The notes beneath the pieces were generated by a model. It did no database searches, was not told the DNA's origin, and saw only the letters and a program-made list of their open reading frames with translations. This document shows, piece after piece, positions 1 to 64,000 of a stretch of 64,000 nucleotides of DNA (positions within the stretch are counted from its first letter, which is position 1; each line of letters begins with the position of its first letter). The stretch is from Sulfuricurvum sp. (GTDB taxonomy: Bacteria > Campylobacterota > Campylobacteria > Campylobacterales > Sulfurimonadaceae), in assembly GCA_030693335.1 (NCBI GenBank), contig JAUYAU010000011.1, positions 62,001 through 126,000 on the forward strand, in the 5' to 3' direction. The translations under genes and the position numbers were made by a program.

Positions 1-1
1 C

Positions 2-664
2 GTTGAGGGGTATGCAAACGGACACGTATCTCTTCGCGCTGGAGACAGTAGGCTTAAGCCTGAAGAGACCAATACCTATGAAATAGTCGGAATTTATACG
101 CCTAATTTGAATCACAAGTTTTCGTTGAACCTTTTTTATTCTCAATTGAAAAATATCATCGATCTTGAAGAAATCGATAGTACACCGACTGGGTATCAAA
201 ATATGAAGCAACGGTATGCGAAAGGTGCTGAATTTGAGTATTTCTACCGTACGGCACGAGAGCATAGCTTTTATCTCAATGGAAGCTATGTCTATGCCCA
301 ATATACGGTTCCATCAGATAATGGTGCCTCAGAGATAGACCAAAGTATGCCTGATATGTCCAATGTGATGCTAAAAGCGATGTATGTCTACCGTCCCACA
401 GAAGAACTCTCTCTGGGTACTGCATGGCGTTATTTTTCGCAAACAAAACCCAACAAAGGGCATTCGGACAGCAAAGATATAAGTGAAATGCATATCCTTG
501 ATCAAACGGCAACGTATCGGTTTACGCCCAACAGCGAGATGCGATTGACGGTTAAAAACTTGTTTAATACCGAAGTGCGTATGCCCAGTTATAATTATGT
601 AACCGGTGGGGAAGTGGTGCGAGAAGGGCGAAACTATTTTTTAAGCTACATCTATAATTTTTAA
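2..664 (+). CDS. TonB-dependent outer-membrane receptor, C-terminal part (cut by window edge)
   Basis: The reading frame is open from base 2, so the start lies outside the window. The visible ~220 residues are the end of a 22-strand beta-barrel receptor. The segment LKPEETNTYEIVG near the beginning is the usual barrel motif of TonB-dependent siderophore or metal receptors, alternating amphipathic strands follow, and the protein ends in an aromatic residue (YIYNF), as outer-membrane barrels do. The motif MRLTVKNLFNTEVRMP before the last strands is also typical of the family. The substrate cannot be read from this part. It lies on the strand opposite the MacAB-TolC operon. Confidence 0.9.
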   Translation, partial: VEGYANGHVSLRAGDSRLKPEETNTYEIVGIYTPNLNHKFSLNLFYSQLKNIIDLEEIDSTPTGYQNMKQRYAKGAEFEYFYRTAREHSFYLNGSYVYAQYTVPSDNGASEIDQSMPDMSNVMLKAMYVYRPTEELSLGTAWRYFSQTKPNKGHSDSKDISEMHILDQTATYRFTPNSEMRLTVKNLFNTEVRMPSYNYVTGGEVVREGRNYFLSYIYNF

Positions 665-676
665 TATTTGTATAAT

Positions 677-1243
677 TTACACCGTTTGATTCAAAATACT
701 TCCGCCTAAAGAGGTAATCTTTTCGTCTATTTTTGCGAGAGCCTTGTTTAGAGTGTCGTAAGAAATATCAGGAAGTTTCTCTCCCCAAATTTTTTCTGCT
801 TCGTTAAATCCGCGAATGATTCCTTCCCGACCGGCTTTAAGCCTATCAAGATTGTCACCACCTCCGTTTAGGACAAAATCAGCAAGTCGATTGGATGTTT
901 GAGTGACGCCAAAAAAACCATTTTCACTGACCAAAGCTTTAGCTTCATCGGATTTCATTTCTGAGATAGGTTTACCGATATATCCAATTGATTTGAAATC
1001 TATAGAGCTCAGTATATCTTTTATTTTAATTAGATCAAATGGGGCACTTTGCGCCACAAGATTTTTAGAAGAATATTGCTCTATTTTGAGACTGTATTCG
1101 ACTAAGTATGCTTGAGAAAGTGTTTTTCCTGAGATCTCACCGTTTTTGATTTTCTCTTTAAAATCTTGGGAATCTTTTTCATTTTCTTTTAGATCAGGTA
1201 TCGTATATGGATTCACTGAATTAGTAATTGGATTAATTTGCAT
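677..1243 (-). CDS. Conserved Campylobacterota protein of the kind often labelled hydrogenase-4 component G
   Basis: 188 residues, soluble, no signal peptide or membrane segment. The C-terminal half has a conserved-looking block AGREGIIRGFNEAEKIWG followed by KLPDISYDTLNKAL. I recall this block from small Campylobacter/Helicobacter/Sulfurimonas proteins that databases call hydrogenase-4 component G. That name appears to be historical: no hydrogenase gene is nearby. The sequence is polar, with an unstructured N-terminus rich in N, K and E. It lies 30 bases downstream of the macB permease on the same strand, but its own leader ends in AAAGGAGTTTGTC before the ATG, so it can be translated independently. 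Its function is unknown. Confidence 0.7.
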   Translation of the reverse strand: MQINPITNSVNPYTIPDLKENEKDSQDFKEKIKNGEISGKTLSQAYLVEYSLKIEQYSSKNLVAQSAPFDLIKIKDILSSIDFKSIGYIGKPISEMKSDEAKALVSENGFFGVTQTSNRLADFVLNGGGDNLDRLKAGREGIIRGFNEAEKIWGEKLPDISYDTLNKALAKIDEKITSLGGSILNQTV

Positions 1244-1273
1244 GACAAACTCCTTTATTCTATATCGGCATAT

Positions 1274-2482
1274 TCATTCATGTCGTAAAGCATCGATAGG
1301 ATTAAGCCTTGCCGCTTTGCGGGCGGGGAAATAACCGAAGAGGATTCCTACCATGGTCGAGAAGAAAAAAGCGATGATGACAATCGAGGTATTAAAAACA
1401 AAAGGGAGATCAAAAAAGAGGTTGACACCCACTCCCGCACCAATGCCCAGTATCATACCAATCACGCCCCCCAGCGAAGAGAGAACGACGGCTTCGACCA
1501 AAAACTGAAGCAACACTTCACGTTCCAGCGCGCCGATCGCTAAGCGAATACCGATTTCTCTCGTGCGTTCCGTGACGGAGACCAGCATAATATTCATGAT
1601 CCCGATCCCTCCTACGAGCAGACTGATCGCAGCGACGGCACCCAGTAACAACGTGAGCATTTTGGTGGTGGAGGAGAGGGTTTGTATCACTTCACGCAAA
1701 TCCCGAACATTAAAATCGTCTTCATCCCCTGCGCGGATATGGCGGCGTTCTCGCATAAGCGCGGTGATAGAGTTTTTGATATTTTCAAGAGAGGCAGGAT
1801 TTTTGGCGGAAACGATAACGGTAGATATCTCTTGGTTTCCGCTGATACGGCGTTGAAACATACGTATGGGAACGACGATGAGGTCATCTTGATCCATTCC
1901 GAACATCGAAGCCCCTTTGGGATGCAACACTCCGATGACCTGACACGAAAAGTTCCCCAAGCGGATGGACGCATTCAAGGGCAGTTGATTTCCAAACAGT
2001 TCTTTTCGGACCGTTTCACCGATGATGCAGACCGCTTTTCCTCCCTGAAGTTCGGCATGGGTAAAATTACGCCCCTCTTCAAACTGCCAATCTTTAACCG
2101 AGAAATAGTTGTTATCGCTTCCATCGATAGAGGTTGAGTAATTACGGTTTCCATAAACGGCCTGCATCCCTTTGGACGATACGGGAGCTACCCCTTTGAG
2201 CCCTGTGATTTCGCGTGATATTGCACTTAGATCATCGTGGGTAAAGCGTTTGGCTACGGTGTCGCCGCCTGGACCGTGACGATCCTGTCCCGGGCGGATG
2301 ATCAGCATATTGCTGCCCAGTTTGGAGATGCTTTGGGTGACATACGCGGTGGTTGCATCCCCTAGCATGACCATTGAAATAACGGAGGCCACACCGATGA
2401 CGATCCCCAGTGTCGTTAGAAAGGAGCGCATGGCGCTGCGGCGTATCTCACGTAGTGCGAGGATAAAGGCATTGCCTATCAT
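1274..2482 (-). CDS. macB: MacB-type ABC transporter permease (separate membrane subunit)
   Basis: 402 residues with the FtsX/MacB topology. One N-terminal membrane helix (about residues 20-42, preceded by RSAMRSFLTTLGIVIGVAS) is followed by a large periplasmic MacB-PCD domain. Three C-terminal helices follow, the first containing LLVGGIGIMNIMLVSVTERTRE, a signature segment of the family (quoted here in part: GGIGIMNIMLVSV). In E. coli MacB the ATPase is fused to this unit; here it is the neighbouring gene, overlapping by 4 bases (ATGA). The family does not move substrate across the inner membrane but drives periplasmic export through MacA and TolC. Substrate unknown. Confidence 0.93.
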   Translation of the reverse strand: MIGNAFILALREIRRSAMRSFLTTLGIVIGVASVISMVMLGDATTAYVTQSISKLGSNMLIIRPGQDRHGPGGDTVAKRFTHDDLSAISREITGLKGVAPVSSKGMQAVYGNRNYSTSIDGSDNNYFSVKDWQFEEGRNFTHAELQGGKAVCIIGETVRKELFGNQLPLNASIRLGNFSCQVIGVLHPKGASMFGMDQDDLIVVPIRMFQRRISGNQEISTVIVSAKNPASLENIKNSITALMRERRHIRAGDEDDFNVRDLREVIQTLSSTTKMLTLLLGAVAAISLLVGGIGIMNIMLVSVTERTREIGIRLAIGALEREVLLQFLVEAVVLSSLGGVIGMILGIGAGVGVNLFFDLPFVFNTSIVIIAFFFSTMVGILFGYFPARKAARLNPIDALRHE

Positions 2483-3189
2483 TGGGCATCTCTTTGTGTA
2501 TCAACGGCATCGATGTGCCCATCACGAAAATGGATGATCCGTGACGCGAATTGAGCCATATCGTTTTCATGGGTGACCATAATGATGGTGATCCCCTTTT
2601 CTCGATTGAAAGAACGTAAAAGCTCCATGACCTCGATGCTTTTGTGCGTATCGAGGTTTCCTGTGGGTTCATCGGCTAAAAGTACCAGAGGGTTGGTGAC
2701 GATGGCACGGGCGATGGCGACACGCTGCTGCTGTCCTCCAGAGAGTTCACCGGGAGTATGGTGCGCGACATCTTGTAATCCGACACTTTTGAGTGCTTCC
2801 ATTGCTATGGCTTTGCGCTCATGGGAGGGGACTCCTCGATACAGTAAGGGAAGCTCGACGTTTTCAAGAGCGGAGGTTTTTCCCAGTAGATTGAACCCTT
2901 GAAAAATAAAACCGATGTAATGGCGTCGCAGCAGCGCCCGTTGGTCACGGCTGAGTGTTCCCACATCAATCCCCTCAAAGAGGTATTCCCCCACGCTGGG
3001 GACATCGAGGCATCCGATGATGTTCATTGCGGTTGATTTTCCCGATCCGCTGGGTCCCATGATGGCGACAAACTCACCTTTGGCAATGCTCAGGTTAACC
3101 CCCTGCAATGCATACGTAGCGGCGTTTCCTTCGCCGTAGTATTTTTCGACCGATTTAAGTTCAATGACGGGGGATTGGGAAGAGATCAT
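2479..3189 (-). CDS. MacB/LolD-type ABC transporter ATP-binding protein
   Basis: 236 residues, the usual size of a stand-alone MacB/LolD ATPase. Walker A is GPSGSGKST at residues 45-53. The Q-loop region is GFIFQGFNLL, the ABC signature is LSGGQQQRVAIARA, Walker B is VLLADEPTGNLD, and the H-loop is MVTHE. The family places it with mechanotransmission export systems: macrolides, peptides, siderophores or lipoproteins. It overlaps macA by 4 bases upstream and the permease by 4 bases downstream, so the three are translated as a coupled set. Confidence 0.95.
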   Translation of the reverse strand: MISSQSPVIELKSVEKYYGEGNAATYALQGVNLSIAKGEFVAIMGPSGSGKSTAMNIIGCLDVPSVGEYLFEGIDVGTLSRDQRALLRRHYIGFIFQGFNLLGKTSALENVELPLLYRGVPSHERKAIAMEALKSVGLQDVAHHTPGELSGGQQQRVAIARAIVTNPLVLLADEPTGNLDTHKSIEVMELLRSFNREKGITIIMVTHENDMAQFASRIIHFRDGHIDAVDTQRDAQ

Positions 3190-4400
3190 GGCTGTTCGTC
3201 AATGCCCGTAATGATCAAATCGCCCACTTTGAGGGAAGAAGCGCTCACAATGCTCAATACTCCGTCGGTTTTACCAATTTGAACTTTGACTCTGGTGGGG
3301 GTTTCATTCTTTAAAACCCATACATGCGCCCCTTTGTCGGATTCTTCCATGGCACGTTTTTTCTTCTTTTGATTTTCATCCAGGGGAGGGGTGAAACGTA
3401 ATGCGGCGTTTGGGATGACGAGTACTTTTCTCAAGGTATCGGTGATGATCGAAGCATTGGCGGTCATACCCGGACGAAGTAAGAGATCGGTATTGTCTAC
3501 TTGAACAACGGCCTCATAGGTAACGACACCGTTGACTATGGCAGAGTTGAGTCTCAGTTGGGTTATTTTTCCTTCAAATTGCTTATTGGCGTACGAATCG
3601 ACAGTAAAGGTCACTTTTTGGTTTTCCTTGACTCCTCCGATATCGGCCTCATCGACGCTTACAATCGCTCTCATTTGGGTGAGGTCTTCGGCAAGGGTAA
3701 ATAAAATCGGCGTTTGCATGGAGGCAACCACGGTTTGTCCCGGTTCAACTTTTCGGTTTAGCACAACCCCGTTTATCGGAGAGACAACGACCGCTTTGCG
3801 CAGATTGTCTTCATCACTTTTGAGTTGCGCGTACGATTGGGCAACTTGTGCTTTGGCGGCGGCAAGGGAGGCTTTGGCTTGGATCAGTGTGGTAGAAAGA
3901 GTTTGCATCTCTTTGCGCGAGGGATAATTGCCATCGGTGGAGGCGTACATTGTACGGGCACGCTCTTCCTCTATGACGGCATTGTCCACAGATGCTTTGG
4001 CACTTTGTTCATTGGCTTTTGATTTCATCAAAATCGCTTGGGAACTGGTGGCGGCAGCCGTGAGTCTGGTAGTATCCAGACGTGCCAGGATTTGACCGCT
4101 TCGGACAGGATCATTGTAATCAACAAATACCTTGTCAATGGTTCCAGAGACTTCGATTCCCACATCGATGGTATTGGTGGGTTCCAGATTGCCGGTTGCC
4201 GAAACGCTCGTAGTAAGATCCTGAATTTTCAAAGGAACAGTGGCGTAAATCGGTTTCTTTTTTGCCGTGTATTTCATCGTATAAAAAGATGCGGCGGCAA
4301 TCATCACTAAAGCAAGGCTTACCCCTGCAGTTTTTTTCCACCGTTTGGATGAGGGTTGGGTATTGAGCCCGAGCGTTGTTTCTATGGTTTTGGATGTCAT
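3186..4400 (-). CDS. macA: MacA-like periplasmic adaptor (membrane fusion protein)
   Basis: 404 residues. An N-terminal membrane anchor (about residues 24-44, LALVMIAAASFYTMKY) is followed by a beta-barrel/lipoyl segment (VSATGNLEPTNTIDVGIEVSG), a helical hairpin (about residues 110-205, rich in A, K, S and Q) and the second lipoyl half (VVSPINGVVLNRKVEPGQTV). Membrane-proximal domains end in PNAALRFTPP. This is the layout of MacA, which links the MacB permease to TolC in the periplasm. Its start codon lies directly at the end of the upstream tolC-like gene (1-base contact at 4400). Confidence 0.93.
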   Translation of the reverse strand: MTSKTIETTLGLNTQPSSKRWKKTAGVSLALVMIAAASFYTMKYTAKKKPIYATVPLKIQDLTTSVSATGNLEPTNTIDVGIEVSGTIDKVFVDYNDPVRSGQILARLDTTRLTAAATSSQAILMKSKANEQSAKASVDNAVIEEERARTMYASTDGNYPSRKEMQTLSTTLIQAKASLAAAKAQVAQSYAQLKSDEDNLRKAVVVSPINGVVLNRKVEPGQTVVASMQTPILFTLAEDLTQMRAIVSVDEADIGGVKENQKVTFTVDSYANKQFEGKITQLRLNSAIVNGVVTYEAVVQVDNTDLLLRPGMTANASIITDTLRKVLVIPNAALRFTPPLDENQKKKKRAMEESDKGAHVWVLKNETPTRVKVQIGKTDGVLSIVSASSLKVGDLIITGIDEQP

Positions 4401-5617
4401 TATAGGGACTCCTGCGGATGTTGCATTTGGTAGTGAAGCTGTGAAAGTTGAATTTGGATATTGATTTCGTTGATTTGAATCTCAAGCTCTTCGATGGCAC
4501 GGGTATTTTGAAGCGTTTGCAGATCATACCCCGCTTTGTATCCCGCATTTACCGCGGCTTTTGTCGCCCCCAGTAATTCATCATAATAGTTGAGATTGTT
4601 TTGCGTGATGGAAATGGTTTGTTTGTAGCTTTCAACCAAAGCAACCGTTTGATCGTAAAGGGCATTCATTTGGCGTTTGGCGTCGGCACTCTGGGCTTGC
4701 TGTTTTAAATACGCGGCCTGCGCTTCTTGGGAGGTGGCAGAAGCGTTGTAGGCCAAGGGCATCGAGAGCTGTAATCCCGCATCGTAAAAGTTTCCGCGAT
4801 AACCCGATGAAGGGGCTGATTGTGTATCGACCTGCTGGTATCCGACATCGGCGATGAGGGTGAGTTTAGGGAGATAGGAGCTTTTAACCTGACCGTATTG
4901 TTGCGCCGCACTCCCAGCGAGGGCATTAGCGTAGCGAATGTCCCATCCCTGTTCTAAAAAAGTCTCTTTTTGAGTAAGGGTATAGAGAGGAATACTCAGA
5001 GAATTGATGGGAAGATCGGTAAGTTTTGCAGCCTCTAATTTTTGTTGCTCAAGGGCATAACGCAAGGAAGTATTGTTCTTGAGTTCATTGCTTTGATTCA
5101 TAAGGGCATTGTTTAAAAACGTAATATCAATGTCTCCCGCTTCGTATTGTTTGCGTTTGAGAAAAATTTCGATTTGGGCGTTTTTGAGTTTGAGATCGCT
5201 TTGTTTGCGCGCAATTTCATTTTTACGGTACGTTAAAACAGCATTCATGAGTTGTTGACTGATCCCTGCGATCTCTTTGCCCAAAGCCAGAGAATCGGAT
5301 TCTTTTTTAGCATGAGCATAATCGATGGCATAGGTAATTCCCCCTGAACGGAATAGATCTTGCGCAATACCGGCAGAGAGATTTTTACGGGTGTGCTTAG
5401 CCCAAAATGAGGCCGATTTTTCATAAATACTTGAAGCGTTAAGATTGATAGGTGAAAGCCAATCGTAACGCAGTTTTTCATACGTTGCATCTATTTGGTG
5501 TTGCTGATGCTGAAAATAAGTTTGTTTTTCAGGAGAGAGCAGAGATGTGTCATCTGCATGAATAGAAGTAAACCAAAAAAGAGATATCAGAGTAATTACA
5601 GTGCTTTGCGATTTCAT
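4400..5617 (-). CDS. TolC-family outer-membrane efflux protein, first gene of the MacAB operon
   Basis: 405 residues, with signal peptide VITLISLFWFTSIHA cleaved before DDTSLL. Two long alpha-helical repeats with heptad character fit the TolC/OMF fold, at about residues 130-210 and 320-400. The conserved hydrophobic segment NFYDAGLQLSMPLAYNASA is typical of TolC family barrels. It is short for TolC (about 430-490 residues) but complete. It heads the operon tolC-macA-ATPase-permease and is divergent from the TonB-dependent receptor at 5666. The shared 48-base gap must hold both promoters. Confidence 0.88.
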   Translation of the reverse strand: MKSQSTVITLISLFWFTSIHADDTSLLSPEKQTYFQHQQHQIDATYEKLRYDWLSPINLNASSIYEKSASFWAKHTRKNLSAGIAQDLFRSGGITYAIDYAHAKKESDSLALGKEIAGISQQLMNAVLTYRKNEIARKQSDLKLKNAQIEIFLKRKQYEAGDIDITFLNNALMNQSNELKNNTSLRYALEQQKLEAAKLTDLPINSLSIPLYTLTQKETFLEQGWDIRYANALAGSAAQQYGQVKSSYLPKLTLIADVGYQQVDTQSAPSSGYRGNFYDAGLQLSMPLAYNASATSQEAQAAYLKQQAQSADAKRQMNALYDQTVALVESYKQTISITQNNLNYYDELLGATKAAVNAGYKAGYDLQTLQNTRAIEELEIQINEINIQIQLSQLHYQMQHPQESL

Positions 5618-5665
5618 AGTTTAATTGTAGTACAATTTTCCCTTAAACATGCAGAGGAACCTTTT

Positions 5666-7711
5666 TTGATTTACCGATTTTTTATCCCCTCACTGTTTTT
5701 CTCTTTTTCTTACGCGCAAGAAACGATTTCCATGGAAAAGATCCAAATTGAAGCCAATGCAGCCGCGATAGAATCACGCAAAGAAGATTCGATTTCAAAA
5801 CGGATCGTAACCGGCAGTCAGCTAACGCAGTACGGTGATTTAAATGCGTTGGAGATACTCAAACGTACCGCAGGGGTCAGTATTCCTGAGGGAACTAAAA
5901 AAGGGGCTCCAGGAAAAGGATACACCAAAGTTCTCGTTGACGGTGAAGAAGTAACCGTCAGCTCAAGACGTCGCGGTAGTGCGCTGGAGCAAATCAGCCC
6001 CGATATGATCGAGCGCATTGAGGTGATGAGCAACGGTTCAGCAGAATATACGGCTGAAGCGATGGGGGGGATTGTCAATATTATCCTTAAAAAACCCAAA
6101 AGCGATGGCAAAGTGGTTGTCAGACTCACGGGAGGAGTGTATCACGATGCACCCATGGGCACAGCATTCGCCTCGTATGAAAAAAAAGAGGGGAAACTTA
6201 GTTATCTCATCGCTACCACCTACAGCGACACCCAAAGAGATGATGCCTATGTCAATGACACCAATGGGACGATTCAAACCAGCGATGAAGATATCAAATC
6301 CCGTTTTTTGAATCTTAATACCAAGTTTATTTACACGGCAGACACCCAAAATAAATATACCTTTAGTACGGATTTGGGGATCAATGATGAGAGCAATACT
6401 ATCCATGATGTAACGACTGCATCGGGAACCATGTCTAAAAATATTTATGAAACGGACAAAAATAATGGTTTTTTTTACATGCTGAAGGCTTTGGGTGAAC
6501 ATCATATTTCTCAAAGTACGTTAGCCGATTGGAAACTCATTTCCCATGCCAGAGAGCAAGAGGGTGAAAAAAATTCATTGGACACGGTGAGTTTAGACAC
6601 TTTGAATCAACAAGATGATTCGTTATTTCGAGTTTATGGAGTAAATGCCAATCTTTCATCTGTCTTTGGTCACCATTTTCTCAAAGGAGGGGTGGAATAT
6701 CGTCATATGACTCAAAGGGATGACGTTCGTAATGATGTTAACGGGACACAGACTTCAAACAGTGTAACGATGGATCAAGACAAATATGCTGTGTATATAC
6801 AAGATGAGATGAGCGTTGGGGACACCATCGTTCTCACACCGGGTCTACGCTATGAAAAAACTTCTCGAGATGTTGGGAATATCGGTTCCATTGATTATCT
6901 CGCCCCTTCGTTGCATGTGCTGTACAAAATCACTCCTGATGATCAGCTGCGTTTGAGTGTCGCCAAGAGCGTCAAACTTCCAAGATTGGATGAGATGAGT
7001 TCAACGGTTGACAGCTCACTGGGCGATAATGACATTAACAATCCCGATATCACGGGTAACCCAAATCTCCAGGAAGAGACGGCCATTGGATATGAGATGC
7101 GATTGGAACATTATTTTTCGGACAAAGGGATCGTGAGTCTCAATGCGTTTTATCGTGATATGAAAAATAAAATAGAAAAATGGACACGATTTGATGGTAC
7201 CCGCTATGTTCAAAGACCTGAAAACAGCGGTGAAGCACAGATGTGGGGTGCTGAGGTGGAAGTGAAAAAGCAGCTTGCTGAATGGGTGGAGGGATTAGGA
7301 ATATGGGGAAATGCAACTATTCAAAACACCGCGCTGCAAAATACGGCGAGTGGTTTTAGCGGAGTAATTGCCCAAACACCGGCGTATCTTTTGAATTTTG
7401 GAGTAGATCACACGTATGCACCCTACGGTTTTAGTTACGGGGCAGCCTATCGCTATAACAGCGGTTTTGATGATCCCATTGATCAAAGCGGTATTGTCAA
7501 ATCCCAAAATGGGTATGGGGTGTTGGATGTGTATGCGACCAAACGGCTTGATTCGACGTTTAAGCTTTCCCTAAACCTCAAAAACATTACACGTGAACCG
7601 ATCGAAACAACCTCTTCACGTTACGATACCATAGGTAATTTGTTCCAAACTCAGATAGACAAAGAAAGTTCACGTGCCAGCGTATTATTGACTCTAGAAG
7701 GTAAATGGTAA
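5666..7711 (+). CDS. TonB-dependent outer-membrane receptor
   Basis: 681 residues from a TTG start. I prefer TTG at 5666 because AGAGGA (5653-5658) lies 7 bases upstream and it gives a clean signal peptide (IYRFFIPSLFFSFSYA, cut before QETIS). A longer frame from 5495 would run through the divergent tolC gene. The plug domain is visible at residues ~50-150: LEILKRTAGVSIPEG, VLVDGEEVTVSSRR and MGGIVNIILKKP. A 22-strand barrel with the motif NPNLQEETAIGYEMRLEHYF follows. The substrate is unknown. Sitting divergent to a MacAB-TolC exporter hints at paired import and export of one ligand, for example a siderophore, but no synthesis genes are present. Confidence 0.92.
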   Translation: MIYRFFIPSLFFSFSYAQETISMEKIQIEANAAAIESRKEDSISKRIVTGSQLTQYGDLNALEILKRTAGVSIPEGTKKGAPGKGYTKVLVDGEEVTVSSRRRGSALEQISPDMIERIEVMSNGSAEYTAEAMGGIVNIILKKPKSDGKVVVRLTGGVYHDAPMGTAFASYEKKEGKLSYLIATTYSDTQRDDAYVNDTNGTIQTSDEDIKSRFLNLNTKFIYTADTQNKYTFSTDLGINDESNTIHDVTTASGTMSKNIYETDKNNGFFYMLKALGEHHISQSTLADWKLISHAREQEGEKNSLDTVSLDTLNQQDDSLFRVYGVNANLSSVFGHHFLKGGVEYRHMTQRDDVRNDVNGTQTSNSVTMDQDKYAVYIQDEMSVGDTIVLTPGLRYEKTSRDVGNIGSIDYLAPSLHVLYKITPDDQLRLSVAKSVKLPRLDEMSSTVDSSLGDNDINNPDITGNPNLQEETAIGYEMRLEHYFSDKGIVSLNAFYRDMKNKIEKWTRFDGTRYVQRPENSGEAQMWGAEVEVKKQLAEWVEGLGIWGNATIQNTALQNTASGFSGVIAQTPAYLLNFGVDHTYAPYGFSYGAAYRYNSGFDDPIDQSGIVKSQNGYGVLDVYATKRLDSTFKLSLNLKNITREPIETTSSRYDTIGNLFQTQIDKESSRASVLLTLEGKW

Positions 7712-7769
7712 AGCATAGAGCATTTTAATGATCCATAGTTGATAATAGCAACTTTACAAAAGGAATTTT

Positions 7770-9014
7770 ATGTTGATGACGATTGTCGGACTTTATACTT
7801 TTTATATTTTGATGCGCCTTTATGTAAGCGTGATGCAAATAGGCTTTATTAATCAGGTCAAACGAAAAGGCGCTGTATTGCTGGGGGAAAAAGAGTATCT
7901 CGATGCCGCCAATTATGCCGTCGCCAAAGAGAAACTCTCACTGGTCGAAGCGATGGTGGAATACGTGCTTTTCTTTGTATGGATGGCGGGAGGGCTTGCG
8001 TGGTTTGATGAGGTGCTTACGGTGCAAAGCCCGCTTACGCATACACTTAGCGCCGTTATCGGATTGATTTTGATCAACAGTCTCGTGATGCTCCCTTTTG
8101 GATGGTATGCTAAGTTCAGAATCGATGCCCAGTACGGATTTAACCGTTCAAGCACGGCACAATATATAAAAGACACGCTTATTTCTACCGTGTTGACGAT
8201 CATAATCGGCAGTTTGATAGTGTGGGGAATCGCTTCGATTATCAGCGCAAGCGAGTTTTGGTGGCTGTGGAGTTTTTGTTTCATATTTGGTGTGGTTGTG
8301 TTGATGAACATGTTTTTTCCTACCATCAGAGCGCTCTTTTTTGACAAGGTAACGCCGTTGGATGATCCGCAGCTGCAAGAGCAGATTGCAGCTTTGATGC
8401 AAAAAACAGGGTTTGTAAGCAGCGGCGTTTTTGTAAGCGATGCGAGCAAGCGCGATGCGAGACTCAATGCCTATTTTGGCGGTTTGGGAAAAAGCAAACG
8501 GGTGGTATTGTTTGATACATTACTTCAAAAACTCACCCCGCAGGAGCTCATTGCTGTTTTAGGGCACGAACTGGGCCATTTCGCCCACGGGGATTTGTAT
8601 AAAAACATAGCGATGGTCGGCGTGATGCTTTTTGGGATGTTCGCAGCCTTTGGAAACCTTCCCCAATCACTTTATACCCAGCTTGGAGTGGCTTCATCGC
8701 CTCATGTGATGATGATGCTGTTTATACTGCTTATGCCGATGGTGAGTTTTGTCATGATGCCTCTTATGGGACTTGTCAGTCGACACAATGAATACGAGGC
8801 CGATCGCACAGGTTCAGAGCTTGGGGGCGCACAGCATTTGATCTCAGCATTGACAAAATTGGTAAGCGAAAACAAAAGCTTCCCTCTTTCACACCCGCTG
8901 TACCGATTTTTTCATACGACCCATCCTCCGGTGATCGAGCGCCTTCGTGCTTTGGGTTCGGATATTAGTGCAGATGTTATTGAAGATTTCATAGATCCAT
9001 GCCCTGTACTCTAA
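7770..9014 (+). CDS. M48 family membrane metalloprotease (Ste24/CAAX prenyl protease 1 type)
   Basis: 414 residues. It has several membrane helices before and after the catalytic site. The zinc site is HELGHFAHGD at about residue 265, with the third ligand in NEYEADR (about residue 340). The N-terminal segment with QKGAVLLGEKEYLDAANYA-like sequence (seen as GAVLLGEKEYLDAANYAVAK) is typical of the Ste24 N-terminal domain. Eukaryotic members cleave prenylated proteins; bacterial members probably act in membrane-protein quality control. AAAGGA sits just before the ATG. The last 16 bases overlap prmC. Confidence 0.93.
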   Translation: MLMTIVGLYTFYILMRLYVSVMQIGFINQVKRKGAVLLGEKEYLDAANYAVAKEKLSLVEAMVEYVLFFVWMAGGLAWFDEVLTVQSPLTHTLSAVIGLILINSLVMLPFGWYAKFRIDAQYGFNRSSTAQYIKDTLISTVLTIIIGSLIVWGIASIISASEFWWLWSFCFIFGVVVLMNMFFPTIRALFFDKVTPLDDPQLQEQIAALMQKTGFVSSGVFVSDASKRDARLNAYFGGLGKSKRVVLFDTLLQKLTPQELIAVLGHELGHFAHGDLYKNIAMVGVMLFGMFAAFGNLPQSLYTQLGVASSPHVMMMLFILLMPMVSFVMMPLMGLVSRHNEYEADRTGSELGGAQHLISALTKLVSENKSFPLSHPLYRFFHTTHPPVIERLRALGSDISADVIEDFIDPCPVL

Positions 9015-9832
9015 AAGAATTTCACAACGAGATCACCGAGAGATTATCGGGAGTCGTTGAATTTCCCCGTCGTGAAGCGGAACTGCTGTTGATTGCCTAT
9101 TTACAGCGCGATCAGCTCTATTTTATTACCCATCAAGAGACATTGATAGACGATCGCGATCCCCGTCTTTTGGAGTGGATTGAACGCAGAGCGCACAATG
9201 AGCCTCTCGAATACTTAACCAATCGTGTCAGTTTTTACAGCAGAGAGTTTTACATTGACGAGGGAGCACTCATCCCCAGGCCTGAGACAGAGCTATTGAT
9301 TGACGAAGCATTAGCGCGTATCCATCCTGATGAGACGCTCACCATCGTTGAAGTAGGGGTGGGAAGCGGTATTATCTCAATACTGCTTGCTCTGCATCTT
9401 CCCAATGCCCATTTTATAGCAGTGGATATCTCTCCTAAAGCTCTGAGCGTTGCCCGTCGTAACATTGAGGCATTTGGATTGAGTGATCGTATTGAACTGC
9501 GTGAGGGTAATTTACTCGATTGTGTGAGCGAAAATATCGATATTCTTGTTTCCAATCCCCCGTATATCGCCCATGATGTTTCTCTGGAAAGTAATTTATC
9601 GTATGAGCCTCAAAATGCTCTTTTTGGAGGAACTATTGGCGATGAAATCATACGCCGTCTTTTGGATGAAGTGTTTGTGCGGAAAATTCCGATCTTTGCG
9701 TGTGAAATGGGATATGATCAACGCTCCAATATAGAGGAATATCTTAAAGCATTTGCGGTACAATCTCTGGAATTTTATCTTGATCTCTCTTCCTTTGATC
9801 GAGGATTTATACTAAAGGCAAATCATGAATAA
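8999..9832 (+). CDS. prmC: Release-factor glutamine N5-methyltransferase PrmC/HemK
   Basis: 277 residues, normal for the family. The N-terminal helical substrate-recognition domain contains PLEYLTNRVSFYSREFYI and LIPRPETELL. The SAM-binding Rossmann motif is VEVGVGSGIISILLA, and the catalytic NPPY is within DILVSNPPYIAHD (about residue 187). It methylates the GGQ glutamine of RF1 and RF2 in the cytoplasm. The start overlaps the protease gene and the stop overlaps the next gene, so it is the middle of a coupled operon. Confidence 0.95.
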   Translation: MPCTLKEFHNEITERLSGVVEFPRREAELLLIAYLQRDQLYFITHQETLIDDRDPRLLEWIERRAHNEPLEYLTNRVSFYSREFYIDEGALIPRPETELLIDEALARIHPDETLTIVEVGVGSGIISILLALHLPNAHFIAVDISPKALSVARRNIEAFGLSDRIELREGNLLDCVSENIDILVSNPPYIAHDVSLESNLSYEPQNALFGGTIGDEIIRRLLDEVFVRKIPIFACEMGYDQRSNIEEYLKAFAVQSLEFYLDLSSFDRGFILKANHE

Positions 9833-10307
9833 AAAAGCTCTCATCGATGTATTTTATTTACTCACGATCGCAATGACCGTTGGTGCGGTTCTCGTTTTAG
9901 GAGCATTTGTAGCGGCAGTGGTCTTTCGTTCCGAAATATTTTTAACCATCCCCTTGTTATCCCGTTATGAAGAGGGAAAAATTATGGGAGAAATTTTTCG
10001 CCGTTTCAGTTATTGGGGATACGTTATGGCAGCCATCATTGCAGTGTATGAAGCCGCTCGTTTTAAAGCAATGCAAATTGATAAGATTTCAATTATGGCT
10101 TCATTGGGTGCCATTGGTACTTTGCTGCTTTTTAGCGGTGTTTATACACCTAAAATGTTGGAATTTCAACAGATTGGTGAAGTGGCAATGATGAATAATT
10201 CGTTTGAAGCACTGCACAAAGCCAGTGAAATAGATTTTAAAATCATGCTGGTGATGTTACTCATTTTATTTTGTCGTCGAGCGTATCTTCTGGCGGTTAA
10301 GCGATGA
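9825..10307 (+). CDS. DUF4149-type four-helix inner-membrane protein
   Basis: 160 residues with four predicted membrane helices at about residues 9-33, 62-80, 90-110 and 137-155. The first, ALIDVFYLLTIAMTVGAVLV, followed by a conserved F/R segment fits the DUF4149/TMEM205-like family, whose function is unknown. It overlaps prmC by 8 bases and the MlaF-like ATPase by 4 bases. This position suggests an envelope role, but nothing in the sequence shows a reaction. Confidence 0.75.
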   Translation: MNKKALIDVFYLLTIAMTVGAVLVLGAFVAAVVFRSEIFLTIPLLSRYEEGKIMGEIFRRFSYWGYVMAAIIAVYEAARFKAMQIDKISIMASLGAIGTLLLFSGVYTPKMLEFQQIGEVAMMNNSFEALHKASEIDFKIMLVMLLILFCRRAYLLAVKR

Positions 10308-11056
10308 TCCGATTTGAAAATGTAACCAAAAGTTTTGGAAAACGCGAAATTTTACGCGGGGTAAATCTCGAGATAGAGCAGGGCAAAACAACGGTTATTT
10401 TTGGAATATCGGGAGGTGGTAAATCAACCATTATCAAACATATGGTTGGATTACTAAAACCTGATAGCGGAGTCATCACCTACAAAGGGACACGTATGGA
10501 TCATGCGGATGAGGCAACGCTTCGGGAAATCCGAAAAAAAATCGGATTTCTTTTTCAAAGCGGTGCCTTGTTTGACAGTATGAATATCGGTGACAATGTT
10601 GCTTTCCCAATGAAGGAACATCAAAAACTTTCTCCAAAAGAGCTTGAGTATAAAATCGATGAAAAACTCACTATGGTTGGTTTGGATCCTGGCATTGTAA
10701 AATCCTTGTATCCCGAAGAACTCAGCGGCGGAATGCGCAAACGCGTAGGACTCGCACGAACCCTTGCACTTGAGCCTGAGATTATTTTGTACGATGAACC
10801 CACCTCAGGACTTGACCCCGTGACAAGCGATTTCATTACTCAGATGATCTGCCGCTTGCGCGATGAGATCGGTATGACCTCGGTGCTCATCAGTCATGAC
10901 ATTGCCGAGAGCTTCAAAGCAGGGGATAATTATGCCATGCTGTTTGATGGAGTGATCGTAGAAGCAGGCGATAAAGAGGCGTTTAAAAACTCACCCAACG
11001 AAGTCGTTCAACAGTTCATCCATGCCCGCTCTCAAGGACCTATCGCATTTCATTGA
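10304..11056 (+). CDS. MlaF-like ABC transporter ATP-binding protein (phospholipid/lipid transport)
   Basis: 250 residues. Walker A is GISGGGKST (about residues 35-43), and the signature LSGGMRKRVGLARTL with the M-R-K-R form is characteristic of MlaF/Ttg2A/Mkl ATPases. Walker B is IILYDEPTSGLDP and the H-loop is ISHD. The C-terminal extension (EAFKNSPNEVVQQFIHAR) is also typical of MlaF. In Mla systems it powers lipid exchange between inner and outer membranes with MlaE, D and B. None of those partners is in this window, so the system is split or encoded elsewhere. Confidence 0.9.
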   Translation: MIRFENVTKSFGKREILRGVNLEIEQGKTTVIFGISGGGKSTIIKHMVGLLKPDSGVITYKGTRMDHADEATLREIRKKIGFLFQSGALFDSMNIGDNVAFPMKEHQKLSPKELEYKIDEKLTMVGLDPGIVKSLYPEELSGGMRKRVGLARTLALEPEIILYDEPTSGLDPVTSDFITQMICRLRDEIGMTSVLISHDIAESFKAGDNYAMLFDGVIVEAGDKEAFKNSPNEVVQQFIHARSQGPIAFH

Positions 11057-11154
11057 TGCTAACGCCAATGGAACACGTCCCATTTTGGCTACGTTAACAC
11101 TGAGTTTTGCTCAGCGCAAAGCTCGCGTGCAGTAAACCGCACTTTTACCATATC
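11057..11154. other. Convergent intergenic gap with a small hairpin
   Basis: 98 bases between the ends of the MlaF-like gene (+) and the J-domain gene (-). A perfect 5-bp stem CTGAG/CTCAG (11100-11104 with 11110-11114, loop TTTTG) and an imperfect AACGCCAATGG/CCATTTTGGC pairing lie here. There is no clear T-tract on either strand, so termination is only suggested. Confidence 0.3.
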
Positions 11155-11445
11155 CTATCTTCCCCCAAACTTTTTAGCCCACCACTCTTGCGGAGTGATG
11201 GTTTTATCTTTTAAAAAATTCTCATCAAAATTATATTCGTATTTGGAACAGTATTCGAGGATAACGGCATAGGCTTCATTGATCTGTGTGCTCATTGCAT
11301 GTGCGGTTTGCAGATCATCGGGGTGTTTGTCAGGATGCCATTGTTTCATCATCATTTTATAACGGGATTTTATCTCGGAGAGGGTGACTCGATCACTCAG
11401 GCCAAGGAGCGTTTTGGCCTTTATAAGCGTGTCAAAGGAGAGCAT
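11155..11445 (-). CDS. Small DnaJ-domain (J-domain) protein
   Basis: 96 residues, essentially one J domain (about residues 7-70) with the diagnostic HPD in KQWHPDKHPDDL between helices II and III. A 25-residue tail follows, ending WWAKKFGGR. There is no G/F region or zinc finger, so it is not DnaJ itself. It could deliver a specific client to DnaK. It lies 12 bases downstream of ftsZ on the same strand and may be cotranscribed with the division genes. Confidence 0.85.
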   Translation of the reverse strand: MLSFDTLIKAKTLLGLSDRVTLSEIKSRYKMMMKQWHPDKHPDDLQTAHAMSTQINEAYAVILEYCSKYEYNFDENFLKDKTITPQEWWAKKFGGR

Positions 11446-11457
11446 GTTAGTGGTTGA

Positions 11458-12588
11458 TTAGTCTTTTTGCTGACGCATAAACGTCGGTACGTCTAAGAAA
11501 TCTTCACTGTAGTCACCATTGGAGACCATAGCTGCAGCACGAACAACAACGCGTGGTTTTGCAGAAGCCGCTTCTTTGTTTTCAAATTCACAGTTATTGA
11601 TCCCCATAGAAGCTTTTTTCTCAAAACCGGTTGCTACGAGTGTGATACGGATGAAATCAAGGGCAAGATCCTCGTCCGTTGTCGTACCAAAGATAACTTC
11701 AGCACTTTCATCTACACTTTTTTGTACCACTTCCATAGCTGCACTGAGTTCCATAAAAGGAAATTCAGGGTGCATGTTGAAGTGTACTAATACACCAAGT
11801 GCACCGTTGATAGACATATTATCGAGTAATGGAGATTCGATCGCATTTTTGATCGCTTCATATGCTGCGTTATCCCCTTTGTATTCGCCCACACCCATGA
11901 GAGCAAGCCCACGATGACTCATAACGGTACGTAAGTCCGCAAAGTCAAGGTTGATGTCATTTTCACCACTGGCCAAAATAACACCCGATGTACCGCTAAC
12001 CGCGCGAGCAAGTACGCTGTCAACGATTTTAAAGCTGTCTTTGATCCCTAGCTTTGGATCAATGATAGAGAGTAATTTGTCGTTTGGAATAACAACGATG
12101 GAATCCGATTCATTTTTTAGTTCTTCTAAACCTTCTTCTGCAAGTTTAAGACGTTTACGACCTTCAAATGAGAAAGGTTTTGTAACAACCGCAATGGTTA
12201 AGGCACCGACTTCTTTAGCAATTTTCGCGATAATAGGAGCAGCACCTGTCCCTGTTCCACCGCCCAAACCGGCAGCAACAAAAACGATATCCGCACCTTC
12301 AAGAGCACGACGCAAATCTTCATAACTTTCAATCGCCGATTCTTTGCCGACTTCAGGTTTCATCCCTGCACCTAACCCTTTGGTGAGTTTCGCGCCCAAT
12401 TGAATCTTGATAGCGGCTGACCCTTGTTCCAATACTTGTGCATCAGTGTTTGCAATAATGAGTTCGATCCCTGGAATCTCTTCTTTAAGCATATAGCCGA
12501 TCATGTTTCCGCCGCCGCCGCCGACACCGACTGCTACAATGCGTGCCCCTGTTAATGTAGATGATTCATTGATTGAAAATGGTTCCAT
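11458..12588 (-). CDS. ftsZ: Cell division protein FtsZ
   Basis: 376 residues. The GTP-binding signature GGGTGTGAAP is at residues 109-118, preceded by the glycine-rich N-terminal loop GVGGGGGNM. The T7 loop has NLDFADLRTVM. The C-terminal end (YSEDFLDVPTFMRQQKD) carries the short FtsA-binding peptide typical of FtsZ (D-x-P-x-F-x-R). It polymerises with GTP to form the division ring on the inner membrane. It lies 18 bases after ftsA, with AAGGAG before the start. Confidence 0.98.
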   Translation of the reverse strand: MEPFSINESSTLTGARIVAVGVGGGGGNMIGYMLKEEIPGIELIIANTDAQVLEQGSAAIKIQLGAKLTKGLGAGMKPEVGKESAIESYEDLRRALEGADIVFVAAGLGGGTGTGAAPIIAKIAKEVGALTIAVVTKPFSFEGRKRLKLAEEGLEELKNESDSIVVIPNDKLLSIIDPKLGIKDSFKIVDSVLARAVSGTSGVILASGENDINLDFADLRTVMSHRGLALMGVGEYKGDNAAYEAIKNAIESPLLDNMSINGALGVLVHFNMHPEFPFMELSAAMEVVQKSVDESAEVIFGTTTDEDLALDFIRITLVATGFEKKASMGINNCEFENKEAASAKPRVVVRAAAMVSNGDYSEDFLDVPTFMRQQKD

Positions 12589-12606
12589 GCTTGCTCCTTA
12601 ATATGT

Positions 12607-14022
12607 TTAAAATAATTGGGTTGCCCAATTCCAAAACTTGGAAATCGGATTGGGTTCTTGGTCTTTTGGGTGTGAATTTGAAGCGATATTGACCATCTTA
12701 GATGGTTCGACTTTCGGCTTAGGGTCATTTTTTACAACACCGGTCTTCGTTGTAGCAGAAGAAGGGGTTGAAGGAAATGAGGTTGATTCCAAATCTTCCA
12801 ATTCCTCTTCCATAATAGGCGCTTCATAGGGAGTTACTTCTTCGCTAGCATGACGCATCTTCTTGTTGACATCAATTTCATACGGTGTGTATCCGCCGGC
12901 CGAATATTTGATAAGTCCAACAGCACCTGAGTAGGAAGGATCACGAAGGGTATCAAACAATCCTCCCATATCTGATGGCTTAGCAAGGCGTACGGGCATA
13001 TTATCCAAAATGGCAACGGCAAGTTCACGCAAGCCTTCGATTTTGGTAAATCCGCCGGTTAGAACGATGCCGGCACCCATTTGATCTTTAAGACCACTTT
13101 TTTCAATGGATTGAGCAATGATCATCAAGGTCTCTTCAACACGTGCATAGATAACGTTGTGAACGACTTCGAGAGATACTTCGTGCGTTGACGTTTCATC
13201 ACCGATAACCGGCAGTTCTATAAGATCATTGCTTGGGGCATAAAGAGATCCATAATTCATTTTAACGTTATCAGCAGTTTGCAATGGTGTATGCAATGCC
13301 ATAGAGAGGTCATTGGTGATGTGGTTCGAACCAACTCCGAGGAAATCGTTATAACGTATTGCATGTCCTGAGTGGATAACGATGTTACTCGTATTTCCAC
13401 CCATATCGACAACAGCGGCACCGAGTTCTTTTTCATCTAAATTCAATACAGCAATAGCAGATGCGTATCCGCTGAGTACTACACTCTCAACATCCACACC
13501 GGCAGCTTTTACCGCTTTGCGCAAATTGTTAAGATTTGATTTTTGGGTGGTAATGATGTGTGTTTCTACTTCCAAACGTGACGCATTCATCCCAAGAGGA
13601 TCTTCGATGAAATCTTGATCGTCTACTTTAAAATTATAAGGAAGAGCATGAAGCACTTCAAATTCATTAGGAATATTTGCGTTATACAAAGAGGTGTGCA
13701 TAACACGATTAATCTCTTTGAGCGTTATCTCTTTGTTGGGAACATTGACGATTCCGCTTGAGTTAATGCTCTTGGTATATGCTCCTGAGATCGTGACAAT
13801 GGCTGTTTTAATGTCTGTTCCGGCAACCCGTCTTGCATCATTCAGGGCACTTTTAATCGACTTGGAAGCAAGTTCGATGTTGGTGATGCTCCCCTTACGA
13901 AGACCTTGTGCTTTTGAAATACCCGCACCGATTATCTGAGCACTGTTGTCATCGTCTATTTCGGCGATTATGGCACAGACTTTTGTCGAACCGATATCGA
14001 TGGCTAAAACCGTTCGTTTCAA
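12607..14022 (-). CDS. ftsA: Cell division protein FtsA
   Basis: 471 residues, actin/ASKHA fold. Phosphate-1 motif AIDIGSTKVCAI is at the N-terminus, followed by SHS2 domain 1C. Phosphate-2 is AAVVDMGGNTSNIVI and the adenosine motif is GIVLTGGFTKIEGL. A linker rich in S, T, P and E precedes the C-terminal amphipathic membrane-targeting helix (ISKFWNWATQLF). It anchors FtsZ filaments to the inner membrane. It is 2 bases downstream of the PpiD-like gene. Confidence 0.97.
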   Translation of the reverse strand: MKRTVLAIDIGSTKVCAIIAEIDDDNSAQIIGAGISKAQGLRKGSITNIELASKSIKSALNDARRVAGTDIKTAIVTISGAYTKSINSSGIVNVPNKEITLKEINRVMHTSLYNANIPNEFEVLHALPYNFKVDDQDFIEDPLGMNASRLEVETHIITTQKSNLNNLRKAVKAAGVDVESVVLSGYASAIAVLNLDEKELGAAVVDMGGNTSNIVIHSGHAIRYNDFLGVGSNHITNDLSMALHTPLQTADNVKMNYGSLYAPSNDLIELPVIGDETSTHEVSLEVVHNVIYARVEETLMIIAQSIEKSGLKDQMGAGIVLTGGFTKIEGLRELAVAILDNMPVRLAKPSDMGGLFDTLRDPSYSGAVGLIKYSAGGYTPYEIDVNKKMRHASEEVTPYEAPIMEEELEDLESTSFPSTPSSATTKTGVVKNDPKPKVEPSKMVNIASNSHPKDQEPNPISKFWNWATQLF

Positions 14023-14024
14023 AA

Positions 14025-15359
14025 TCAGATCCCCTCTGCATAGATTTTTACTGGATACTTACTCTCAAGCATTTTCATCAGCTTTTGATTGAGTAGATTT
14101 CCTTTTAGCTTCATTGCGGTATTCTCTTCAGCTACTGTCTTATCTTGAAGCAACTTTTGTTCCAAAACGTTATAAAGAATCACATTGCCGCTTTTTAAGG
14201 TTAAAAACCCTCGTTTTTGTTTGGTTGCAAACAATTTTTCAATAAATTCAGCTGATTCAGCAGCCGATAACCCGCCCAAGGGAGTGCTTTGCGTATGGAT
14301 AATGAAATCACTCACATTCCCGCTAAATGTTTTATAACTGTTTTGGGCTAACTCTTGCAGTTTGCTTTTTTTCATCTCATTTACATAACCGGCGTTAGCT
14401 TCTGCCTTTGCTTCTTCATAGGTTTTACTAGCAGTTGGATTGAAGGAATCCAATTTGAAAATAACGAATTCGTCGCCTACTTTACGCGGTTTCATAAAAG
14501 GTTTTTGGGTTGTTAATTCGGTTATCTCTTTGAATACTTCAGGACCGAAGAGGTTGTTCTGCGCTGATACGGTTGTCTTAGTGACATTTTCAGAAGGGGT
14601 AAGTGTCCCTTTTTTGAAATCAATGTAACGACGAAGGGCATCATTTTGTGTAGCTTCAGGTCCCATGTGGATAATGGATAGATCGTAAGAAGCCTCTTTT
14701 TTAAATTCATTTTGATGTTTTTCCCAATACGCTTTAACTCCTGCTTCGTCCAAAGCCATTGTAACGGCATCGGGAGTTAACAGTTTGTATTCGATTTTGT
14801 CGGCAACACCCTGTGCTGATGCAATCGTATCGGTTTCAAGTGTTCTGGCAACTGGAGTAAAAAGATAAAGTGTCTTTTGGATGAGAAGCTCTTTACGCAT
14901 TGCTTCTTCATATTCTTTTATCGTCAGATGGTTTTGTCCAAGTACGGCCGCATACATCTCTTTGTCAAATGAACCGCCTTTATGAAAAGCTTGTTGGTTT
15001 TTAATCAGATTAAAAAGTTCTTCGTCGCTAACCGTAATGCGGTAGCTTTGGGCAAGGTTGAGGATCAATGCTTGATCGACAAGTGTCTTAAGTGCTTGAC
15101 GCTGCAATCCAAATTGCCGTGCTTGCTTTTCGTCAAGTTTTCCTTGAAAAAGCTGATTGTACTGGTTGAAGAGATTGGAATAGGTTTTTTGGAGTTCATC
15201 TGCTGTAATTGAAATATCGCCAACTTGCGCAACTGCACTGGCTTTGTCTCCATAACTGTATTGCCCCCATCCCACAAATCCAGCCCCAATAAAGGCGATT
15301 GTTGAAATCCAAATTGTAACAACGAGGTATTTTCGGTGATGTTGCATCCAAGTAATCAT
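14025..15359 (-). CDS. PpiD-like membrane-anchored periplasmic peptidyl-prolyl isomerase/chaperone
   Basis: 444 residues. A single N-terminal membrane helix (YLVVTIWISTIAFIGAGFVG, residues ~12-31) is followed by a SurA_N-type helical chaperone domain with VAQVGDISITADELQKTYSN and a weakly conserved parvulin segment in the middle. The active-site parvulin residues are not obvious, so it may act mainly as a chaperone. It folds outer-membrane or secreted proteins from the periplasmic face of the inner membrane. It opens the run ppiD-ftsA-ftsZ-J protein. On its strand the leader contains CACTATAAAC, a likely -10 region. Confidence 0.85.
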   Translation of the reverse strand: MITWMQHHRKYLVVTIWISTIAFIGAGFVGWGQYSYGDKASAVAQVGDISITADELQKTYSNLFNQYNQLFQGKLDEKQARQFGLQRQALKTLVDQALILNLAQSYRITVSDEELFNLIKNQQAFHKGGSFDKEMYAAVLGQNHLTIKEYEEAMRKELLIQKTLYLFTPVARTLETDTIASAQGVADKIEYKLLTPDAVTMALDEAGVKAYWEKHQNEFKKEASYDLSIIHMGPEATQNDALRRYIDFKKGTLTPSENVTKTTVSAQNNLFGPEVFKEITELTTQKPFMKPRKVGDEFVIFKLDSFNPTASKTYEEAKAEANAGYVNEMKKSKLQELAQNSYKTFSGNVSDFIIHTQSTPLGGLSAAESAEFIEKLFATKQKRGFLTLKSGNVILYNVLEQKLLQDKTVAEENTAMKLKGNLLNQKLMKMLESKYPVKIYAEGI

Positions 15360-15498
15360 GATTATGTGGGCCTTTAGTTTGTTTATAGTGTTACATTCGG
15401 ATATTTTATTGCTTTTACCATTAAACTTCGATGAATATTGTGGTGTTATAACGGTTGTTAGTAATAAAAAAGCAAAATTTTAATCTTAAGGGGTAAAT

Positions 15499-15552
15499 AT
15501 GGGTATCTCTATTTCAAAAGGCAACAGTGTCTTTAAAAGGTTTCGCAGGTAA
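15499..15552 (+). pseudogene. 17-codon relic resembling the N-terminus of a TerD-family protein
   Basis: ATG at 15499 follows AAGGGG by 5 bases and reads MGISISKGNS, then VFKRFRR and a stop. After the serine, the neighbouring frame reads VSLKGFAGNQ. Together they look like the start of TerD/tellurium-resistance proteins (M-x-[VI]-S-L-x-K-G-x-x-V-S-L). No further TerD sequence follows before rsmH. It may be a decayed remnant or chance. Confidence 0.3.
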
Positions 15553-15613
15553 TCAATAAGGAATTTCAACCTATTTTTCATTCTGACAGAGAGCGTTTTA
15601 AACGAGTTGACGT

Positions 15614-15619
15614 TATAAT
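15614..15619 (+). promoter_or_regulatory. -10 box of the rsmH operon
   Basis: A perfect TATAAT lies 29 bases before the GTG start of rsmH, within an AT-rich stretch. The resulting leader would be about 20 bases and contains GAAGG as ribosome-binding site. A TTGACG motif lies immediately upstream but is too close to be its -35. Confidence 0.5.
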
Positions 15620-15647
15620 AATAACATTAAATTCTGAAGGCAGACTT

Positions 15648-16568
15648 GTGCAAAAACCCCCTCATATCCCCGTTTTGTATCGTGAAGTAATAGAAGCTTT
15701 TGAACCATGCGATGAGAAGATGATTATTGATTGTACGTTGGGGTATGGAGGGCATACTTCCATGCTTTTGGATGCTAACTCCCAGCGCCGTTTGGTCGGC
15801 ATTGATCAAGACCCTACGGCAATTGAGTTTTCGACACAACGTTTGAATGTCTATGGGGACCGTGTCCAAATTCGGCAGGGACGTTTTTCGGCAGTAGCTC
15901 AGAGTCTTTTGAGCGAATATGGGGATCAAGTTTGCGGAATTTTAGCCGATATAGGAGTATCATCGCTTCAGCTTGATGTGAGAGAACGGGGGTTTTCGTA
16001 CGAAAGCGATACCCTTGATATGCGGATGAATCCCAATGCGCTATTATGTGCGAGTGAAGTTGTGAACGAATATTCACACAATGCGCTTGAACATATTTTG
16101 CGCGAATACGGTGAAGTAACGAACGCTAAAAAAGTGGCAGAAACGATTGTGCAGCGGCGACCGTTTGAGTCGGCAAAACAGCTCTCAGATGCTATTTTTC
16201 ATCTGATGCCAAAGGGGAAAAAGATTCATCCCTCGACACTCGTAATGCAAGCAATTCGTATCGAAGTTAATGATGAACTGGGTGAATTGACACGATTATT
16301 GGACGCGATTGAACAAGGGCCTCAAAAGTATCTTCGTGTGGCGATCATTACCTTCCATTCATTGGAAGACCGCATTGTAAAACAGCGTTTTTCGACATGG
16401 GCTAAAAACTGCATTTGCCCCGATGATGCGATGCGATGCACGTGTGGTAATAACAATGCAATCGGCAAAGTGGTTACAAAGAAGCCTTTGAGTGCCCAAG
16501 AGGATGAACTGCGTTCGAACTCACGAAGCCGAAGCGCAAAATTACGAATTTTTGAGATAAACAGATAG
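15648..16568 (+). CDS. rsmH: 16S rRNA C1402 N4-methyltransferase RsmH (MraW)
   Basis: 306 residues from a GTG start, with GAAGG 8 bases upstream. It opens with HIPVLYREVIEAFEP and the SAM site IDCTLGYGGHTSMLL, both standard for RsmH. LADIGVSSLQLDVRERGFSY is followed by the C-terminal motifs VAIITFHSLEDRIVKQRF and KPLSAQEDELRSNSRSRSAK. It methylates C1402 in the 30S decoding centre. As in the classical dcw cluster it is followed by an FtsL-like gene, but ftsI and mur genes are missing here. Confidence 0.97.
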   Translation: MQKPPHIPVLYREVIEAFEPCDEKMIIDCTLGYGGHTSMLLDANSQRRLVGIDQDPTAIEFSTQRLNVYGDRVQIRQGRFSAVAQSLLSEYGDQVCGILADIGVSSLQLDVRERGFSYESDTLDMRMNPNALLCASEVVNEYSHNALEHILREYGEVTNAKKVAETIVQRRPFESAKQLSDAIFHLMPKGKKIHPSTLVMQAIRIEVNDELGELTRLLDAIEQGPQKYLRVAIITFHSLEDRIVKQRFSTWAKNCICPDDAMRCTCGNNNAIGKVVTKKPLSAQEDELRSNSRSRSAKLRIFEINR

Positions 16569-16578
16569 GTTTTTGATT

Positions 16579-16857
16579 ATGAGTGACAAATACGACATTT
16601 TAGAAGCGACACGGGAGATAATTGTACCCGATGACACGATGGGAATTCACTTCTTGCGTAATGTTTTTGTTGGAATATTTTTAGTTCTTATTTTCGTATT
16701 CCCAAAAATCTTTATCCAAACACAAATTTATTTTAAAAGTCGGGAAATATCAACGCTTAATCGTGAACACGATGCACTCAAAGAAGAAAACCGTATTATC
16801 CACTCAAAAGTAGAAACAATGCTGTATAAAAGTAAAATTCTGGATACATTGTATTAG
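16579..16857 (+). CDS. FtsL-like small bitopic membrane protein
   Basis: 92 residues from the ATG at 16579 (an in-frame TTG lies 6 bases earlier). One membrane helix (about residues 26-47, NVFVGIFLVLIFVFPKIF) is followed by a short periplasmic coiled coil (TLNREHDALKEENRIIHSKV). Size, topology and its place directly after rsmH are those of FtsL, which forms the FtsQLB divisome complex. Sequence similarity in this family is always weak, so the call rests on topology and context. Confidence 0.6.
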   Translation: MSDKYDILEATREIIVPDDTMGIHFLRNVFVGIFLVLIFVFPKIFIQTQIYFKSREISTLNREHDALKEENRIIHSKVETMLYKSKILDTLY

Positions 16858-16930
16858 CCCCATTAGGAATAAGATTTCAGATGGTATAATCCCCCTTTAA
16901 TTTTCTCTAATCGAGGATAGATGCCCCATT

Positions 16931-17335
16931 ATGTTTAAAGCTTTTTTGCTGTGCTTGGCTTTCATCTCTTTACATGGTACCCCATGGCGAGAAATGAAAA
17001 CATTTAACGTAGCAAAAGATGAGATGATCAAAATAATGGTCAAAAGCGAAGGTCAGGAGAGAATCCTCTCTTGGCGATGGACGCTTTATACGGACAAAGC
17101 ACTGATTGTCCATGAAAGTTTTGACCGGTTTGTAGGACAGCATGTTTTGTATGCCGGATACAGCAATCAAAGTTTTCGAAAACAGCTTCTCCCTGCAGTG
17201 AAGAGCCAGCGAGATGCCGCGTATGCGATTGTTGTTTTTAAAAAGTTTGATGAAGGTGCCAAAAAAGCGCAGTTCGATCTCTTGCTCTTTGATAAAGAGA
17301 AGCGGATTGTGTTGGATTATTTAACGGAGAAGTAA
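16931..17335 (+). CDS. Predicted secreted protein of unknown function
   Basis: 134 residues. The N-terminal hydrophobic segment AFLLCLAFISLHG looks like a signal peptide. The mature part is basic, with alternating hydrophobic strands (RILSWRWTLYTDKALIVHESF; LLLFDKEKRIVLDYL), suggesting a small beta-rich periplasmic domain. I do not recognise a family. It is 6 bases upstream of the polyprenyl synthase, likely in the same transcript. TGGTATAATCC at about 16880-16890 is a likely -10 region for it. Confidence 0.65.
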   Translation: MFKAFLLCLAFISLHGTPWREMKTFNVAKDEMIKIMVKSEGQERILSWRWTLYTDKALIVHESFDRFVGQHVLYAGYSNQSFRKQLLPAVKSQRDAAYAIVVFKKFDEGAKKAQFDLLLFDKEKRIVLDYLTEK

Positions 17336-17340
17336 TTGTC

Positions 17341-18234
17341 GTGATGTTAGAACGTGTCGAAACCATTATTCGTGAACTCGTAGAGGAAGTTGATTTCCCG
17401 CAAGCAACACAACTGTTCTCAAAACTCTCCGGGGGGAAACGTTTACGGGCTCGATTAATCTTGACTATTGCGCCAACCCATCCGGATTCACCGAAATTAG
17501 GTGCGATAGTAGAACTGATACATGCTGCAAGTTTACTCCATGACGATGTGATTGACGAGGCAATGCTGCGTCGTGGTGTGCAGTCGGTGAACGCTACGCA
17601 TGGCAGTAAAATCGCCATTATGCTGGGCGATATTCTCTATTCTAAAGCCTTCAGTGCATTGACTGCATTTGATCCCGAGATTGCCAGAACCATCTCCGAA
17701 TCGGTTACACGTCTTTCAATCGGAGAGATGATGGATGTTGAGATGGCAGAGCGGTTTAATCTTGACCGTGAGCTTTATCTCAAAATGCTCTATTTAAAAA
17801 CAGCAACCTTGATTGAATCGTGCGCCTATTGTGCGGCACTTTTGGAGGGAAAAGAGGCAGCGGCTTATGGGGTATACGGTAAAAATTTGGGATTGGCATT
17901 TCAAATCGTGGATGATATTTTGGACATTGTCGGGGATGAAGCAACGCTTGGAAAACCTGCATTGAATGATTTTGTGGAAGGGAAGACAACGCTTCCTTAC
18001 ATGGATTTATACGACGTTTTGGATGATGAGGATAAAGAAAAACTGCTTGAATGCCACGGGCGTACTCTTGAAGTTTCTGAAAAGGAGTGGCTTTTCAACG
18101 CGATGAAAGAGCATCGTATTATTGAGCGTTCGTATTCGAGAGCGCAGGAACTTTGCGATGAAGCGATCAGCATTATAGGGGATGAAGATGCTTTGCGTTC
18201 TATTATAACGACTGTCATTCAAAGAAGCCATTAA
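17341..18234 (+). CDS. Trans-polyprenyl diphosphate synthase
   Basis: 297 residues. It has the first aspartate-rich motif in LLHDDVIDEAMLRRG and the second in FQIVDDILDIVGD. LSGGKRLRARLIL near residue 45 is the IPP-binding region. It belongs to the long-chain (octaprenyl/heptaprenyl) synthase group and probably makes the menaquinone side chain, condensing IPP onto an allylic diphosphate in the cytoplasm. The start may be GTG 17341 or the next codon, ATG 17344. Its stop overlaps the ATG of hemA. Confidence 0.93.
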   Translation: MMLERVETIIRELVEEVDFPQATQLFSKLSGGKRLRARLILTIAPTHPDSPKLGAIVELIHAASLLHDDVIDEAMLRRGVQSVNATHGSKIAIMLGDILYSKAFSALTAFDPEIARTISESVTRLSIGEMMDVEMAERFNLDRELYLKMLYLKTATLIESCAYCAALLEGKEAAAYGVYGKNLGLAFQIVDDILDIVGDEATLGKPALNDFVEGKTTLPYMDLYDVLDDEDKEKLLECHGRTLEVSEKEWLFNAMKEHRIIERSYSRAQELCDEAISIIGDEDALRSIITTVIQRSH

Positions 18235-19517
18235 TGCATTATCTGGTCATTAGCTTTTCACACAAAAATTCAACATTGGCTCAGCGTGAGAAGTTGGCGT
18301 TTGTCAATGATGCAGCAAAAATTGCGATGATGGAAAAAATCAATTATCATCCTCATATCAGTGAATCCGTGATCCTTTCGACCTGTAATAGAATCGAAAT
18401 TTTTTGCAGTTGCACTCATATTGAAGAAGCGAGTGATTATCTTCTCTCTCTTCTTTCAGCCCATTCCCATTTTGCGTTGGATGAGCTGAAGATGCGCGGA
18501 GATATTTTGGATGATTACGGTGCGATTCACCACCTTTTCAGTGTCGCCAGTTCACTGGATTCGATGGTGGTAGGGGAAACACAAATAGCAGGTCAGATCA
18601 AAGATGCGTTTAAATTAGCATTGGAACATGACTTTTGCGGACTTAAAATTTCTAGAGCTATGCAATTTGCTCAAAAATGTGCAGCTGAAATACGCAATGC
18701 GACGGAAATCTCTTCCAAGCCGGTTTCGGTTGCAAGCGTTGCCGTGAGTAAAGCGCGTGAATGTTGCGGATCACTCAACGGTATGCGAGCCCTTGTTATT
18801 GGATCGGGAGAGATGTCACTAATTACATGCAAGCATCTGAGTGCACAAGGTGTTGATGTCACGATTATGAATCGGACGTTTAGCAAAGCCGAAGAAATTG
18901 CGGATGAATGCAAGGCAAAAGTTCGACCCTTTGAAGAGATTGCTAGCGCTGTCAATGACTATCAGCTCCTCTTTACCGCAACAGGATCTATTGCCCCTAT
19001 TATCGATGAATCAATGATTGAAACCTGTGCCTTTAATCGTTACTGGTTTGATATGGCGGTTCCAAGAGATATAGAGTATGAAGATGAATCGTTTGGGATT
19101 CACGTATACCGTATTGATGATCTCAAAGAAATTGTGTCGACAAACATAGCATTGCGTGAAGATGAGGCACGTACTTCCTTTGTCATTGTCGGTCGTCAAA
19201 GTGCCGCTTTTTTTGAATGGCTCAAAGCCTTAACTATTGAACCATTGATTAAAACGATGTATGAAGCAGCTTACCGTTGTGCTCTTGCGGAAACCAAGCG
19301 AGTTATGGAAAAAGGTTTTATTCCAAAAGAACATGAAGCGGCTGTCCAAAAAGCGACTGAACAAGCTTTAAAACGTTTTCTACACCCTTTTTCACAGCGG
19401 ATGCGTGATGCTTCTGATCCGCTTAGAGCAGATTCATTGATAGGAGCGATGAGCTTTTTAATCAATGAGAATGATGACCAAACTCCACCAACCCAAAAAT
19501 CTTACAAAGGTTCCTAA
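18234..19517 (+). CDS. hemA: Glutamyl-tRNA reductase HemA
   Basis: 427 residues. The catalytic cysteine lies in [12 protein letters not shown] near residue 50. [18 protein letters not shown] is the family signature, and the Rossmann NADPH domain begins at [10 protein letters not shown]. The C-terminal dimerisation helices are present. It reduces glutamyl-tRNA to glutamate-1-semialdehyde, the first step of tetrapyrrole synthesis. hemC follows three genes later, so this operon carries two haem genes. It overlaps the upstream and downstream genes by 1 base each. Confidence 0.98.
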
Positions 19518-21220
19518 TGCGTTTTTCTAAAGCTTATATTCCTACTACTAAAGAGTCTCCAAAAGATGCGCAGCTCCCCAGCCATATTTATCTCTCACGC
19601 GGTGGATTTGTAACACAGGTTGCGAGCGGTTTGTACAATTTTCTCCCTTTAGGAAAGCGTGTTTTACGTAAAATCGAAACGATTATTAATGAAGAGATGG
19701 AGCGTGCGGGGGCATTGGAAGTCGATCTAAGTTTCGTCACACCGGCTGAACTGTGGCAAGAAAGCGGACGCATCGAGAAGTTTGGTAAAGAGTTACTGCG
19801 TTTTCGTGATCGTAAAGAGAACCTTTTTGTTCTTGGGCCCACGCATGAAGAGATGATGGTGAGCATCGTGCGCAACCGTGTGACGAGTTACAAGCAGCTT
19901 CCTATTAATTTATACCAAATCAAAACAAAATTCCGTGATGAAGCGCGTCCCCGTTTTGGTCTTATGCGCGGTCGTGAGTTTGTGATGAAAGACGGTTACA
20001 GTTTTCACTCCTCTACGGAAGATCTTGATCGTGAATTTGATGTGATGGAAGCGTCGTATAAACGCATTTTAGAGCGTATGGGTCTAGATTTTCGTGTTGT
20101 TGAAGCAGACAGCGGTGCAATTGGCGGTACCGGTTCAAAAGAACTGATGGTATTGGCACAAAGCGGTGAGGATACGCTTGCCGTATGCGATACGTGTGAA
20201 TACGGTGCAAACGTGGAGGCAGCACGTCGTGCACCGCGTAAAAACATCCCTGAAGCGCCGAATGCAGATTTTGCCCGTTTTAAAACACCGGATGTCAAGT
20301 CAATCGATGATTTGAGCCAGTTTTTTAAAGTGGATCCGTATTACACGCTCAAAGCGGTTGTAAAACGCGCGATGCATATTGAAGGAAGCGAACTCGTTTG
20401 CTTCCTTATCCGCGGCTGTGACGAACTTCAAGAGGTCAAGGCATGCAACAGTGTAGGGGCTATTGATTTAGTCGATGCCAGCGAAGCGGAACTGATTGAA
20501 ATCGGATTGATCCCTGGTTTTGTAGGGCCGTTGGATCAGGATAAAATCCGTTTGGTGATGGACAATGATACGAAAAATGCAACGGCAATGATTTGTGGAG
20601 CTAATGAAGCCGATTACCATTTTGTGGGTGTTGATTTGAGTGTGATGAATGAAGCGGCATTTGCGGATCTTGTTGAGGTGCAAGAGGGGGATGGCTGTCC
20701 TCATTGTGACGGTAAGCTTTTGCATACCAAGGGAATAGAAGTAGGGCATATCTTTAAACTGGGGACTACCTACTCCGCACCGCTCAAAGCAGAATATCTC
20801 GATGAGAATGGACGTTCCACGCCATTTATTATGGGAACTTATGGGATGGGGGTCAGCCGTCTAGTAGCCGCAGTCATCGAACAGCATCATGATGAAAAAG
20901 GGTGTATTTGGACCCATGCAACAGCACCGTATATGGTCGATGTGATGATCTCCAATATCAAAGAAGAAGCACATGTGGCCTACGCAGAAGCATTGTATGA
21001 ATCGTTGGATAAAGCAGGTATTGAGACCATACTGGATGATCGTAAAGAGCGTTTTGGATTTAAAATGTCGGATGCAGAGCTAATCGGCTTCCCTTTCACG
21101 GTAATTATCGGAAAAGAGATGGAAAACAATCAAGTTCAAATCATGATCCGTAGCACGCGCGAGATGCTGACGGTGAGTGCAGATGATGTACTTTCAAAAA
21201 TCAAGGAACTTATCGGATGA
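19517..21220 (+). CDS. proS: Prolyl-tRNA synthetase (bacterial type)
   Basis: 567 residues, with class II motifs: motif 2 in [21 protein letters not shown] (here split as [11 protein letters not shown] and [10 protein letters not shown]) and motif 3 in [13 protein letters not shown]. The insertion (INS) editing domain between motifs 2 and 3 contains the region with CNSVGAIDL, and the C-terminal anticodon-binding domain ends the protein. The full INS domain marks it as the bacterial ProS that hydrolyses Ala-tRNAPro. It overlaps fxsA by 4 bases. Confidence 0.98.
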
Positions 21221-21633
21221 TCTATTTTTTGATTTACCTGTTTTTGGAGGTAATCCTAACCGTAGAAGTGGCATCACGTATTGGCGGTTTGATGATGTTC
21301 ACTGAAATTATGGTAAGTGCCCTATTAGGTATTGCGATCCTTTTTAATTTTCGTTCTACCTTGATTTTAAATATTATGGAGCTAAAAGAACGGCGTATTA
21401 ATGCCAACGGTTTTTATCAACGCAATCTATTCTCACTTTTAGGGGCGATATTGTTAATATTGCCGGGTATTTTGACGGATAGTATAGCGATACTCATACA
21501 CATCGTTTTGTTGGGTTCACTCATCGTTAGCCGTTTTATGCCAAAATACCCAACTTCAAATCAACCACACCAACCAAAGGATGACCATGTTATTGATGCA
21601 GAAATTATCAGCGACTCTCCTGCTTTGCGCTAA
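21217..21633 (+). CDS. FxsA-family membrane protein
   Basis: 138 residues. The N-terminal half has three to four membrane helices including [20 protein letters not shown] and [20 protein letters not shown]. The P-G-x-x-T-D motif is the FxsA family hallmark. In E. coli FxsA relieves exclusion of phage T7 by the F plasmid; its native role is not known. The last 47 bases overlap the DsbC-like gene in another frame. Confidence 0.85.
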
Positions 21634-22423
21634 TGTATTTGCCGTGAGTGATGCAGAAGTATTAGCCTTTTTAAAAAAAGGAATCGCAGGAAATGCTAAT
21701 GTAAGTAATATAGAATTGGAGATTAACAGTAAAAAAGCCGTCCCCGGTATGCGTGGCTGGCAGGCTTATTTTGTAACAATAGAAGCCGATGTTAAACAAG
21801 GAAATGACAATCGTCATATCAGCCAAAACGGAACCTATTTTATCAGCGGTGATACACTGGCTACTGAATTGGTCAACGTTAAGACAGGTGAGCGCTATAA
21901 TGATACGATTGCACCTGATTTTCCAGTACAGTTTTATACTAAGAACAACTTGATTAGCGGCAGTGCAAATGCAAAGTACAAAGTGGCGATTTTTTCCGAC
22001 CCTTTGTGTCCGTTTTGTCGCCGTTATGTCCCTGAAACACTCTCTTATATGACAAAATATCCGACGGTATTTGGAGTTTATTATTTCCACTATCCTCTTC
22101 CGACGCTTCATCCTGCAGCCGTAACATTGACAAAAGCCGCTATTGCAGCCGAGCAAGCAGGGATGGACAATGTGACGATGAGTTTGTATACCGTAGAGGT
22201 GAATCCTAATGAAAAAGATGAAGGTAAAATTTTGGATGCCTTTAACAAAACCTTCAAAACGAAATTTGGTATTGCCGATATTCGTCGTCCATCGGTCCTA
22301 AAACAGTATGAATTAGATCAAAAAGTGGCACAAACGGCAATGGTATCGGGAACACCAACGGTATTCTTCGATGGTAAAAAAGATCCTACGAAAAACAAGT
22401 ACAAAGAAATAAAGGTTAAATAA
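21587..22423 (+). CDS. DsbC/DsbG-like periplasmic thiol-disulfide protein
   Basis: 278 residues. I choose ATG 21587 because AAAGG (21576-21580) is 6 bases before it and it gives a signal peptide ([14 protein letters not shown]). A ~110-residue N-terminal dimerisation-like domain precedes a thioredoxin fold with the redox pair C141-P-F-C144 in SDPLCPFCRRYVPE and a cis-proline segment SGTPTVFF. C-P-F-C is unusual compared with CGYC of DsbC and CPHC of DsbA. It may isomerise or reduce disulfides, for instance during cytochrome c maturation. Confidence 0.85.
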   Translation: MLLMQKLSATLLLCANVFAVSDAEVLAFLKKGIAGNANVSNIELEINSKKAVPGMRGWQAYFVTIEADVKQGNDNRHISQNGTYFISGDTLATELVNVKTGERYNDTIAPDFPVQFYTKNNLISGSANAKYKVAIFSDPLCPFCRRYVPETLSYMTKYPTVFGVYYFHYPLPTLHPAAVTLTKAAIAAEQAGMDNVTMSLYTVEVNPNEKDEGKILDAFNKTFKTKFGIADIRRPSVLKQYELDQKVAQTAMVSGTPTVFFDGKKDPTKNKYKEIKVK

Positions 22424-22426
22424 TTG

Positions 22427-23374
22427 ATGAAAAAGCTCACCATCGCTACCCGCGGCAGTAAACTCGCTCTTTGGCAGTCAAAATATATCAAATCGGTGAT
22501 TGAATCCAATCATAGCGATGTGGAAGTAGAACTCAAAATCATTATTACTTCCGGGGATAAGATTTTAGACGTTCCACTGGCTAAAATCGGAGGAAAAGGG
22601 CTTTTTTTAAAAGAGATTGAAGAGGCGATGTTGGCTGGAGTTGCGCAAATGGCCGTTCATTCACTCAAAGATGTTCCAACAGTGATGCCGCAAGGGTTGT
22701 TACTTTCGGCGATTACTAAGCGCGAAGATGTTCGTGATGCAATGTTGAGTGAAAAATATGCTGACATTGATGCTTTACCTAAAGGTGCAACTGTAGGAAC
22801 TTCCTCTCTTCGCCGACGTATGCAGCTTTTGCAGGTACGTCCTGATTTGGTGATTAAAGATTTACGCGGCAATGTGGATACCCGTATCCGCAAACTCAAA
22901 GAGGGCGAATTTGATGCGATTATCCTAGCCGCTGCCGGAATAAACCGTTTAGGCCTCAATGCAAGTGTTGAGCATTTTTACCCGATTCCTATGGACGAGA
23001 TGCTTCCGGCGATGGGACAGGGTGCTTTGGGTATTGAAACCGTCAATGAGCCGTGGGTACTTGAAATTGCTCGTGGGCTTGAAGATGCAGACAGCCGCTT
23101 GGAAACCACCATTGAACGCGGGTTTGTGGATACGCTGCAAGGGGGTTGTCAAGTTCCTATCGGTGTCAGTGCGCGAGTACAGTCTGATGGTATGGTTACG
23201 GTACGCAGTACATTAGGACTTCCCGATGGAAGCGAAATAATGGGTGAAGAGATGAGTGTTTCGCGTGATGCAACCGCAGGTGTGGGTGAGGCTATGGCAC
23301 AACGCTTGATCGATCAAGGGGCGATGGAACTTTTAAGTCGTGCCGAAGCCATGGCCAATGGACATAAAGCATGA
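22427..23374 (+). CDS. hemC: Hydroxymethylbilane synthase (porphobilinogen deaminase) HemC
   Basis: 315 residues from ATG 22427 (an in-frame TTG is 3 bases earlier and has better spacing to AAAGG). It opens with IATRGSKLALWQS and has VHSLKDVPT. The cofactor-binding cysteine is C241 in LQGGCQVPIG. It joins four porphobilinogens into hydroxymethylbilane using a covalent dipyrromethane primer. It overlaps the UbiD-type gene by 4 bases. Confidence 0.98.
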   Translation: MKKLTIATRGSKLALWQSKYIKSVIESNHSDVEVELKIIITSGDKILDVPLAKIGGKGLFLKEIEEAMLAGVAQMAVHSLKDVPTVMPQGLLLSAITKREDVRDAMLSEKYADIDALPKGATVGTSSLRRRMQLLQVRPDLVIKDLRGNVDTRIRKLKEGEFDAIILAAAGINRLGLNASVEHFYPIPMDEMLPAMGQGALGIETVNEPWVLEIARGLEDADSRLETTIERGFVDTLQGGCQVPIGVSARVQSDGMVTVRSTLGLPDGSEIMGEEMSVSRDATAGVGEAMAQRLIDQGAMELLSRAEAMANGHKA

Positions 23375-25191
23375 CACTTGCAAAAACACTGGAGTTATTA
23401 AAAGGGCGTAACGAGCTTCGTGTAATCGATACCCCTTTGGATATTAACCTTGAAATCCCTCATCTAGCATATGCCGAAGTAAAAAAAGAGGGGGGCGGGA
23501 AGGCCCTTTTGTTTACCCATCCTTTGGATAGTAAAAATAATAAAACATTTACAACTCCCGTAGTGATGAACCTTTTTGGCTCGTATGCTCGTACCGAATT
23601 CTTATTCGGGCGGGATGTTGAGGGAGTAGCTTCCGAGATTGAGAAACTGTTGCACATGAAACCGCCGCAAAGTTTCAAAGAGAAAGTGGGAATGTTGGGA
23701 GACCTTTTCAATATGAAAGACATTTTCCCTAAAAAACTCAAAACTAAGGGTGCTTGTCAAGAGACAATCATGCAAGGTGATGATATTAACTTGTATGATT
23801 TGCCTATTCTCACTACATGGGAAGAAGACGGCGGTCCCTTTATTACGATGGGACAGGTATATACCCAAAGCTTAGAGGGAGAAGTGGTTAATCTAGGGAT
23901 GTACCGTTTGCAAGTCTATGATAAAAATCACTTAGGGATGCACTGGCAAATCCACAAAGACTCGTCCCATTTTTTTGATCAATATCAACGTGCAGGTAAA
24001 AAAATGCCCGTATCCATCGGTATCGGAGGCGATCCATTATACACATGGTGTGCCACGGCACCCCTTCCGTACGGAGTCAATGAACTGCTATTGTATGGAT
24101 TGATTAAAAAAGAGACGGTGAAGCTGGTTAAATCGATTACTACACCGCTGTATGTCCCTGAAGATCTTGATTTTGTGATTGAGGGATGGGTTGACCCTGA
24201 GAAAATGATGCTTGAAGGCCCTTTTGGAGATCATACAGGTTATTACACATTGGAAGAGCACTATCCGGCACTGGAAGTCAGTGCGATTACCAGCCGAAAA
24301 AATCCTCATTACTTAGCAACGGTTGTGGGAAAACCTCCTTTGGAAGATAAATACATGGGTTGGGCAACGGAACGGGTATTTTTGCCATTGCTTCAAACGA
24401 ATGCTTCCGATTTGATCGATTACCATATGCCTGAAAATGGGGTGTTCCATAATCTGATTTTGGCAAAGATGCGTATTTTGTATAAAGGACACGCCAGACA
24501 GTTTATGCATCTCTTTTGGGGATCAGGACAGATGAGTTTTGTGAAACACGCCCTTTTTTTCGGCGAAGATGCTCCCAAGCTGACCAATTATGAAGCATTA
24601 GCAACTTATGCGCTCAACCGTTTTTTACCAAAATGTATTTTTATCACTGAGGGGATAACGGATGCATTGGATCATTCCAGTCCTGAGGCGTTGATAGGGG
24701 GAAAACTGGGCATCGATTTGACAGCTTCTTATTCTGCAACCGGACCTGAAGTGGTTGATAGCCGTGAGCTTCTTGGATTGATACGACCATTAATGAGTGA
24801 AGTAGAAGAGGTAACACAATACATGCGACATACGGCTAACCCGATTACGGTTATCAGTGTCACCAAAAATCGATCACTTTCACGTATGGCTGAGATGCTT
24901 TCATCGCTACAGAGATATTTGCGAATCGTGATTGTTGTCGACGTGCAAAACAATGACATTCATAATCCGTACATGCTATTGTGGCGTGTGACAAATAATA
25001 TGGATGCAGGACGCGATATTATGATCAATGGTTCTATGGTTTGCGTGGATGGAACGTCTAAAAATCATTATGACGGTTTTGAGCGCCAATGGCCCGGAGA
25101 TGTAAACTGTACCTCTTCTGTCGTTGAAAAACTTAAATCGCTTTCCCTTTGGGATTTAGATACTAATCTAGAGAAAAAATATCAACTTTAA
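23371..25191 (+). CDS. UbiD-family decarboxylase, probably for menaquinone (futalosine pathway)
   Basis: 606 residues. UbiD features include GMYRLQVYDKNHLGMHWQIH, GGDPLYTWCATAPLP and DHTGYYTLEEHYP; the last two frame the prenylated-FMN and manganese site. The length is larger than E. coli UbiD (497) because of a C-terminal extension, the form annotated in Campylobacterota as menaquinone biosynthesis decarboxylase. It would decarboxylate 1,4-dihydroxy-6-naphthoate-type intermediates. Genes for the UbiX-like FMN prenyltransferase are not in this window. Confidence 0.88.
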   Translation: MTLAKTLELLKGRNELRVIDTPLDINLEIPHLAYAEVKKEGGGKALLFTHPLDSKNNKTFTTPVVMNLFGSYARTEFLFGRDVEGVASEIEKLLHMKPPQSFKEKVGMLGDLFNMKDIFPKKLKTKGACQETIMQGDDINLYDLPILTTWEEDGGPFITMGQVYTQSLEGEVVNLGMYRLQVYDKNHLGMHWQIHKDSSHFFDQYQRAGKKMPVSIGIGGDPLYTWCATAPLPYGVNELLLYGLIKKETVKLVKSITTPLYVPEDLDFVIEGWVDPEKMMLEGPFGDHTGYYTLEEHYPALEVSAITSRKNPHYLATVVGKPPLEDKYMGWATERVFLPLLQTNASDLIDYHMPENGVFHNLILAKMRILYKGHARQFMHLFWGSGQMSFVKHALFFGEDAPKLTNYEALATYALNRFLPKCIFITEGITDALDHSSPEALIGGKLGIDLTASYSATGPEVVDSRELLGLIRPLMSEVEEVTQYMRHTANPITVISVTKNRSLSRMAEMLSSLQRYLRIVIVVDVQNNDIHNPYMLLWRVTNNMDAGRDIMINGSMVCVDGTSKNHYDGFERQWPGDVNCTSSVVEKLKSLSLWDLDTNLEKKYQL

Positions 25192-25259
25192 CGTATTGCT
25201 ACATTGATACACCGCTTTGTGGATGATGATAGGTATATTAAGCAATTTATTAGAATTAC

Positions 25260-25272
25260 TGATGTAACATCA
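25260..25272. promoter_or_regulatory. Palindromic operator-like site before the cytochrome c gene
   Basis: TGATGT-A-ACATCA, two perfect 6-bp arms around one base, lies 34 bases before the ATG and about 13 bases before TATAAC. It resembles a CRP/FNR-type half-site pair (TGAT...ATCA) but the spacing is one base longer than the FNR consensus. It is a candidate regulator site; the protein is unknown. Confidence 0.35.
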
Positions 25273-25306
25273 ATTTACATTTTTTATAACAGGAACTAGT
25301 ATTTTG

Positions 25307-25642
25307 ATGACAAAATTTAATAAATTCACGGCACTTTCTATTTTATTGGCTGCTTCAGTGCTTACTGCTGCAACGTATAAAGGTCAAAAAGTTTACATTG
25401 AAAGTTGTAAAGAATGTCACGGCGGCGGGCAAGAATTGGCAGCTTCTAAGAAAATGTCGACATGGGAAAAATTTATGGATAAGAAAGGTGAAAAGCTCGC
25501 CGATATCCATATGTCTTCTAAAAGAGCGCAGGCCTCATGGGATTATTTTCAAAGCCGTAAATTTACCAAAGACTCTAGACATCTTGAAGATTTTCTGACT
25601 GAGTATGCCAGAGACAGCGGAAACGTACCGGCTTGTAATTAA
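25307..25642 (+). CDS. Small monohaem cytochrome c
   Basis: 111 residues. The signal peptide (ALSILLAASVLTAA) is cleaved near residue 22. One haem-binding motif is C34-K-E-C37-H38, followed by a glycine pair. No obvious methionine ligand motif is seen, but DIHMSSKRA contains a candidate (Met in the second half). It is monocistronic: a promoter-sized gap precedes it and a strong terminator follows. Periplasmic electron carrier of unknown partner. AGGAAC lies 10 bases before the ATG. Confidence 0.9.
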   Translation: MTKFNKFTALSILLAASVLTAATYKGQKVYIESCKECHGGGQELAASKKMSTWEKFMDKKGEKLADIHMSSKRAQASWDYFQSRKFTKDSRHLEDFLTEYARDSGNVPACN

Positions 25643-25661
25643 TACATCATTCTGCGCTATG

Positions 25662-25689
25662 GCGTCATCCATCTGGATGATGCTTTTTT
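25662..25689 (+). terminator. Rho-independent terminator after the cytochrome c gene
   Basis: Stem GCGTCATCC (25662-25670) pairs with GGATGATGC (25675-25683) over 9 bp with one G-U pair. The loop is ATCT, followed by six T. Confidence 0.85.
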
Positions 25690-25741
25690 CTCAACCAAAT
25701 TCCGCTAAAATCCTTTAACTTTTATACAATACGGAGAGATC

Positions 25742-27127
25742 ATGGAAAAAATGTGGTCCGGACGCTTTGCACAGGATGCATCGTCACTGCTAGAACACTT
25801 TAATGCTTCTATTATGTTTGATCAAAAATTGTACCGTGAGGACATCGAAGGTTCTGTTGCTCATGCCCAAATGCTTTGCGCTCAGGGTATATTGACTTCT
25901 CAAGAATTGGCTTCGATAGAAGAGGGAATGGCGCAAGTGCTAAGCGAGATCGAATCGGGTCATTTTGAGTGGAAAATCGGTGATGAAGATTTGCACATGG
26001 CGATAGAAAAACGGCTCACGGCCATTATCGGGGAAGCAGGAAAAAAACTTCATACCGCACGTAGCCGAAACGATCAGGTAGCTTTGGACTTTCGGCGCTA
26101 TGTTTTGCGTAAAAACAGTGAAATTATTGTTTTGATTAAAGAGCTTATGGGGGCCGTTGTTGATATCGCTCGTGAGCACGCCACAACGTTATTGCCGGGT
26201 ATGACCCATTTACAGCATGCGCAGCCGATTAATTTCGGATTTCATATGCTAGCTTATGCAACGATGTTCAAACGAGATATTGAGCGTTTTGAGAGCTCGT
26301 ATGCACGCAACAACGTTTCTCCAATCGGGTGTGCGGCACTTGCAGGTACACCGCATAATATCAATCGCGAAATGACAGCCAAACTTTTGGATTTCGACAG
26401 TGTCAGCATCAATTGTCTGGATACGGTAAGTGACCGTGATTTTGCACTTGAAATTCTTTTTAATATTTCTACATTGATGATGCACATTTCACGTCTTTCC
26501 GAAGAGATTATCCTTTGGTCAAGTTATGAGTTTCGTTTTGTTGAACTTTCCGATGAATATTCAACAGGTTCATCCATTATGCCGCAAAAGAAAAATCCGG
26601 ATGTTCCAGAGTTATTACGTGGAAAAACAGGGCGTGTGTATGGAAACCTTATGGGGCTTCTTACCGTTATGAAGGGACTTCCATTGGCGTATAATAAAGA
26701 TACCCAAGAAGACAAAGAGGGTGTTTTTGATAGTGTAGAAACAGCAGAGATTTCATTGGAAATTTTGCGTGAAGCCCTTAAAACGATGACCGTTAAAAAA
26801 GAAAATATGGAAAACGCATGCAAGCTTGGCCATTTGAGTGCAACCGATTTGGCTGATTATTTGGTTGAACATTGCGGTGTGCCATTTCGGGAGGCACACT
26901 TTATTACCGGAAAAGCGGTTGCCCGCGCAGAGGTACTGGGTATTGATCTAAGCGAGATTGAGTATTCGGAACTTCATACGATTGATGAGCGTATCAAAGA
27001 GGATGTGATCCGTTATTTGAGCATCGAACACTCGATGAATGCACGTACATCCCAAGGAGGCACTGCAGAAGTGCGTACTTTAGAACAAATTATTTATTTT
27101 GACCGTTATTTACAGGAGAGCAAATGA
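25742..27127 (+). CDS. argH: Argininosuccinate lyase
   Basis: 461 residues, normal length. The family signature is [12 protein letters not shown], with the flexible catalytic serine loop. The N-terminal [11 protein letters not shown] and the central [14 protein letters not shown] are also characteristic. It splits argininosuccinate into arginine and fumarate in the cytoplasm. ACGGAG lies before the start. No other arginine genes are nearby. The stop overlaps the OsmC gene by 4 bases. Confidence 0.98.
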
Positions 27128-27588
27128 AAATCACAGTATCCCATCAAGACGCAATGCGCTTCGAAGCAAAAACAGAGAAAAGCAGTTTTATTATCGATTG
27201 TCCTCAAATCTCCCCGATTGAGTATTTTTTAAGCGGTATCATCACGTGCAGTGCAACTGATATAATTATGCTTCCAAAGCAGCAAGGGTTTGAAGTAACA
27301 AACTTGCAAGTAGAGGGAGAAGTGGTACGAAATGAAGAAGCTCCGAAAAAGTTTAATACGCTTCATTTGGAGTATCGCTTTGATTCCAACGCGGAGGATA
27401 CTCTTGCCGCACGCTGGGTAATGGCGAGTTTAGAGACCTATTGTTCAACGATCAATACCATTCGCGACACGACAGCCATCACCTACACGATCACGCATAA
27501 TGGAAAAGTGATCCGTGAAAATGAAAAAATGATCAGCGGCGGGGGCAGTGCCGTTGATTTCGGCACGCTTCAAGGGTGTAATGCCTAA
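27124..27588 (+). CDS. OsmC-family protein (YhfA-like)
   Basis: 154 residues with the OsmC fold: an N-terminal beta meander, then a helix with [18 protein letters not shown] carrying the conserved cysteine, and a second cysteine in [14 protein letters not shown]. OsmC/Ohr proteins reduce organic hydroperoxides through this cysteine pair, while YhfA-like members have less certain roles. Translationally coupled to argH (ATGA). It ends tail-to-tail with the HIT gene with no gap. Confidence 0.88.
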
Positions 27589-27945
27589 TTAAAAAAAGTC
27601 TTTACTGTCCGCATCGGCAAAATGGCCCCATTTTAGATGGGCGCCGCCTAAAAGATGAAAGTGAAGATGTTTGACTTCTTGCGCTCCGTCTTCGCCAATA
27701 TTACTGATAATGCGGTAGCCGCTTTCATTTATCCCTACTTCTTTGGCTACATTTTGCATAAAAGTAGACATTTCTCCCATAACTTCGCCTGGTATATCAT
27801 TAAAACTGTCATAGTGTGCTTTTGGGATAATGAGGACATGAACAGGTGCTTTTGGGTTGATATCATGAAACGCATAAAAGCTTTCATTCTCAGCAACCAT
27901 GTTTGAAGGGATTTCTTTCGCTACGATTTTACAAAATATACACAT
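27589..27945 (-). CDS. hinT: HIT-family purine nucleotide hydrolase (HinT-like)
   Basis: 118 residues from the ATG at 27945, which follows AAAAGGTGTAAC. A longer frame exists but lacks a better ribosome site. The N-terminal CIFCKIVAKEIPS and the histidine triad HLHFHLLGG at residues 93-101 are diagnostic. HinT hydrolyses adenosine phosphoramidates and acyl- or aminoacyl-adenylates. The protein is cytoplasmic and usually dimeric. It stands alone on this strand. Confidence 0.94.
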   Translation of the reverse strand: MCIFCKIVAKEIPSNMVAENESFYAFHDINPKAPVHVLIIPKAHYDSFNDIPGEVMGEMSTFMQNVAKEVGINESGYRIISNIGEDGAQEVKHLHFHLLGGAHLKWGHFADADSKDFF

Positions 27946-28031
27946 GTTACACCTTTTTTTTATCCTCATTGTAGCATACAGATGAAGCCTTGAAGCTTAT
28001 TGTAAAAGAGATTTGATTACAATTGCCTAAC

Positions 28032-28037
28032 TATAAT
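28032..28037 (+). promoter_or_regulatory. -10 box of the pheST operon
   Basis: A perfect TATAAT that overlaps the first possible ATG of pheS (28036-28038). Transcription starting about 7 bases downstream would exclude that ATG, and this supports the TTG start at 28057. Confidence 0.55.
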
Positions 28038-28056
28038 GAATGATGGAGATTTAGCT

Positions 28057-29049
28057 TTGGAAGAGTGGTACAACGCTATAAAATCGGCCGATACAATTGA
28101 TAAAATTGAAGAGATTCGTATTTCTATCTTTGGCAAAAAAGGGATAATGAACGCTGAGTTCGCCCGTATGAAAGATGTTCCTGACGCTGAGAAAGGGATG
28201 TTTGCAAAAGAACTCAATATTCATAAAGAGGGATTGAACGCTTTGCTCTTGGAGCGTAAACTTGTTTTGGCGCTTGCGCATCTTGAGCAGACGATGAAAG
28301 AAGAAGCAATTGACGTAAGTCTTTATGGTGCTTCCAGTGAGAGAGGGAGTCTGCATCCGGTCTTGGAAACCATGGATCGAATTGTTGAATATTTTACGGC
28401 AATGAACTTTTCGGTTCAAACAGGACCTATGGTTGAAGACGATTTTCATAATTTTGAAGCGTTAAATCTCCCGAAATACCATCCGGCACGTGACATGCAG
28501 GACACCTTTTATTTCAAGGACTCTATGCTTTTGCGAACCCATACTTCACCGGTACAGATTCGTACAATGTTAAGCACTCAACCGCCTATTCGTATGATTG
28601 CGCCGGGAGCCGTATTTCGCCGTGATTACGATTTGACGCATACTCCGATGTTTCATCAAGTTGAGGGATTGGTCGTAGAAGAAGCGGATAAAGTCTCTTT
28701 TTCGAATCTGAAGTACATTCTTGAAGATTTTTTGAAAACGATGTTCGGGGACATTGATGTCCGTTTTCGTCCGAGTTTTTTCCCGTTTACAGAACCTTCT
28801 GCCGAAGTGGATATCAGCTGTATTTTTTGTGCAGGTGAGGGATGCCGTGTTTGTTCAAAAACAGGTTGGCTGGAAGTTTTAGGATGCGGTATCGTTGATC
28901 CAAATGTCTTTAAAGCAGTCGGTTATGAAAATGTCAGCGGTTATGCCTTCGGCCTTGGGGTTGAACGTTTTGCGATGCTGATACATCGTATTGGAGATTT
29001 GAGATCCCTATTTGAGGGTGATGTTAGATTATTGGAGCAGTTTAGATGA
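28057..29049 (+). CDS. pheS: Phenylalanyl-tRNA synthetase alpha subunit
   Basis: 330 residues from TTG 28057, with GGAG (28045-28048) 8 bases upstream. The ATG at 28036 sits inside a TATAAT box and has no ribosome site, although many annotations would choose it. The coiled-coil N-terminal arm includes [12 protein letters not shown]. Class II motifs are [18 protein letters not shown] and [12 protein letters not shown]-like sequence (visible as [13 protein letters not shown]). A four-cysteine cluster ([12 protein letters not shown]) lies near residue 260. It charges tRNAPhe as an alpha2beta2 complex with PheT. Overlaps pheT by 4 bases. Confidence 0.96.
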
Positions 29050-31379
29050 TCGTTACTAAAAATTGGTTAGATGAGTGGATTGATCTAAGCGGGGTTGAAA
29101 CACAGCAGCTTCTTAAAACCTTAAATGCAATTGGATTGGAAGTGGATCGCCATGACACTGTCTGTGTACCGGATAAAATTGTCATCGGTTACGTAGAGAG
29201 CTGTGAGCGTCATCCTGATGCAGACAAATTGAATGTATGTCAAGTAAATACGGGTAACGATGTACGTCAAATTGTTTGCGGTGCATCCAATGTACGTGCC
29301 GGTATTCATGTTGCAGTGGCAATGGTAGATGCGGTTCTTCCTGATGGATTAAAAATCAAAGCGGCAAAACTACGCGGTGTAGAATCACTGGGAATGATCT
29401 GTTCGGCAAAAGAGATTGGATTACCTGCTGTGGGCGAGGGAATTATGATTCTCGATGAGAGTATCGGAAAGCTTGTTATCGGGAAAGAGCTCAAGACGTA
29501 CCCGTTATTTTGTGATGATATTATCGAGATTGAATTAACTGCTAATCGTGGAGATTGTCTAAGCGTACACGGTATTGCACGTGATTTGAGTGCCGCTTTT
29601 AATAAAGATCTAAAAGATGTCCGTCAAAAAGAAGAGCAAGAGGGGCGACTGGGTATCGGGCGTATTTTGCAGCTTCAACATACAGAGACGTTTGGTACGG
29701 AACTTCTTTTTGGAGCGGTGGATATCAAAGAGTTGAATGTTCCATTTTTAATCGCTTTGCGTATGGCGATTATTGAAGAGAGTTATGAAGAAGTTCTTGA
29801 TGCATTCTTGCAATACACGACGCATAATACAGGTGTTATCTTGCGAGCTTACCCTTTTGCTATGCTAGAAGAGACTCCTAATGCAAAATCCATTATCTCT
29901 CTTGCAAAAGATGAGAAAGGTTATGCCTCATTGTATGGCAAAGAAAAACTCTCAGTAATTGGGGTTTCACAGCAAAAAGAAGCCCGTTTCAGCGCAAACG
30001 AAGGACTTTGTATAATCGAAGCAAGTTATATTCCTCCTGAGACCATCTCGCAGATGATGGGTGAAAAAAAGATTGAAAGTTGTCCTCATTATTACCGTAC
30101 TTCCAGAGGAAGTGAGCCAAAACTCGATTTTGGGATGCGCTATGCCATGGAGTTGTTTGAAAAATATTCTGAATCGACTGTTTATGCCGGTCATTTAGAA
30201 CTGCAAACCCCTAGAGAAGCGCGTGTAATTACGATGTGTGAAAGCGAATTTGAATCTTTTATCGGAATGAAAGTTGACAAAACAACGTTAACCCATATCT
30301 TGAAAAACTTGGGGATGCTTATCAGCAAACCAAAAGCATCGATCTTTGCAATCACGATCCCTCATTTTAGACATGATATCATCAATCGTCAAGATATTAT
30401 TGAAGAAATTGTTCGCATTGTCGGTATTGATAATATCCCTTCGAAACAGCTTGTTTTTGCAGAAAATAACCAAAATACAGTCGATTTCGAGGAATACCGT
30501 AAAGCACGAATGTATCGGCAACGTGCCGCACAAAGCGGCTTTTTTGAGAGTGTCCATTTTGTTTTTAATGAGCGTACTACGTTAGAGCGTTTTGGATTTA
30601 CATGTACCCATGAGAGCAAAGAGCTTCTTAACCCGATAACCGCAACGATGGATACGCTTCGTCCGACCTTGCTGATGGGATTGTTGCTTTCAGCAAGTGC
30701 CAATGTCAAAGTAAATCAGAAAAAAATTGCCTTATTTGAATGCGGGATGGTTTTTGATACCGATCGTAATGAGAGCAAGCGTATTTCTTTTATTATTAGC
30801 GGTGCATCTCAGATGGATAAGCTTTCCAATGCAGGAAAAGCGCCGACTATCGATTTTACGACGTTCACTCAGCGTATTAGTGATATTGCCGGGAGCTTTG
30901 AGCTGACCGCTCACTCAACGACGCATAAGCTGGCTCATCCGTATATGTCTGCTAAAGTCATGATAGAAGGTCGCGAAGCCGGAGAGCTGTTTAGAGTTCA
31001 TCCACAGGTAGAAGAGGAACTTGATCTTGGGCACACGTATGTATGTGAACTTGATATGGATTCTCTTCCATATGGATTGGTTCAAGCTAAACCGTTTTCA
31101 AAATATCAGGCATCTTTCAGAGACCTGAGTATTTTAATCTCTAAATCGTTGACGTATGAAGCAATCAAAGAGGTTATAGCCAAACATGCAAGTCCCGACG
31201 TGAAACGTTTTTATCCGGTTGACCGCTATGCATCAGAGAATTTGGGTGATAAAGTGAGTCTTAGTTTGCGTTTTGTTTTGCAATCGGAAGAAAAAACACT
31301 TGAAGAAGAAGAGATAACCGCAGCGATCGAATGGATTTTGACAGGACTTAAAGAAGAACTGGGAGTGAGTTTGAGATGA
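29046..31379 (+). CDS. pheT: Phenylalanyl-tRNA synthetase beta subunit
   Basis: 777 residues. It has the N-terminal EMAP-like tRNA-binding domain ([20 protein letters not shown]), then the B3/B4 editing region, the B5 DNA-binding-like fold, the catalytic-like core and the C-terminal FDX-ACB domain ([17 protein letters not shown]). It holds the editing site for Tyr-tRNAPhe and binds the anticodon. Its stop overlaps aroA by 4 bases. Confidence 0.97.
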
Positions 31380-32653
31380 TGCGTGCATGTGTTGAATCTG
31401 CGGATGCCTTTAGCTTCAAGAGTGATGCAATAGCCCCTGATAAATCCATTTCACACCGATCAGCAATGTTTTCTGTCTTAGCGCAGGGGGAGAGCCGTAT
31501 TGAGAATTTCTTACGTGCCGAGGATACACTCAACACGTTAAAAATTGTAGGGCAGCTGGGAGCAGATATTCACGATGACGGATCCGTGATCACCATTACT
31601 TCCAATGGAATCAAAGAGAGTTCTGAAATATTGGATTGTGGCAATTCAGGGACAGGAATGCGCCTTTTTTGCGGACTGCTTTCTTCAGCAGAGGGACATT
31701 TTATCCTTACAGGGGATGAATATCTAAAGCGTCGTCCGATGAAACGGGTTACTCAACCGCTTCGTAATATCGGTGCGAAACTTGATGGGCGTAATAATGG
31801 GGATTTGGCTCCTCTTTCTATACGCGGTGCTTCTTTGAAATCGTTTAACTATGAATCTAAAATTGCTTCAGCGCAAGTAAAAAGTGCCATGATTTTGGCG
31901 GCTTTACGTTCGGATGGCGTGTGCACCTATTATGAGCCTGAACTTAGCCGTGACCACACTGAGCGGATGCTCAAGGGAATGGGGGCACATATTGAAACAC
32001 AGGGGCTAATTACGAAAGTGTGGCCGCTGGAGAAAGCATTAAAACCCTTAAACATACGTGTTCCTGCCGATCCTTCCAGTGCCTTTTTCTTTGCCGTTGC
32101 AGCAGCGATTACTCCCAATGCAAGCGCTGTATTAGAAGGAGTTACTCTCAATGCGACTCGTATTGAAGCGTTTAAGGTGTTGGAGCGTATGGGCGCGGAC
32201 ATCACGTATGACATCACGGATGAACGGTATGAGCCTATCGGCACCATTACGGTTAAGCATGCTGCACTTAAAGCAGTAGTCGTCGAGGAAAATATTTCGT
32301 GGTTGATCGATGAACTTCCTGCCCTTTCGATTGCTATGGCATGTGCCAGCGGACAAAGCATCATTAAAAATGCTGAAGAGCTGCGGGTTAAAGAGTCCGA
32401 TCGCATTAAAACCGTGGTTGACAATCTTAATTTGTGCGGCATCACTACGGAAGAATATCCTGACGGATATGCGGTAAATGGCGGCACTCTACGTAAAGCG
32501 TGCGTTAACAGCTATGGCGATCATCGCATTGCTATGAGTTTTTTAGTGGCGGGTTTACGATGCGGTATGGAAGTGGAAGATATCGAGTGTATCAATACTT
32601 CATTTCCGAATTTTTTTGAGTTATTAGGGCAATGTACTAAGGTAATACGATGA
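31376..32653 (+). CDS. aroA: 5-enolpyruvylshikimate-3-phosphate synthase
   Basis: 425 residues. The N-terminal [14 protein letters not shown], the inhibitor/PEP loop [17 protein letters not shown] and the C-terminal signature [12 protein letters not shown] mark EPSP synthase. It joins shikimate-3-phosphate and PEP in the chorismate pathway. The NSGTGMR loop resembles the class II form (G-T-G-M-R), while E. coli has NAGTAMR. It overlaps pheT and ispH by 4 bases each. Confidence 0.97.
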
Positions 32654-33483
32654 AAATACAATTAGCAGAGAATTACGGATTTTGTTTTGGTGTTAAACGT
32701 GCGATAAAAATTGCGGAAGAAAATCGCAACTCTGCAACCTACGGACCGCTTATACACAATGCTAATGAGATAGACCGCCTTAAACGTGATTTTAATGTCG
32801 CTTTGAGTGAAAATTTGGACAGCTTTCACTCCGGTGATACGGCGGTCATCCGTACGCACGGAATTCCAAAAGAGGAACTTTCCCTCTTGCATGAGCGTCA
32901 GGTCAATGTGATTGACGCAACGTGCCCCTACGTCACCAAGCCTCAGCAAATTTGTGAAGAGATGAGCGAGCAAGGTTACGATATTCTGATTTTTGGGGAT
33001 GAATCTCATCCTGAAATCAAGGGGGTAAAAAGCTATGCTTCAGGATCTGCTTATGTGGTTAACTCTATTGAAGAAGTTGATCAACTGCACTTGCGAGAAA
33101 AAGTAGCAGTGGTTGCCCAAACGACTCGAAAGATAGAAGAGTATCAGCAAATTGTCGGAAAACTCATGATGACGCATAAAGAAGTTCGTGTTTTTAATAC
33201 AATTTGCAACGCTACGTTGGAAAATCAAGATGCGATATCCAAATTGGCACAGGAAGCAGACGTAATGATTGTTATTGGAGGTAAAAATTCTTCCAATACC
33301 AAACAGCTGCATTCCATTGCATTGAGTGAATGCCCTGACAGTTACTATATTGAGAGCGATTTGGATGTAAAGTCCGAATGGTTTGTGAATAAAAACCTGT
33401 GCGGTATCAGCGCAGGCGCATCTACCCCGGATTGGATTATTCAAGGTGTCATTGAAAAAATCAAAGCCTTAACCAACTCTTAA
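32650..33483 (+). CDS. ispH: 4-hydroxy-3-methylbut-2-enyl diphosphate reductase IspH
   Basis: 277 residues. The three cysteines that hold the [4Fe-4S] cluster are at 12 (YGFCFGV), 92 (DATCPYV) and 186 (NTICNAT). It makes IPP and DMAPP in the last step of the MEP pathway. In many Campylobacterota ispH stands next to rpsA, as it does here, 73 bases upstream. Confidence 0.97.
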
Positions 33484-33521
33484 TCTCCTATTTCCTAATC
33501 AAAAAGAAAGCATTTTTACGC

Positions 33522-33527
33522 TACAAT
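33522..33527 (+). promoter_or_regulatory. -10 box before rpsA
   Basis: TACAAT lies 30 bases before the rpsA ATG in the 73-base gap after ispH. It would give rpsA its own transcript with a ~22-base leader carrying AAGGGA. Confidence 0.45.
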
Positions 33528-33556
33528 CAGCCAATTTTAGTTACAAGGGAATAGGC

Positions 33557-35212
33557 ATGGCTTTCGATAACGAAGCATTTGAAGAAGAAAATTTTGCTGA
33601 AATGCTGGAGGCATCGTTCAAAGAGCAAGAATCCACACGCATTACAGAAGGTGAAGTAGTAGAGATCCAAGAGAGTGATAACCGTGCATTGGTAGGCGTT
33701 GGTGAGAAACTTGAAGGTATCCTTTCATTGGATGAAATTCGTGATGCAGCAGGTAATCTTCTTTTTAACGTTGGCGATAAAATTACCGTAATGGTAATCG
33801 GACACTACAATGAGCGTCCAAAAATTTCGTACAAAAAAGTACTTGAGCAAGAGAAAACATTGGCATTTATCAATGCTCACAAAGAGGACTTTGAGTCTGT
33901 TGTAATCGAAGCATTGGTTACTAAGAAGAACAAAGGCGGCTATCTTTTGGAAGCGGACGATGTTCATTTCTTCCTTCCTCGCTCATTGGCGGCTTTTAAA
34001 GACACCGATCAGGTTGTCGGTAAAACCATTAAAGCACAAGTGGTCAAAGTAGATCCTGCTGAGGCATCCATCGTTGTTTCCCGCCGTAAGCTTTTCAATG
34101 ATGAGCGTAAGCGTAAAAAAGAAGTGATCGATGCGTTGATGGAAGAGGGTAAAGTTATCCAAGGTACCATCAAGAAGATCACCAGTTACGGTATGTTTGT
34201 CGATGCAGGCGGAATTGACGGTCTGGTTCATTACAATGAAATCAGCTACAAAGGGCCGGTCAATCCGTCTAAGCTTTATAAAGAAGGCGATATCGTCAAC
34301 GTTAAAGCAATCGCTTACGACAAAGAAAAGCGCCACCTTTCTCTCTCTATCAAAGCGGTTCAATCGGATCCATGGAAAGAAGTAGAAGAAGCATTGGATG
34401 AGGGTGATACCATCACTGTTACCGTCAGCAACATTGAGCCATACGGTGTTTTTGTTGACTTGGGCAATGACATCGAAGGTTTCTTGCACATCTCTGAGAT
34501 CACATGGGATAAAAACATCAAGCATCCAAAAGATTATCTCACTATGGGTCAAGAAATTGACGTTGAAGTTATCGAAATCAATTCCGATACCCATAAATTA
34601 CGTGTATCGTATAAGCGTCTTCAGCCAAAACCGTTTGAAGAGTTTATGAAGAAAACCAGAGAGGGTGATGTGATTAAAGGAATAGTGACCTCTTTGACTG
34701 ATTTTGGTGCCTTTATCAAAATCAACGGCGTAGAAGGATTGCTTCATAATCAAGACCTTTCGTGGGACAAAAATGCGAAATGTAAAGAAACACTCAAAGT
34801 CGGCGATGAGATTGAAGTAAAAGTAGCAAAAATCAACGTTGAAGATGAAAAAATTTCTTTAAACCGTAAATCATTGGAAGAGAGTCCAATCGATAAATTC
34901 GCACTTAATCATAAAATGAACGAGGTTGTCAGTGCAACCGTTCGTGATATTAAAGATTTTGGTGTATTTGTTTCATTGGAAGGCGGAGTTGATGCGTTGA
35001 TCCGTAATGAAGACCTTTCACCAATGGAGCCTGAAGAACTTCAAATCGGTCAAGTGATTGATGCGGTTATCATGGTTATCGATGCAAAACGTGATCGTAT
35101 CCGTCTTTCAGTACGTAAATTAGAGCGTATCAAAGACCAAGAGATGCTCAATGAAATTAACGATAACGATGCGCACAGTCTCGGTGATTTGATCAAAGAT
35201 AAATTTAAATAA
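33557..35212 (+). CDS. rpsA: 30S ribosomal protein S1
   Basis: 551 residues with six S1 (OB-fold) repeats beginning near residues 30, 120, 200, 285, 372 and 455. Repeats 3 to 6 carry the typical pattern such as GTIKKITSYGMFVDAGG, VSNIEPYGVFVDLGN, GIVTSLTDFGAFIKING and ATVRDIKDFGVFVSLEG. It brings mRNA to the 30S subunit. The glutamate-rich N-terminus binds the ribosome. The ribosome site is AAGGGA. Confidence 0.98.
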   Translation: MAFDNEAFEEENFAEMLEASFKEQESTRITEGEVVEIQESDNRALVGVGEKLEGILSLDEIRDAAGNLLFNVGDKITVMVIGHYNERPKISYKKVLEQEKTLAFINAHKEDFESVVIEALVTKKNKGGYLLEADDVHFFLPRSLAAFKDTDQVVGKTIKAQVVKVDPAEASIVVSRRKLFNDERKRKKEVIDALMEEGKVIQGTIKKITSYGMFVDAGGIDGLVHYNEISYKGPVNPSKLYKEGDIVNVKAIAYDKEKRHLSLSIKAVQSDPWKEVEEALDEGDTITVTVSNIEPYGVFVDLGNDIEGFLHISEITWDKNIKHPKDYLTMGQEIDVEVIEINSDTHKLRVSYKRLQPKPFEEFMKKTREGDVIKGIVTSLTDFGAFIKINGVEGLLHNQDLSWDKNAKCKETLKVGDEIEVKVAKINVEDEKISLNRKSLEESPIDKFALNHKMNEVVSATVRDIKDFGVFVSLEGGVDALIRNEDLSPMEPEELQIGQVIDAVIMVIDAKRDRIRLSVRKLERIKDQEMLNEINDNDAHSLGDLIKDKFK

Positions 35213-35218
35213 TTTGTG

Positions 35219-35701
35219 ATGCGACGATTCGCTTATTGGCTTTTTCCAACGATTGCCATTGTTGTAGCTGTCTTTATCGTCGTATTTATGATTGAAATTA
35301 ATCCCGCAGCACCTCAGTTAGGTGGGGATATAGCTTTGGATCAAACGTTAAAACCCATAGCCTCGAGTGAGAGTTCGAGCGGGTGGATTAAGCATTTTAA
35401 TATTAATAAAGAAAAAGAGTATTTTTACCCTGTCAATGAAGTGACCATTGCATTAGATGATAATGAGAGTCATGCAAAAGCTCAACGCTATCGTCTAACC
35501 GTTCCTTTGAAAGATTCATATGAGTTCTTTTGTCTTAAACAAGAACTTAAAAACAGCAATCTTCCTTATCTCTTGAATCAAGAGGGGGAAGCAATGACTG
35601 CATTGATTGACTCAGCCGATCAGACTAAGCTAGCTAACCTTGTAGCGAAACTAAAAACCTATCAAATTTCGGCGACTTTATCGTCATTTAAAGAGGATTA
35701 A
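35219..35701 (+). CDS. Membrane-anchored protein of unknown function between rpsA and serA
   Basis: 160 residues from ATG 35219 (a GTG is 3 bases earlier). One N-terminal membrane helix (about residues 5-28, YWLFPTIAIVVAVFIVVFM) is followed by a ~130-residue domain likely facing the periplasm. The middle has a strand-helix pattern (VTIALDDNESHAKAQRYRL) and the end resembles a small alpha/beta sandwich, similar in look to SPOR-type domains, but I cannot assign it. Coupled to rpsA by position (4 bases). Confidence 0.65.
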   Translation: MRRFAYWLFPTIAIVVAVFIVVFMIEINPAAPQLGGDIALDQTLKPIASSESSSGWIKHFNINKEKEYFYPVNEVTIALDDNESHAKAQRYRLTVPLKDSYEFFCLKQELKNSNLPYLLNQEGEAMTALIDSADQTKLANLVAKLKTYQISATLSSFKED

Positions 35702-35705
35702 ACCT

Positions 35706-37295
35706 ATGGAAAAATTTAAAATCGTTGTTTGTGATCATATTCATGAAGAGGGTCTTAACCTCCTGCGTTCGGACGATCAAATCGAGATGATTTTTGCGGC
35801 TGATATGGATAAAACAGCTTTGTTGGATGTTGTTGCAACCGCTGATGTTGCTATTACCCGTAGTTCAACTGATGTTGACGATAAGTTTATTCAAGCGGCA
35901 CGCTCTAAGCTAAAAGCGGTTGTCCGTGCCGGTGTCGGTGTGGACAATGTGGATATCCCAGGGTGCTCAAAAGAGGGGATTATCGTCATGAATGTTCCTA
36001 CTGCCAATACGATTGCTGCAGTAGAACTAACGATGACGCATATGCTGTCTTGTATGCGTATGTTTCCGTATTCTCATGATCACTTGAAAAATCAGCGTAT
36101 ATGGAAGCGTGAAAAATGGTACGGTTATGAACTCAAAGGTAAAAAGCTGGGAGTCATCGGTTTTGGTAATATCGGAAGTCGTGTCGGTATTCGCTCCAAA
36201 GCCTTTGAAATGGAAGTTATTGCCTACGATCCATACATCCACTCGTCAAAAGCAACGGATTTAGGCGCTAAGTATACGACGAACTTTCAAGATATTTTAG
36301 ACTGTGACATCATTACCATTCATACGCCAAAAAACAAAGAAACGGTTGGAATGATCGGTGCCGAAGAAATTGCCAAGATGAAAGACGGTGTGGTTCTCAT
36401 TAACTGTGCACGTGGCGGATTGTATGATGAAGAGGCTCTTTATGAGGGACTTAAATCACGAAAAATCCGTTTTGCAGGAATTGATGTTTTCAATAAAGAA
36501 CCGGCAACCGATCATAAGCTTTTGGAGTTGGACAATATCTGTGTCTCTCCGCATTTGGGTGCAAATACGTTTGAATCACAGCTTAATATCGGTCTAGAAG
36601 CGGCACAGCAAGCGATTGAAGCGGCAAAGGGAATTGCGTATCCCCATGCGTTAAACCTTCCGATTGATGAAACAAAAATCCCTTCTTTTGTTAAACCATT
36701 TTTGGAGATGAGTCAAAAAATCGGATTTTTAGCATCTCAAATGAACAAAGCACCGATTGTTTCGATCAAAATTAGCGGCCGTGGAGATATCGCTCAATAC
36801 GTCAACTCTCTTGCTACTTTCGTAACGGTGGGTGCATTGGCAGAAATGTCAGGCGAAACGATTAACTATGTCAATGCTGATTTCGTAGCTGCAGAGCGCG
36901 GTATTAAAATCGAGACTGAAGAGCTTCCTGGAAGCCCTGTGTATAAAAACTTGGTTACCGTTAGATTGACCACGGACAAAGACGTGATTGAACTCAGCGC
37001 TACGATGTTCAACGATGACGTACAGCGTATTGTGGACATCAATGGATTCGGTGTTGATGTTGAGCCAAAAGGGAACATGATTCTGTTCAAAAATACCGAT
37101 GTACCGGGTGTCATCGGTAAAGTTGGAACAACGTTGGCAGCACACGCGGTCAATATTGCCGATTTCCGTTTGGGTCGCAACAAAAGCGGTCAGGCATTGG
37201 CAGTTATCATCGTCGATTCTCCCGTGACTGAAACAACCCTCAAAGAGCTCGCTTCTCTCGAAGCGTGCATCAGCGTCTCTTACGCACGTTTATAA
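35706..37295 (+). CDS. serA: D-3-phosphoglycerate dehydrogenase (long, ACT-containing form)
   Basis: 529 residues. The N-terminal substrate domain is followed by the NAD-binding fold with GVIGFGNIGSRVG, catalytic residues in NCARGGLYDEEAL and the late histidine in SPHLGANTFES. The ASB intervening domain and the C-terminal ACT domain (MILFKNTDVPGVIGKVGTTL) follow. The ASB-ACT architecture matches mycobacterial-type SerA. It oxidises 3-phosphoglycerate for serine synthesis, and the ACT domain usually gives serine feedback control. Confidence 0.97.
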   Translation: MEKFKIVVCDHIHEEGLNLLRSDDQIEMIFAADMDKTALLDVVATADVAITRSSTDVDDKFIQAARSKLKAVVRAGVGVDNVDIPGCSKEGIIVMNVPTANTIAAVELTMTHMLSCMRMFPYSHDHLKNQRIWKREKWYGYELKGKKLGVIGFGNIGSRVGIRSKAFEMEVIAYDPYIHSSKATDLGAKYTTNFQDILDCDIITIHTPKNKETVGMIGAEEIAKMKDGVVLINCARGGLYDEEALYEGLKSRKIRFAGIDVFNKEPATDHKLLELDNICVSPHLGANTFESQLNIGLEAAQQAIEAAKGIAYPHALNLPIDETKIPSFVKPFLEMSQKIGFLASQMNKAPIVSIKISGRGDIAQYVNSLATFVTVGALAEMSGETINYVNADFVAAERGIKIETEELPGSPVYKNLVTVRLTTDKDVIELSATMFNDDVQRIVDINGFGVDVEPKGNMILFKNTDVPGVIGKVGTTLAAHAVNIADFRLGRNKSGQALAVIIVDSPVTETTLKELASLEACISVSYARL

Positions 37296-37312
37296 TTTTT
37301 CTTCTTCTTAAT

Positions 37313-37341
37313 CTCTTGTGCATTTTGCGCAAGAGCATTTT
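37313..37341 (+). terminator. Hairpin terminator after serA
   Basis: CTCTTGTGC (37313-37321) pairs with GCGCAAGAG (37327-37335), 9 bp with one G-U pair. The loop is ATTTT, followed by CATTTTCTCC, a short T-rich tail. Confidence 0.65.
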
Positions 37342-37388
37342 CTCCTTTACTTGTTGATACTTGCGGTCTTCTTTTAGCCCCCCTTTGT

Positions 37389-37394
37389 TATAAT
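37389..37394 (+). promoter_or_regulatory. -10 box of the mutS7 operon
   Basis: Perfect TATAAT, 30 bases before the preferred ATG at 37424. Transcription would begin near 37401, only about 5 bases before the earlier ATG at 37406. Confidence 0.5.
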
Positions 37395-37423
37395 CTTTTA
37401 CTTTTATGACTGTGGGTGAGTGG

Positions 37424-40351
37424 ATGAATATCGAAGAGATAGGGGCGTTGTTACAAAACAAAAAAAAGCTCCTCTCTGAAGTCTATTTTGTGCTTCAAGC
37501 GGCATGTGAGGCCAAGTATGGCCCTGACGCGCTCGTCATCATCGAGATAGGGACATTTTTCGAAATTTATGAGGTCAACAATGCTGATCTCAAGATTGGA
37601 AAAGCCAAAGAAGTGGCTGAGTTTTTGAACATTCAGCTCACCCGTAAAAACAAAACGATTCTCGAAAACTCTGTTCAAAATCCCCTTTTGGCAGGGGTTC
37701 CTACCGTCTCCATTGAACGTTATCTCAGCCGTTTGGTTCAATCCAAAAAATACACCATAGTACTCGTACGTCAGCAGGGTGAACCGCCTCATATCAAACG
37801 CTATATTTCCAATATTATCTCTCCGGGTACTAATTTTGACTACATTGCTGAAGTGAGTGAAAATTACATTGCTTCTCTTCTGATCGATCAAAACAACGGG
37901 GTGTATTCGGTAGGGTATGCCGCTATCGATGTTGGGACGGGTAAGACATTGATCAATGAGATCCATGGGACGCGTGAGGACAAAACTTATGCCCTCGATG
38001 AGATATTTACCCTACTGCAAAGTTATCTCACGTCTGAAGTGGTTGTGACCTATTGTGATGACAGTATTGATGTTGAAGAGGTCAATCGTTATTTGGAACT
38101 CAAAAGTCATCATCGCAGCAACCGTAATGAGAAGAGACTGCGTATTGATTACCAAAATGAGCTGTTTGAGCGTATTTATCAAATTCGCTCTTTGTTAAGT
38201 CCCATCGAGTATTTGGATTTGGAGCGTTTTGCGTATGCTTCGGAGTCGTTAGCACTGCTTATACATACGATTATCGATCATGATCCTGCTATCATCGAAA
38301 AAATGAACCGTCCTACCTTTTTGGGAACCAATCGCTATATGTATCTGGGCAACAATGCGGCGGAACAGTTGGGGATTATCTCCAGAGATCATGATGAAAT
38401 GACACTGCTTAAGCTCATTGATAAAACATCGACGGCAATGGGGAAAAGACTGCTGCGCGAACGTTTGCTTAATCCTATTTGCGATGTAAGCTTGTTAAAT
38501 GAACGGTATGATCTGATTGAAAAAATGGAAGATCATATTGCCCCGCTAGAGACAAAACTCAAAGAGGTCTATGATCTGGAACGGATTTTACGCCGTCTGA
38601 AACTGGGTAAGCTTCATCCGTTCGAGCTCGCTTATTTTCACGCTTCATTGAGTGCTGCTGAGAGTTTGTTCGCGGACGCCAAGCGTTTAGGGATCGATTA
38701 TGACAAAAACAGTGCTGTCGAAGCAGGGTTGTGTGCCAGTGAGTTGAAGCGTATTTTTGATATTGATTCGTGTGCGAAATATCGGCGTGATCAGGTGAAC
38801 GAAAACCTCTTTAATGAGGGGATAGACCCTGCCATTGATGCATTGGAGCAGTTGCAAGAGACCAATGAGTCGAAGTTGCAGCTGATTATTGATCATATTG
38901 ATCAACATTTTGAGGGCGGTAGCGGTCCGTATGCTTCTATCGGGTGGCTGGAGAGTGAGGGGTATCATCTGCTGATGACCCGTAATCGGTATATCAATGT
39001 CGAGGAAGTACTCTACAACAGCTTTTTCACCATTGAGGGGAGCCACTACTTTTTCCGTGATTTTCAGATACGCAAACTCAAAACGACGGTGAAGCTCACC
39101 TCTGCACTGCTGGATGATCTTTCCATCGAAAATGCAGGGGCAAAATCGCGAATGCTTGCTATGGTCAAAGAGCGGTATCGTGAGCATATGGAAATCATCG
39201 AAAAACGGTTTTCCCATGCGATTGAACATTTGATCTCTTTTTTAGCGGTTATCGATGTATCTCTCAGTGCGGCAAAGGTGGCGAAACAATACCGCTATGT
39301 CCGTCCCACTCTGGTTAATAATGAATCGAAGACGTTTATTGAAGCGGTGGCTTTGCGTCATCCGTTGATCGAATCGCGTGAAGAAAACGGCATTTTTATC
39401 CCCAATGATTTGTTTTTAGGGGATGGGGCCAACCACACATATGCAGAGCACACGACTCTGGAACATGCAAAAGAGGTCAATGGCGTATTGTTGTATGGTA
39501 TCAACTCCAGCGGTAAGTCGTCGTTGATGAAAAGTATTGGAATCGCGGTTGTGATGGCGCAAGCAGGATTTTTTGTTCCCTGTGCAATGATGCGATTTTC
39601 TCCCGTGGATAAGTTACTAACCCGTATCGTTTCCAAAGATAATCTCTACAAAGGGCTCTCGACATTTGCGGTAGAAATGCTGGAATTGCGTAATATTTTT
39701 AACCGTGCCACCCCTAACAGTTTGATTTTAGGAGATGAGATCAGTCACGGTACGGAGACCGAATCGGCATTGGCGATAGTGGCGAGTGCGATTTTAAAAT
39801 TGCGGGAGATTGGCAGTCTGTTTATCTTCGCCACCCATTTGCATCAGCTCTCGAGTTTGAGTGAAATCCAAAAAGCGCAAAACATCGTATTGCTGCATTT
39901 GGGCGTTTATTACGATGAGGCTACGGACAAGCTCGTCTATGACCGCAAGCTCAAAAATGGGAGCGGAAGTACACTCTATGGATTGGAGTTCGCCAAATCG
40001 CTGCACATGGATGAGACCTTTATCCAAAAAGCGTATGAGATACGAGGACGTATCGGAGATATGAAGGGTGAAGTTTCACAGCTCAAGCGTGAGAAAAAAA
40101 GCCGTTATAACAGCAAGCTGTATTTGACAAAATGTGCATTATGTGATGAAGCAGTGGATGAAGTGCATCATATTATCCCTCAAGCCAATGCGGATGAGGG
40201 GGGATCAATCGGTCATTTCGGGATGAATCACCGCTACAATTTAATCCCTCTTTGTTCAAAGCACCACAGGCTCGTGCATGAGGGCAAAATTGCTGTTCAT
40301 GGGTTTGTTATGAGCGAGGATGGATTGCGCCTTAGTTATTCGGAAACCTAA
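37424..40351 (+). CDS. MutS7-type mismatch-repair ATPase fused to a C-terminal HNH endonuclease
   Basis: 975 residues from ATG 37424 (GGTGAG just upstream; an in-frame ATG at 37406 lacks a ribosome site). Domain I has the mismatch-reading F-x-E as F45-F46-E47 within [10 protein letters not shown]. The lever/clamp region follows. The ATPase has Walker [10 protein letters not shown] near residue 692 and Walker [16 protein letters not shown] near 766. At about 902-960 lies an HNH module: CxxC (CALC), [21 protein letters not shown]. This architecture is the MutS7 subfamily, also known from octocoral mitochondria and giant viruses. The nicking activity of MutL/MutH could thus be built into one protein. 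Confidence 0.93.
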
Positions 40352-40362
40352 AGGAAGAGACA

Positions 40363-42306
40363 ATGAGAGAATCGGAAATTTATGATCTGCTGGGAAGTTA
40401 TGACTTCAAAACTACTCGCTATGTCTCTTTTAAAATGGACGAAATACCCTCTATTGATTTTTTTCCTGTTGTGGTTAAACTGGAATCCGACAAAGTTGTC
40501 CATAAAAGCGATTTTGGAGCTGTAAAGCTCAATATCAACTCTTACGAACAATTAGAGCAAGCCAAAAGTGACATTATTGCCAATGTAACCGCCCGTGGTA
40601 TTGTGTTGGATGATGAGGATAGATTTATAGCTGTCCAGATGCTCAGCGGGATCGAGCTGTATGTAGGGTTGGTCGATGATGCGATATTTGGTAAAACGAT
40701 TGTCTTTGGGAAGGGTGGAATTGAGCTTGAGCTTTACAAAGATGTCTGTTACATTGATATCAATGCCCAAGATGAAGAGATTGTAAGGGCTATCAATCTA
40801 ACCACCATCTCAAAAATATTTTACGGGTTTAGAGGATTTGACTATTCGATTGAGATGGCAGTAGAGCTGATTCACTGCATTCAGAAGCTCTCACGCGATA
40901 ATCCAGAGATTGTTGAACTTGATTTTAACCCTGTGATTTTGACTAAAAGTGGACTTACGGTTGTTGATGCACGGATAAAAAAGGGTGAGGCTGCGCTTGA
41001 AAAATTAGGAAGTTTACGAAAAAACAGACCCCACTTTTTTACGAATGAACGCTTGGCCCTCATCGGTGCCTCTTCGGATCCTAGCAAAGTAGGCTATGCG
41101 ATTGCGCACAATGCGTTGACATTTACGGGAGAGCTTTTTTTAGTCAATGCGAAGGGCGGAGAGCTTTTTGGTCATTGGCTTTATAAGGGCATTGGCGAGA
41201 TTGATGGGGACATCGATACGGCAGTCATTATGATTCCCTCGCATTTTGTTATTGAAACCATTAGGGAATTAATCTCTAAAAATATCAAAAATATTGTCAT
41301 TATCACGGCTGGATTTAAAGAATCGGGTGATTATGAGAGTGAAAATGTGATTGCAAACTTGGCGCAAACGCACAATTTTAATGTCATTGGTCCCAATTGT
41401 TTGGGATATTTAGAGAGTTCAAAAAAACTCAATGCGACCTTCGGAACAGGAGGATTGCGTAGCGGAGAGCTGGCATTGCTCTCACAATCGGGAGCGGTAC
41501 TCTCTGCGCTTATGGATAAAGGGTACGATGCGGGGATAGGGTTTTCCCATCTAGTGTCGTGCGGGAATATGGTGGATTTGGATTTTTCCGAGATGATCGA
41601 CATGCTCAACCATGAAGAATCGTGCAAATACATCTCTATCTATGCAGAAGGGATTAAAAACGGCAAAGAATTTTTGCGAGCGATACGAGAGAGTTCCAAA
41701 AAATTCTACATTTTTAAAACAGGAAAGTCGGCACAGAGTAAGAAAGCGGCCTTTTCCCATACGGGTAATCTCAGCGGAAACTATGCCATGTTCAAAGGGT
41801 TGATGGAGTCGGTGGGTGCAAAGATAGAGGATAATATCGAAGCATTGCTCTTTAATCCGTTTAATGAAGTGAAAAATATTTTGGTCGTGACCAATGCGGG
41901 CGGTCCTGCGAGTATTTTAGTCGATTACATCGTGGATCATGGGAGAACATTGCATACGTTTATTCCCCAAGAGATCGAAGCGCTCAATGCCGTTCTCCCC
42001 TCCAACTGGTCGAAAAACAACCCTGTGGATATCATAGGAGATGCAATGGCGGATCGCTATGAAAAGACGCTGGAGGTTGTGGGCAAGATTCAAGAGGTGG
42101 ATTTGGTCTATGTGATTATCACCCCGCAATGCATGACCGATACGCTCAATATCGTCAAACTGTGCGAGCTGTGTGAGCGTGAAGGGAAACAAAAAATTTA
42201 TCCGATTCTTTTGGGCGGGCATGAAATGGAAGAGGCACAGCGCTATCTCAGAGGCAAGCAAATACCTTTCTTTAAAACACTGCAATCGGCAACCTCGTTT
42301 TTATAA
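40363..42306 (+). CDS. ADP-forming acyl-CoA/acetyl-CoA synthetase, fused with ATP-grasp first
   Basis: 647 residues. An ATP-grasp_5-type domain (about residues 15-205: PVVVKLESDKVVHKSD, GRGIVLDDED-type linker, VELDFNPVIL) precedes a CoA-binding Rossmann domain (about 225-330: LALIGASSDPSKVGYAIAHN) and two succinyl-CoA-ligase-like flavodoxin domains (GPNCLGYLESS, LLSQSGAVLSALMD). The likely phosphohistidine is in FSHTGNLSGNYAMF. The enzyme group makes ATP from acyl-CoA, ADP and phosphate, or the reverse. Most fused bacterial homologs carry the ATP-grasp part last; here the order is beta-alpha. It is 11 bases downstream of mutS7 with GGAAGAG as ribosome site. Confidence 0.85.
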   Translation: MRESEIYDLLGSYDFKTTRYVSFKMDEIPSIDFFPVVVKLESDKVVHKSDFGAVKLNINSYEQLEQAKSDIIANVTARGIVLDDEDRFIAVQMLSGIELYVGLVDDAIFGKTIVFGKGGIELELYKDVCYIDINAQDEEIVRAINLTTISKIFYGFRGFDYSIEMAVELIHCIQKLSRDNPEIVELDFNPVILTKSGLTVVDARIKKGEAALEKLGSLRKNRPHFFTNERLALIGASSDPSKVGYAIAHNALTFTGELFLVNAKGGELFGHWLYKGIGEIDGDIDTAVIMIPSHFVIETIRELISKNIKNIVIITAGFKESGDYESENVIANLAQTHNFNVIGPNCLGYLESSKKLNATFGTGGLRSGELALLSQSGAVLSALMDKGYDAGIGFSHLVSCGNMVDLDFSEMIDMLNHEESCKYISIYAEGIKNGKEFLRAIRESSKKFYIFKTGKSAQSKKAAFSHTGNLSGNYAMFKGLMESVGAKIEDNIEALLFNPFNEVKNILVVTNAGGPASILVDYIVDHGRTLHTFIPQEIEALNAVLPSNWSKNNPVDIIGDAMADRYEKTLEVVGKIQEVDLVYVIITPQCMTDTLNIVKLCELCEREGKQKIYPILLGGHEMEEAQRYLRGKQIPFFKTLQSATSFL

Positions 42307-42338
42307 CATCATATACGCCATTTTGGGTAATGTTTTGC

Positions 42339-44933
42339 CTATTCTTCCTTTGACGCAATACTCATTCTGTACAACGTACGAGAGTAAGGCTGAATAAGCT
42401 GTGTATAGATTTTTTGGATGTCAAGGATGGATATCATCTCGTTTTCGAAATCTTCAGCTCTGTCAGGAATAATAACTGCTTTGGTTAGAGAATTTTCATT
42501 TTTCAGAATATTACTGTATTCACTGATTGAACGTAATGGAATCTCAGGGCTGCTATAAATAGCATCGACGGCAAGAGCAAGATAAATAACCTGATCTTGA
42601 ATAACTGTCTTTACGATAATAATCGTGTCATTTTCTTTGTCATAGTTTTTCTCAATGCCTAATAGTCTGGCAAGAGATATGACACTTACCATCCGCTTAT
42701 CGTAACCGATAACACCTAGGTTGTAGTCGCTGGCATGGAGAATTGAGGTTAATTCTTGATGAACTAAAGAGCAAACTACATCTTTGGATTCAATTGCAAA
42801 GACAGAATTGCCAATAAAGAACGTTGAAATTTCACAGGTTTTTTCATCGCCGGCTGCTATTGGATAAGTATAGGTTCGTCTGGCAGGCTCTTCATAGATG
42901 AGAGATTGACACTCTCCAATCGGACGGTACAATATAGCGATAATATCGTTGCTGTATCCATCGCTTTGTTTGTATTCGCGGTAGCCGCTGGAGCAGGTGG
43001 CTCCTACCGTGTAGTATATTCCGTTATACTCAATCATTTGTGCGTCACTTTGCCCATTTGACAGCTGTAAAATAGATTCCGGAAGTGTAACGGATGATCC
43101 AATGGCAATCTCTTTGGTAGTGGATGAAATAACGTGTCCTTGACAATCAATGAAAAGGGCAAACATGCCGTCTTTAATTTCATGATTTTCATCTTTTGGA
43201 AGGACATCGTGAAGCATTGCTTCAAATTGAGGCTGTGCATCAAACACGATACCGATTCCTCCGACTCCTTGCCCTGAAAAATCTTGGATACAAGCATTAT
43301 AAACATACGTAGAACGGTTGTCATAAAAGATACTGGGTTCAAACGGTGAAACAATGTAATCTTGAGTTGATTCAAGGTGAAGCGTTTGGATAGCCCAGTT
43401 GTAACCGACACGTTTACCGATGTAATGCGCATCATTAGTGTTCGATACGGCAACAATAAATCCATCTCGGTCATAGATAAACATCGACGTGTAAACGGTA
43501 TAAAGATCGTTAATGGTAAGTAAAATCGCATTCATTTTTTCACGGTCGTTTTCAGTGATACTTGCTTGAGAAAGGATTTCTCGAAAGGTTGTTGTAAGGG
43601 CCCACCATCGTGAGTCGTTTGCCCGTTCAAACAGGTTTCTGTCCATAATGTCGATCGCCAGTGACGATTGAAATTTCTGATCCTCAAGGTATCGCACAAG
43701 CATCGTGGTATTGAGATTGGCTACGGTATTGTCAAAAATATGTTTTGTTTCTTCTCCTGTTTTTGATATCTCATTGAGCAGAGCTTTGGTAAACGGATTT
43801 CCATGGTTAGATGCATTGGCGATTTGGACATTCCCATTCCATACGGTTATATCCAGTTCAGTTTGTATTTTTTTGGCTTTGTCTAAAATATCGGTGAGCT
43901 CTTTTGGGAAAAAGACCGTTGCGTTGGCTACGGTATCAAAAAGTTCATTTTTGGAAAATGAGGGTCTAGAAGAGGAACGAAATGCCAGATGCAGAGGAAC
44001 CATCGCATGACCGATCCATCCAGGGCCAAAATAACCCTGATAGCCCGTGGTTTTAACCGCATTATAGAGGTATTCGAATCCTGCATAATAGGTTTGGTGT
44101 GTTTCACTTTCACATGTTTGCAGTTGTGCGCCAACAGGTACATGATGGGAGGAGGAAGAGGCAATAACTTCTTCGTTAGCGTTAAGTAGCTCCAATGCAA
44201 TGTACGGGTTTTCGCGGGTTAGTTTTTGGAAAATACTTTTGAGTTCATCTTCAAATTTAAACATCAAACATAAAACACCCAACGGCTCTTGTGTTTGCGG
44301 GTGATCAACACGATAAGAGTAGATGAGAGAGGGTTTATGGTGGGTTAGATCACTGGTTCGAAACGTTTCGACGTACCCTTGATGGGTTCTTAACGATTCT
44401 TGGATGAGGGGGTCTTTGGAGATGCTCACCGGATTCGTCTCATCAAGCTGTACAAGCATTTTGCCTTTTGTATCGAGTAAAATGATGTTCTCATAAACAC
44501 TGTATTTGGCAACGTATTCGTGGAAATGTTTTGAAAGAGCCTTTTTTTTGGTTAGTTTTAGCTGTCTTAGTTCCTCTGATACGGAAGTATCGGTTGTGCC
44601 CAGAAACATAAGGTAGTGGCGAATATCATCATCGGTTGCTAAAAAACCGATATCCGCGGTGCGTTCAAAGAGATTACGGATTAAGATATCGATGGCCGAC
44701 TGGGCTTTGGACTCCAGTTCATCAATGCTTTTATGAAATGTCTCTTGGGTCAGACGTACAAGAGGCTCATCGAGGAGATCTTCGAAAGCTTTTCGGGTTT
44801 CACTCGTGTCCATTCCGATATTGGACATGGAGCCTAGCAGGGTTAAGAGTTTCCATTTATCGGAGAGAGAACTCATGTTTTTTTCAAAATTTTGTACATC
44901 GGACATATAGCCGATAAGATGTTCGTAATGCAT
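42339..44933 (-). CDS. Soluble double-sensor protein with C-terminal CheW domain
   Basis: 864 residues and no convincing membrane helix. Two sensor-like halves each start with the same motif: AIDILIRNLFERTAD at residues 80-94 and AIDIMDRNLFERAND at 426-440. Each is followed by a cache/PAS-like beta region (NIILLDTKGKMLVQLDE near 149; MFIYDRDGFIVAVSN near 484). A CheW-like domain occupies about 700-850 (FFIGNSVFAIES, VISLARLLGI). There is no receptor signalling hairpin, so it cannot be a normal MCP. It could plug a cytoplasmic sensor into the CheA array. GAGGAG lies just before the ATG. Confidence 0.8.
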   Translation of the reverse strand: MHYEHLIGYMSDVQNFEKNMSSLSDKWKLLTLLGSMSNIGMDTSETRKAFEDLLDEPLVRLTQETFHKSIDELESKAQSAIDILIRNLFERTADIGFLATDDDIRHYLMFLGTTDTSVSEELRQLKLTKKKALSKHFHEYVAKYSVYENIILLDTKGKMLVQLDETNPVSISKDPLIQESLRTHQGYVETFRTSDLTHHKPSLIYSYRVDHPQTQEPLGVLCLMFKFEDELKSIFQKLTRENPYIALELLNANEEVIASSSSHHVPVGAQLQTCESETHQTYYAGFEYLYNAVKTTGYQGYFGPGWIGHAMVPLHLAFRSSSRPSFSKNELFDTVANATVFFPKELTDILDKAKKIQTELDITVWNGNVQIANASNHGNPFTKALLNEISKTGEETKHIFDNTVANLNTTMLVRYLEDQKFQSSLAIDIMDRNLFERANDSRWWALTTTFREILSQASITENDREKMNAILLTINDLYTVYTSMFIYDRDGFIVAVSNTNDAHYIGKRVGYNWAIQTLHLESTQDYIVSPFEPSIFYDNRSTYVYNACIQDFSGQGVGGIGIVFDAQPQFEAMLHDVLPKDENHEIKDGMFALFIDCQGHVISSTTKEIAIGSSVTLPESILQLSNGQSDAQMIEYNGIYYTVGATCSSGYREYKQSDGYSNDIIAILYRPIGECQSLIYEEPARRTYTYPIAAGDEKTCEISTFFIGNSVFAIESKDVVCSLVHQELTSILHASDYNLGVIGYDKRMVSVISLARLLGIEKNYDKENDTIIIVKTVIQDQVIYLALAVDAIYSSPEIPLRSISEYSNILKNENSLTKAVIIPDRAEDFENEMISILDIQKIYTQLIQPYSRTLYRMSIASKEE

Positions 44934-45027
44934 AAATACTCCTCATAACGTATCGTTATCTATTATGATGATAGTATAGGCAAGAGTCGAGTACAGAATA
45001 TGCATCTATTGATTAATATTTAGGCAA

Positions 45028-45053
45028 ATAATAAGAGTTAAAACTCTTATTAT
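45028..45053. repeat. Perfect 12-bp inverted repeat between fapA and the CheW fusion gene
   Basis: ATAATAAGAGTT (45028-45039), two bases, AACTCTTATTAT (45042-45053). It is 30 bases after the fapA stop and about 95 bases before the start of the downstream gene on the same strand. It could terminate the fapA transcript or bind a regulator; there is no long T-tract. A further AACTCTT lies at about 45061-45067. Confidence 0.5.
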
Positions 45054-45082
45054 GACGAAAAACTCTTTTTTAAAACGCTGCT

Positions 45083-46885
45083 TTAGGATTCAAAAAAGAA
45101 TTTTTTCTCGTCGCCTTCTTTGTGCAGGCGAATATGAGTGATATTGCCTTTGGGGGAGGTGCTATGGGTCCTACGTGTTTTTGGATCAATAAATTGGACA
45201 CGGGTATTCCCGTCATAGGCTTTGTGATGGGTAACTACAGCTTGTAAATCAGCTTCATAGAGCCGATCGAGCTTGCGTTCAAATGCGTTCAGTGCATCTT
45301 CTTGCGCTTTGATCATTACTGCTTCGTTTTTTAGAGATTCAACGGCACTTTTATACTGGGTAAGACGTTCTTTGTCTGATTTAAGAGGTTCACGATTTTG
45401 GCGGCTTGCAATATTGATATTTTCAATGGTTCGTTGAATGCGGGTACGATCTTCTTTGAGAAGAAGCTCTTGTTGAAGGTATTTTTTACCTTTTTCTCTC
45501 AATTCAAGTTGTTTGCGTGCCAATTCATCCTCTAAAACAGTTATTTGTTCCAGATAGCTCGGAATTGCTCTGGGATTGATGATAAGATCATTGCCATCAC
45601 CTACGATGCTTTTAATTTCAATCGATTCGAGTGCGGTAATTTTGGCATTGGAATAAAGAACATCGATGATGACACGTTGTGCAATGATCTCTCCTCCGGA
45701 CATGCTTTTTACATACACCGTTTGGGCTTCTACGGTTCCGGCTTCGAGAATATCGATAATGGCATCTTTGGCTTTTAGATTTCCGCGATGGAGATGGATG
45801 GTGGCGTTACCCTCTACTTCTATAAACGATTTTTTATGGGTTTGCGCTCCGATGGTGACTTCACAGGCTTGGATTTTAGTATTGCTGCCTATGGTTCCTT
45901 TAACATCAAGTGTTTGGACATCGATATTGACTCCAGATCCGACAGCATCATCCCCCTCTTCACCGGCTCCAATTTTAATATTGATCTCTTTTTCGCTACC
46001 CGCTTCGAGAGAACCGGTACTTTTGAAGCTGGCACTTTTTAAATGAAGATTCTGGCTGATGGTAAAGAGACCGTTCTTGCGCTCGACGAATCCCGATTTG
46101 GTGGCATAAAATCGGATGGAATGGTGATCTTCTTCAGCCCTAATACTTTGGGAGTCTGTATTAATCGCTTTGGCATAACGAATCAGCGGATCGCCTACGT
46201 GAATATATTCCCCTGTACAGCTTCGTCCGTCTACCCCGTTTTGAGGTAGGATATATTCAAGAATAAGGTCATCTACTTCAACGCCGTCAAGTAGATTATT
46301 GCTGCGTTGGATTTTTTTATAGTGAAGTATTACGTTGTCATTGATTGGAGCAGCAGGTGGAAAAAAGTGGGCGATAGGTAGTCGGTAGGGTTCTGTAAGC
46401 GGTCCCTCTTTTTGGATTTTGAGAAGCATCGCATTGATCTCTTTTTCGAGACTTCCATCGGTGATTCCAATCATAAAACCGCTGCGCAGTTTTTTACGGT
46501 TAATGGTCTCTTTTAAATACTCTTGTAATCCTTTTTTGAGTGGAAGGATCGATGAGGGGTCAACAATGGCTACCAGTTTGGATTTATATTTGTCTGAAGC
46601 CATAGTGAAACGAAAATCAAAATAAGGGTGAGGTACCAAAGGACGTATTAGAAGTTGATACTCTTGCCGAATCAGCAACAGGGGCGAGCGTATTTCCACT
46701 TCGGTGGTGATCTCACCTAGGTCATTACCATCAAGTGTACACCAATCTTCGTCAATAGCTCCTTTATACTGTGTCCCATAAGAGAGTACATCAAAGTCAA
46801 TAGCATCGACCGGGAGATTCCACTGTTGTGCAATTTTTTTAAGCTCAGCAGGAACAGTGAAAGTGGTTATTTTAATTGTGTGCAA
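45083..46885 (-). CDS. FapA (DUF342) family protein, second of a tandem pair
   Basis: 600 residues. The N-terminal ~270 residues form the FapA N region (NGVDGRSCTGEYIHVGDPL is its conserved loop). A long beta-helical stretch follows (about 280-430), with repeated hexad-like turns such as LDVKGTIGSNTKIQ and GTVEAQTVYVKSMSGGEI. Coiled coils lie at about 440-550 (ELARKQLELREKGKKYL). FapA-type proteins are polymer-forming (bactofilin-like) and have been tied to flagellar assembly or polar localisation in some bacteria. It is the same length as its neighbour and near-identical to it in part. Confidence 0.85.
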   Translation of the reverse strand: MHTIKITTFTVPAELKKIAQQWNLPVDAIDFDVLSYGTQYKGAIDEDWCTLDGNDLGEITTEVEIRSPLLLIRQEYQLLIRPLVPHPYFDFRFTMASDKYKSKLVAIVDPSSILPLKKGLQEYLKETINRKKLRSGFMIGITDGSLEKEINAMLLKIQKEGPLTEPYRLPIAHFFPPAAPINDNVILHYKKIQRSNNLLDGVEVDDLILEYILPQNGVDGRSCTGEYIHVGDPLIRYAKAINTDSQSIRAEEDHHSIRFYATKSGFVERKNGLFTISQNLHLKSASFKSTGSLEAGSEKEINIKIGAGEEGDDAVGSGVNIDVQTLDVKGTIGSNTKIQACEVTIGAQTHKKSFIEVEGNATIHLHRGNLKAKDAIIDILEAGTVEAQTVYVKSMSGGEIIAQRVIIDVLYSNAKITALESIEIKSIVGDGNDLIINPRAIPSYLEQITVLEDELARKQLELREKGKKYLQQELLLKEDRTRIQRTIENINIASRQNREPLKSDKERLTQYKSAVESLKNEAVMIKAQEDALNAFERKLDRLYEADLQAVVTHHKAYDGNTRVQFIDPKTRRTHSTSPKGNITHIRLHKEGDEKKFFFES

Positions 46886-46930
46886 TTTTTCTCGTTTGTT
46901 ACAAAAATACTACAAGATAATAGCTGGTAA

Positions 46931-46946
46931 AGCATTAGATAATGCT
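46931..46946. repeat. Small inverted repeat between the two fapA genes
   Basis: AGCATTA-GA-TAATGCT, two 7-bp arms around 2 bases, 17 bases after the stop of the first fapA. There is no T-tract. Confidence 0.35.
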
Positions 46947-46963
46947 TGAATATTGGCGATCAT

Positions 46964-48766
46964 TTAGGATTCAAAAAAGAATTTTTTCTCATCACCTTCT
47001 TTGTGTAATCGGATATGAGTGATGTTTCCATGAGGTGAAACAGCATGGATTTTAGCTGTTTTCGGATCCACAAACTGAATGCGTGTATGTCCATTGTATT
47101 CTTTTCTGTGCGTTACAACTGCATGTAAATCGGCATCATAAAGCCCATCGAGTTTACGTTGAAGTGAATGTATCGCCTCTTCCTGCGCTTTGATCATAAT
47201 TCCTTCATTTTTGAGGGTTTCTAGGGCATGATTATACTGCATGACTCTTACCTTGTCGGCTTTGTTGGGAAGTCGGTTTTCTCGGATTGCTTGATTGACT
47301 TTTTCTATGGTTTGAGCGATACGTACATGTTGTTCTTGGAGTGAGAGTTCTTTTTCAAGGTACTCTTTTCCTTTTTTTTGTACCTCAAACTGTTTGTTTG
47401 CCAAGTCGCTTTCTAAAACATTAATTTTGTCATAATAACTCGGTATTGCCCGTGGATTGATAATGAGCTCATTGCCATTTCCCTCAATGCTTTTGATTTC
47501 GATGGATTCTAAAGCGGTAATTTTGGCATTGGAATAGAGAACATCGATGATGACACGCTGTGCAATGATCTCTCCGCCGGACATATTTTTGACATACACC
47601 GTTTGGGCCTCTACGGTTCCGGCTTCGAGAATATTGATGGTGGCATTTTTGGCTTTTAGATTTCCGCGATGCAGATGAATGGTGGCATTTTCCTCGACTT
47701 CAATCAATGATTTTTTATGGGTTTGCGCACCTATAGTGACTTCACAGGCTTGGATTTTTGTATTGCTGCCGATGGTTCCTTTCACATCGAGTGTTTGAAC
47801 GTCGATGTTAACACCTGCTCCAATGGCGTCACCATCCTCTTCACCGGCTCCAATTTTAATATTGATCTCTTTTTCGCTACCCGCTTCGAGAGAGCCGGTA
47901 CTTTTGAAGCTGGCACTTTTTAAATGAAGATCCTGGCTGATGGTAAAGAGACCGTTCTTGCGCTCGACGAATCCAGATTTAGTGGCATAAAATCGGATGG
48001 AATGGTGATCTTCTTCGGCCCGTAAGGTTTGAGAATCGATGCCTATAGCATGCCCATAACGTATAAGCGGTTCACCGACAGGTATATGCTCGCCCGTACA
48101 GCTGCGCCCATCGATGCCGTTAATGGCAAAGATATATTCAAAGATCAGATCGTCCACTGCTACGCCATCAACGAGATTGTTTTCACGCTGGATTTTTTTG
48201 TAGTGCAGAATAATATTGTCATTAACAGGAAGCGTAGGTGAATAAAAAGTGGCAATCGGCAAACGGTAGGGCTCTTTGAGCGGACCTTCTTTTTGAATTT
48301 TAAGAAGCAAAGACTTGATCTCTTGATCCAAGGTTTGATCGGTAATTCCCACCAGATAGCCATTGCGGAGTTTTTTACGGTAAATGGTCTCTTTGAGGTA
48401 TTCCTGTATCCCTTTTTTGAGAGGTATTTTGGAAGCAGGATCGATGACGGCGACGATTTTGGTTCGGTATTTATTAAAAGCTATGCTGAAACGAAGATCG
48501 AAATATGGGTGCTGCGTAGCGGGATAGACTTTTATGTAGTACTCTTGACGCACTAAGAATATTTTTGATCGTATTTCTACTTCAGTGGTAACATCTTCGA
48601 GCTTGTCTCCTTCAAGTGCTTTCCAGTCTTCATCAACAATTCCTTTGTATTGGGTCTGATAGGAGAGCAGATCAAAACTAATCGCTTCGAGTGGAAGGTG
48701 CTCTTGCTGTGCAATTTTTTTGAGCTCATTTTGAATATTGAATGTGGATATTTGAATACTGTCCAA
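46964..48766 (-). CDS. FapA (DUF342) family protein, first of a tandem pair
   Basis: 600 residues, with the same architecture as the gene at 45083: N-terminal region with NGIDGRSCTGEHIPVGEPL, a beta-helical middle and C-terminal coiled coils. Both end in RLHKEGDEKKFFFES. The genes are 78 bases apart and head to tail, clearly a duplication. The N- and C-terminal parts differ at many positions, while a 181-bp middle tract is nearly unchanged. It has its own promoter at 48811. Confidence 0.85.
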   Translation of the reverse strand: MDSIQISTFNIQNELKKIAQQEHLPLEAISFDLLSYQTQYKGIVDEDWKALEGDKLEDVTTEVEIRSKIFLVRQEYYIKVYPATQHPYFDLRFSIAFNKYRTKIVAVIDPASKIPLKKGIQEYLKETIYRKKLRNGYLVGITDQTLDQEIKSLLLKIQKEGPLKEPYRLPIATFYSPTLPVNDNIILHYKKIQRENNLVDGVAVDDLIFEYIFAINGIDGRSCTGEHIPVGEPLIRYGHAIGIDSQTLRAEEDHHSIRFYATKSGFVERKNGLFTISQDLHLKSASFKSTGSLEAGSEKEINIKIGAGEEDGDAIGAGVNIDVQTLDVKGTIGSNTKIQACEVTIGAQTHKKSLIEVEENATIHLHRGNLKAKNATINILEAGTVEAQTVYVKNMSGGEIIAQRVIIDVLYSNAKITALESIEIKSIEGNGNELIINPRAIPSYYDKINVLESDLANKQFEVQKKGKEYLEKELSLQEQHVRIAQTIEKVNQAIRENRLPNKADKVRVMQYNHALETLKNEGIMIKAQEEAIHSLQRKLDGLYDADLHAVVTHRKEYNGHTRIQFVDPKTAKIHAVSPHGNITHIRLHKEGDEKKFFFES

Positions 48767-48810
48767 TTTGTCTCATTTCACAAAAATTTTATAAATTTAA
48801 AGAAGATTAT

Positions 48811-48816
48811 ATTATA
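48811..48816 (-). promoter_or_regulatory. -10 box of the fapA pair
   Basis: TATAAT on the minus strand, about 45 bases before the first fapA start (a second overlapping TATAAT is 5 bases nearer). The sequence ATTAAGAGTTTC lies just upstream, sharing AAGAGTT with the inverted repeat at 45028 and the gap at 54401. Confidence 0.5.
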
Positions 48817-48882
48817 GTAGAAACTCTTAATCTTAGGTTTGTTTTTGAATAATTTTGAGTTAAAAAACGCAATTATGAACAT

Positions 48883-48903
48883 CTATTCTCACAGAGAGAA
48901 TAG
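48883..48903 (-). terminator. Hairpin after the RND operon
   Basis: CTATTCTC (48883-48890) pairs with GAGAATAG (48896-48903), 8 bp, loop of 5, just after the last RND gene. No T-tract follows on the minus strand, so it may only protect the mRNA end. Confidence 0.4.
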
Positions 48904-48909
48904 AAGGAA

Positions 48910-50589
48910 TCAATTTGTGTTGAAATGACGTTCCAAATCAGAATTGTCCAGCAAAATAGGGACAACAATCAAGGACGCAATCACGGCAGCGATGGTGCCA
49001 AAAATCAGGGAAACCCCTAACCCTCCGAAAACCGCATCGCTGGCCAGCAGGGTGGAAGCTAGAATAATCGCGGCAGCGGTCAGAAAGATAGGTTTTGCAC
49101 GTGTTGCGGCTGCATAGGAAATCGCCTCTTTTTTCGCCATTCCTTTTTGGGTCATGAGCGATTTGGTAAAATCAATGAGCAGGAGTGAATTGCGTGAACT
49201 GATACCGATGAGGGCAATAAATCCGATCAGGGAGGTCGCCGTCAGAAAAAATGTATCGGCCGTAAAGAGATTCATAATGAAATGACCGATGATCACCCCG
49301 ATGATGGAGAGAAAACTGCCCAATAACACAATCCCTGAAAGGGCGAAACTTTTGTAATAGATCACCATGAGTAAAAAAATCAGGACAAGTGCCGCGATAA
49401 AGGCACCCCCTAAATCTACAAAGGTATCGAGCGTGACCTTCATCTCGCCGTCCCATTTTAGATCATAGTGCTGATTGCTTTTTTTATTAATCAGTTCAAG
49501 ATCAAATAATCCTGTTTTATGGATTGTGTATTCATCTGCTAATTCTTCCAATATCATGGTACGTGCTGCCATCAAAGGATAGACTTGCGATACCATATCG
49601 GTCTCTGCTACGACATTGCTCATCTCTCGCAGATCTTTGTGCACAATCCTAGGATTGGATTGTACAGGCACGATGTCGATGACTTCGGTGATGGGGACCA
49701 TCATACCCATAGTGTTCATAAGATTTAGGCTTGAAAGTTTCATCCTAATGGCATCTTGGGAATGGGATGCAAATTTTTTATTTTCTGGGGTCAGGGTGAG
49801 AAAGATAGGAATCTGTTCATTTGCCTTTGAGCTGTTTTTGACAGCGATCGGCATCCCCTCAAATGCCATATAAAGAATATCATTGACCTGTTTTACCGTG
49901 AGTCCCGATTGTGTAATCTTGGCACTGTTGGCGTGTACTTCGTATTTGCTCACGATCTCGTCTTGCATGACATCTATATCCACGAGTCCTTCGGTTTTTT
50001 TGAAGACCTCTTGCACTTGCTGGCTTAAACGGCGTATTCCGTTGGTATCTTCTCCGTAGATCTCTGCAACAACTGCGGCCATTGTTGGTGGACCAGCGGG
50101 AGGTTCGGTAAATTTAATACTGGTTTTTGGAATAAGAGTTTCACACTGTTGGAGGATTTGGGGACGCAGGCGTTGGACCATACTGTAGGAGGGTTCATCG
50201 CGGTGATGTTTTTTGGTTAAATTGACGACGATTTCTGCGACATTTTCAGAGTTTTTAAAATGGGATCCTTTGATGAGACCTGCAAAATCCAAAGGAGCAC
50301 CATTGCCCAAGAAAACCTCGGTGTCAATAACTTGGCTCTCTTTTTGGATGATTTTCGTGACACATTCCCCGACTTTAGCGGTTTGTTCGATTGAGCTTCC
50401 CAACGGCAGGTCGAGGTAGATGTTGTAAGTGTCGCTGTTTTTACCGGGGAGCATTTTTGCCAATACGATTTTTGTAGGGATAAGGGCAACGGCAATGACA
50501 AATGCGGCCAATGTCATCCAGAGAATCTGCTTTTTCTTTTTGGGTGTCTCTAAGACCGAACGTAAATAGTTTTCAAATTTTTCATACAT
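48910..50589 (-). CDS. RND efflux pump, C-terminal half encoded as a separate protein
   Basis: 559 residues corresponding to the second half of an AcrB-like pump. It begins with a cytoplasmic stretch (EKFENYLRSVLETPKKKKQ), then TM7 (ILWMTLAAFVIAVALIPTKI). The second porter loop follows (LGSSIEQTAKVGE; PPAGPPTMAAVVAEIYGE), then TM8-12 (AFIAALVLIFLLMVIYYKS; FIALIGISSRNSLLLIDF; GVSLIFGTIAAVIASLIVVPIL). The TM10 lysine of AcrB (in AKNA) is arginine here (SSRNS). It starts in a TGATG with the stop of the first half, so both halves are made together. It is complete in its own right and ends normally. Confidence 0.88.
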   Translation of the reverse strand: MYEKFENYLRSVLETPKKKKQILWMTLAAFVIAVALIPTKIVLAKMLPGKNSDTYNIYLDLPLGSSIEQTAKVGECVTKIIQKESQVIDTEVFLGNGAPLDFAGLIKGSHFKNSENVAEIVVNLTKKHHRDEPSYSMVQRLRPQILQQCETLIPKTSIKFTEPPAGPPTMAAVVAEIYGEDTNGIRRLSQQVQEVFKKTEGLVDIDVMQDEIVSKYEVHANSAKITQSGLTVKQVNDILYMAFEGMPIAVKNSSKANEQIPIFLTLTPENKKFASHSQDAIRMKLSSLNLMNTMGMMVPITEVIDIVPVQSNPRIVHKDLREMSNVVAETDMVSQVYPLMAARTMILEELADEYTIHKTGLFDLELINKKSNQHYDLKWDGEMKVTLDTFVDLGGAFIAALVLIFLLMVIYYKSFALSGIVLLGSFLSIIGVIIGHFIMNLFTADTFFLTATSLIGFIALIGISSRNSLLLIDFTKSLMTQKGMAKKEAISYAAATRAKPIFLTAAAIILASTLLASDAVFGGLGVSLIFGTIAAVIASLIVVPILLDNSDLERHFNTN

Positions 50590-52178
50590 CAGTGAACCTC
50601 GGAATTATGATCGGGTTTTTTCAATAGTCGTACCGCCATATACGGAGTAAAGATATAGGCTACAAACAGCGAAGCGATAAGCGCAACGGGGACATTGGCA
50701 GGTATGGGTTTCATAAACTGTCCCATCATCTGTCCTACAAACGCCATTGGAACCATGGTGAGGATGATCGCAAGGGTTGCGATATTCGTAGGTGCCCCTA
50801 TCTCATCGGTAGCTTGAATCATCAGTTGGTCTATGTCCTCATCCGCAGCACCGGGGGCATGAAAATGGCGATGGATGTTTTCGATAACAATGATCGCGGC
50901 ATCCACAAGCAGTCCCAAACTGAGCAAAAAGGCAAAAAGGGTGATACGATTGATGGTCTGTCCTGTAAGATAGGCCACAAACAAGGTAATGGCCAAGATA
51001 GCAGGAACAGTGAACGTAACGATAAGGGATTCTCTCCATCCCAGAACCACTGCGAGTAAAATTGCGATGATCAGAATAGAAAGAAGGAGGTGAAAAACGA
51101 GTTCATTGACGGCTTCATTAGCCCGTTCACCATCATTTCGGGTGATAACGTAGTTGATACCCTCTTTTTTGAGTTCCTCTTTGTACTTTATCAATTCCTC
51201 TTTGACGTCATCGGCGATGATAACTGAATTGGCACCTTGGAGTTTTGATACCGTGAGGGTTACTTGGCGGGTCAGCGGCGAAAATGTACCATCGGATTTT
51301 TTCGTGCTGATAAGAGCAGATTTGAAGTTTTGTATCTCTTGCCCCTGTGTTACCGTTGCAATATCGCGCAAGTAGACAGACGCCCCCATGTTTTGGGAAA
51401 CGATGATGTTTTTAACATCTTCGACATCTTCAATCGCATTTTTGATACCGATCATGACGATCTCATTGGAAAGAGTTTTCCCTTTGATCTCAGGGACATT
51501 ATAGGCCAGTGACTGGACACTTTGAACAATTTGACCCAGTGAGAGGTTATAACCGCTTAGGCGCTGCATATCCACTGTTACATTGTATTGGTGTCTCATG
51601 TCTCCTTTGAGATTGGTGATGGCAACGTTAGGGAGTGCATTAATACGCTGCTGTATCTCTTTTACTCTGTCAGAAAGGAGTGTCGGATCCATAGCGGGGT
51701 CATTGGCATAAAAAGCAACGGAGACGATAGGGATATCAATATCAATATCAAGAGGTTTGATGATCGGCTGCAGGGCACCTTTTGGTAGCAAGTCCATATT
51801 TTGCATGAGTTTGTCATAAATTTTGAGATTGGAATCCGATTTTTCCTCTCCGATGTAAAAGGCCGCATTGAATACGGCGACATTGTCCATAGCGATGGAA
51901 TGGACATGTTCAATCCCCTTGATCTCTTTTAGTTTTCGTTCCAGCGGTTTGATGATAACATTTTCGATCTCGTGGCTGGTAGCTCCGGGCAGTGCAATGA
52001 TGACAGTGGAACCGCTGACAACCATTTGAGGATTCTCTTCACGCGGCATCAGCTCCAGTGCCAAATATCCGATGACGAGTAAAAAAAGACCTAAAATAAG
52101 TGTAAGCGGATTGCGAATAAATGTTTTCGCCAGCTTGCCCGCAATATCTTTAGGTTCTATGTTGTGAGAGACAGACAT
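50589..52178 (-). CDS. RND efflux pump, N-terminal half encoded as a separate protein
   Basis: 529 residues covering TM1 (TLILGLFLLVIGYLALELMP), the first porter loop (VIIALPGATSHEIENVIIKP) and TM2-6 (LLLSILIIAILLAVVLGWRE; FLLSLGLLVDAAIIVIENIH; IATLAIILTMVPMAFVG; VALIASLFVAYIFTPYMA). It stops right after TM6, where an AcrB-like pump would run on. In TM4 the usual D-D pair is D-A (LLVDAAIIV), so only the first relay aspartate remains, as in CusA-like pumps. Together with its partner the total is 1088 residues, the size of one pump protomer. Confidence 0.88.
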   Translation of the reverse strand: MSVSHNIEPKDIAGKLAKTFIRNPLTLILGLFLLVIGYLALELMPREENPQMVVSGSTVIIALPGATSHEIENVIIKPLERKLKEIKGIEHVHSIAMDNVAVFNAAFYIGEEKSDSNLKIYDKLMQNMDLLPKGALQPIIKPLDIDIDIPIVSVAFYANDPAMDPTLLSDRVKEIQQRINALPNVAITNLKGDMRHQYNVTVDMQRLSGYNLSLGQIVQSVQSLAYNVPEIKGKTLSNEIVMIGIKNAIEDVEDVKNIIVSQNMGASVYLRDIATVTQGQEIQNFKSALISTKKSDGTFSPLTRQVTLTVSKLQGANSVIIADDVKEELIKYKEELKKEGINYVITRNDGERANEAVNELVFHLLLSILIIAILLAVVLGWRESLIVTFTVPAILAITLFVAYLTGQTINRITLFAFLLSLGLLVDAAIIVIENIHRHFHAPGAADEDIDQLMIQATDEIGAPTNIATLAIILTMVPMAFVGQMMGQFMKPIPANVPVALIASLFVAYIFTPYMAVRLLKKPDHNSEVH

Positions 52179-52191
52179 GTCATACTCCTAA

Positions 52192-52983
52192 TTAAATTTC
52201 GACGAGAGCATACATTCCAGGATAAACGGTTTGGCGTGCTTTAAAAGAGATCTTGACTTTGAACGTATGGGTCATAGGGTTGGAATTTGGGATAACAGAG
52301 GTAATCGTCCCAATGCCGACAAAGCCAACGGAAGGGATAGAGACTTTCACTTTTTTACCGATCGGGGTCAACTTGAGATTGCTTTCGGCAACATCGATAT
52401 TGATCTTAAGGTCGCTAAGATCTGCCAACACCATCGTAGGCATCCCCGGCATCGCCATTTCTCCTACTTTGATACTTTTGGAGATAATGACACCATTATT
52501 TGGAGCAACGATACGCAAATAGCGGTATTGATTATGGACCTCTTTTAGACGAGCCTTTGCTTGTTCTACTTGGTGTTTGGAAATGCTTATGGAATTAAGG
52601 AGGTTGGTACGTGCAAGCTCAAGATTTTCAACCTCATAGCGGGAAACCATGTCTTGTTCTAAAAGGCGTTTGTTTCTTTCCAAATTGATATTAACATTTT
52701 GATATTGATTTTGGTACATCTGAAGAGACAATTGGGCTTGTGCAATTGCGGATTCGACTTGGCTTTTTGAAGAATCAATCTCTTGAGCATCAATGGTGTA
52801 GAGCAGATCACCCGTTTTGACACGTGAACCCTCGGATACATTGACTTGAGTGACAAAACCCATGTTTCGGCTGGTGATAATTTTTTGGTTATCGCTAAAA
52901 ACACTGCCTGAGAGACTAAGTCCTGCTGCCGTTAATGTCGTGCTGAGAGTAAAAAGGAGAATGGATAATATTGGTGTTTTCAT
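52192..52983 (-). CDS. RND periplasmic adaptor (HlyD/MFP family)
   Basis: 263 residues, short for the family (usually 340-400). A signal peptide (ILSILLFTLSTTLTAAG) precedes the lipoyl half (RNMGFVTQVNVSEGSRVKTG). A coiled-coil hairpin (about residues 70-150) is followed by the second lipoyl half (IVAPNNGVIISKSIKVGEMA) and a beta-barrel domain to the end. The membrane-proximal domain present in most adaptors seems to be missing. It links the TolC-like protein to the two-part RND pump. It overlaps the tolC-like gene by 4 bases. Confidence 0.88.
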   Translation of the reverse strand: MKTPILSILLFTLSTTLTAAGLSLSGSVFSDNQKIITSRNMGFVTQVNVSEGSRVKTGDLLYTIDAQEIDSSKSQVESAIAQAQLSLQMYQNQYQNVNINLERNKRLLEQDMVSRYEVENLELARTNLLNSISISKHQVEQAKARLKEVHNQYRYLRIVAPNNGVIISKSIKVGEMAMPGMPTMVLADLSDLKINIDVAESNLKLTPIGKKVKVSIPSVGFVGIGTITSVIPNSNPMTHTFKVKISFKARQTVYPGMYALVEI

Positions 52984-54299
52984 TGTTGAGCTCCGGCGGT
53001 AAGTTTTTCGAGGGCAAAAATGCGCTCATTTCGTTGGTTTTTGATGTTTTGAAGGGCCAATATTTTTTCGATTTGCCCAGAGTGCTTGATGAGGACATCG
53101 CTCATGGATGCAAGATGCTCACGGTATCTCCCCTCATAATTTCGGTAAATCGCCTCAGAGAGTTCTAGTTCCTTGGTCAAGCTTTGAATTTGGAAATCAT
53201 CATTTTGAATTTCGGTACGTATTTGATCGTATTGCAATGAAATCCCTTTCTTGGCAAGCTCTGTTTGGGTTTTGCTTTTGAGGTGTTCAATGCGTGCTTT
53301 TTCTAGGGTTTGATTGTCAATATTGCCGTTGAAAAGATTCCAGCTTAAGCGTGCTCCGATGGTATAGGCTTTGTGCTTTCCAAAATCACCTAAAAAAGTA
53401 TCATCTGCCGTAGAAGCTTCACCAAAAGCACCGATTTGAGGCAAATAGGAAGCAGTGGCAACGTCAATCATCTGTGCGCGTATTTCAAGACCGCTGGACG
53501 CTTTTTGCAAATCCAAATTGGAAGCCATCACATCCGCTTCGCTAATATTGGTTTGAAGAGACTGTAAATTCGGAAGGGTAATCTTGGTGATGTTTTGATT
53601 GAGTAAAAAGCTCAAGAAATGCAGGGTGAGTTTTTGATTATTTTTCAGCTCTTGAAGGGTGCGGATGACGTTTGCTTTTTTGGCCTGAACTTCGAGTAAA
53701 TCTACTTTTTTGGCATACCCTTCAGTAATCATTGCGCTTACCGTTTTCTCTAATGCTGTGATGTTGTTCAAAATGAGGCTCATGTGGGTTATTGAATCTT
53801 CAATGAGGGCCATATCGTAGTAGCTTTTGCGGGTTTGATATATTTTTTCAGCCGTTACGCTGGCAGTATCCAATTGTTTTATTTTTTCCATCTGGGCAGC
53901 TATTTTTTCATAACCGCTTAGTTTTCCCCCGGTGTACAGAGGGAGTGAATAGGTGAGTTTGGATTGATGAAAGTTTTGATAGCCGGGATAATTGAGATCT
54001 TTTATTCCAAAATCAGCAGCCTCTACTTCTCTGGAAGTGAGTTTAAATCCAAATGCACTGAGCGCATCATTGGAGCGACTCGCGGTTTGAGTAAAGTCAA
54101 GTGACCCATACGAGTGGCCTTGTGCTATTTTAAGATCACGCTGTGCGCTTTGGGCATCGAGCGATGCTGCTTTGATCTCTAAGTTTTGTGTTTTGAGAAC
54201 CTCAATGGCATCATTGAGTGAAAGCGCAGTGGCATGCAAAGCGGCATAACTTACGAATAAAGAAGATGACACAATACGACGAAAAGTGATGTATTTCAT
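52980..54299 (-). CDS. TolC-family outer-membrane protein of the split RND operon
   Basis: 439 residues. The signal peptide (VSSSLFVSYAALHATA) precedes two OEP repeats: a first helical pair (SLNDAIEVLKTQNLEIKAAS) and a second (ASSGLEIRAQMIDVATASYL). The barrel-forming segment is YTIGARLSWNLFNGNIDNQT, similar to other TolC proteins. It is the first gene of the operon tolC-adaptor-RND half 1-RND half 2. Its upstream gap of 196 bases is shared with efp. Confidence 0.9.
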   Translation of the reverse strand: MKYITFRRIVSSSLFVSYAALHATALSLNDAIEVLKTQNLEIKAASLDAQSAQRDLKIAQGHSYGSLDFTQTASRSNDALSAFGFKLTSREVEAADFGIKDLNYPGYQNFHQSKLTYSLPLYTGGKLSGYEKIAAQMEKIKQLDTASVTAEKIYQTRKSYYDMALIEDSITHMSLILNNITALEKTVSAMITEGYAKKVDLLEVQAKKANVIRTLQELKNNQKLTLHFLSFLLNQNITKITLPNLQSLQTNISEADVMASNLDLQKASSGLEIRAQMIDVATASYLPQIGAFGEASTADDTFLGDFGKHKAYTIGARLSWNLFNGNIDNQTLEKARIEHLKSKTQTELAKKGISLQYDQIRTEIQNDDFQIQSLTKELELSEAIYRNYEGRYREHLASMSDVLIKHSGQIEKILALQNIKNQRNERIFALEKLTAGAQQ

Positions 54300-54495
54300 A
54301 TCTCTGTAAACCCTTTTTCTAAGATATTTGTAATATTTATTGTTATTATAAGTAATTATTGAATTCGTAATTCTAGCAAAAAATCCTTTATTTGCGAATA
54401 TTAAGAGTTAAATAATAACATAAACTACAATAGGTTTGGAATTAAAAGAGGTTTGCGGTAAAATTCGGCTAAATAGTCTTTTGAAGGAATAAAGC
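54300..54495. promoter_or_regulatory. Divergent promoter region of the RND operon and efp
   Basis: 196 AT-rich bases. On the minus strand TTATAATAAC lies about 40-50 bases before the tolC-like start. ATTAAGAGTTAA near 54400-54411 shares its core with sites at 45028 and 48821. On the plus strand the efp leader has GAAGGAATAAAGC before the ATG. Confidence 0.4.
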
Positions 54496-55062
54496 ATGGC
54501 AACAATCGGTATGGGTGATATCAAAAAAGGGGTACGTCTTGAAATTACGGGCATTCCTTATAAAGTAGTAGATTTTCAGCACGTCAAGCCGGGCAAAGGT
54601 GCAGCTTTCGTACGTTGTAAAGTTAAAAGTTTTATGAACGGAAAAGTAATCGAAAAAACGATTCACGCAGGTGACAAGTTTGAAGTGCCGAACATTGAAC
54701 ACAAAACAATGCAATTTTTGTATGATGATGGCGATATGCTTCAGTTCATGGACAACGACAGTTACGAGCAGTTGGGTCTTTCGTATGAGCAATGTGACGA
54801 TGCAATGAAATGGATCAAAGACGGTACCAATGTTGACATGATTTTTCACAATGGAAAAGCCATCAGCGTAGATGCTCCTGAAATCATGGAACTCAAAATC
54901 GTTGATACTCCTCCAAATTTCAAGGGTGACACCTCAAGCAGCTCTAAAAAACCGGCTACACTTGAGACGGGTGCCGTTGTGCAAGTTCCTTATCACGTAC
55001 TTGAGGGTGATATCATTCGTGTTAACACCGTTGAGGGTGAATACATGGAAAAAGTTAAATAA
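54496..55062 (+). CDS. efp: Elongation factor P
   Basis: 188 residues, three beta-barrel domains. The N-terminal KOW-like domain carries the modifiable lysine K34 in [12 protein letters not shown]. The signature [13 protein letters not shown] lies in domain III. The KPGKG loop with lysine is the type usually beta-lysylated by EpmA/EpmB, but no epm genes are visible here. It rescues ribosomes stalled on proline runs. A strong terminator follows. Confidence 0.98.
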
Positions 55063-55074
55063 TTTTTCTTCATT

Positions 55075-55098
55075 TTGCGGATTTGTTCCGCAATTTTT
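55075..55098 (+). terminator. Rho-independent terminator after efp
   Basis: TTGCGGA (55075-55081) pairs with TCCGCAA (55087-55093), loop TTTGT, followed by TTTTT. Confidence 0.85.
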
Positions 55099-55169
55099 CT
55101 TTATCTCCTCTTTTTTTAATTTTGATGTACAATAACACTATCTAAATTTACAAAAGCCGAATTAACGAG

Positions 55170-55463
55170 ATGACAAAAATAGAAATCATTCAAACCCTCC
55201 AAGATCTTAAACCAAAATACCAAAAAGATGGGCTTATTCTCGTCGGATTATTTGGAAGTTTTTCACGTGGTGAAGAACGGGATGATAGCGATATTGATAT
55301 TGTCTATGAGATCGAAAAAGATCAAAAATTCTCCATGTTTAAATATCTAAAATATCTCAGCGATCTTGAAAGATCTCTTAACCATAAAGTTGATTTAGTC
55401 AGAGCCGAAACAATCAAAGCAGATTTAAAACCTTATATTTACAAAGATCTAATTTATGTCTAG
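55170..55463 (+). CDS. mntA: MntA-like antitoxin nucleotidyltransferase
   Basis: 97 residues, minimal polymerase-beta fold. The catalytic motif GS-x10-D-x-D is complete (G29-S30 ... D41-I-D43 in FGSFSRGEERDDSDIDIV). In this family the enzyme AMPylates the tyrosine of its HepT partner, which blocks the toxin. It overlaps the toxin gene by 8 bases. The pair lies between two well-conserved genes, efp and the DJ-1 gene, with a terminator upstream, which suggests a small acquired cassette. Confidence 0.9.
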   Translation: MTKIEIIQTLQDLKPKYQKDGLILVGLFGSFSRGEERDDSDIDIVYEIEKDQKFSMFKYLKYLSDLERSLNHKVDLVRAETIKADLKPYIYKDLIYV

Positions 55464-55800
55464 GGATTGGAAACTTTATTTACGCGATCTTATTTCTGAA
55501 TGTCATAATATCCGAAAATTTACTGCCAATATTAGTTTTGAAGAGTTCACTGATAATACGGAAAAAGTGTATGCAACTGCTAAAGCATTTGAAAATATCG
55601 GTGAAGCAGTTAAACAAATACCCAAAGAAGTACAAGAAGAGTTTGCGGCTGTTCCTTGGAGTGAAATTGCCAAAATGAGGGATGTTTTGACCCACCATTA
55701 TTTTGGTTTAGACGATAAGGTGCTTTGGGATACGCTTGAAGAAGATTTTGTAGTTTTTGAGAGTACGATAGAGCAAATAAGCAAAAAATATTTAGACTAA
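55456..55800 (+). CDS. hepT: HepT-like HEPN ribonuclease toxin
   Basis: 114 residues, all alpha-helical (DUF86/HEPN). The catalytic and regulatory motif RX4HXY is complete as R75-DVLT-H80-H-Y82. The tyrosine is the AMPylation target of MntA. HepT toxins cut RNA (mRNA or tRNA, depending on the system) and act as dimers. Upstream coupling to mntA is by overlap. The helix following residue 40 (KAFENIGEAVKQIP) is a second conserved HEPN feature. Confidence 0.9.
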   Translation: MSRDWKLYLRDLISECHNIRKFTANISFEEFTDNTEKVYATAKAFENIGEAVKQIPKEVQEEFAAVPWSEIAKMRDVLTHHYFGLDDKVLWDTLEEDFVVFESTIEQISKKYLD

Positions 55801-55817
55801 ATAAACAGGAGTATCCT

Positions 55818-56384
55818 ATGCCACGTGTACTTGTTCCCATTGCAGGAGGTTTTGAAGAGATTGAAGCGGTGTGTATCATTGATGTGATGCGCCGAGCGGG
55901 TATTGAAGTAATTATGGGATCTTTAAATGAGATCCTTTTGGTTAAAGGTGCCAATGGTATCACGGTTCAAACAGATCGACCGATTGACGGGATTACAGCG
56001 GACGATATTGATATGATCGTTTTACCGGGCGGCTGGGACGGTACCAATGCGTTGGCCGAAGATGCAAACGTGCAGTCACTTCTTCAGGAAATGGACGCAA
56101 AGGGCAAAAACATCGGTGCGATCTGTGCTGCTCCGTTTGCCCTTTACACCGCGGGCGTTCTCAAAGAGGGGTATACCTGTTACCCAAGTGTCGAAGAGAA
56201 AATCAAGGTAGCAGGATATCAAGGCGATAAAAGCGCCGTGGTGCAAAGCGGCAATGTGATGACTTCACGCGGGCCTGGAACAGCAATCTGTTTTGGCTTG
56301 GCCATTGTTAAAAAATTGGTCGGTGATGAAGCTTACGAAGGACTTCGCGGCGGATTACTTGCCAAGTATTGCTTGCCGGTGTAA
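55818..56384 (+). CDS. DJ-1/PfpI family protein (YajL/ThiJ-like)
   Basis: 188 residues. The nucleophile elbow holds C103 in IGAICAAPFAL, and the acidic partner is in GGFEEIEAV (E13-E16). The fold and length fit YajL/DJ-1 proteins, which protect against oxidative or carbonyl stress; the exact activity is debated. AGGAG lies 10 bases before the ATG. The gene ends 55 bases before the truncated malic enzyme copy. Confidence 0.93.
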   Translation: MPRVLVPIAGGFEEIEAVCIIDVMRRAGIEVIMGSLNEILLVKGANGITVQTDRPIDGITADDIDMIVLPGGWDGTNALAEDANVQSLLQEMDAKGKNIGAICAAPFALYTAGVLKEGYTCYPSVEEKIKVAGYQGDKSAVVQSGNVMTSRGPGTAICFGLAIVKKLVGDEAYEGLRGGLLAKYCLPV

Positions 56385-56423
56385 GACTTTAAAGAAAAGA
56401 TGCAGTAATATAAGGGCAACTAA

Positions 56424-56574
56424 TTTTTGGAGCTGTCTTTTGGATCGTGATACAACTATCAATGAAAATGCATTAAACTATCATGAATATCCTCGTCCGG
56501 GTAAAATAGCCACATGCGTTACCAAGCCATTTGCAACACAAGGTGATTTAAGCCTTGCCTATACTCCTGGCGTT
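56424..56574 (+). repeat. Direct repeat, copy A: 5' end of the malic enzyme gene
   Basis: About 150 bases matching 61358-61508 at an exact offset of 4934 bases. The 135-base coding part differs at four positions. The match also covers the ribosome site GGAG and the TTG start, and ends within codon 45. Confidence 0.95.
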
Positions 56575-56607
56575 TCGCACGAAATCATAGATTTAAAATT
56601 AGAATGA
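56440..56607 (+). pseudogene. Truncated copy of the malic enzyme gene (first 45 codons)
   Basis: TTG 56440 to about 56574 encodes the first 45 residues of the malic enzyme found whole at 61374 ([18 protein letters not shown], then LSLAYTPGV). After that the reading diverges (SHEIIDLKLE) and stops at 56607. It keeps GGAG before the start, so a 55-residue peptide could still be made. There is no catalytic domain. It marks the left edge of the 4.9 kb Nfr-like segment. Confidence 0.92.
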
Positions 56608-56700
56608 TGAAATAATCATATTTTTTTACTACTAAAAAAAGTATTTTATAGGTATTTATCTGTTATAGTAAGTAGTGTAGCTATAGATAAGGGGCAGGTT

Positions 56701-57870
56701 ATGATGATTTTTGGTTTCACTTCTCGTTTGCTATTGGGCGTATTTATTTTAACAGTTCCATTATCTGCAAATGTGGATGATTTGTTTTGGAATAGGTATT
56801 ACGAATTAAAGAAAAATGATTTAAATGCCGCATATACTTTATTGGAAGAGGCAATAGAGAAAAATCCAACTAATCCCCAATTGCATGAAGAGATAGGATA
56901 TTTACTTATCCAAAAAAATAACAGCGAAAGTGCTTTAGTGCATTTTCAAAAATCTGCTAAATTAGATCCAAGCAATGAAAAGATTCAGCTGCAAACTGCT
57001 TATCTGTTACAGTCAACGGGTAAAAATACGGAATCCTGTCAGCTATTTAAACGTCTTAAGAACTCGGCTGACACTTCAATTCAATTGAAAGCCTGTGAAG
57101 GATTTGGTACTGTAGAACATTTCTGTGATCATCAATCATTAGCACCATATTTTATTGATTTTATGACTTCACCAACGTATTATAGCCGTTTTGATGATTT
57201 GGTTGTCCCAGCAATTTTGCGTGTAGGAAAATATTACGATGTTTTCAATGCACAGATATATGGGATTTCACGTTTAACGCACGATACTGAGTCCAGAGGA
57301 GGGCATGCTCCGGTCATTTATTCAGATAATGTAGTTACTTTTGGTGTAGGCGCAAGTATTCAACCTGTCCAAAAAATTCCGCTACGTGCATATATGGAGT
57401 ATGGTTATGCGTATGATACCACAGAGCGAAATCGATCACGAACTAGGGATGATTTTAGAGCGGGGCTAACTTTTTTTGATAGTTGGGTACCAAAACCAAA
57501 ATGTGGATCTGAAAGTACTTGGTTTGGGACTAGAGCTGGAAATTTATACATGGATGTTAGTTATTATTCACGGTATGACGATATGATCGGTTATTTCCGA
57601 TATAGAGATGGGTTATCGATATTTGAAAAAGAGAAACAACAATGGTTCTTATTTGGTCGAGTGTTTGTTGCGGCTGATTCGAAGGGAGAGTATTATAATA
57701 ATATCATAGAAGTGGGTCCAACACTCTCATATGTTCCTGATTATCAAATGGGTTTGAGCATAGAAGCGGATATTATAAAGGGATATTATATTGGACCAAT
57801 GGGTTCTAATCCGTATGGAACAAACTATGACGATTTCCGTCTAAGTGTTAATTATCGTCATACTTTTTAA
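56701..57870 (+). CDS. NfrA-like TPR outer-membrane protein (glycan export/phage N4 adsorption family)
   Basis: 389 residues. The signal peptide (LLLGVFILTVPLSANV) precedes about three TPR-like helix pairs at residues ~30-135 (NPTNPQLHEEIGYLLIQ; SALVHFQKSAKLDPSNEKIQ). A C-terminal part has beta strands alternating in aromatic residues (YMEYGYAYDTTER; YMDVSYYSRYDDMIGYFRYR) and ends in YRHTF, as outer-membrane barrels do. The C-terminal region resembles the bacteriophage N4 adsorption protein A domain. NfrA of E. coli is about 990 residues, so this is a short form. GGGGCAGG is the ribosome site. The next gene is NfrB-like, 10 bases on. Confidence 0.75.
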   Translation: MMIFGFTSRLLLGVFILTVPLSANVDDLFWNRYYELKKNDLNAAYTLLEEAIEKNPTNPQLHEEIGYLLIQKNNSESALVHFQKSAKLDPSNEKIQLQTAYLLQSTGKNTESCQLFKRLKNSADTSIQLKACEGFGTVEHFCDHQSLAPYFIDFMTSPTYYSRFDDLVVPAILRVGKYYDVFNAQIYGISRLTHDTESRGGHAPVIYSDNVVTFGVGASIQPVQKIPLRAYMEYGYAYDTTERNRSRTRDDFRAGLTFFDSWVPKPKCGSESTWFGTRAGNLYMDVSYYSRYDDMIGYFRYRDGLSIFEKEKQQWFLFGRVFVAADSKGEYYNNIIEVGPTLSYVPDYQMGLSIEADIIKGYYIGPMGSNPYGTNYDDFRLSVNYRHTF

Positions 57871-57880
57871 AGGAGTTTGT

Positions 57881-59743
57881 ATGGGATGGGAATATTTTGG
57901 CGAGGTTATGCAGGTAATTCTTATCATTGTTGCTTCTGTATTTTTAGTATCCGGATTAGATGATTTTTTCATTGATTCGGTGTATTGGATTCGATTACTT
58001 TATCGAAAATGGAAAACACGTCATTATGAGCCGTTGAGCTTAGAGCTGTTATCGGAAAAACCTGAACAAAAAATCGCAGTGATGATACCGTGTTGGGATG
58101 AAGGCAAAGTGATCGGGCCTATGCTTGACAATATGCTTAAAATGGTAAAGTATGACAACTATGAAATTTTTGTCGGAATGTATCCTAATGATGAACGGAC
58201 AAAAGCGGCAGTAGATGAAATACGTGAACGTACGCATCGTATTCATGAGATAATCTGTCCTCATCCTGGCCCTACCAGCAAAGCTGATAATCTTAATTGG
58301 ATATTTCAAGGTATTATGCTCCAAGAAGAGCGAAATAAACAGAAATATGACATTGTATTGATGCATGATGCAGAAGATGTCATTCATCCATTTGCATTTA
58401 AACTGTACAACTATCTATTACCGAGAAAAGATATGGTTCAAACACCTGTTTTACCTCTGGAAGTTCCTTGGTACTATATAACACATTGGACATATAATGA
58501 TGAGTTTGCCGAAATGCACACAAAGGACTTGGTCGTCAGGGAAGCAATTAACGGTCTTGTCCCATCGGCGGGTGTAGGTACGGCATTCTCACGTGCTGCG
58601 ATTGATAAACTTGCACAACTTTATAATAATCAAGTTTTCAATATTAAAATGTTGACGGAAGATTATGATTTTGCCCTTCGTTTGCATCAAAACGGGTTTT
58701 CCAGTATCTTTGTACAACAGTATATTACACGTGTGGTAAACCGTCCTAAATGGTATTTTTTCGGAGAATTAGTACCGGTACAAAAAAAAGAGTGGATTGC
58801 GACCCGATCACTTTTTCCTATCAGCTATTCTAATGCTGTACGTCAAAAATCACGTTGGATATTGGGTATTTCATTACAAGAATGGCGGGAATCAAAATGG
58901 GAAGGAGATTTGCCGACACGATATACTCTGTATCGAGATCGTAAAGCATTATTGGCTCATTTAGTAAATGTACTCGCTTATTTTATACTCATTTATTTTA
59001 TCACTTATTCATTATGGAACCGCTTTTCTCCGGAAACATTAAAATTGGTTCCATTGGTTGATAATACCGGTTGGTTATGGATTTTATTGTGGATCAATTT
59101 TGGAATTATGATTCAAAGGCTTATTGAAAAAGTTGTTTCGGTCAGTCGGGTTTATGGGATTTATCAAGGGATATTTAGTATTCCTCGTATTTTGTATGCG
59201 AATATTATCAATTTTCATGCAACTTTTATTGCATTCAGCTCTTTTATACGTTGGATCAATGATGGACAATCGCCAAAATGGGTCAAGACAGCCAATGTTT
59301 TTCCAACTACCAAACAATTATCATCTTATCGAAGAAAATTTGGGGATTTATTGCTTGAAAACCATTACATTACAGGTGATATCCTTAAGCAAGCACTTGA
59401 CGCTCAAAAAAAATCAGGTCAAAAATTGGGAGAATATCTTTTAAGAAATCATCTTATCACGGAAGAGCAGATGATAATTATTCTTTCTGAACAGTATGCT
59501 ATTCCCTTGATAGGGATAGAAAATAGCACTATGATTTATGAAATGCCATTGGAACAAAAAGAATGGCTAGCTAAGCATGAAGCAATATTGGTTAAAACAC
59601 CTTCAAATACGATTGTTGCTGCAATCTCAACTCCAATTGAAGAAGAAGAGATTAATGTTTTCAAAGCAATTTTTGGAAATGATATTTCTTTACGATTAGC
59701 ATTGCGCAATTCAATAGATAAAAAACAAGAAGCATTTGGATAA
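57881..59743 (+). CDS. NfrB-like processive glycosyltransferase with C-terminal MshEN (c-di-GMP) domain
   Basis: 620 residues from ATG 57881 (AGGAG 5 bases upstream). An N-terminal membrane helix leads into a GT2 catalytic domain with VMIPCWDEGKVIG, the DxD-like HDAEDVIHP, TEDYDFALRLHQNG and QKSRWILGISLQEW. These are the D, DxD, TED and Q-x-x-R-W motifs of processive synthases. Membrane helices follow (YFILIYFITYSLW; LWILLWINFGIMI). From 486 on two 24-residue MshEN motifs (KFGDLL...LDAQ, 486-509; KLGEYL...LSEQ, 515-538) are separated by 5 residues, the spacing known for c-di-GMP binding. It probably makes a polysaccharide under c-di-GMP control. Confidence 0.9.
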   Translation: MGWEYFGEVMQVILIIVASVFLVSGLDDFFIDSVYWIRLLYRKWKTRHYEPLSLELLSEKPEQKIAVMIPCWDEGKVIGPMLDNMLKMVKYDNYEIFVGMYPNDERTKAAVDEIRERTHRIHEIICPHPGPTSKADNLNWIFQGIMLQEERNKQKYDIVLMHDAEDVIHPFAFKLYNYLLPRKDMVQTPVLPLEVPWYYITHWTYNDEFAEMHTKDLVVREAINGLVPSAGVGTAFSRAAIDKLAQLYNNQVFNIKMLTEDYDFALRLHQNGFSSIFVQQYITRVVNRPKWYFFGELVPVQKKEWIATRSLFPISYSNAVRQKSRWILGISLQEWRESKWEGDLPTRYTLYRDRKALLAHLVNVLAYFILIYFITYSLWNRFSPETLKLVPLVDNTGWLWILLWINFGIMIQRLIEKVVSVSRVYGIYQGIFSIPRILYANIINFHATFIAFSSFIRWINDGQSPKWVKTANVFPTTKQLSSYRRKFGDLLLENHYITGDILKQALDAQKKSGQKLGEYLLRNHLITEEQMIIILSEQYAIPLIGIENSTMIYEMPLEQKEWLAKHEAILVKTPSNTIVAAISTPIEEEEINVFKAIFGNDISLRLALRNSIDKKQEAFG

Positions 59744-59747
59744 TGTA

Positions 59748-60776
59748 ATGATGAATATCGCTTTAGTTTTTGGTACACGTCCTGAAGCGATTAAAATGGT
59801 TCCCATAATTGATGTTTTAAAAAGAAAAAAGGAACTTTTTAAGACTACCATCATCGTTACGGGGCAGCACAAGGAGATGCTTCAGCAGCATCTGGAAGTT
59901 TTACAATGTTCACCGGATATCAATTTTGATGTTATGTCCAACAATCAAAGTTTATTTGATATTACAAATGCAATTTTGAGCAATATTAAGGAATTCTTGC
60001 AAAAGATTAAACCGGATCTTGTTTTGGTACATGGTGACACGACAACTGCTATGGTATCTGCATTATGCGCGTTTTATTTGAAAATCCCCGTAGGGCATGT
60101 AGAAGCAGGCTTACGTACTCATCAACGTTATTCTCCATATCCCGAAGAAATGAATCGAAAACTAATAGCGGATTTGGCTACATTTCATTTCGCACCGACT
60201 AAGCAAAGCTATGATAACCTTATCAACGAAGGTATTAAATCAGAATCGATCGAAATTACGGGTAATACGGTAATAGATGCACTATTCAAGATGATAAACA
60301 CTTTTCAAGATCAAAAAAATGTTGATAGGATAAATTGTAAATTTTTAAAAACTGGATATCGCCCAGATTTAAATAAAATTGTATTAATTACAGGGCATAG
60401 AAGAGAAAATTTTGGTTATGGAATCGATCAAATTTGTGAGGCTATTTATAGATTGGCAAAAGAATACAGTGATATTGATTTCGTTTACCCCGTTCATATG
60501 AATCCAAATGTGCGCAGTAAAGTTTATAAAATATTATCGGATGTAAACAATGTTTATTTACTTGAACCGCTTGACTATGATCAATTTGTTTTTCTAATGA
60601 AAGCTTCTTATATCATATTAACAGACAGCGGAGGAATACAAGAAGAAGCTGCGGCCTTGGGTAAACCGACATTGGTGATGCGAAATATTAGTGAAAGGCC
60701 TGAAGTGCTCTTTGGTAGTATTAAAGTGGTAGGAACGAAAGCAGATAATATTTTTAATGAAGCAAAACATCTGTAA
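59748..60776 (+). CDS. wecB: UDP-N-acetylglucosamine 2-epimerase, truncated by an in-frame stop
   Basis: 342 residues up to TAA 60774, against about 375 for the family. It opens with IALVFGTRPEAIKMVPI. LVHGDTTTAMVSAL, VGHVEAGLRTH and SPYPEEMNRKL are family blocks, and ITGHRRENFG and LTDSGGIQEEAAALGKPTLV complete the active-site regions. Beyond the stop the same frame stays open for 43 codons and reads FPYGKGDASVKIVAFIEK, the usual WecB C-terminus. The gene is therefore full length but interrupted by one nonsense codon. It makes UDP-ManNAc. ATG 59748 or 59751 may start it; GGA is the only ribosome hint. Confidence 0.9.
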   Translation: MMNIALVFGTRPEAIKMVPIIDVLKRKKELFKTTIIVTGQHKEMLQQHLEVLQCSPDINFDVMSNNQSLFDITNAILSNIKEFLQKIKPDLVLVHGDTTTAMVSALCAFYLKIPVGHVEAGLRTHQRYSPYPEEMNRKLIADLATFHFAPTKQSYDNLINEGIKSESIEITGNTVIDALFKMINTFQDQKNVDRINCKFLKTGYRPDLNKIVLITGHRRENFGYGIDQICEAIYRLAKEYSDIDFVYPVHMNPNVRSKVYKILSDVNNVYLLEPLDYDQFVFLMKASYIILTDSGGIQEEAAALGKPTLVMRNISERPEVLFGSIKVVGTKADNIFNEAKHL

Positions 60777-60908
60777 GAGAATACAGATTATTATCAATCT
60801 AAGGCTACAGCGTCATTTCCATATGGAAAAGGGGACGCATCAGTTAAGATAGTAGCATTTATTGAAAAAAATATGAAAAGAATAAAAGAAGGAGGATTCC
60901 GACCATAA
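60777..60908 (+). pseudogene. In-frame C-terminal remainder of wecB after the nonsense codon
   Basis: 43 codons in the same frame as wecB and ended by TAA at 60906-60908. The block NPYGDGKAS of normal WecB proteins appears as FPYGKGDAS, then VKIVAFIEKNMKR. No frameshift is needed to read it. Confidence 0.85.
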
Positions 60909-60918
60909 GGTCAGAATC

Positions 60919-61132
60919 TTATACGAAATCGACTTTTGTTACGTGGTGGTTGAGACCAAGTTCAGCCGGGGTGCATCCGAGTGCAAGGCCAACCATTTGC
61001 GGCATATGTGAAATACCGGATGCAATGATAAAATCGTCCAATGTTAAATTGACTAAAGGGAACATTGACTTTTGCTTTGAGCTCAGGATTGGTGTCCGAA
61101 CGATGTTTGGTCATGGCTGTATTGAGTTGGCA
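60919..61132 (-). pseudogene. C-terminal fragment of an HdrB/SdhE-like CCG-domain protein
   Basis: Reading the minus strand from 61132 gives YGSCQLNTAMTKHR and PELKAKVNVPF. After one frameshift near 61050 (an extra base in CCCTTTAGTC) it gives VNLTLDDFIIASGISHM, PQMVGLALGCTPAELGLN and HHVTKVDFV, with a stop at 60919-60921. The order C-Q-x-N ... QMVGLALG ... P-x-E-L-G-L is that of the last cysteine-rich domain of HdrB and of the SdhE subunit of Campylobacterota-type fumarate/succinate reductases. There is no start and the upstream part is missing. Confidence 0.65.
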
Positions 61133-61300
61133 TGATCCGTATGTCGGTTTCCAATCGTTTGACCGAAATAATAAATCGTCGAATGATTTTTATGGGGGAG
61201 GTAATCTTCGATGGCGTTATAGGGTGGTAACTATGCCATGCAACAGGCTTCAGGATACAATTATTATATGCTGGGTGCACGTCTGAATCTGGCATTTTAA
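61131..61300 (+). pseudogene. C-terminal fragment of an outer-membrane beta-barrel (porin-like) protein
   Basis: The plus strand reads HDPYVGFQSFDRNNKSSND and FYGGGNLRWRYR. After a one-base loss near 61221 it reads GGNYAMQQASGYNYY and MLGARLNLAF, then TAA. Alternating aromatic and polar residues and a terminal phenylalanine are the mark of barrel proteins. No start codon or front part is present. It abuts the CCG-domain fragment head-on at about 61132, so two gene ends were joined here. Confidence 0.6.
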
Positions 61301-61373
61301 TAAGAAGCCTAAAAGTATCTTCCTTAAGAGAGGTTGGGGTAAGATAGTTCAATTTATCATTTGGAGTAGTCTT
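61301..61373 (+). promoter_or_regulatory. Leader of the intact malic enzyme gene
   Basis: 73 bases between the barrel fragment and the TTG start. GGAG (61363-61366) is 7 bases before TTG. No clear -10 was found except the weak TAAGAT/TAGTTC stretch around 61341. The last ~16 bases belong to the direct repeat. Confidence 0.35.
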
Positions 61374-61508
61374 TTGGATCGTGATACAACTATCAATGAA
61401 AATGCATTAAACTATCATGAATATCCTCGTCCTGGTAAAATAGCCACTTGCGTTACCAAGCCATTTGCAACACAAGATGATTTAAGCCTTGCCTATACTC
61501 CTGGTGTT
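61358..61508 (+). repeat. Direct repeat, copy B: 5' end of the intact malic enzyme gene
   Basis: Matches 56424-56574. Differences in the coding part are at the positions equal to 56500, 56515, 56542 and 56571; the rest of the 135 bases agree. Confidence 0.95.
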
Positions 61509-62639
61509 GCAGCTCCATGTTTGGCGATAGAAAAAAATCCTGATGATGCGTACCGTTATACTTCGAAGGGTAATCTTGTAGCGGTTATTTCTAATGGAAC
61601 CGCGGTGCTGGGTCTTGGAAACATCGGAGCACTGGCATCAAAGCCTGTAATGGAAGGAAAAGCGATCCTTTTTAAAAAATTCAGCGGTCTAGATGCGTAT
61701 GACATTGAGGTAGATGAAACGGATATAGATCTTTTTTGCAATACGGTTGCAGCGATAGCGGGGACATTTGGGGGAATCAATCTTGAGGACATTAAAGCAC
61801 CTGAGTGTTTTGAGATAGAACGCAGACTGATCGAGCGGCTGGATATTCCTGTAATGCACGATGATCAGCATGGAACAGCCGTTATTTCTCTTGCAGCGGT
61901 TACCAATGGTTGTTTGCTCACTAATCGTGAATTAAAAGATATTAAAGTTGTTATTGTGGGAGCAGGGGCGGCGGCATTGAGTTGTGCACGATTGTATCGC
62001 CATGCTGGGGTAAAAAATATTTTCATGACCGATTCCAAAGGGGTGATTCATGAAGGTCGTGATGATCTTAATGATTATAAAAAAGAGTTTATGTCTCCGG
62101 AGGGGACAACGTTGAATGATGTGTTTATCAACGCGGATGTCGTTATCGGTCTCTCGAAACCGGGAAGCTTTAGCATCGAAAACATTATGCTCATGGCCGA
62201 TGACCCTATTATTTTCACCCTTGCCAATCCTACGCCTGAGATATTCCCTGATAATACGCGTATGGCACGTCCTGATGCGATTTTAGCGACAGGGCGCAGT
62301 GATTTTCCCAATCAGGTTAATAATGTTCTAGGCTTTCCTTTTATATTCCGCGGTGCTATGGATGTGCGTGCTAAAACCATCAATATGGAGATGAAAGTAG
62401 CGGCTTCCATGGCTTTGGCCGCACTGGCACGTGCCGAAGTCCCTGAGTATCTCAATGAAATTTATGGTACGAAGTTGGTATTTGGGAAAGAGTACATTAT
62501 CCCCAAACCGTTTGACAAAAGACTTATTGTTGAGATTTCCAGCAGTGTTGCGGCGGCGGCGGTCAAAAGTGGCGTGGCACGTATAGCATCATTTGATTTG
62601 GAAACGTATAAACATGAATTGGCGCAGCGATTAGAGTAA
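61374..62639 (+). CDS. maeB: Malic enzyme (short form, NAD(P)-dependent)
   Basis: 421 residues from TTG 61374. The MaeB core is complete: [31 protein letters not shown], the metal site in [11 protein letters not shown], the dinucleotide fold [17 protein letters not shown], and [13 protein letters not shown]. It lacks the C-terminal phosphotransacetylase-like domain of E. coli MaeB (759 residues). It turns malate into pyruvate and CO2. Its first 45 codons are duplicated 4934 bases upstream. Confidence 0.95.
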
Positions 62640-62714
62640 TCAACGCTAAAAGATAAGTTTTTATAATATTTTTACACTTCTCCATTATACTTACGAAAAA
62701 ATGGGGTAATAAAG

Positions 62715-63779
62715 ATGTCTTATATTGAATCATTGGAATTTTATCAGATGGTGAATATTTTTGCCTTTCTGATTGGACTGACATATGGAGTCGTAGCCCA
62801 AAAAACGCAATTTTGTTTCAGCGGTGCTATCAAAGACTTTATATTGACAAAATCGACACGAAGAGCAGCTTCTGTTTTGACAGCGGTTATTACGGCGATT
62901 ATTGCTTCACAAGTTTTAGCCCATATGTATGAGATAGATTTAGCCAAGAGTGTTTACTTACAAGCGGATATCAATTATTTTTCCATCCTGCTAGGTGGGG
63001 TATTGTTTGGTGTGGGGATGATGATCGCTGATGGGTGCAGCAGCCGTCATCTTGTTAAATTTGCACAAGGCGATTTGTACTCTTTGGTAACAATTGTTTT
63101 TATTGCGGTCTTTGGATACATCAGTGCAAAAGGGATTTTATCGATCGGATTGGAACCGATTATGAAAAACGAGTTTTTGCTGCGGCTATCGGCATGGTTT
63201 CCCAATCAAGCACTTCCTATCTATGTGATTGTTCCCTTTTTACTGGTTGCATTATGGAAAGTGATACCACGGTTTAAAAATCTTGTTAGCTGTCTTGATG
63301 GTATTTTGGTAGGATTACTTATCGCATTGGCATGGTACGTTACCGGTGTTGTCGGGTTTGATGATTTTGAACCGCTTCCACTGGAATCATTGAGCTTTGT
63401 ATATCCATCAGGCAAGACGTTAGAGTATTTGATGTTTTATAGCGGCAGTACGCTCTCATTTAGTGTCAGTGTTGTTTTTGGCATTTTGCTAGGGGCATTC
63501 GTGATGTCGTTTTTCAATAAAAAATACCGTTTCGGATGTGTCATCTCGCAAAAAAACAACAAATTAAAGAACGGTATTCTCGGCGGTATAATGATGGGGA
63601 TTGGTGGAATAATGGCCATTGGTTGTACGATCGGGCAAGGTCTTAGCGGTGTTTCAACATTGGCTTTTGCCTCCTTTTTGGCAATTGCATCGATCATGGT
63701 TTCAGCCTATTTTACCGCTAAGTACATGGATAAAAGAGACGCTTTGCCAAACTGTTTTAATTTTGATTGGAGTATATAG
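62715..63779 (+). CDS. YeeE/YedE (TsuA-like) thiosulfate or sulfur-compound transporter
   Basis: 354 residues with about ten membrane helices. Three conserved cysteine motifs of the family are present: QFCFSGAIKD near residue 37, DGCSSRHLVKF near 102 and AIGCTIGQGLSGVS near 300. In TsuA such cysteines line the thiosulfate path. It fits a sulfur-oxidising organism. It has its own probable promoter (TTATACTTACG before the ATG). A TusA-like partner, often next door, is not seen here. Confidence 0.9.
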   Translation: MSYIESLEFYQMVNIFAFLIGLTYGVVAQKTQFCFSGAIKDFILTKSTRRAASVLTAVITAIIASQVLAHMYEIDLAKSVYLQADINYFSILLGGVLFGVGMMIADGCSSRHLVKFAQGDLYSLVTIVFIAVFGYISAKGILSIGLEPIMKNEFLLRLSAWFPNQALPIYVIVPFLLVALWKVIPRFKNLVSCLDGILVGLLIALAWYVTGVVGFDDFEPLPLESLSFVYPSGKTLEYLMFYSGSTLSFSVSVVFGILLGAFVMSFFNKKYRFGCVISQKNNKLKNGILGGIMMGIGGIMAIGCTIGQGLSGVSTLAFASFLAIASIMVSAYFTAKYMDKRDALPNCFNFDWSI

Positions 63780-63832
63780 CGTCTTTATTAAATTAAGAAT
63801 TTTTACGTATAAAGTACTAGGTTAAATTTCGC

Positions 63833-63838
63833 TATAAT
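63833..63838 (+). promoter_or_regulatory. -10 box of the DEAD-box helicase gene
   Basis: Perfect TATAAT 108 bases before the helicase ATG. It gives a ~100-base leader. Confidence 0.5.
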
Positions 63839-63871
63839 GCGGCTATCAAAACGGATAATTCCGTAAGCCGC
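63839..63871 (+). promoter_or_regulatory. Nested inverted repeat in the helicase leader
   Basis: Outer arms GCGGCT/AGCCGC (63839-63844, 63866-63871) enclose ACGGA/TCCGT (63851-63855, 63860-63864). The outer arm starts right at the -10, so only the inner stem would be fully in the RNA; the whole may act as DNA operator or as an mRNA structure. Confidence 0.4.
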
Positions 63872-63945
63872 TCAATATCTGCACATTTGGTTTTCACTTC
63901 CTCTGCATTGTTTGTCTGCTTGAACCACCCAAAGGAATGTTACAA

Positions 63946-64000
63946 ATGTTATTTACAGATTTAAAACTCTCAGAGCCGATTTTAAAAGCAATTACAGATC
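63946..64000 (+). CDS. DEAD-box RNA helicase, N-terminus only (cut by window edge)
   Basis: 18 codons are visible: MLFTDLKLSEPILKAITD. F-x-x-L-x-L-x-x-x-[IL]-L-x-A-I is the Q-motif region start of RhlE/DeaD-type helicases. AAAGGA lies 9 bases before the ATG. Nothing more can be said from this window. Confidence 0.7.
   Translation, partial: MLFTDLKLSEPILKAITD

Follow-up and report, generated by a model that had tools for sequence, protein, structure and literature searches.

Gene content and organization of the locus

The window, which is the whole 64,000-nucleotide stretch of Sulfuricurvum DNA analysed here, contains three consecutive forward-strand genes between a PfpI/DJ-1-like gene on the left (55818..56384; Pfam DJ-1_PfpI) and an intact malic-enzyme gene on the right (61374..62639; Pfam malic and Malic_M), both on the same strand. 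The first (56701..57870) codes for a predicted PgrG-type outer-membrane porin of 389 aa, with TPRs, a beta-barrel, a signal peptide and a terminal Phe, as judged from TPR Pfam matches, homology and an AlphaFold model. The second (57881..59743) encodes a 620-aa NfrB-type GT2 polysaccharide synthase, identified by NCBIfam NF012033 and its motifs, within which lies a predicted MshEN c-di-GMP-binding domain (59336..59494) recognised by NF053729 and by similarity to PilB/MshE structures. The third (59751..60776) is wecB, a UDP-GlcNAc 2-epimerase gene (TIGR00236, 415 bits) that runs for 341 codons to a premature TAA. An untranslated remainder of 43 sense codons continues in the original frame (60777..60908) and carries a WecB-like C-terminus (FPYGKGDAS), and an inverted repeat with a 10-pair stem spans the likely original wecB stop (60895..60918, forward strand) as a possible operon terminator.

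An earlier sequence-only reading of this DNA described three genes in a row; this is confirmed, and the genes share one strand with tight spacing. The porin stop at 57870 is followed by the nfrB ATG at 57881, and the nfrB stop at 59743 by the wecB ATG at 59751; gaps of a few bases on one strand indicate that the genes form an operon. The start of the synthase is the ATG at 57881, which lies behind AAGGAG; the alternative GTG at 57845 is not needed and merely overlaps the porin gene. Terminator-like sites are not enriched in the region relative to shuffled sequence, and a promoter consensus scan did no better than shuffles.

Several gene fragments surround the operon. To its left is a truncated forward-strand duplicate (56426..56574) of the 149 bp with which the malic-enzyme gene region begins, 96% identical to the right copy at the start of the intact gene (61360..61508, forward strand); the open frame that holds the left copy (56293-56607) runs out into unrelated sequence. 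To its right are a gene scrap on the reverse strand (60922..61065), whose translation resembles by eye an HdrB-type C-terminal end, and a frameshifted forward-strand remnant of the C-terminal part of a TPR/porin gene (61128..61297), assigned to another exopolysaccharide operon by similarity to a protein of the congener G283. A Pfam search with the scrap gave no match.

Two other features of the window were recorded. Upstream of the PfpI gene, an overlapping pair (55170-55800) resembles a nucleotidyltransferase and a DUF86/HepT-like protein and may form a toxin-antitoxin pair; the congener G263 also has the second of the two genes. Further away, two adjacent same-strand genes for 600-aa proteins (45083-46885 and 46964-48766), which look by eye to be of the DUF342/FapA type, share 75% DNA identity over 1.8 kb and constitute a tandem duplication.

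The outer-membrane porin

The first gene had been read as NfrA-like, with its NfrA part reduced to about 390 residues. The description as a TPR/beta-barrel outer-membrane protein holds, but the family assignment does not. A profile search for the N4 adsorption protein A domain gave no match of the porin to PF13283 (NfrA_C) at E-values up to 1, although the NfrA proteins of the Campylobacterota genomes G163 and G513 do match it (1e-20 and 1e-10), and the NCBIfam profiles returned no NfrA equivalog. The porin aligns by BLAST with a 390-aa Acinetobacter baumannii porin whose gene adjoins wecB (35.6% identity over 329 aa, E 3e-64), and further relatives are found in A. variabilis, Legionella gratiana, a Legionella-like MAG and three more gammaproteobacteria; E. 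coli NfrA is absent from the matches. The Acinetobacter member of this different family is itself 390 aa long.

The AlphaFold model of the porin (pLDDT 76, pTM 0.57, four sequences) has TPR helices at residues 24-141 and 12 strands at residues 150-388, and conforms to the plan of TPRs followed by an outer-membrane barrel known from the exporters BcsC and PgaA. Foldseek places BcsC and a polysaccharide secretin among its matches at low TM-score, and PcoB aligns to the barrel with a Z of 13.9 over 190 residues; the rows of the fold search are dominated by the TPR part and do not settle the barrel family. The shared overall plan, together with a weak profile-profile similarity to NfrA_C-type barrels (27-76% probability, varying with direction and settings), is what could be said for a genuine shortened NfrA, a member of the N4-receptor family in a minimised E. 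coli-type Nfr system. Set against the missing PF13283 and equivalog matches and the retrieval of Acinetobacter and Legionella porins in place of E. coli NfrA, we consider that derivation very improbable, and membership of the NfrA family was rejected on the Pfam and BLAST results. On sequence grounds the porin belongs to the PgrG-type family and is not a cut-down NfrA.

The synthase and its predicted MshEN domain

The synthase scores 573.9 bits against NF012033 (cut-off 537) over residues 18-624 of P0002, and 515 bits against the E. coli NfrB equivalog NF008411, which lies under that profile's cut-off of 1170. The motifs DAED (163), TED (259) and QxxRW (QKSRW, 322) align with those of E. coli NfrB and bear out the earlier identification as a processive GT2 synthase; the donor sugar cannot be read from them. 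An unrooted tree of 12 sequences places the synthase outside a clade (support 1.0) that holds the NfrBs of E. coli, Zymomonas and other Campylobacterota.

The C-terminus of the synthase had been described as a textbook MshEN domain. Among the profiles, NF053729, an MshE-related c-di-GMP domain, is passed with 56.9 bits (cut-off 38), but Pfam MshEN (PF05157) stays under its cut-off (20.4 against 23.1); structures of PilB and MshE are similar to this part of the protein. Two 24-residue motifs are separated by a 5-residue spacer, as in MshE, and in this respect the description is accurate; the residues depart from the published motif (PMC5013675), with Lys for Arg in both motifs, Phe for Leu in the first and His for the turn Gly in both. 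E. coli NfrB is also off-motif, yet its Kd for c-di-GMP is near 1 uM (PMC8669469), and binding of c-di-GMP by the predicted domain of the synthase is therefore plausible. The host genome has 38 GGDEF matches and thus owns c-di-GMP signalling machinery.

wecB and its premature stop codon

The WecB identity of the third gene stands (415 bits against a TIGR00236 cut-off of 210), but its end had been placed at 60908, which reads through an in-frame TAA at 60774-60776. The match to TIGR00236 breaks off at position 332 of the 366-position model, short of a full-length WecB, and the genome search with this profile independently flags "1 TAA" within the gene. Beyond the stop the frame is open for the lost 43 codons. 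The missing part is retained in all six aligned homologues, and homologues have PYGDG within it. In the WecB fold the C-terminal helix packs back onto the N-terminal domain; from this and from the conservation of the removed part we infer that the truncated WecB is probably inactive. The profile search of the genome found this to be its sole wecB, with no second epimerase of the WecB family. With the only wecB truncated, the cell has probably lost its supply of UDP-ManNAc and with it the polymer, and the module is probably no longer working.

The TAA may stem from faulty reads or assembly, since only one genome carries the module; loss of the last 43 residues might, besides, leave WecB with some activity. 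Either would leave a fully active module, and an undamaged porin and synthase, along with a wecB frame that is otherwise intact to 60908 and keeps its conserved C-terminal residues, agree with this. Retention of the lost part in all six homologues speaks against it, as do broken genes in related clusters (one wecB copy of L. gratiana and the porin of G585), from which decay is not unusual in the group. Full activity thus seems to us rather unlikely, and we retain the reading of a truncated, probably inactive wecB.

Foreign composition and distribution

The module has a G+C content of 0.351, compared with a median of 0.42 for the window, and none of 299 other 4.3-kb stretches is as low; at third positions its genes have a G+C of 0.26-0.29, against at least 0.35 in 25 other genes. 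NfrB occurs in one of 41 congeners and in four of 397 Campylobacterota genomes, and the porin type in only one of the 397, that of the window. The lowest G+C in the window and this rarity in both genus and phylum indicate that the module is foreign. An RND protein encoded in its neighbourhood has its nearest relatives in Sulfurovum (64.5%) and Sulfuricurvum, in agreement with a host from the Campylobacterota.

The closest NfrB relatives, in Legionella-type clusters, are 43-44% identical, and no donor is found among them. Plasmid transfer was considered and set aside, because the plasmid-borne relatives are all below 60% identity and hence provide no donor, as was a phage or viral origin, with no NfrB relative found in viral contigs. 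The porin occurs also in two Acinetobacter "phage" records of 174-175 kb, which are possibly mislabelled bacterial contigs. On a Zymomonas plasmid (L048), wecB lies directly before nfrB, beside a Tn3 transposase and arsenic-resistance genes; no porin was seen in the stretch examined.

A survey of the order nfrA-nfrB-wecB across Campylobacterota had been proposed; among the genomes sampled the arrangement is present, but only in that of the window. The other three with NfrB (G163, G513 and G516) have NfrA proteins of 900-1057 aa and wecB on another contig. In gammaproteobacteria, NfrB is found in 7 of 369 genomes, with wecB within about 4 kb in six of the seven, and the porin type in four genomes, in all of which NfrB adjoins it. 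Four Legionella-type gammaproteobacterial genomes and the MAG G519 all have NfrB beside the porin and wecB close by (5/5). One wecB copy in the nfr region of L. gratiana is frameshifted or interrupted (L089, 1163-2247), and the nfr porin gene of G585 carries two stops (L054, 7249-9459). Linkage of nfrA, nfrB and wecB is already published and is not new: Junkermeier and Hengge report that genomes without another wecB have one adjoining nfrB, and mention members of the epsilon-subdivision (PMC8669469), and Sellner et al. describe the three genes clustered in Achromobacter (PMC8669472). A literature search on this system in Sulfuricurvum found nothing specific.

This linkage bears on whether wecB is needed at all. 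The synthase might polymerise UDP-GlcNAc or another sugar, its donor not being deducible from the motifs, and truncation of wecB next to an intact nfrB and porin would then be the neutral decay of a dispensable gene. The proximity of wecB and nfrB in six of seven sampled genomes argues otherwise, as do the published linkage rule, which covers genomes without another wecB (PMC8669469), and the genetic requirement for wecB in E. coli and Acinetobacter; we give a dispensable wecB little credence and keep to UDP-ManNAc as the probable substrate.

The insertion site

The interval between the PfpI and malic-enzyme genes (L031, L032, L034, L059, L061) is a variable site across congeners. It is empty in G263 and G170, where PfpI directly adjoins malic enzyme, and filled by other genes in G281, G283, G265 and G274. 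The G283 interval contains a GT2 gene, a polysaccharide deacetylase gene and a TPR porin gene just before malic enzyme, and that of G265 a gene for a GGDEF protein. The remnant at 61128-61297 matches the protein whose gene immediately precedes malic enzyme in G283 (71% and 79% identity, E 1e-19).

The 149-bp duplication flanks the module, and its two copies are equally near the intact malic gene of G263, with 141/149 and 140/149 matches. Along the malic gene (61360-62639), identity to G263 (L030) drops from 95% to 67% and climbs again to 86%, which marks the locus as a recombination mosaic.

Proposed function and history

We propose, with reasonable confidence, that the locus is a horizontally acquired operon of the Nfr/PGR type for a c-di-GMP-controlled ManNAc polymer, and that it is probably now inactive. 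As designed, WecB would convert UDP-GlcNAc to UDP-ManNAc, the NfrB-type membrane synthase would polymerise UDP-ManNAc when c-di-GMP occupies MshEN, and the PgrG-type porin, with its TPRs and 12-stranded barrel, would let the chain cross the outer membrane. The operon would have entered the variable PfpI-malic interval, where a congener holds another exopolysaccharide operon, and its arrival would have left the duplicated 5' end of the malic gene and the wreckage of that other operon. A nonsense codon in the only wecB would then have cost the cell its UDP-ManNAc supply and, probably, the polymer. The idea of a c-di-GMP-controlled ManNAc-type exopolysaccharide module of the phage-receptor kind is in keeping with the genes present and with what is published on the NGR and PGR systems, but with wecB truncated the module is probably not working.

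A more speculative and on balance improbable extension is that surface-glycan operons of the genus are swapped in and out at the PfpI-malic interval, and that the captured operon was silenced by the wecB nonsense codon under phage pressure, which would echo the escape of Acinetobacter through its wecB homologue.

Comparison with known systems

One of the closest known systems is the PGR locus of A. baumannii, the receptor of phage StAb3. Its porin and its WecB homologue are named PgrG and PgrF, respectively, and resistance to StAb3 arises through changes in pgrF or in pgrD, the gene for BcsB (PLoS Pathog 2025, PMC12507263). In the A. baumannii locus compared here, equated with PGR through gene content and not by locus tag, the porin gene immediately precedes wecB, and genes for BcsB and a GT2 lie nearby. 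Both systems combine a compact porin of about 390 aa (the 35.6% identical pair described above), encoded beside a homologue of wecB, with a GT2 synthase and a proposed ManNAc polymer. They differ in that Acinetobacter has the partners BcsB and PgrE, neither of which was found between 56385 and 61373, and a 416-aa glycosyltransferase without an MshEN match, whereas the window has an MshEN-fused synthase and a truncated wecB.

The NGR system of E. coli K-12, NfrBA-YbcH with WecB, is the receptor of phage N4 (PMC8669469, PMC8669472). Its NfrB combines GT2 with a C-terminal MshEN and is 36-37% identical to the window synthase; a TPR/barrel exporter is common to both, and a dependence on WecB is expected. 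E. coli differs in its 990-aa NfrA of the NfrA_C type, in having wecB apart in the ECA operon, and in YbcH, which is absent from the window module.

In the nfr clusters of L. gratiana and related gammaproteobacteria (L002, L089, L052, L053, L054), wecB is joined by an MshEN-bearing NfrB and a porin of the family found here, and L002 has the order porin-nfrB-wecB seen in the window. Their porins are longer (at least 581 aa, with extra TPRs), several of the clusters include BcsB, and gene order varies. The Campylobacterota G163, G513 and G516 also have an NfrB-type synthase and a TPR/barrel exporter, but the exporter is the long NfrA (PF13283 in the two tested), the neighbours include genes of the DUF2334/DUF4434 type, and the window synthase does not group with their NfrBs.

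The comparison separates two porin lineages. Where the exporter is of the NfrA_C type, wecB lay on a different contig in each of the three Campylobacterota examined; exporters of the PgrG type, compact or extended, have wecB nearby. The module opens no new class of system. It shows that glycan systems of the Nfr/PGR phage-receptor type move between phyla as a small gene set, and the parts that deserve attention are its swap-site context and the nonsense codon, since a truncated sole wecB offers a natural test of the loss of such a system through its sugar-supply gene.
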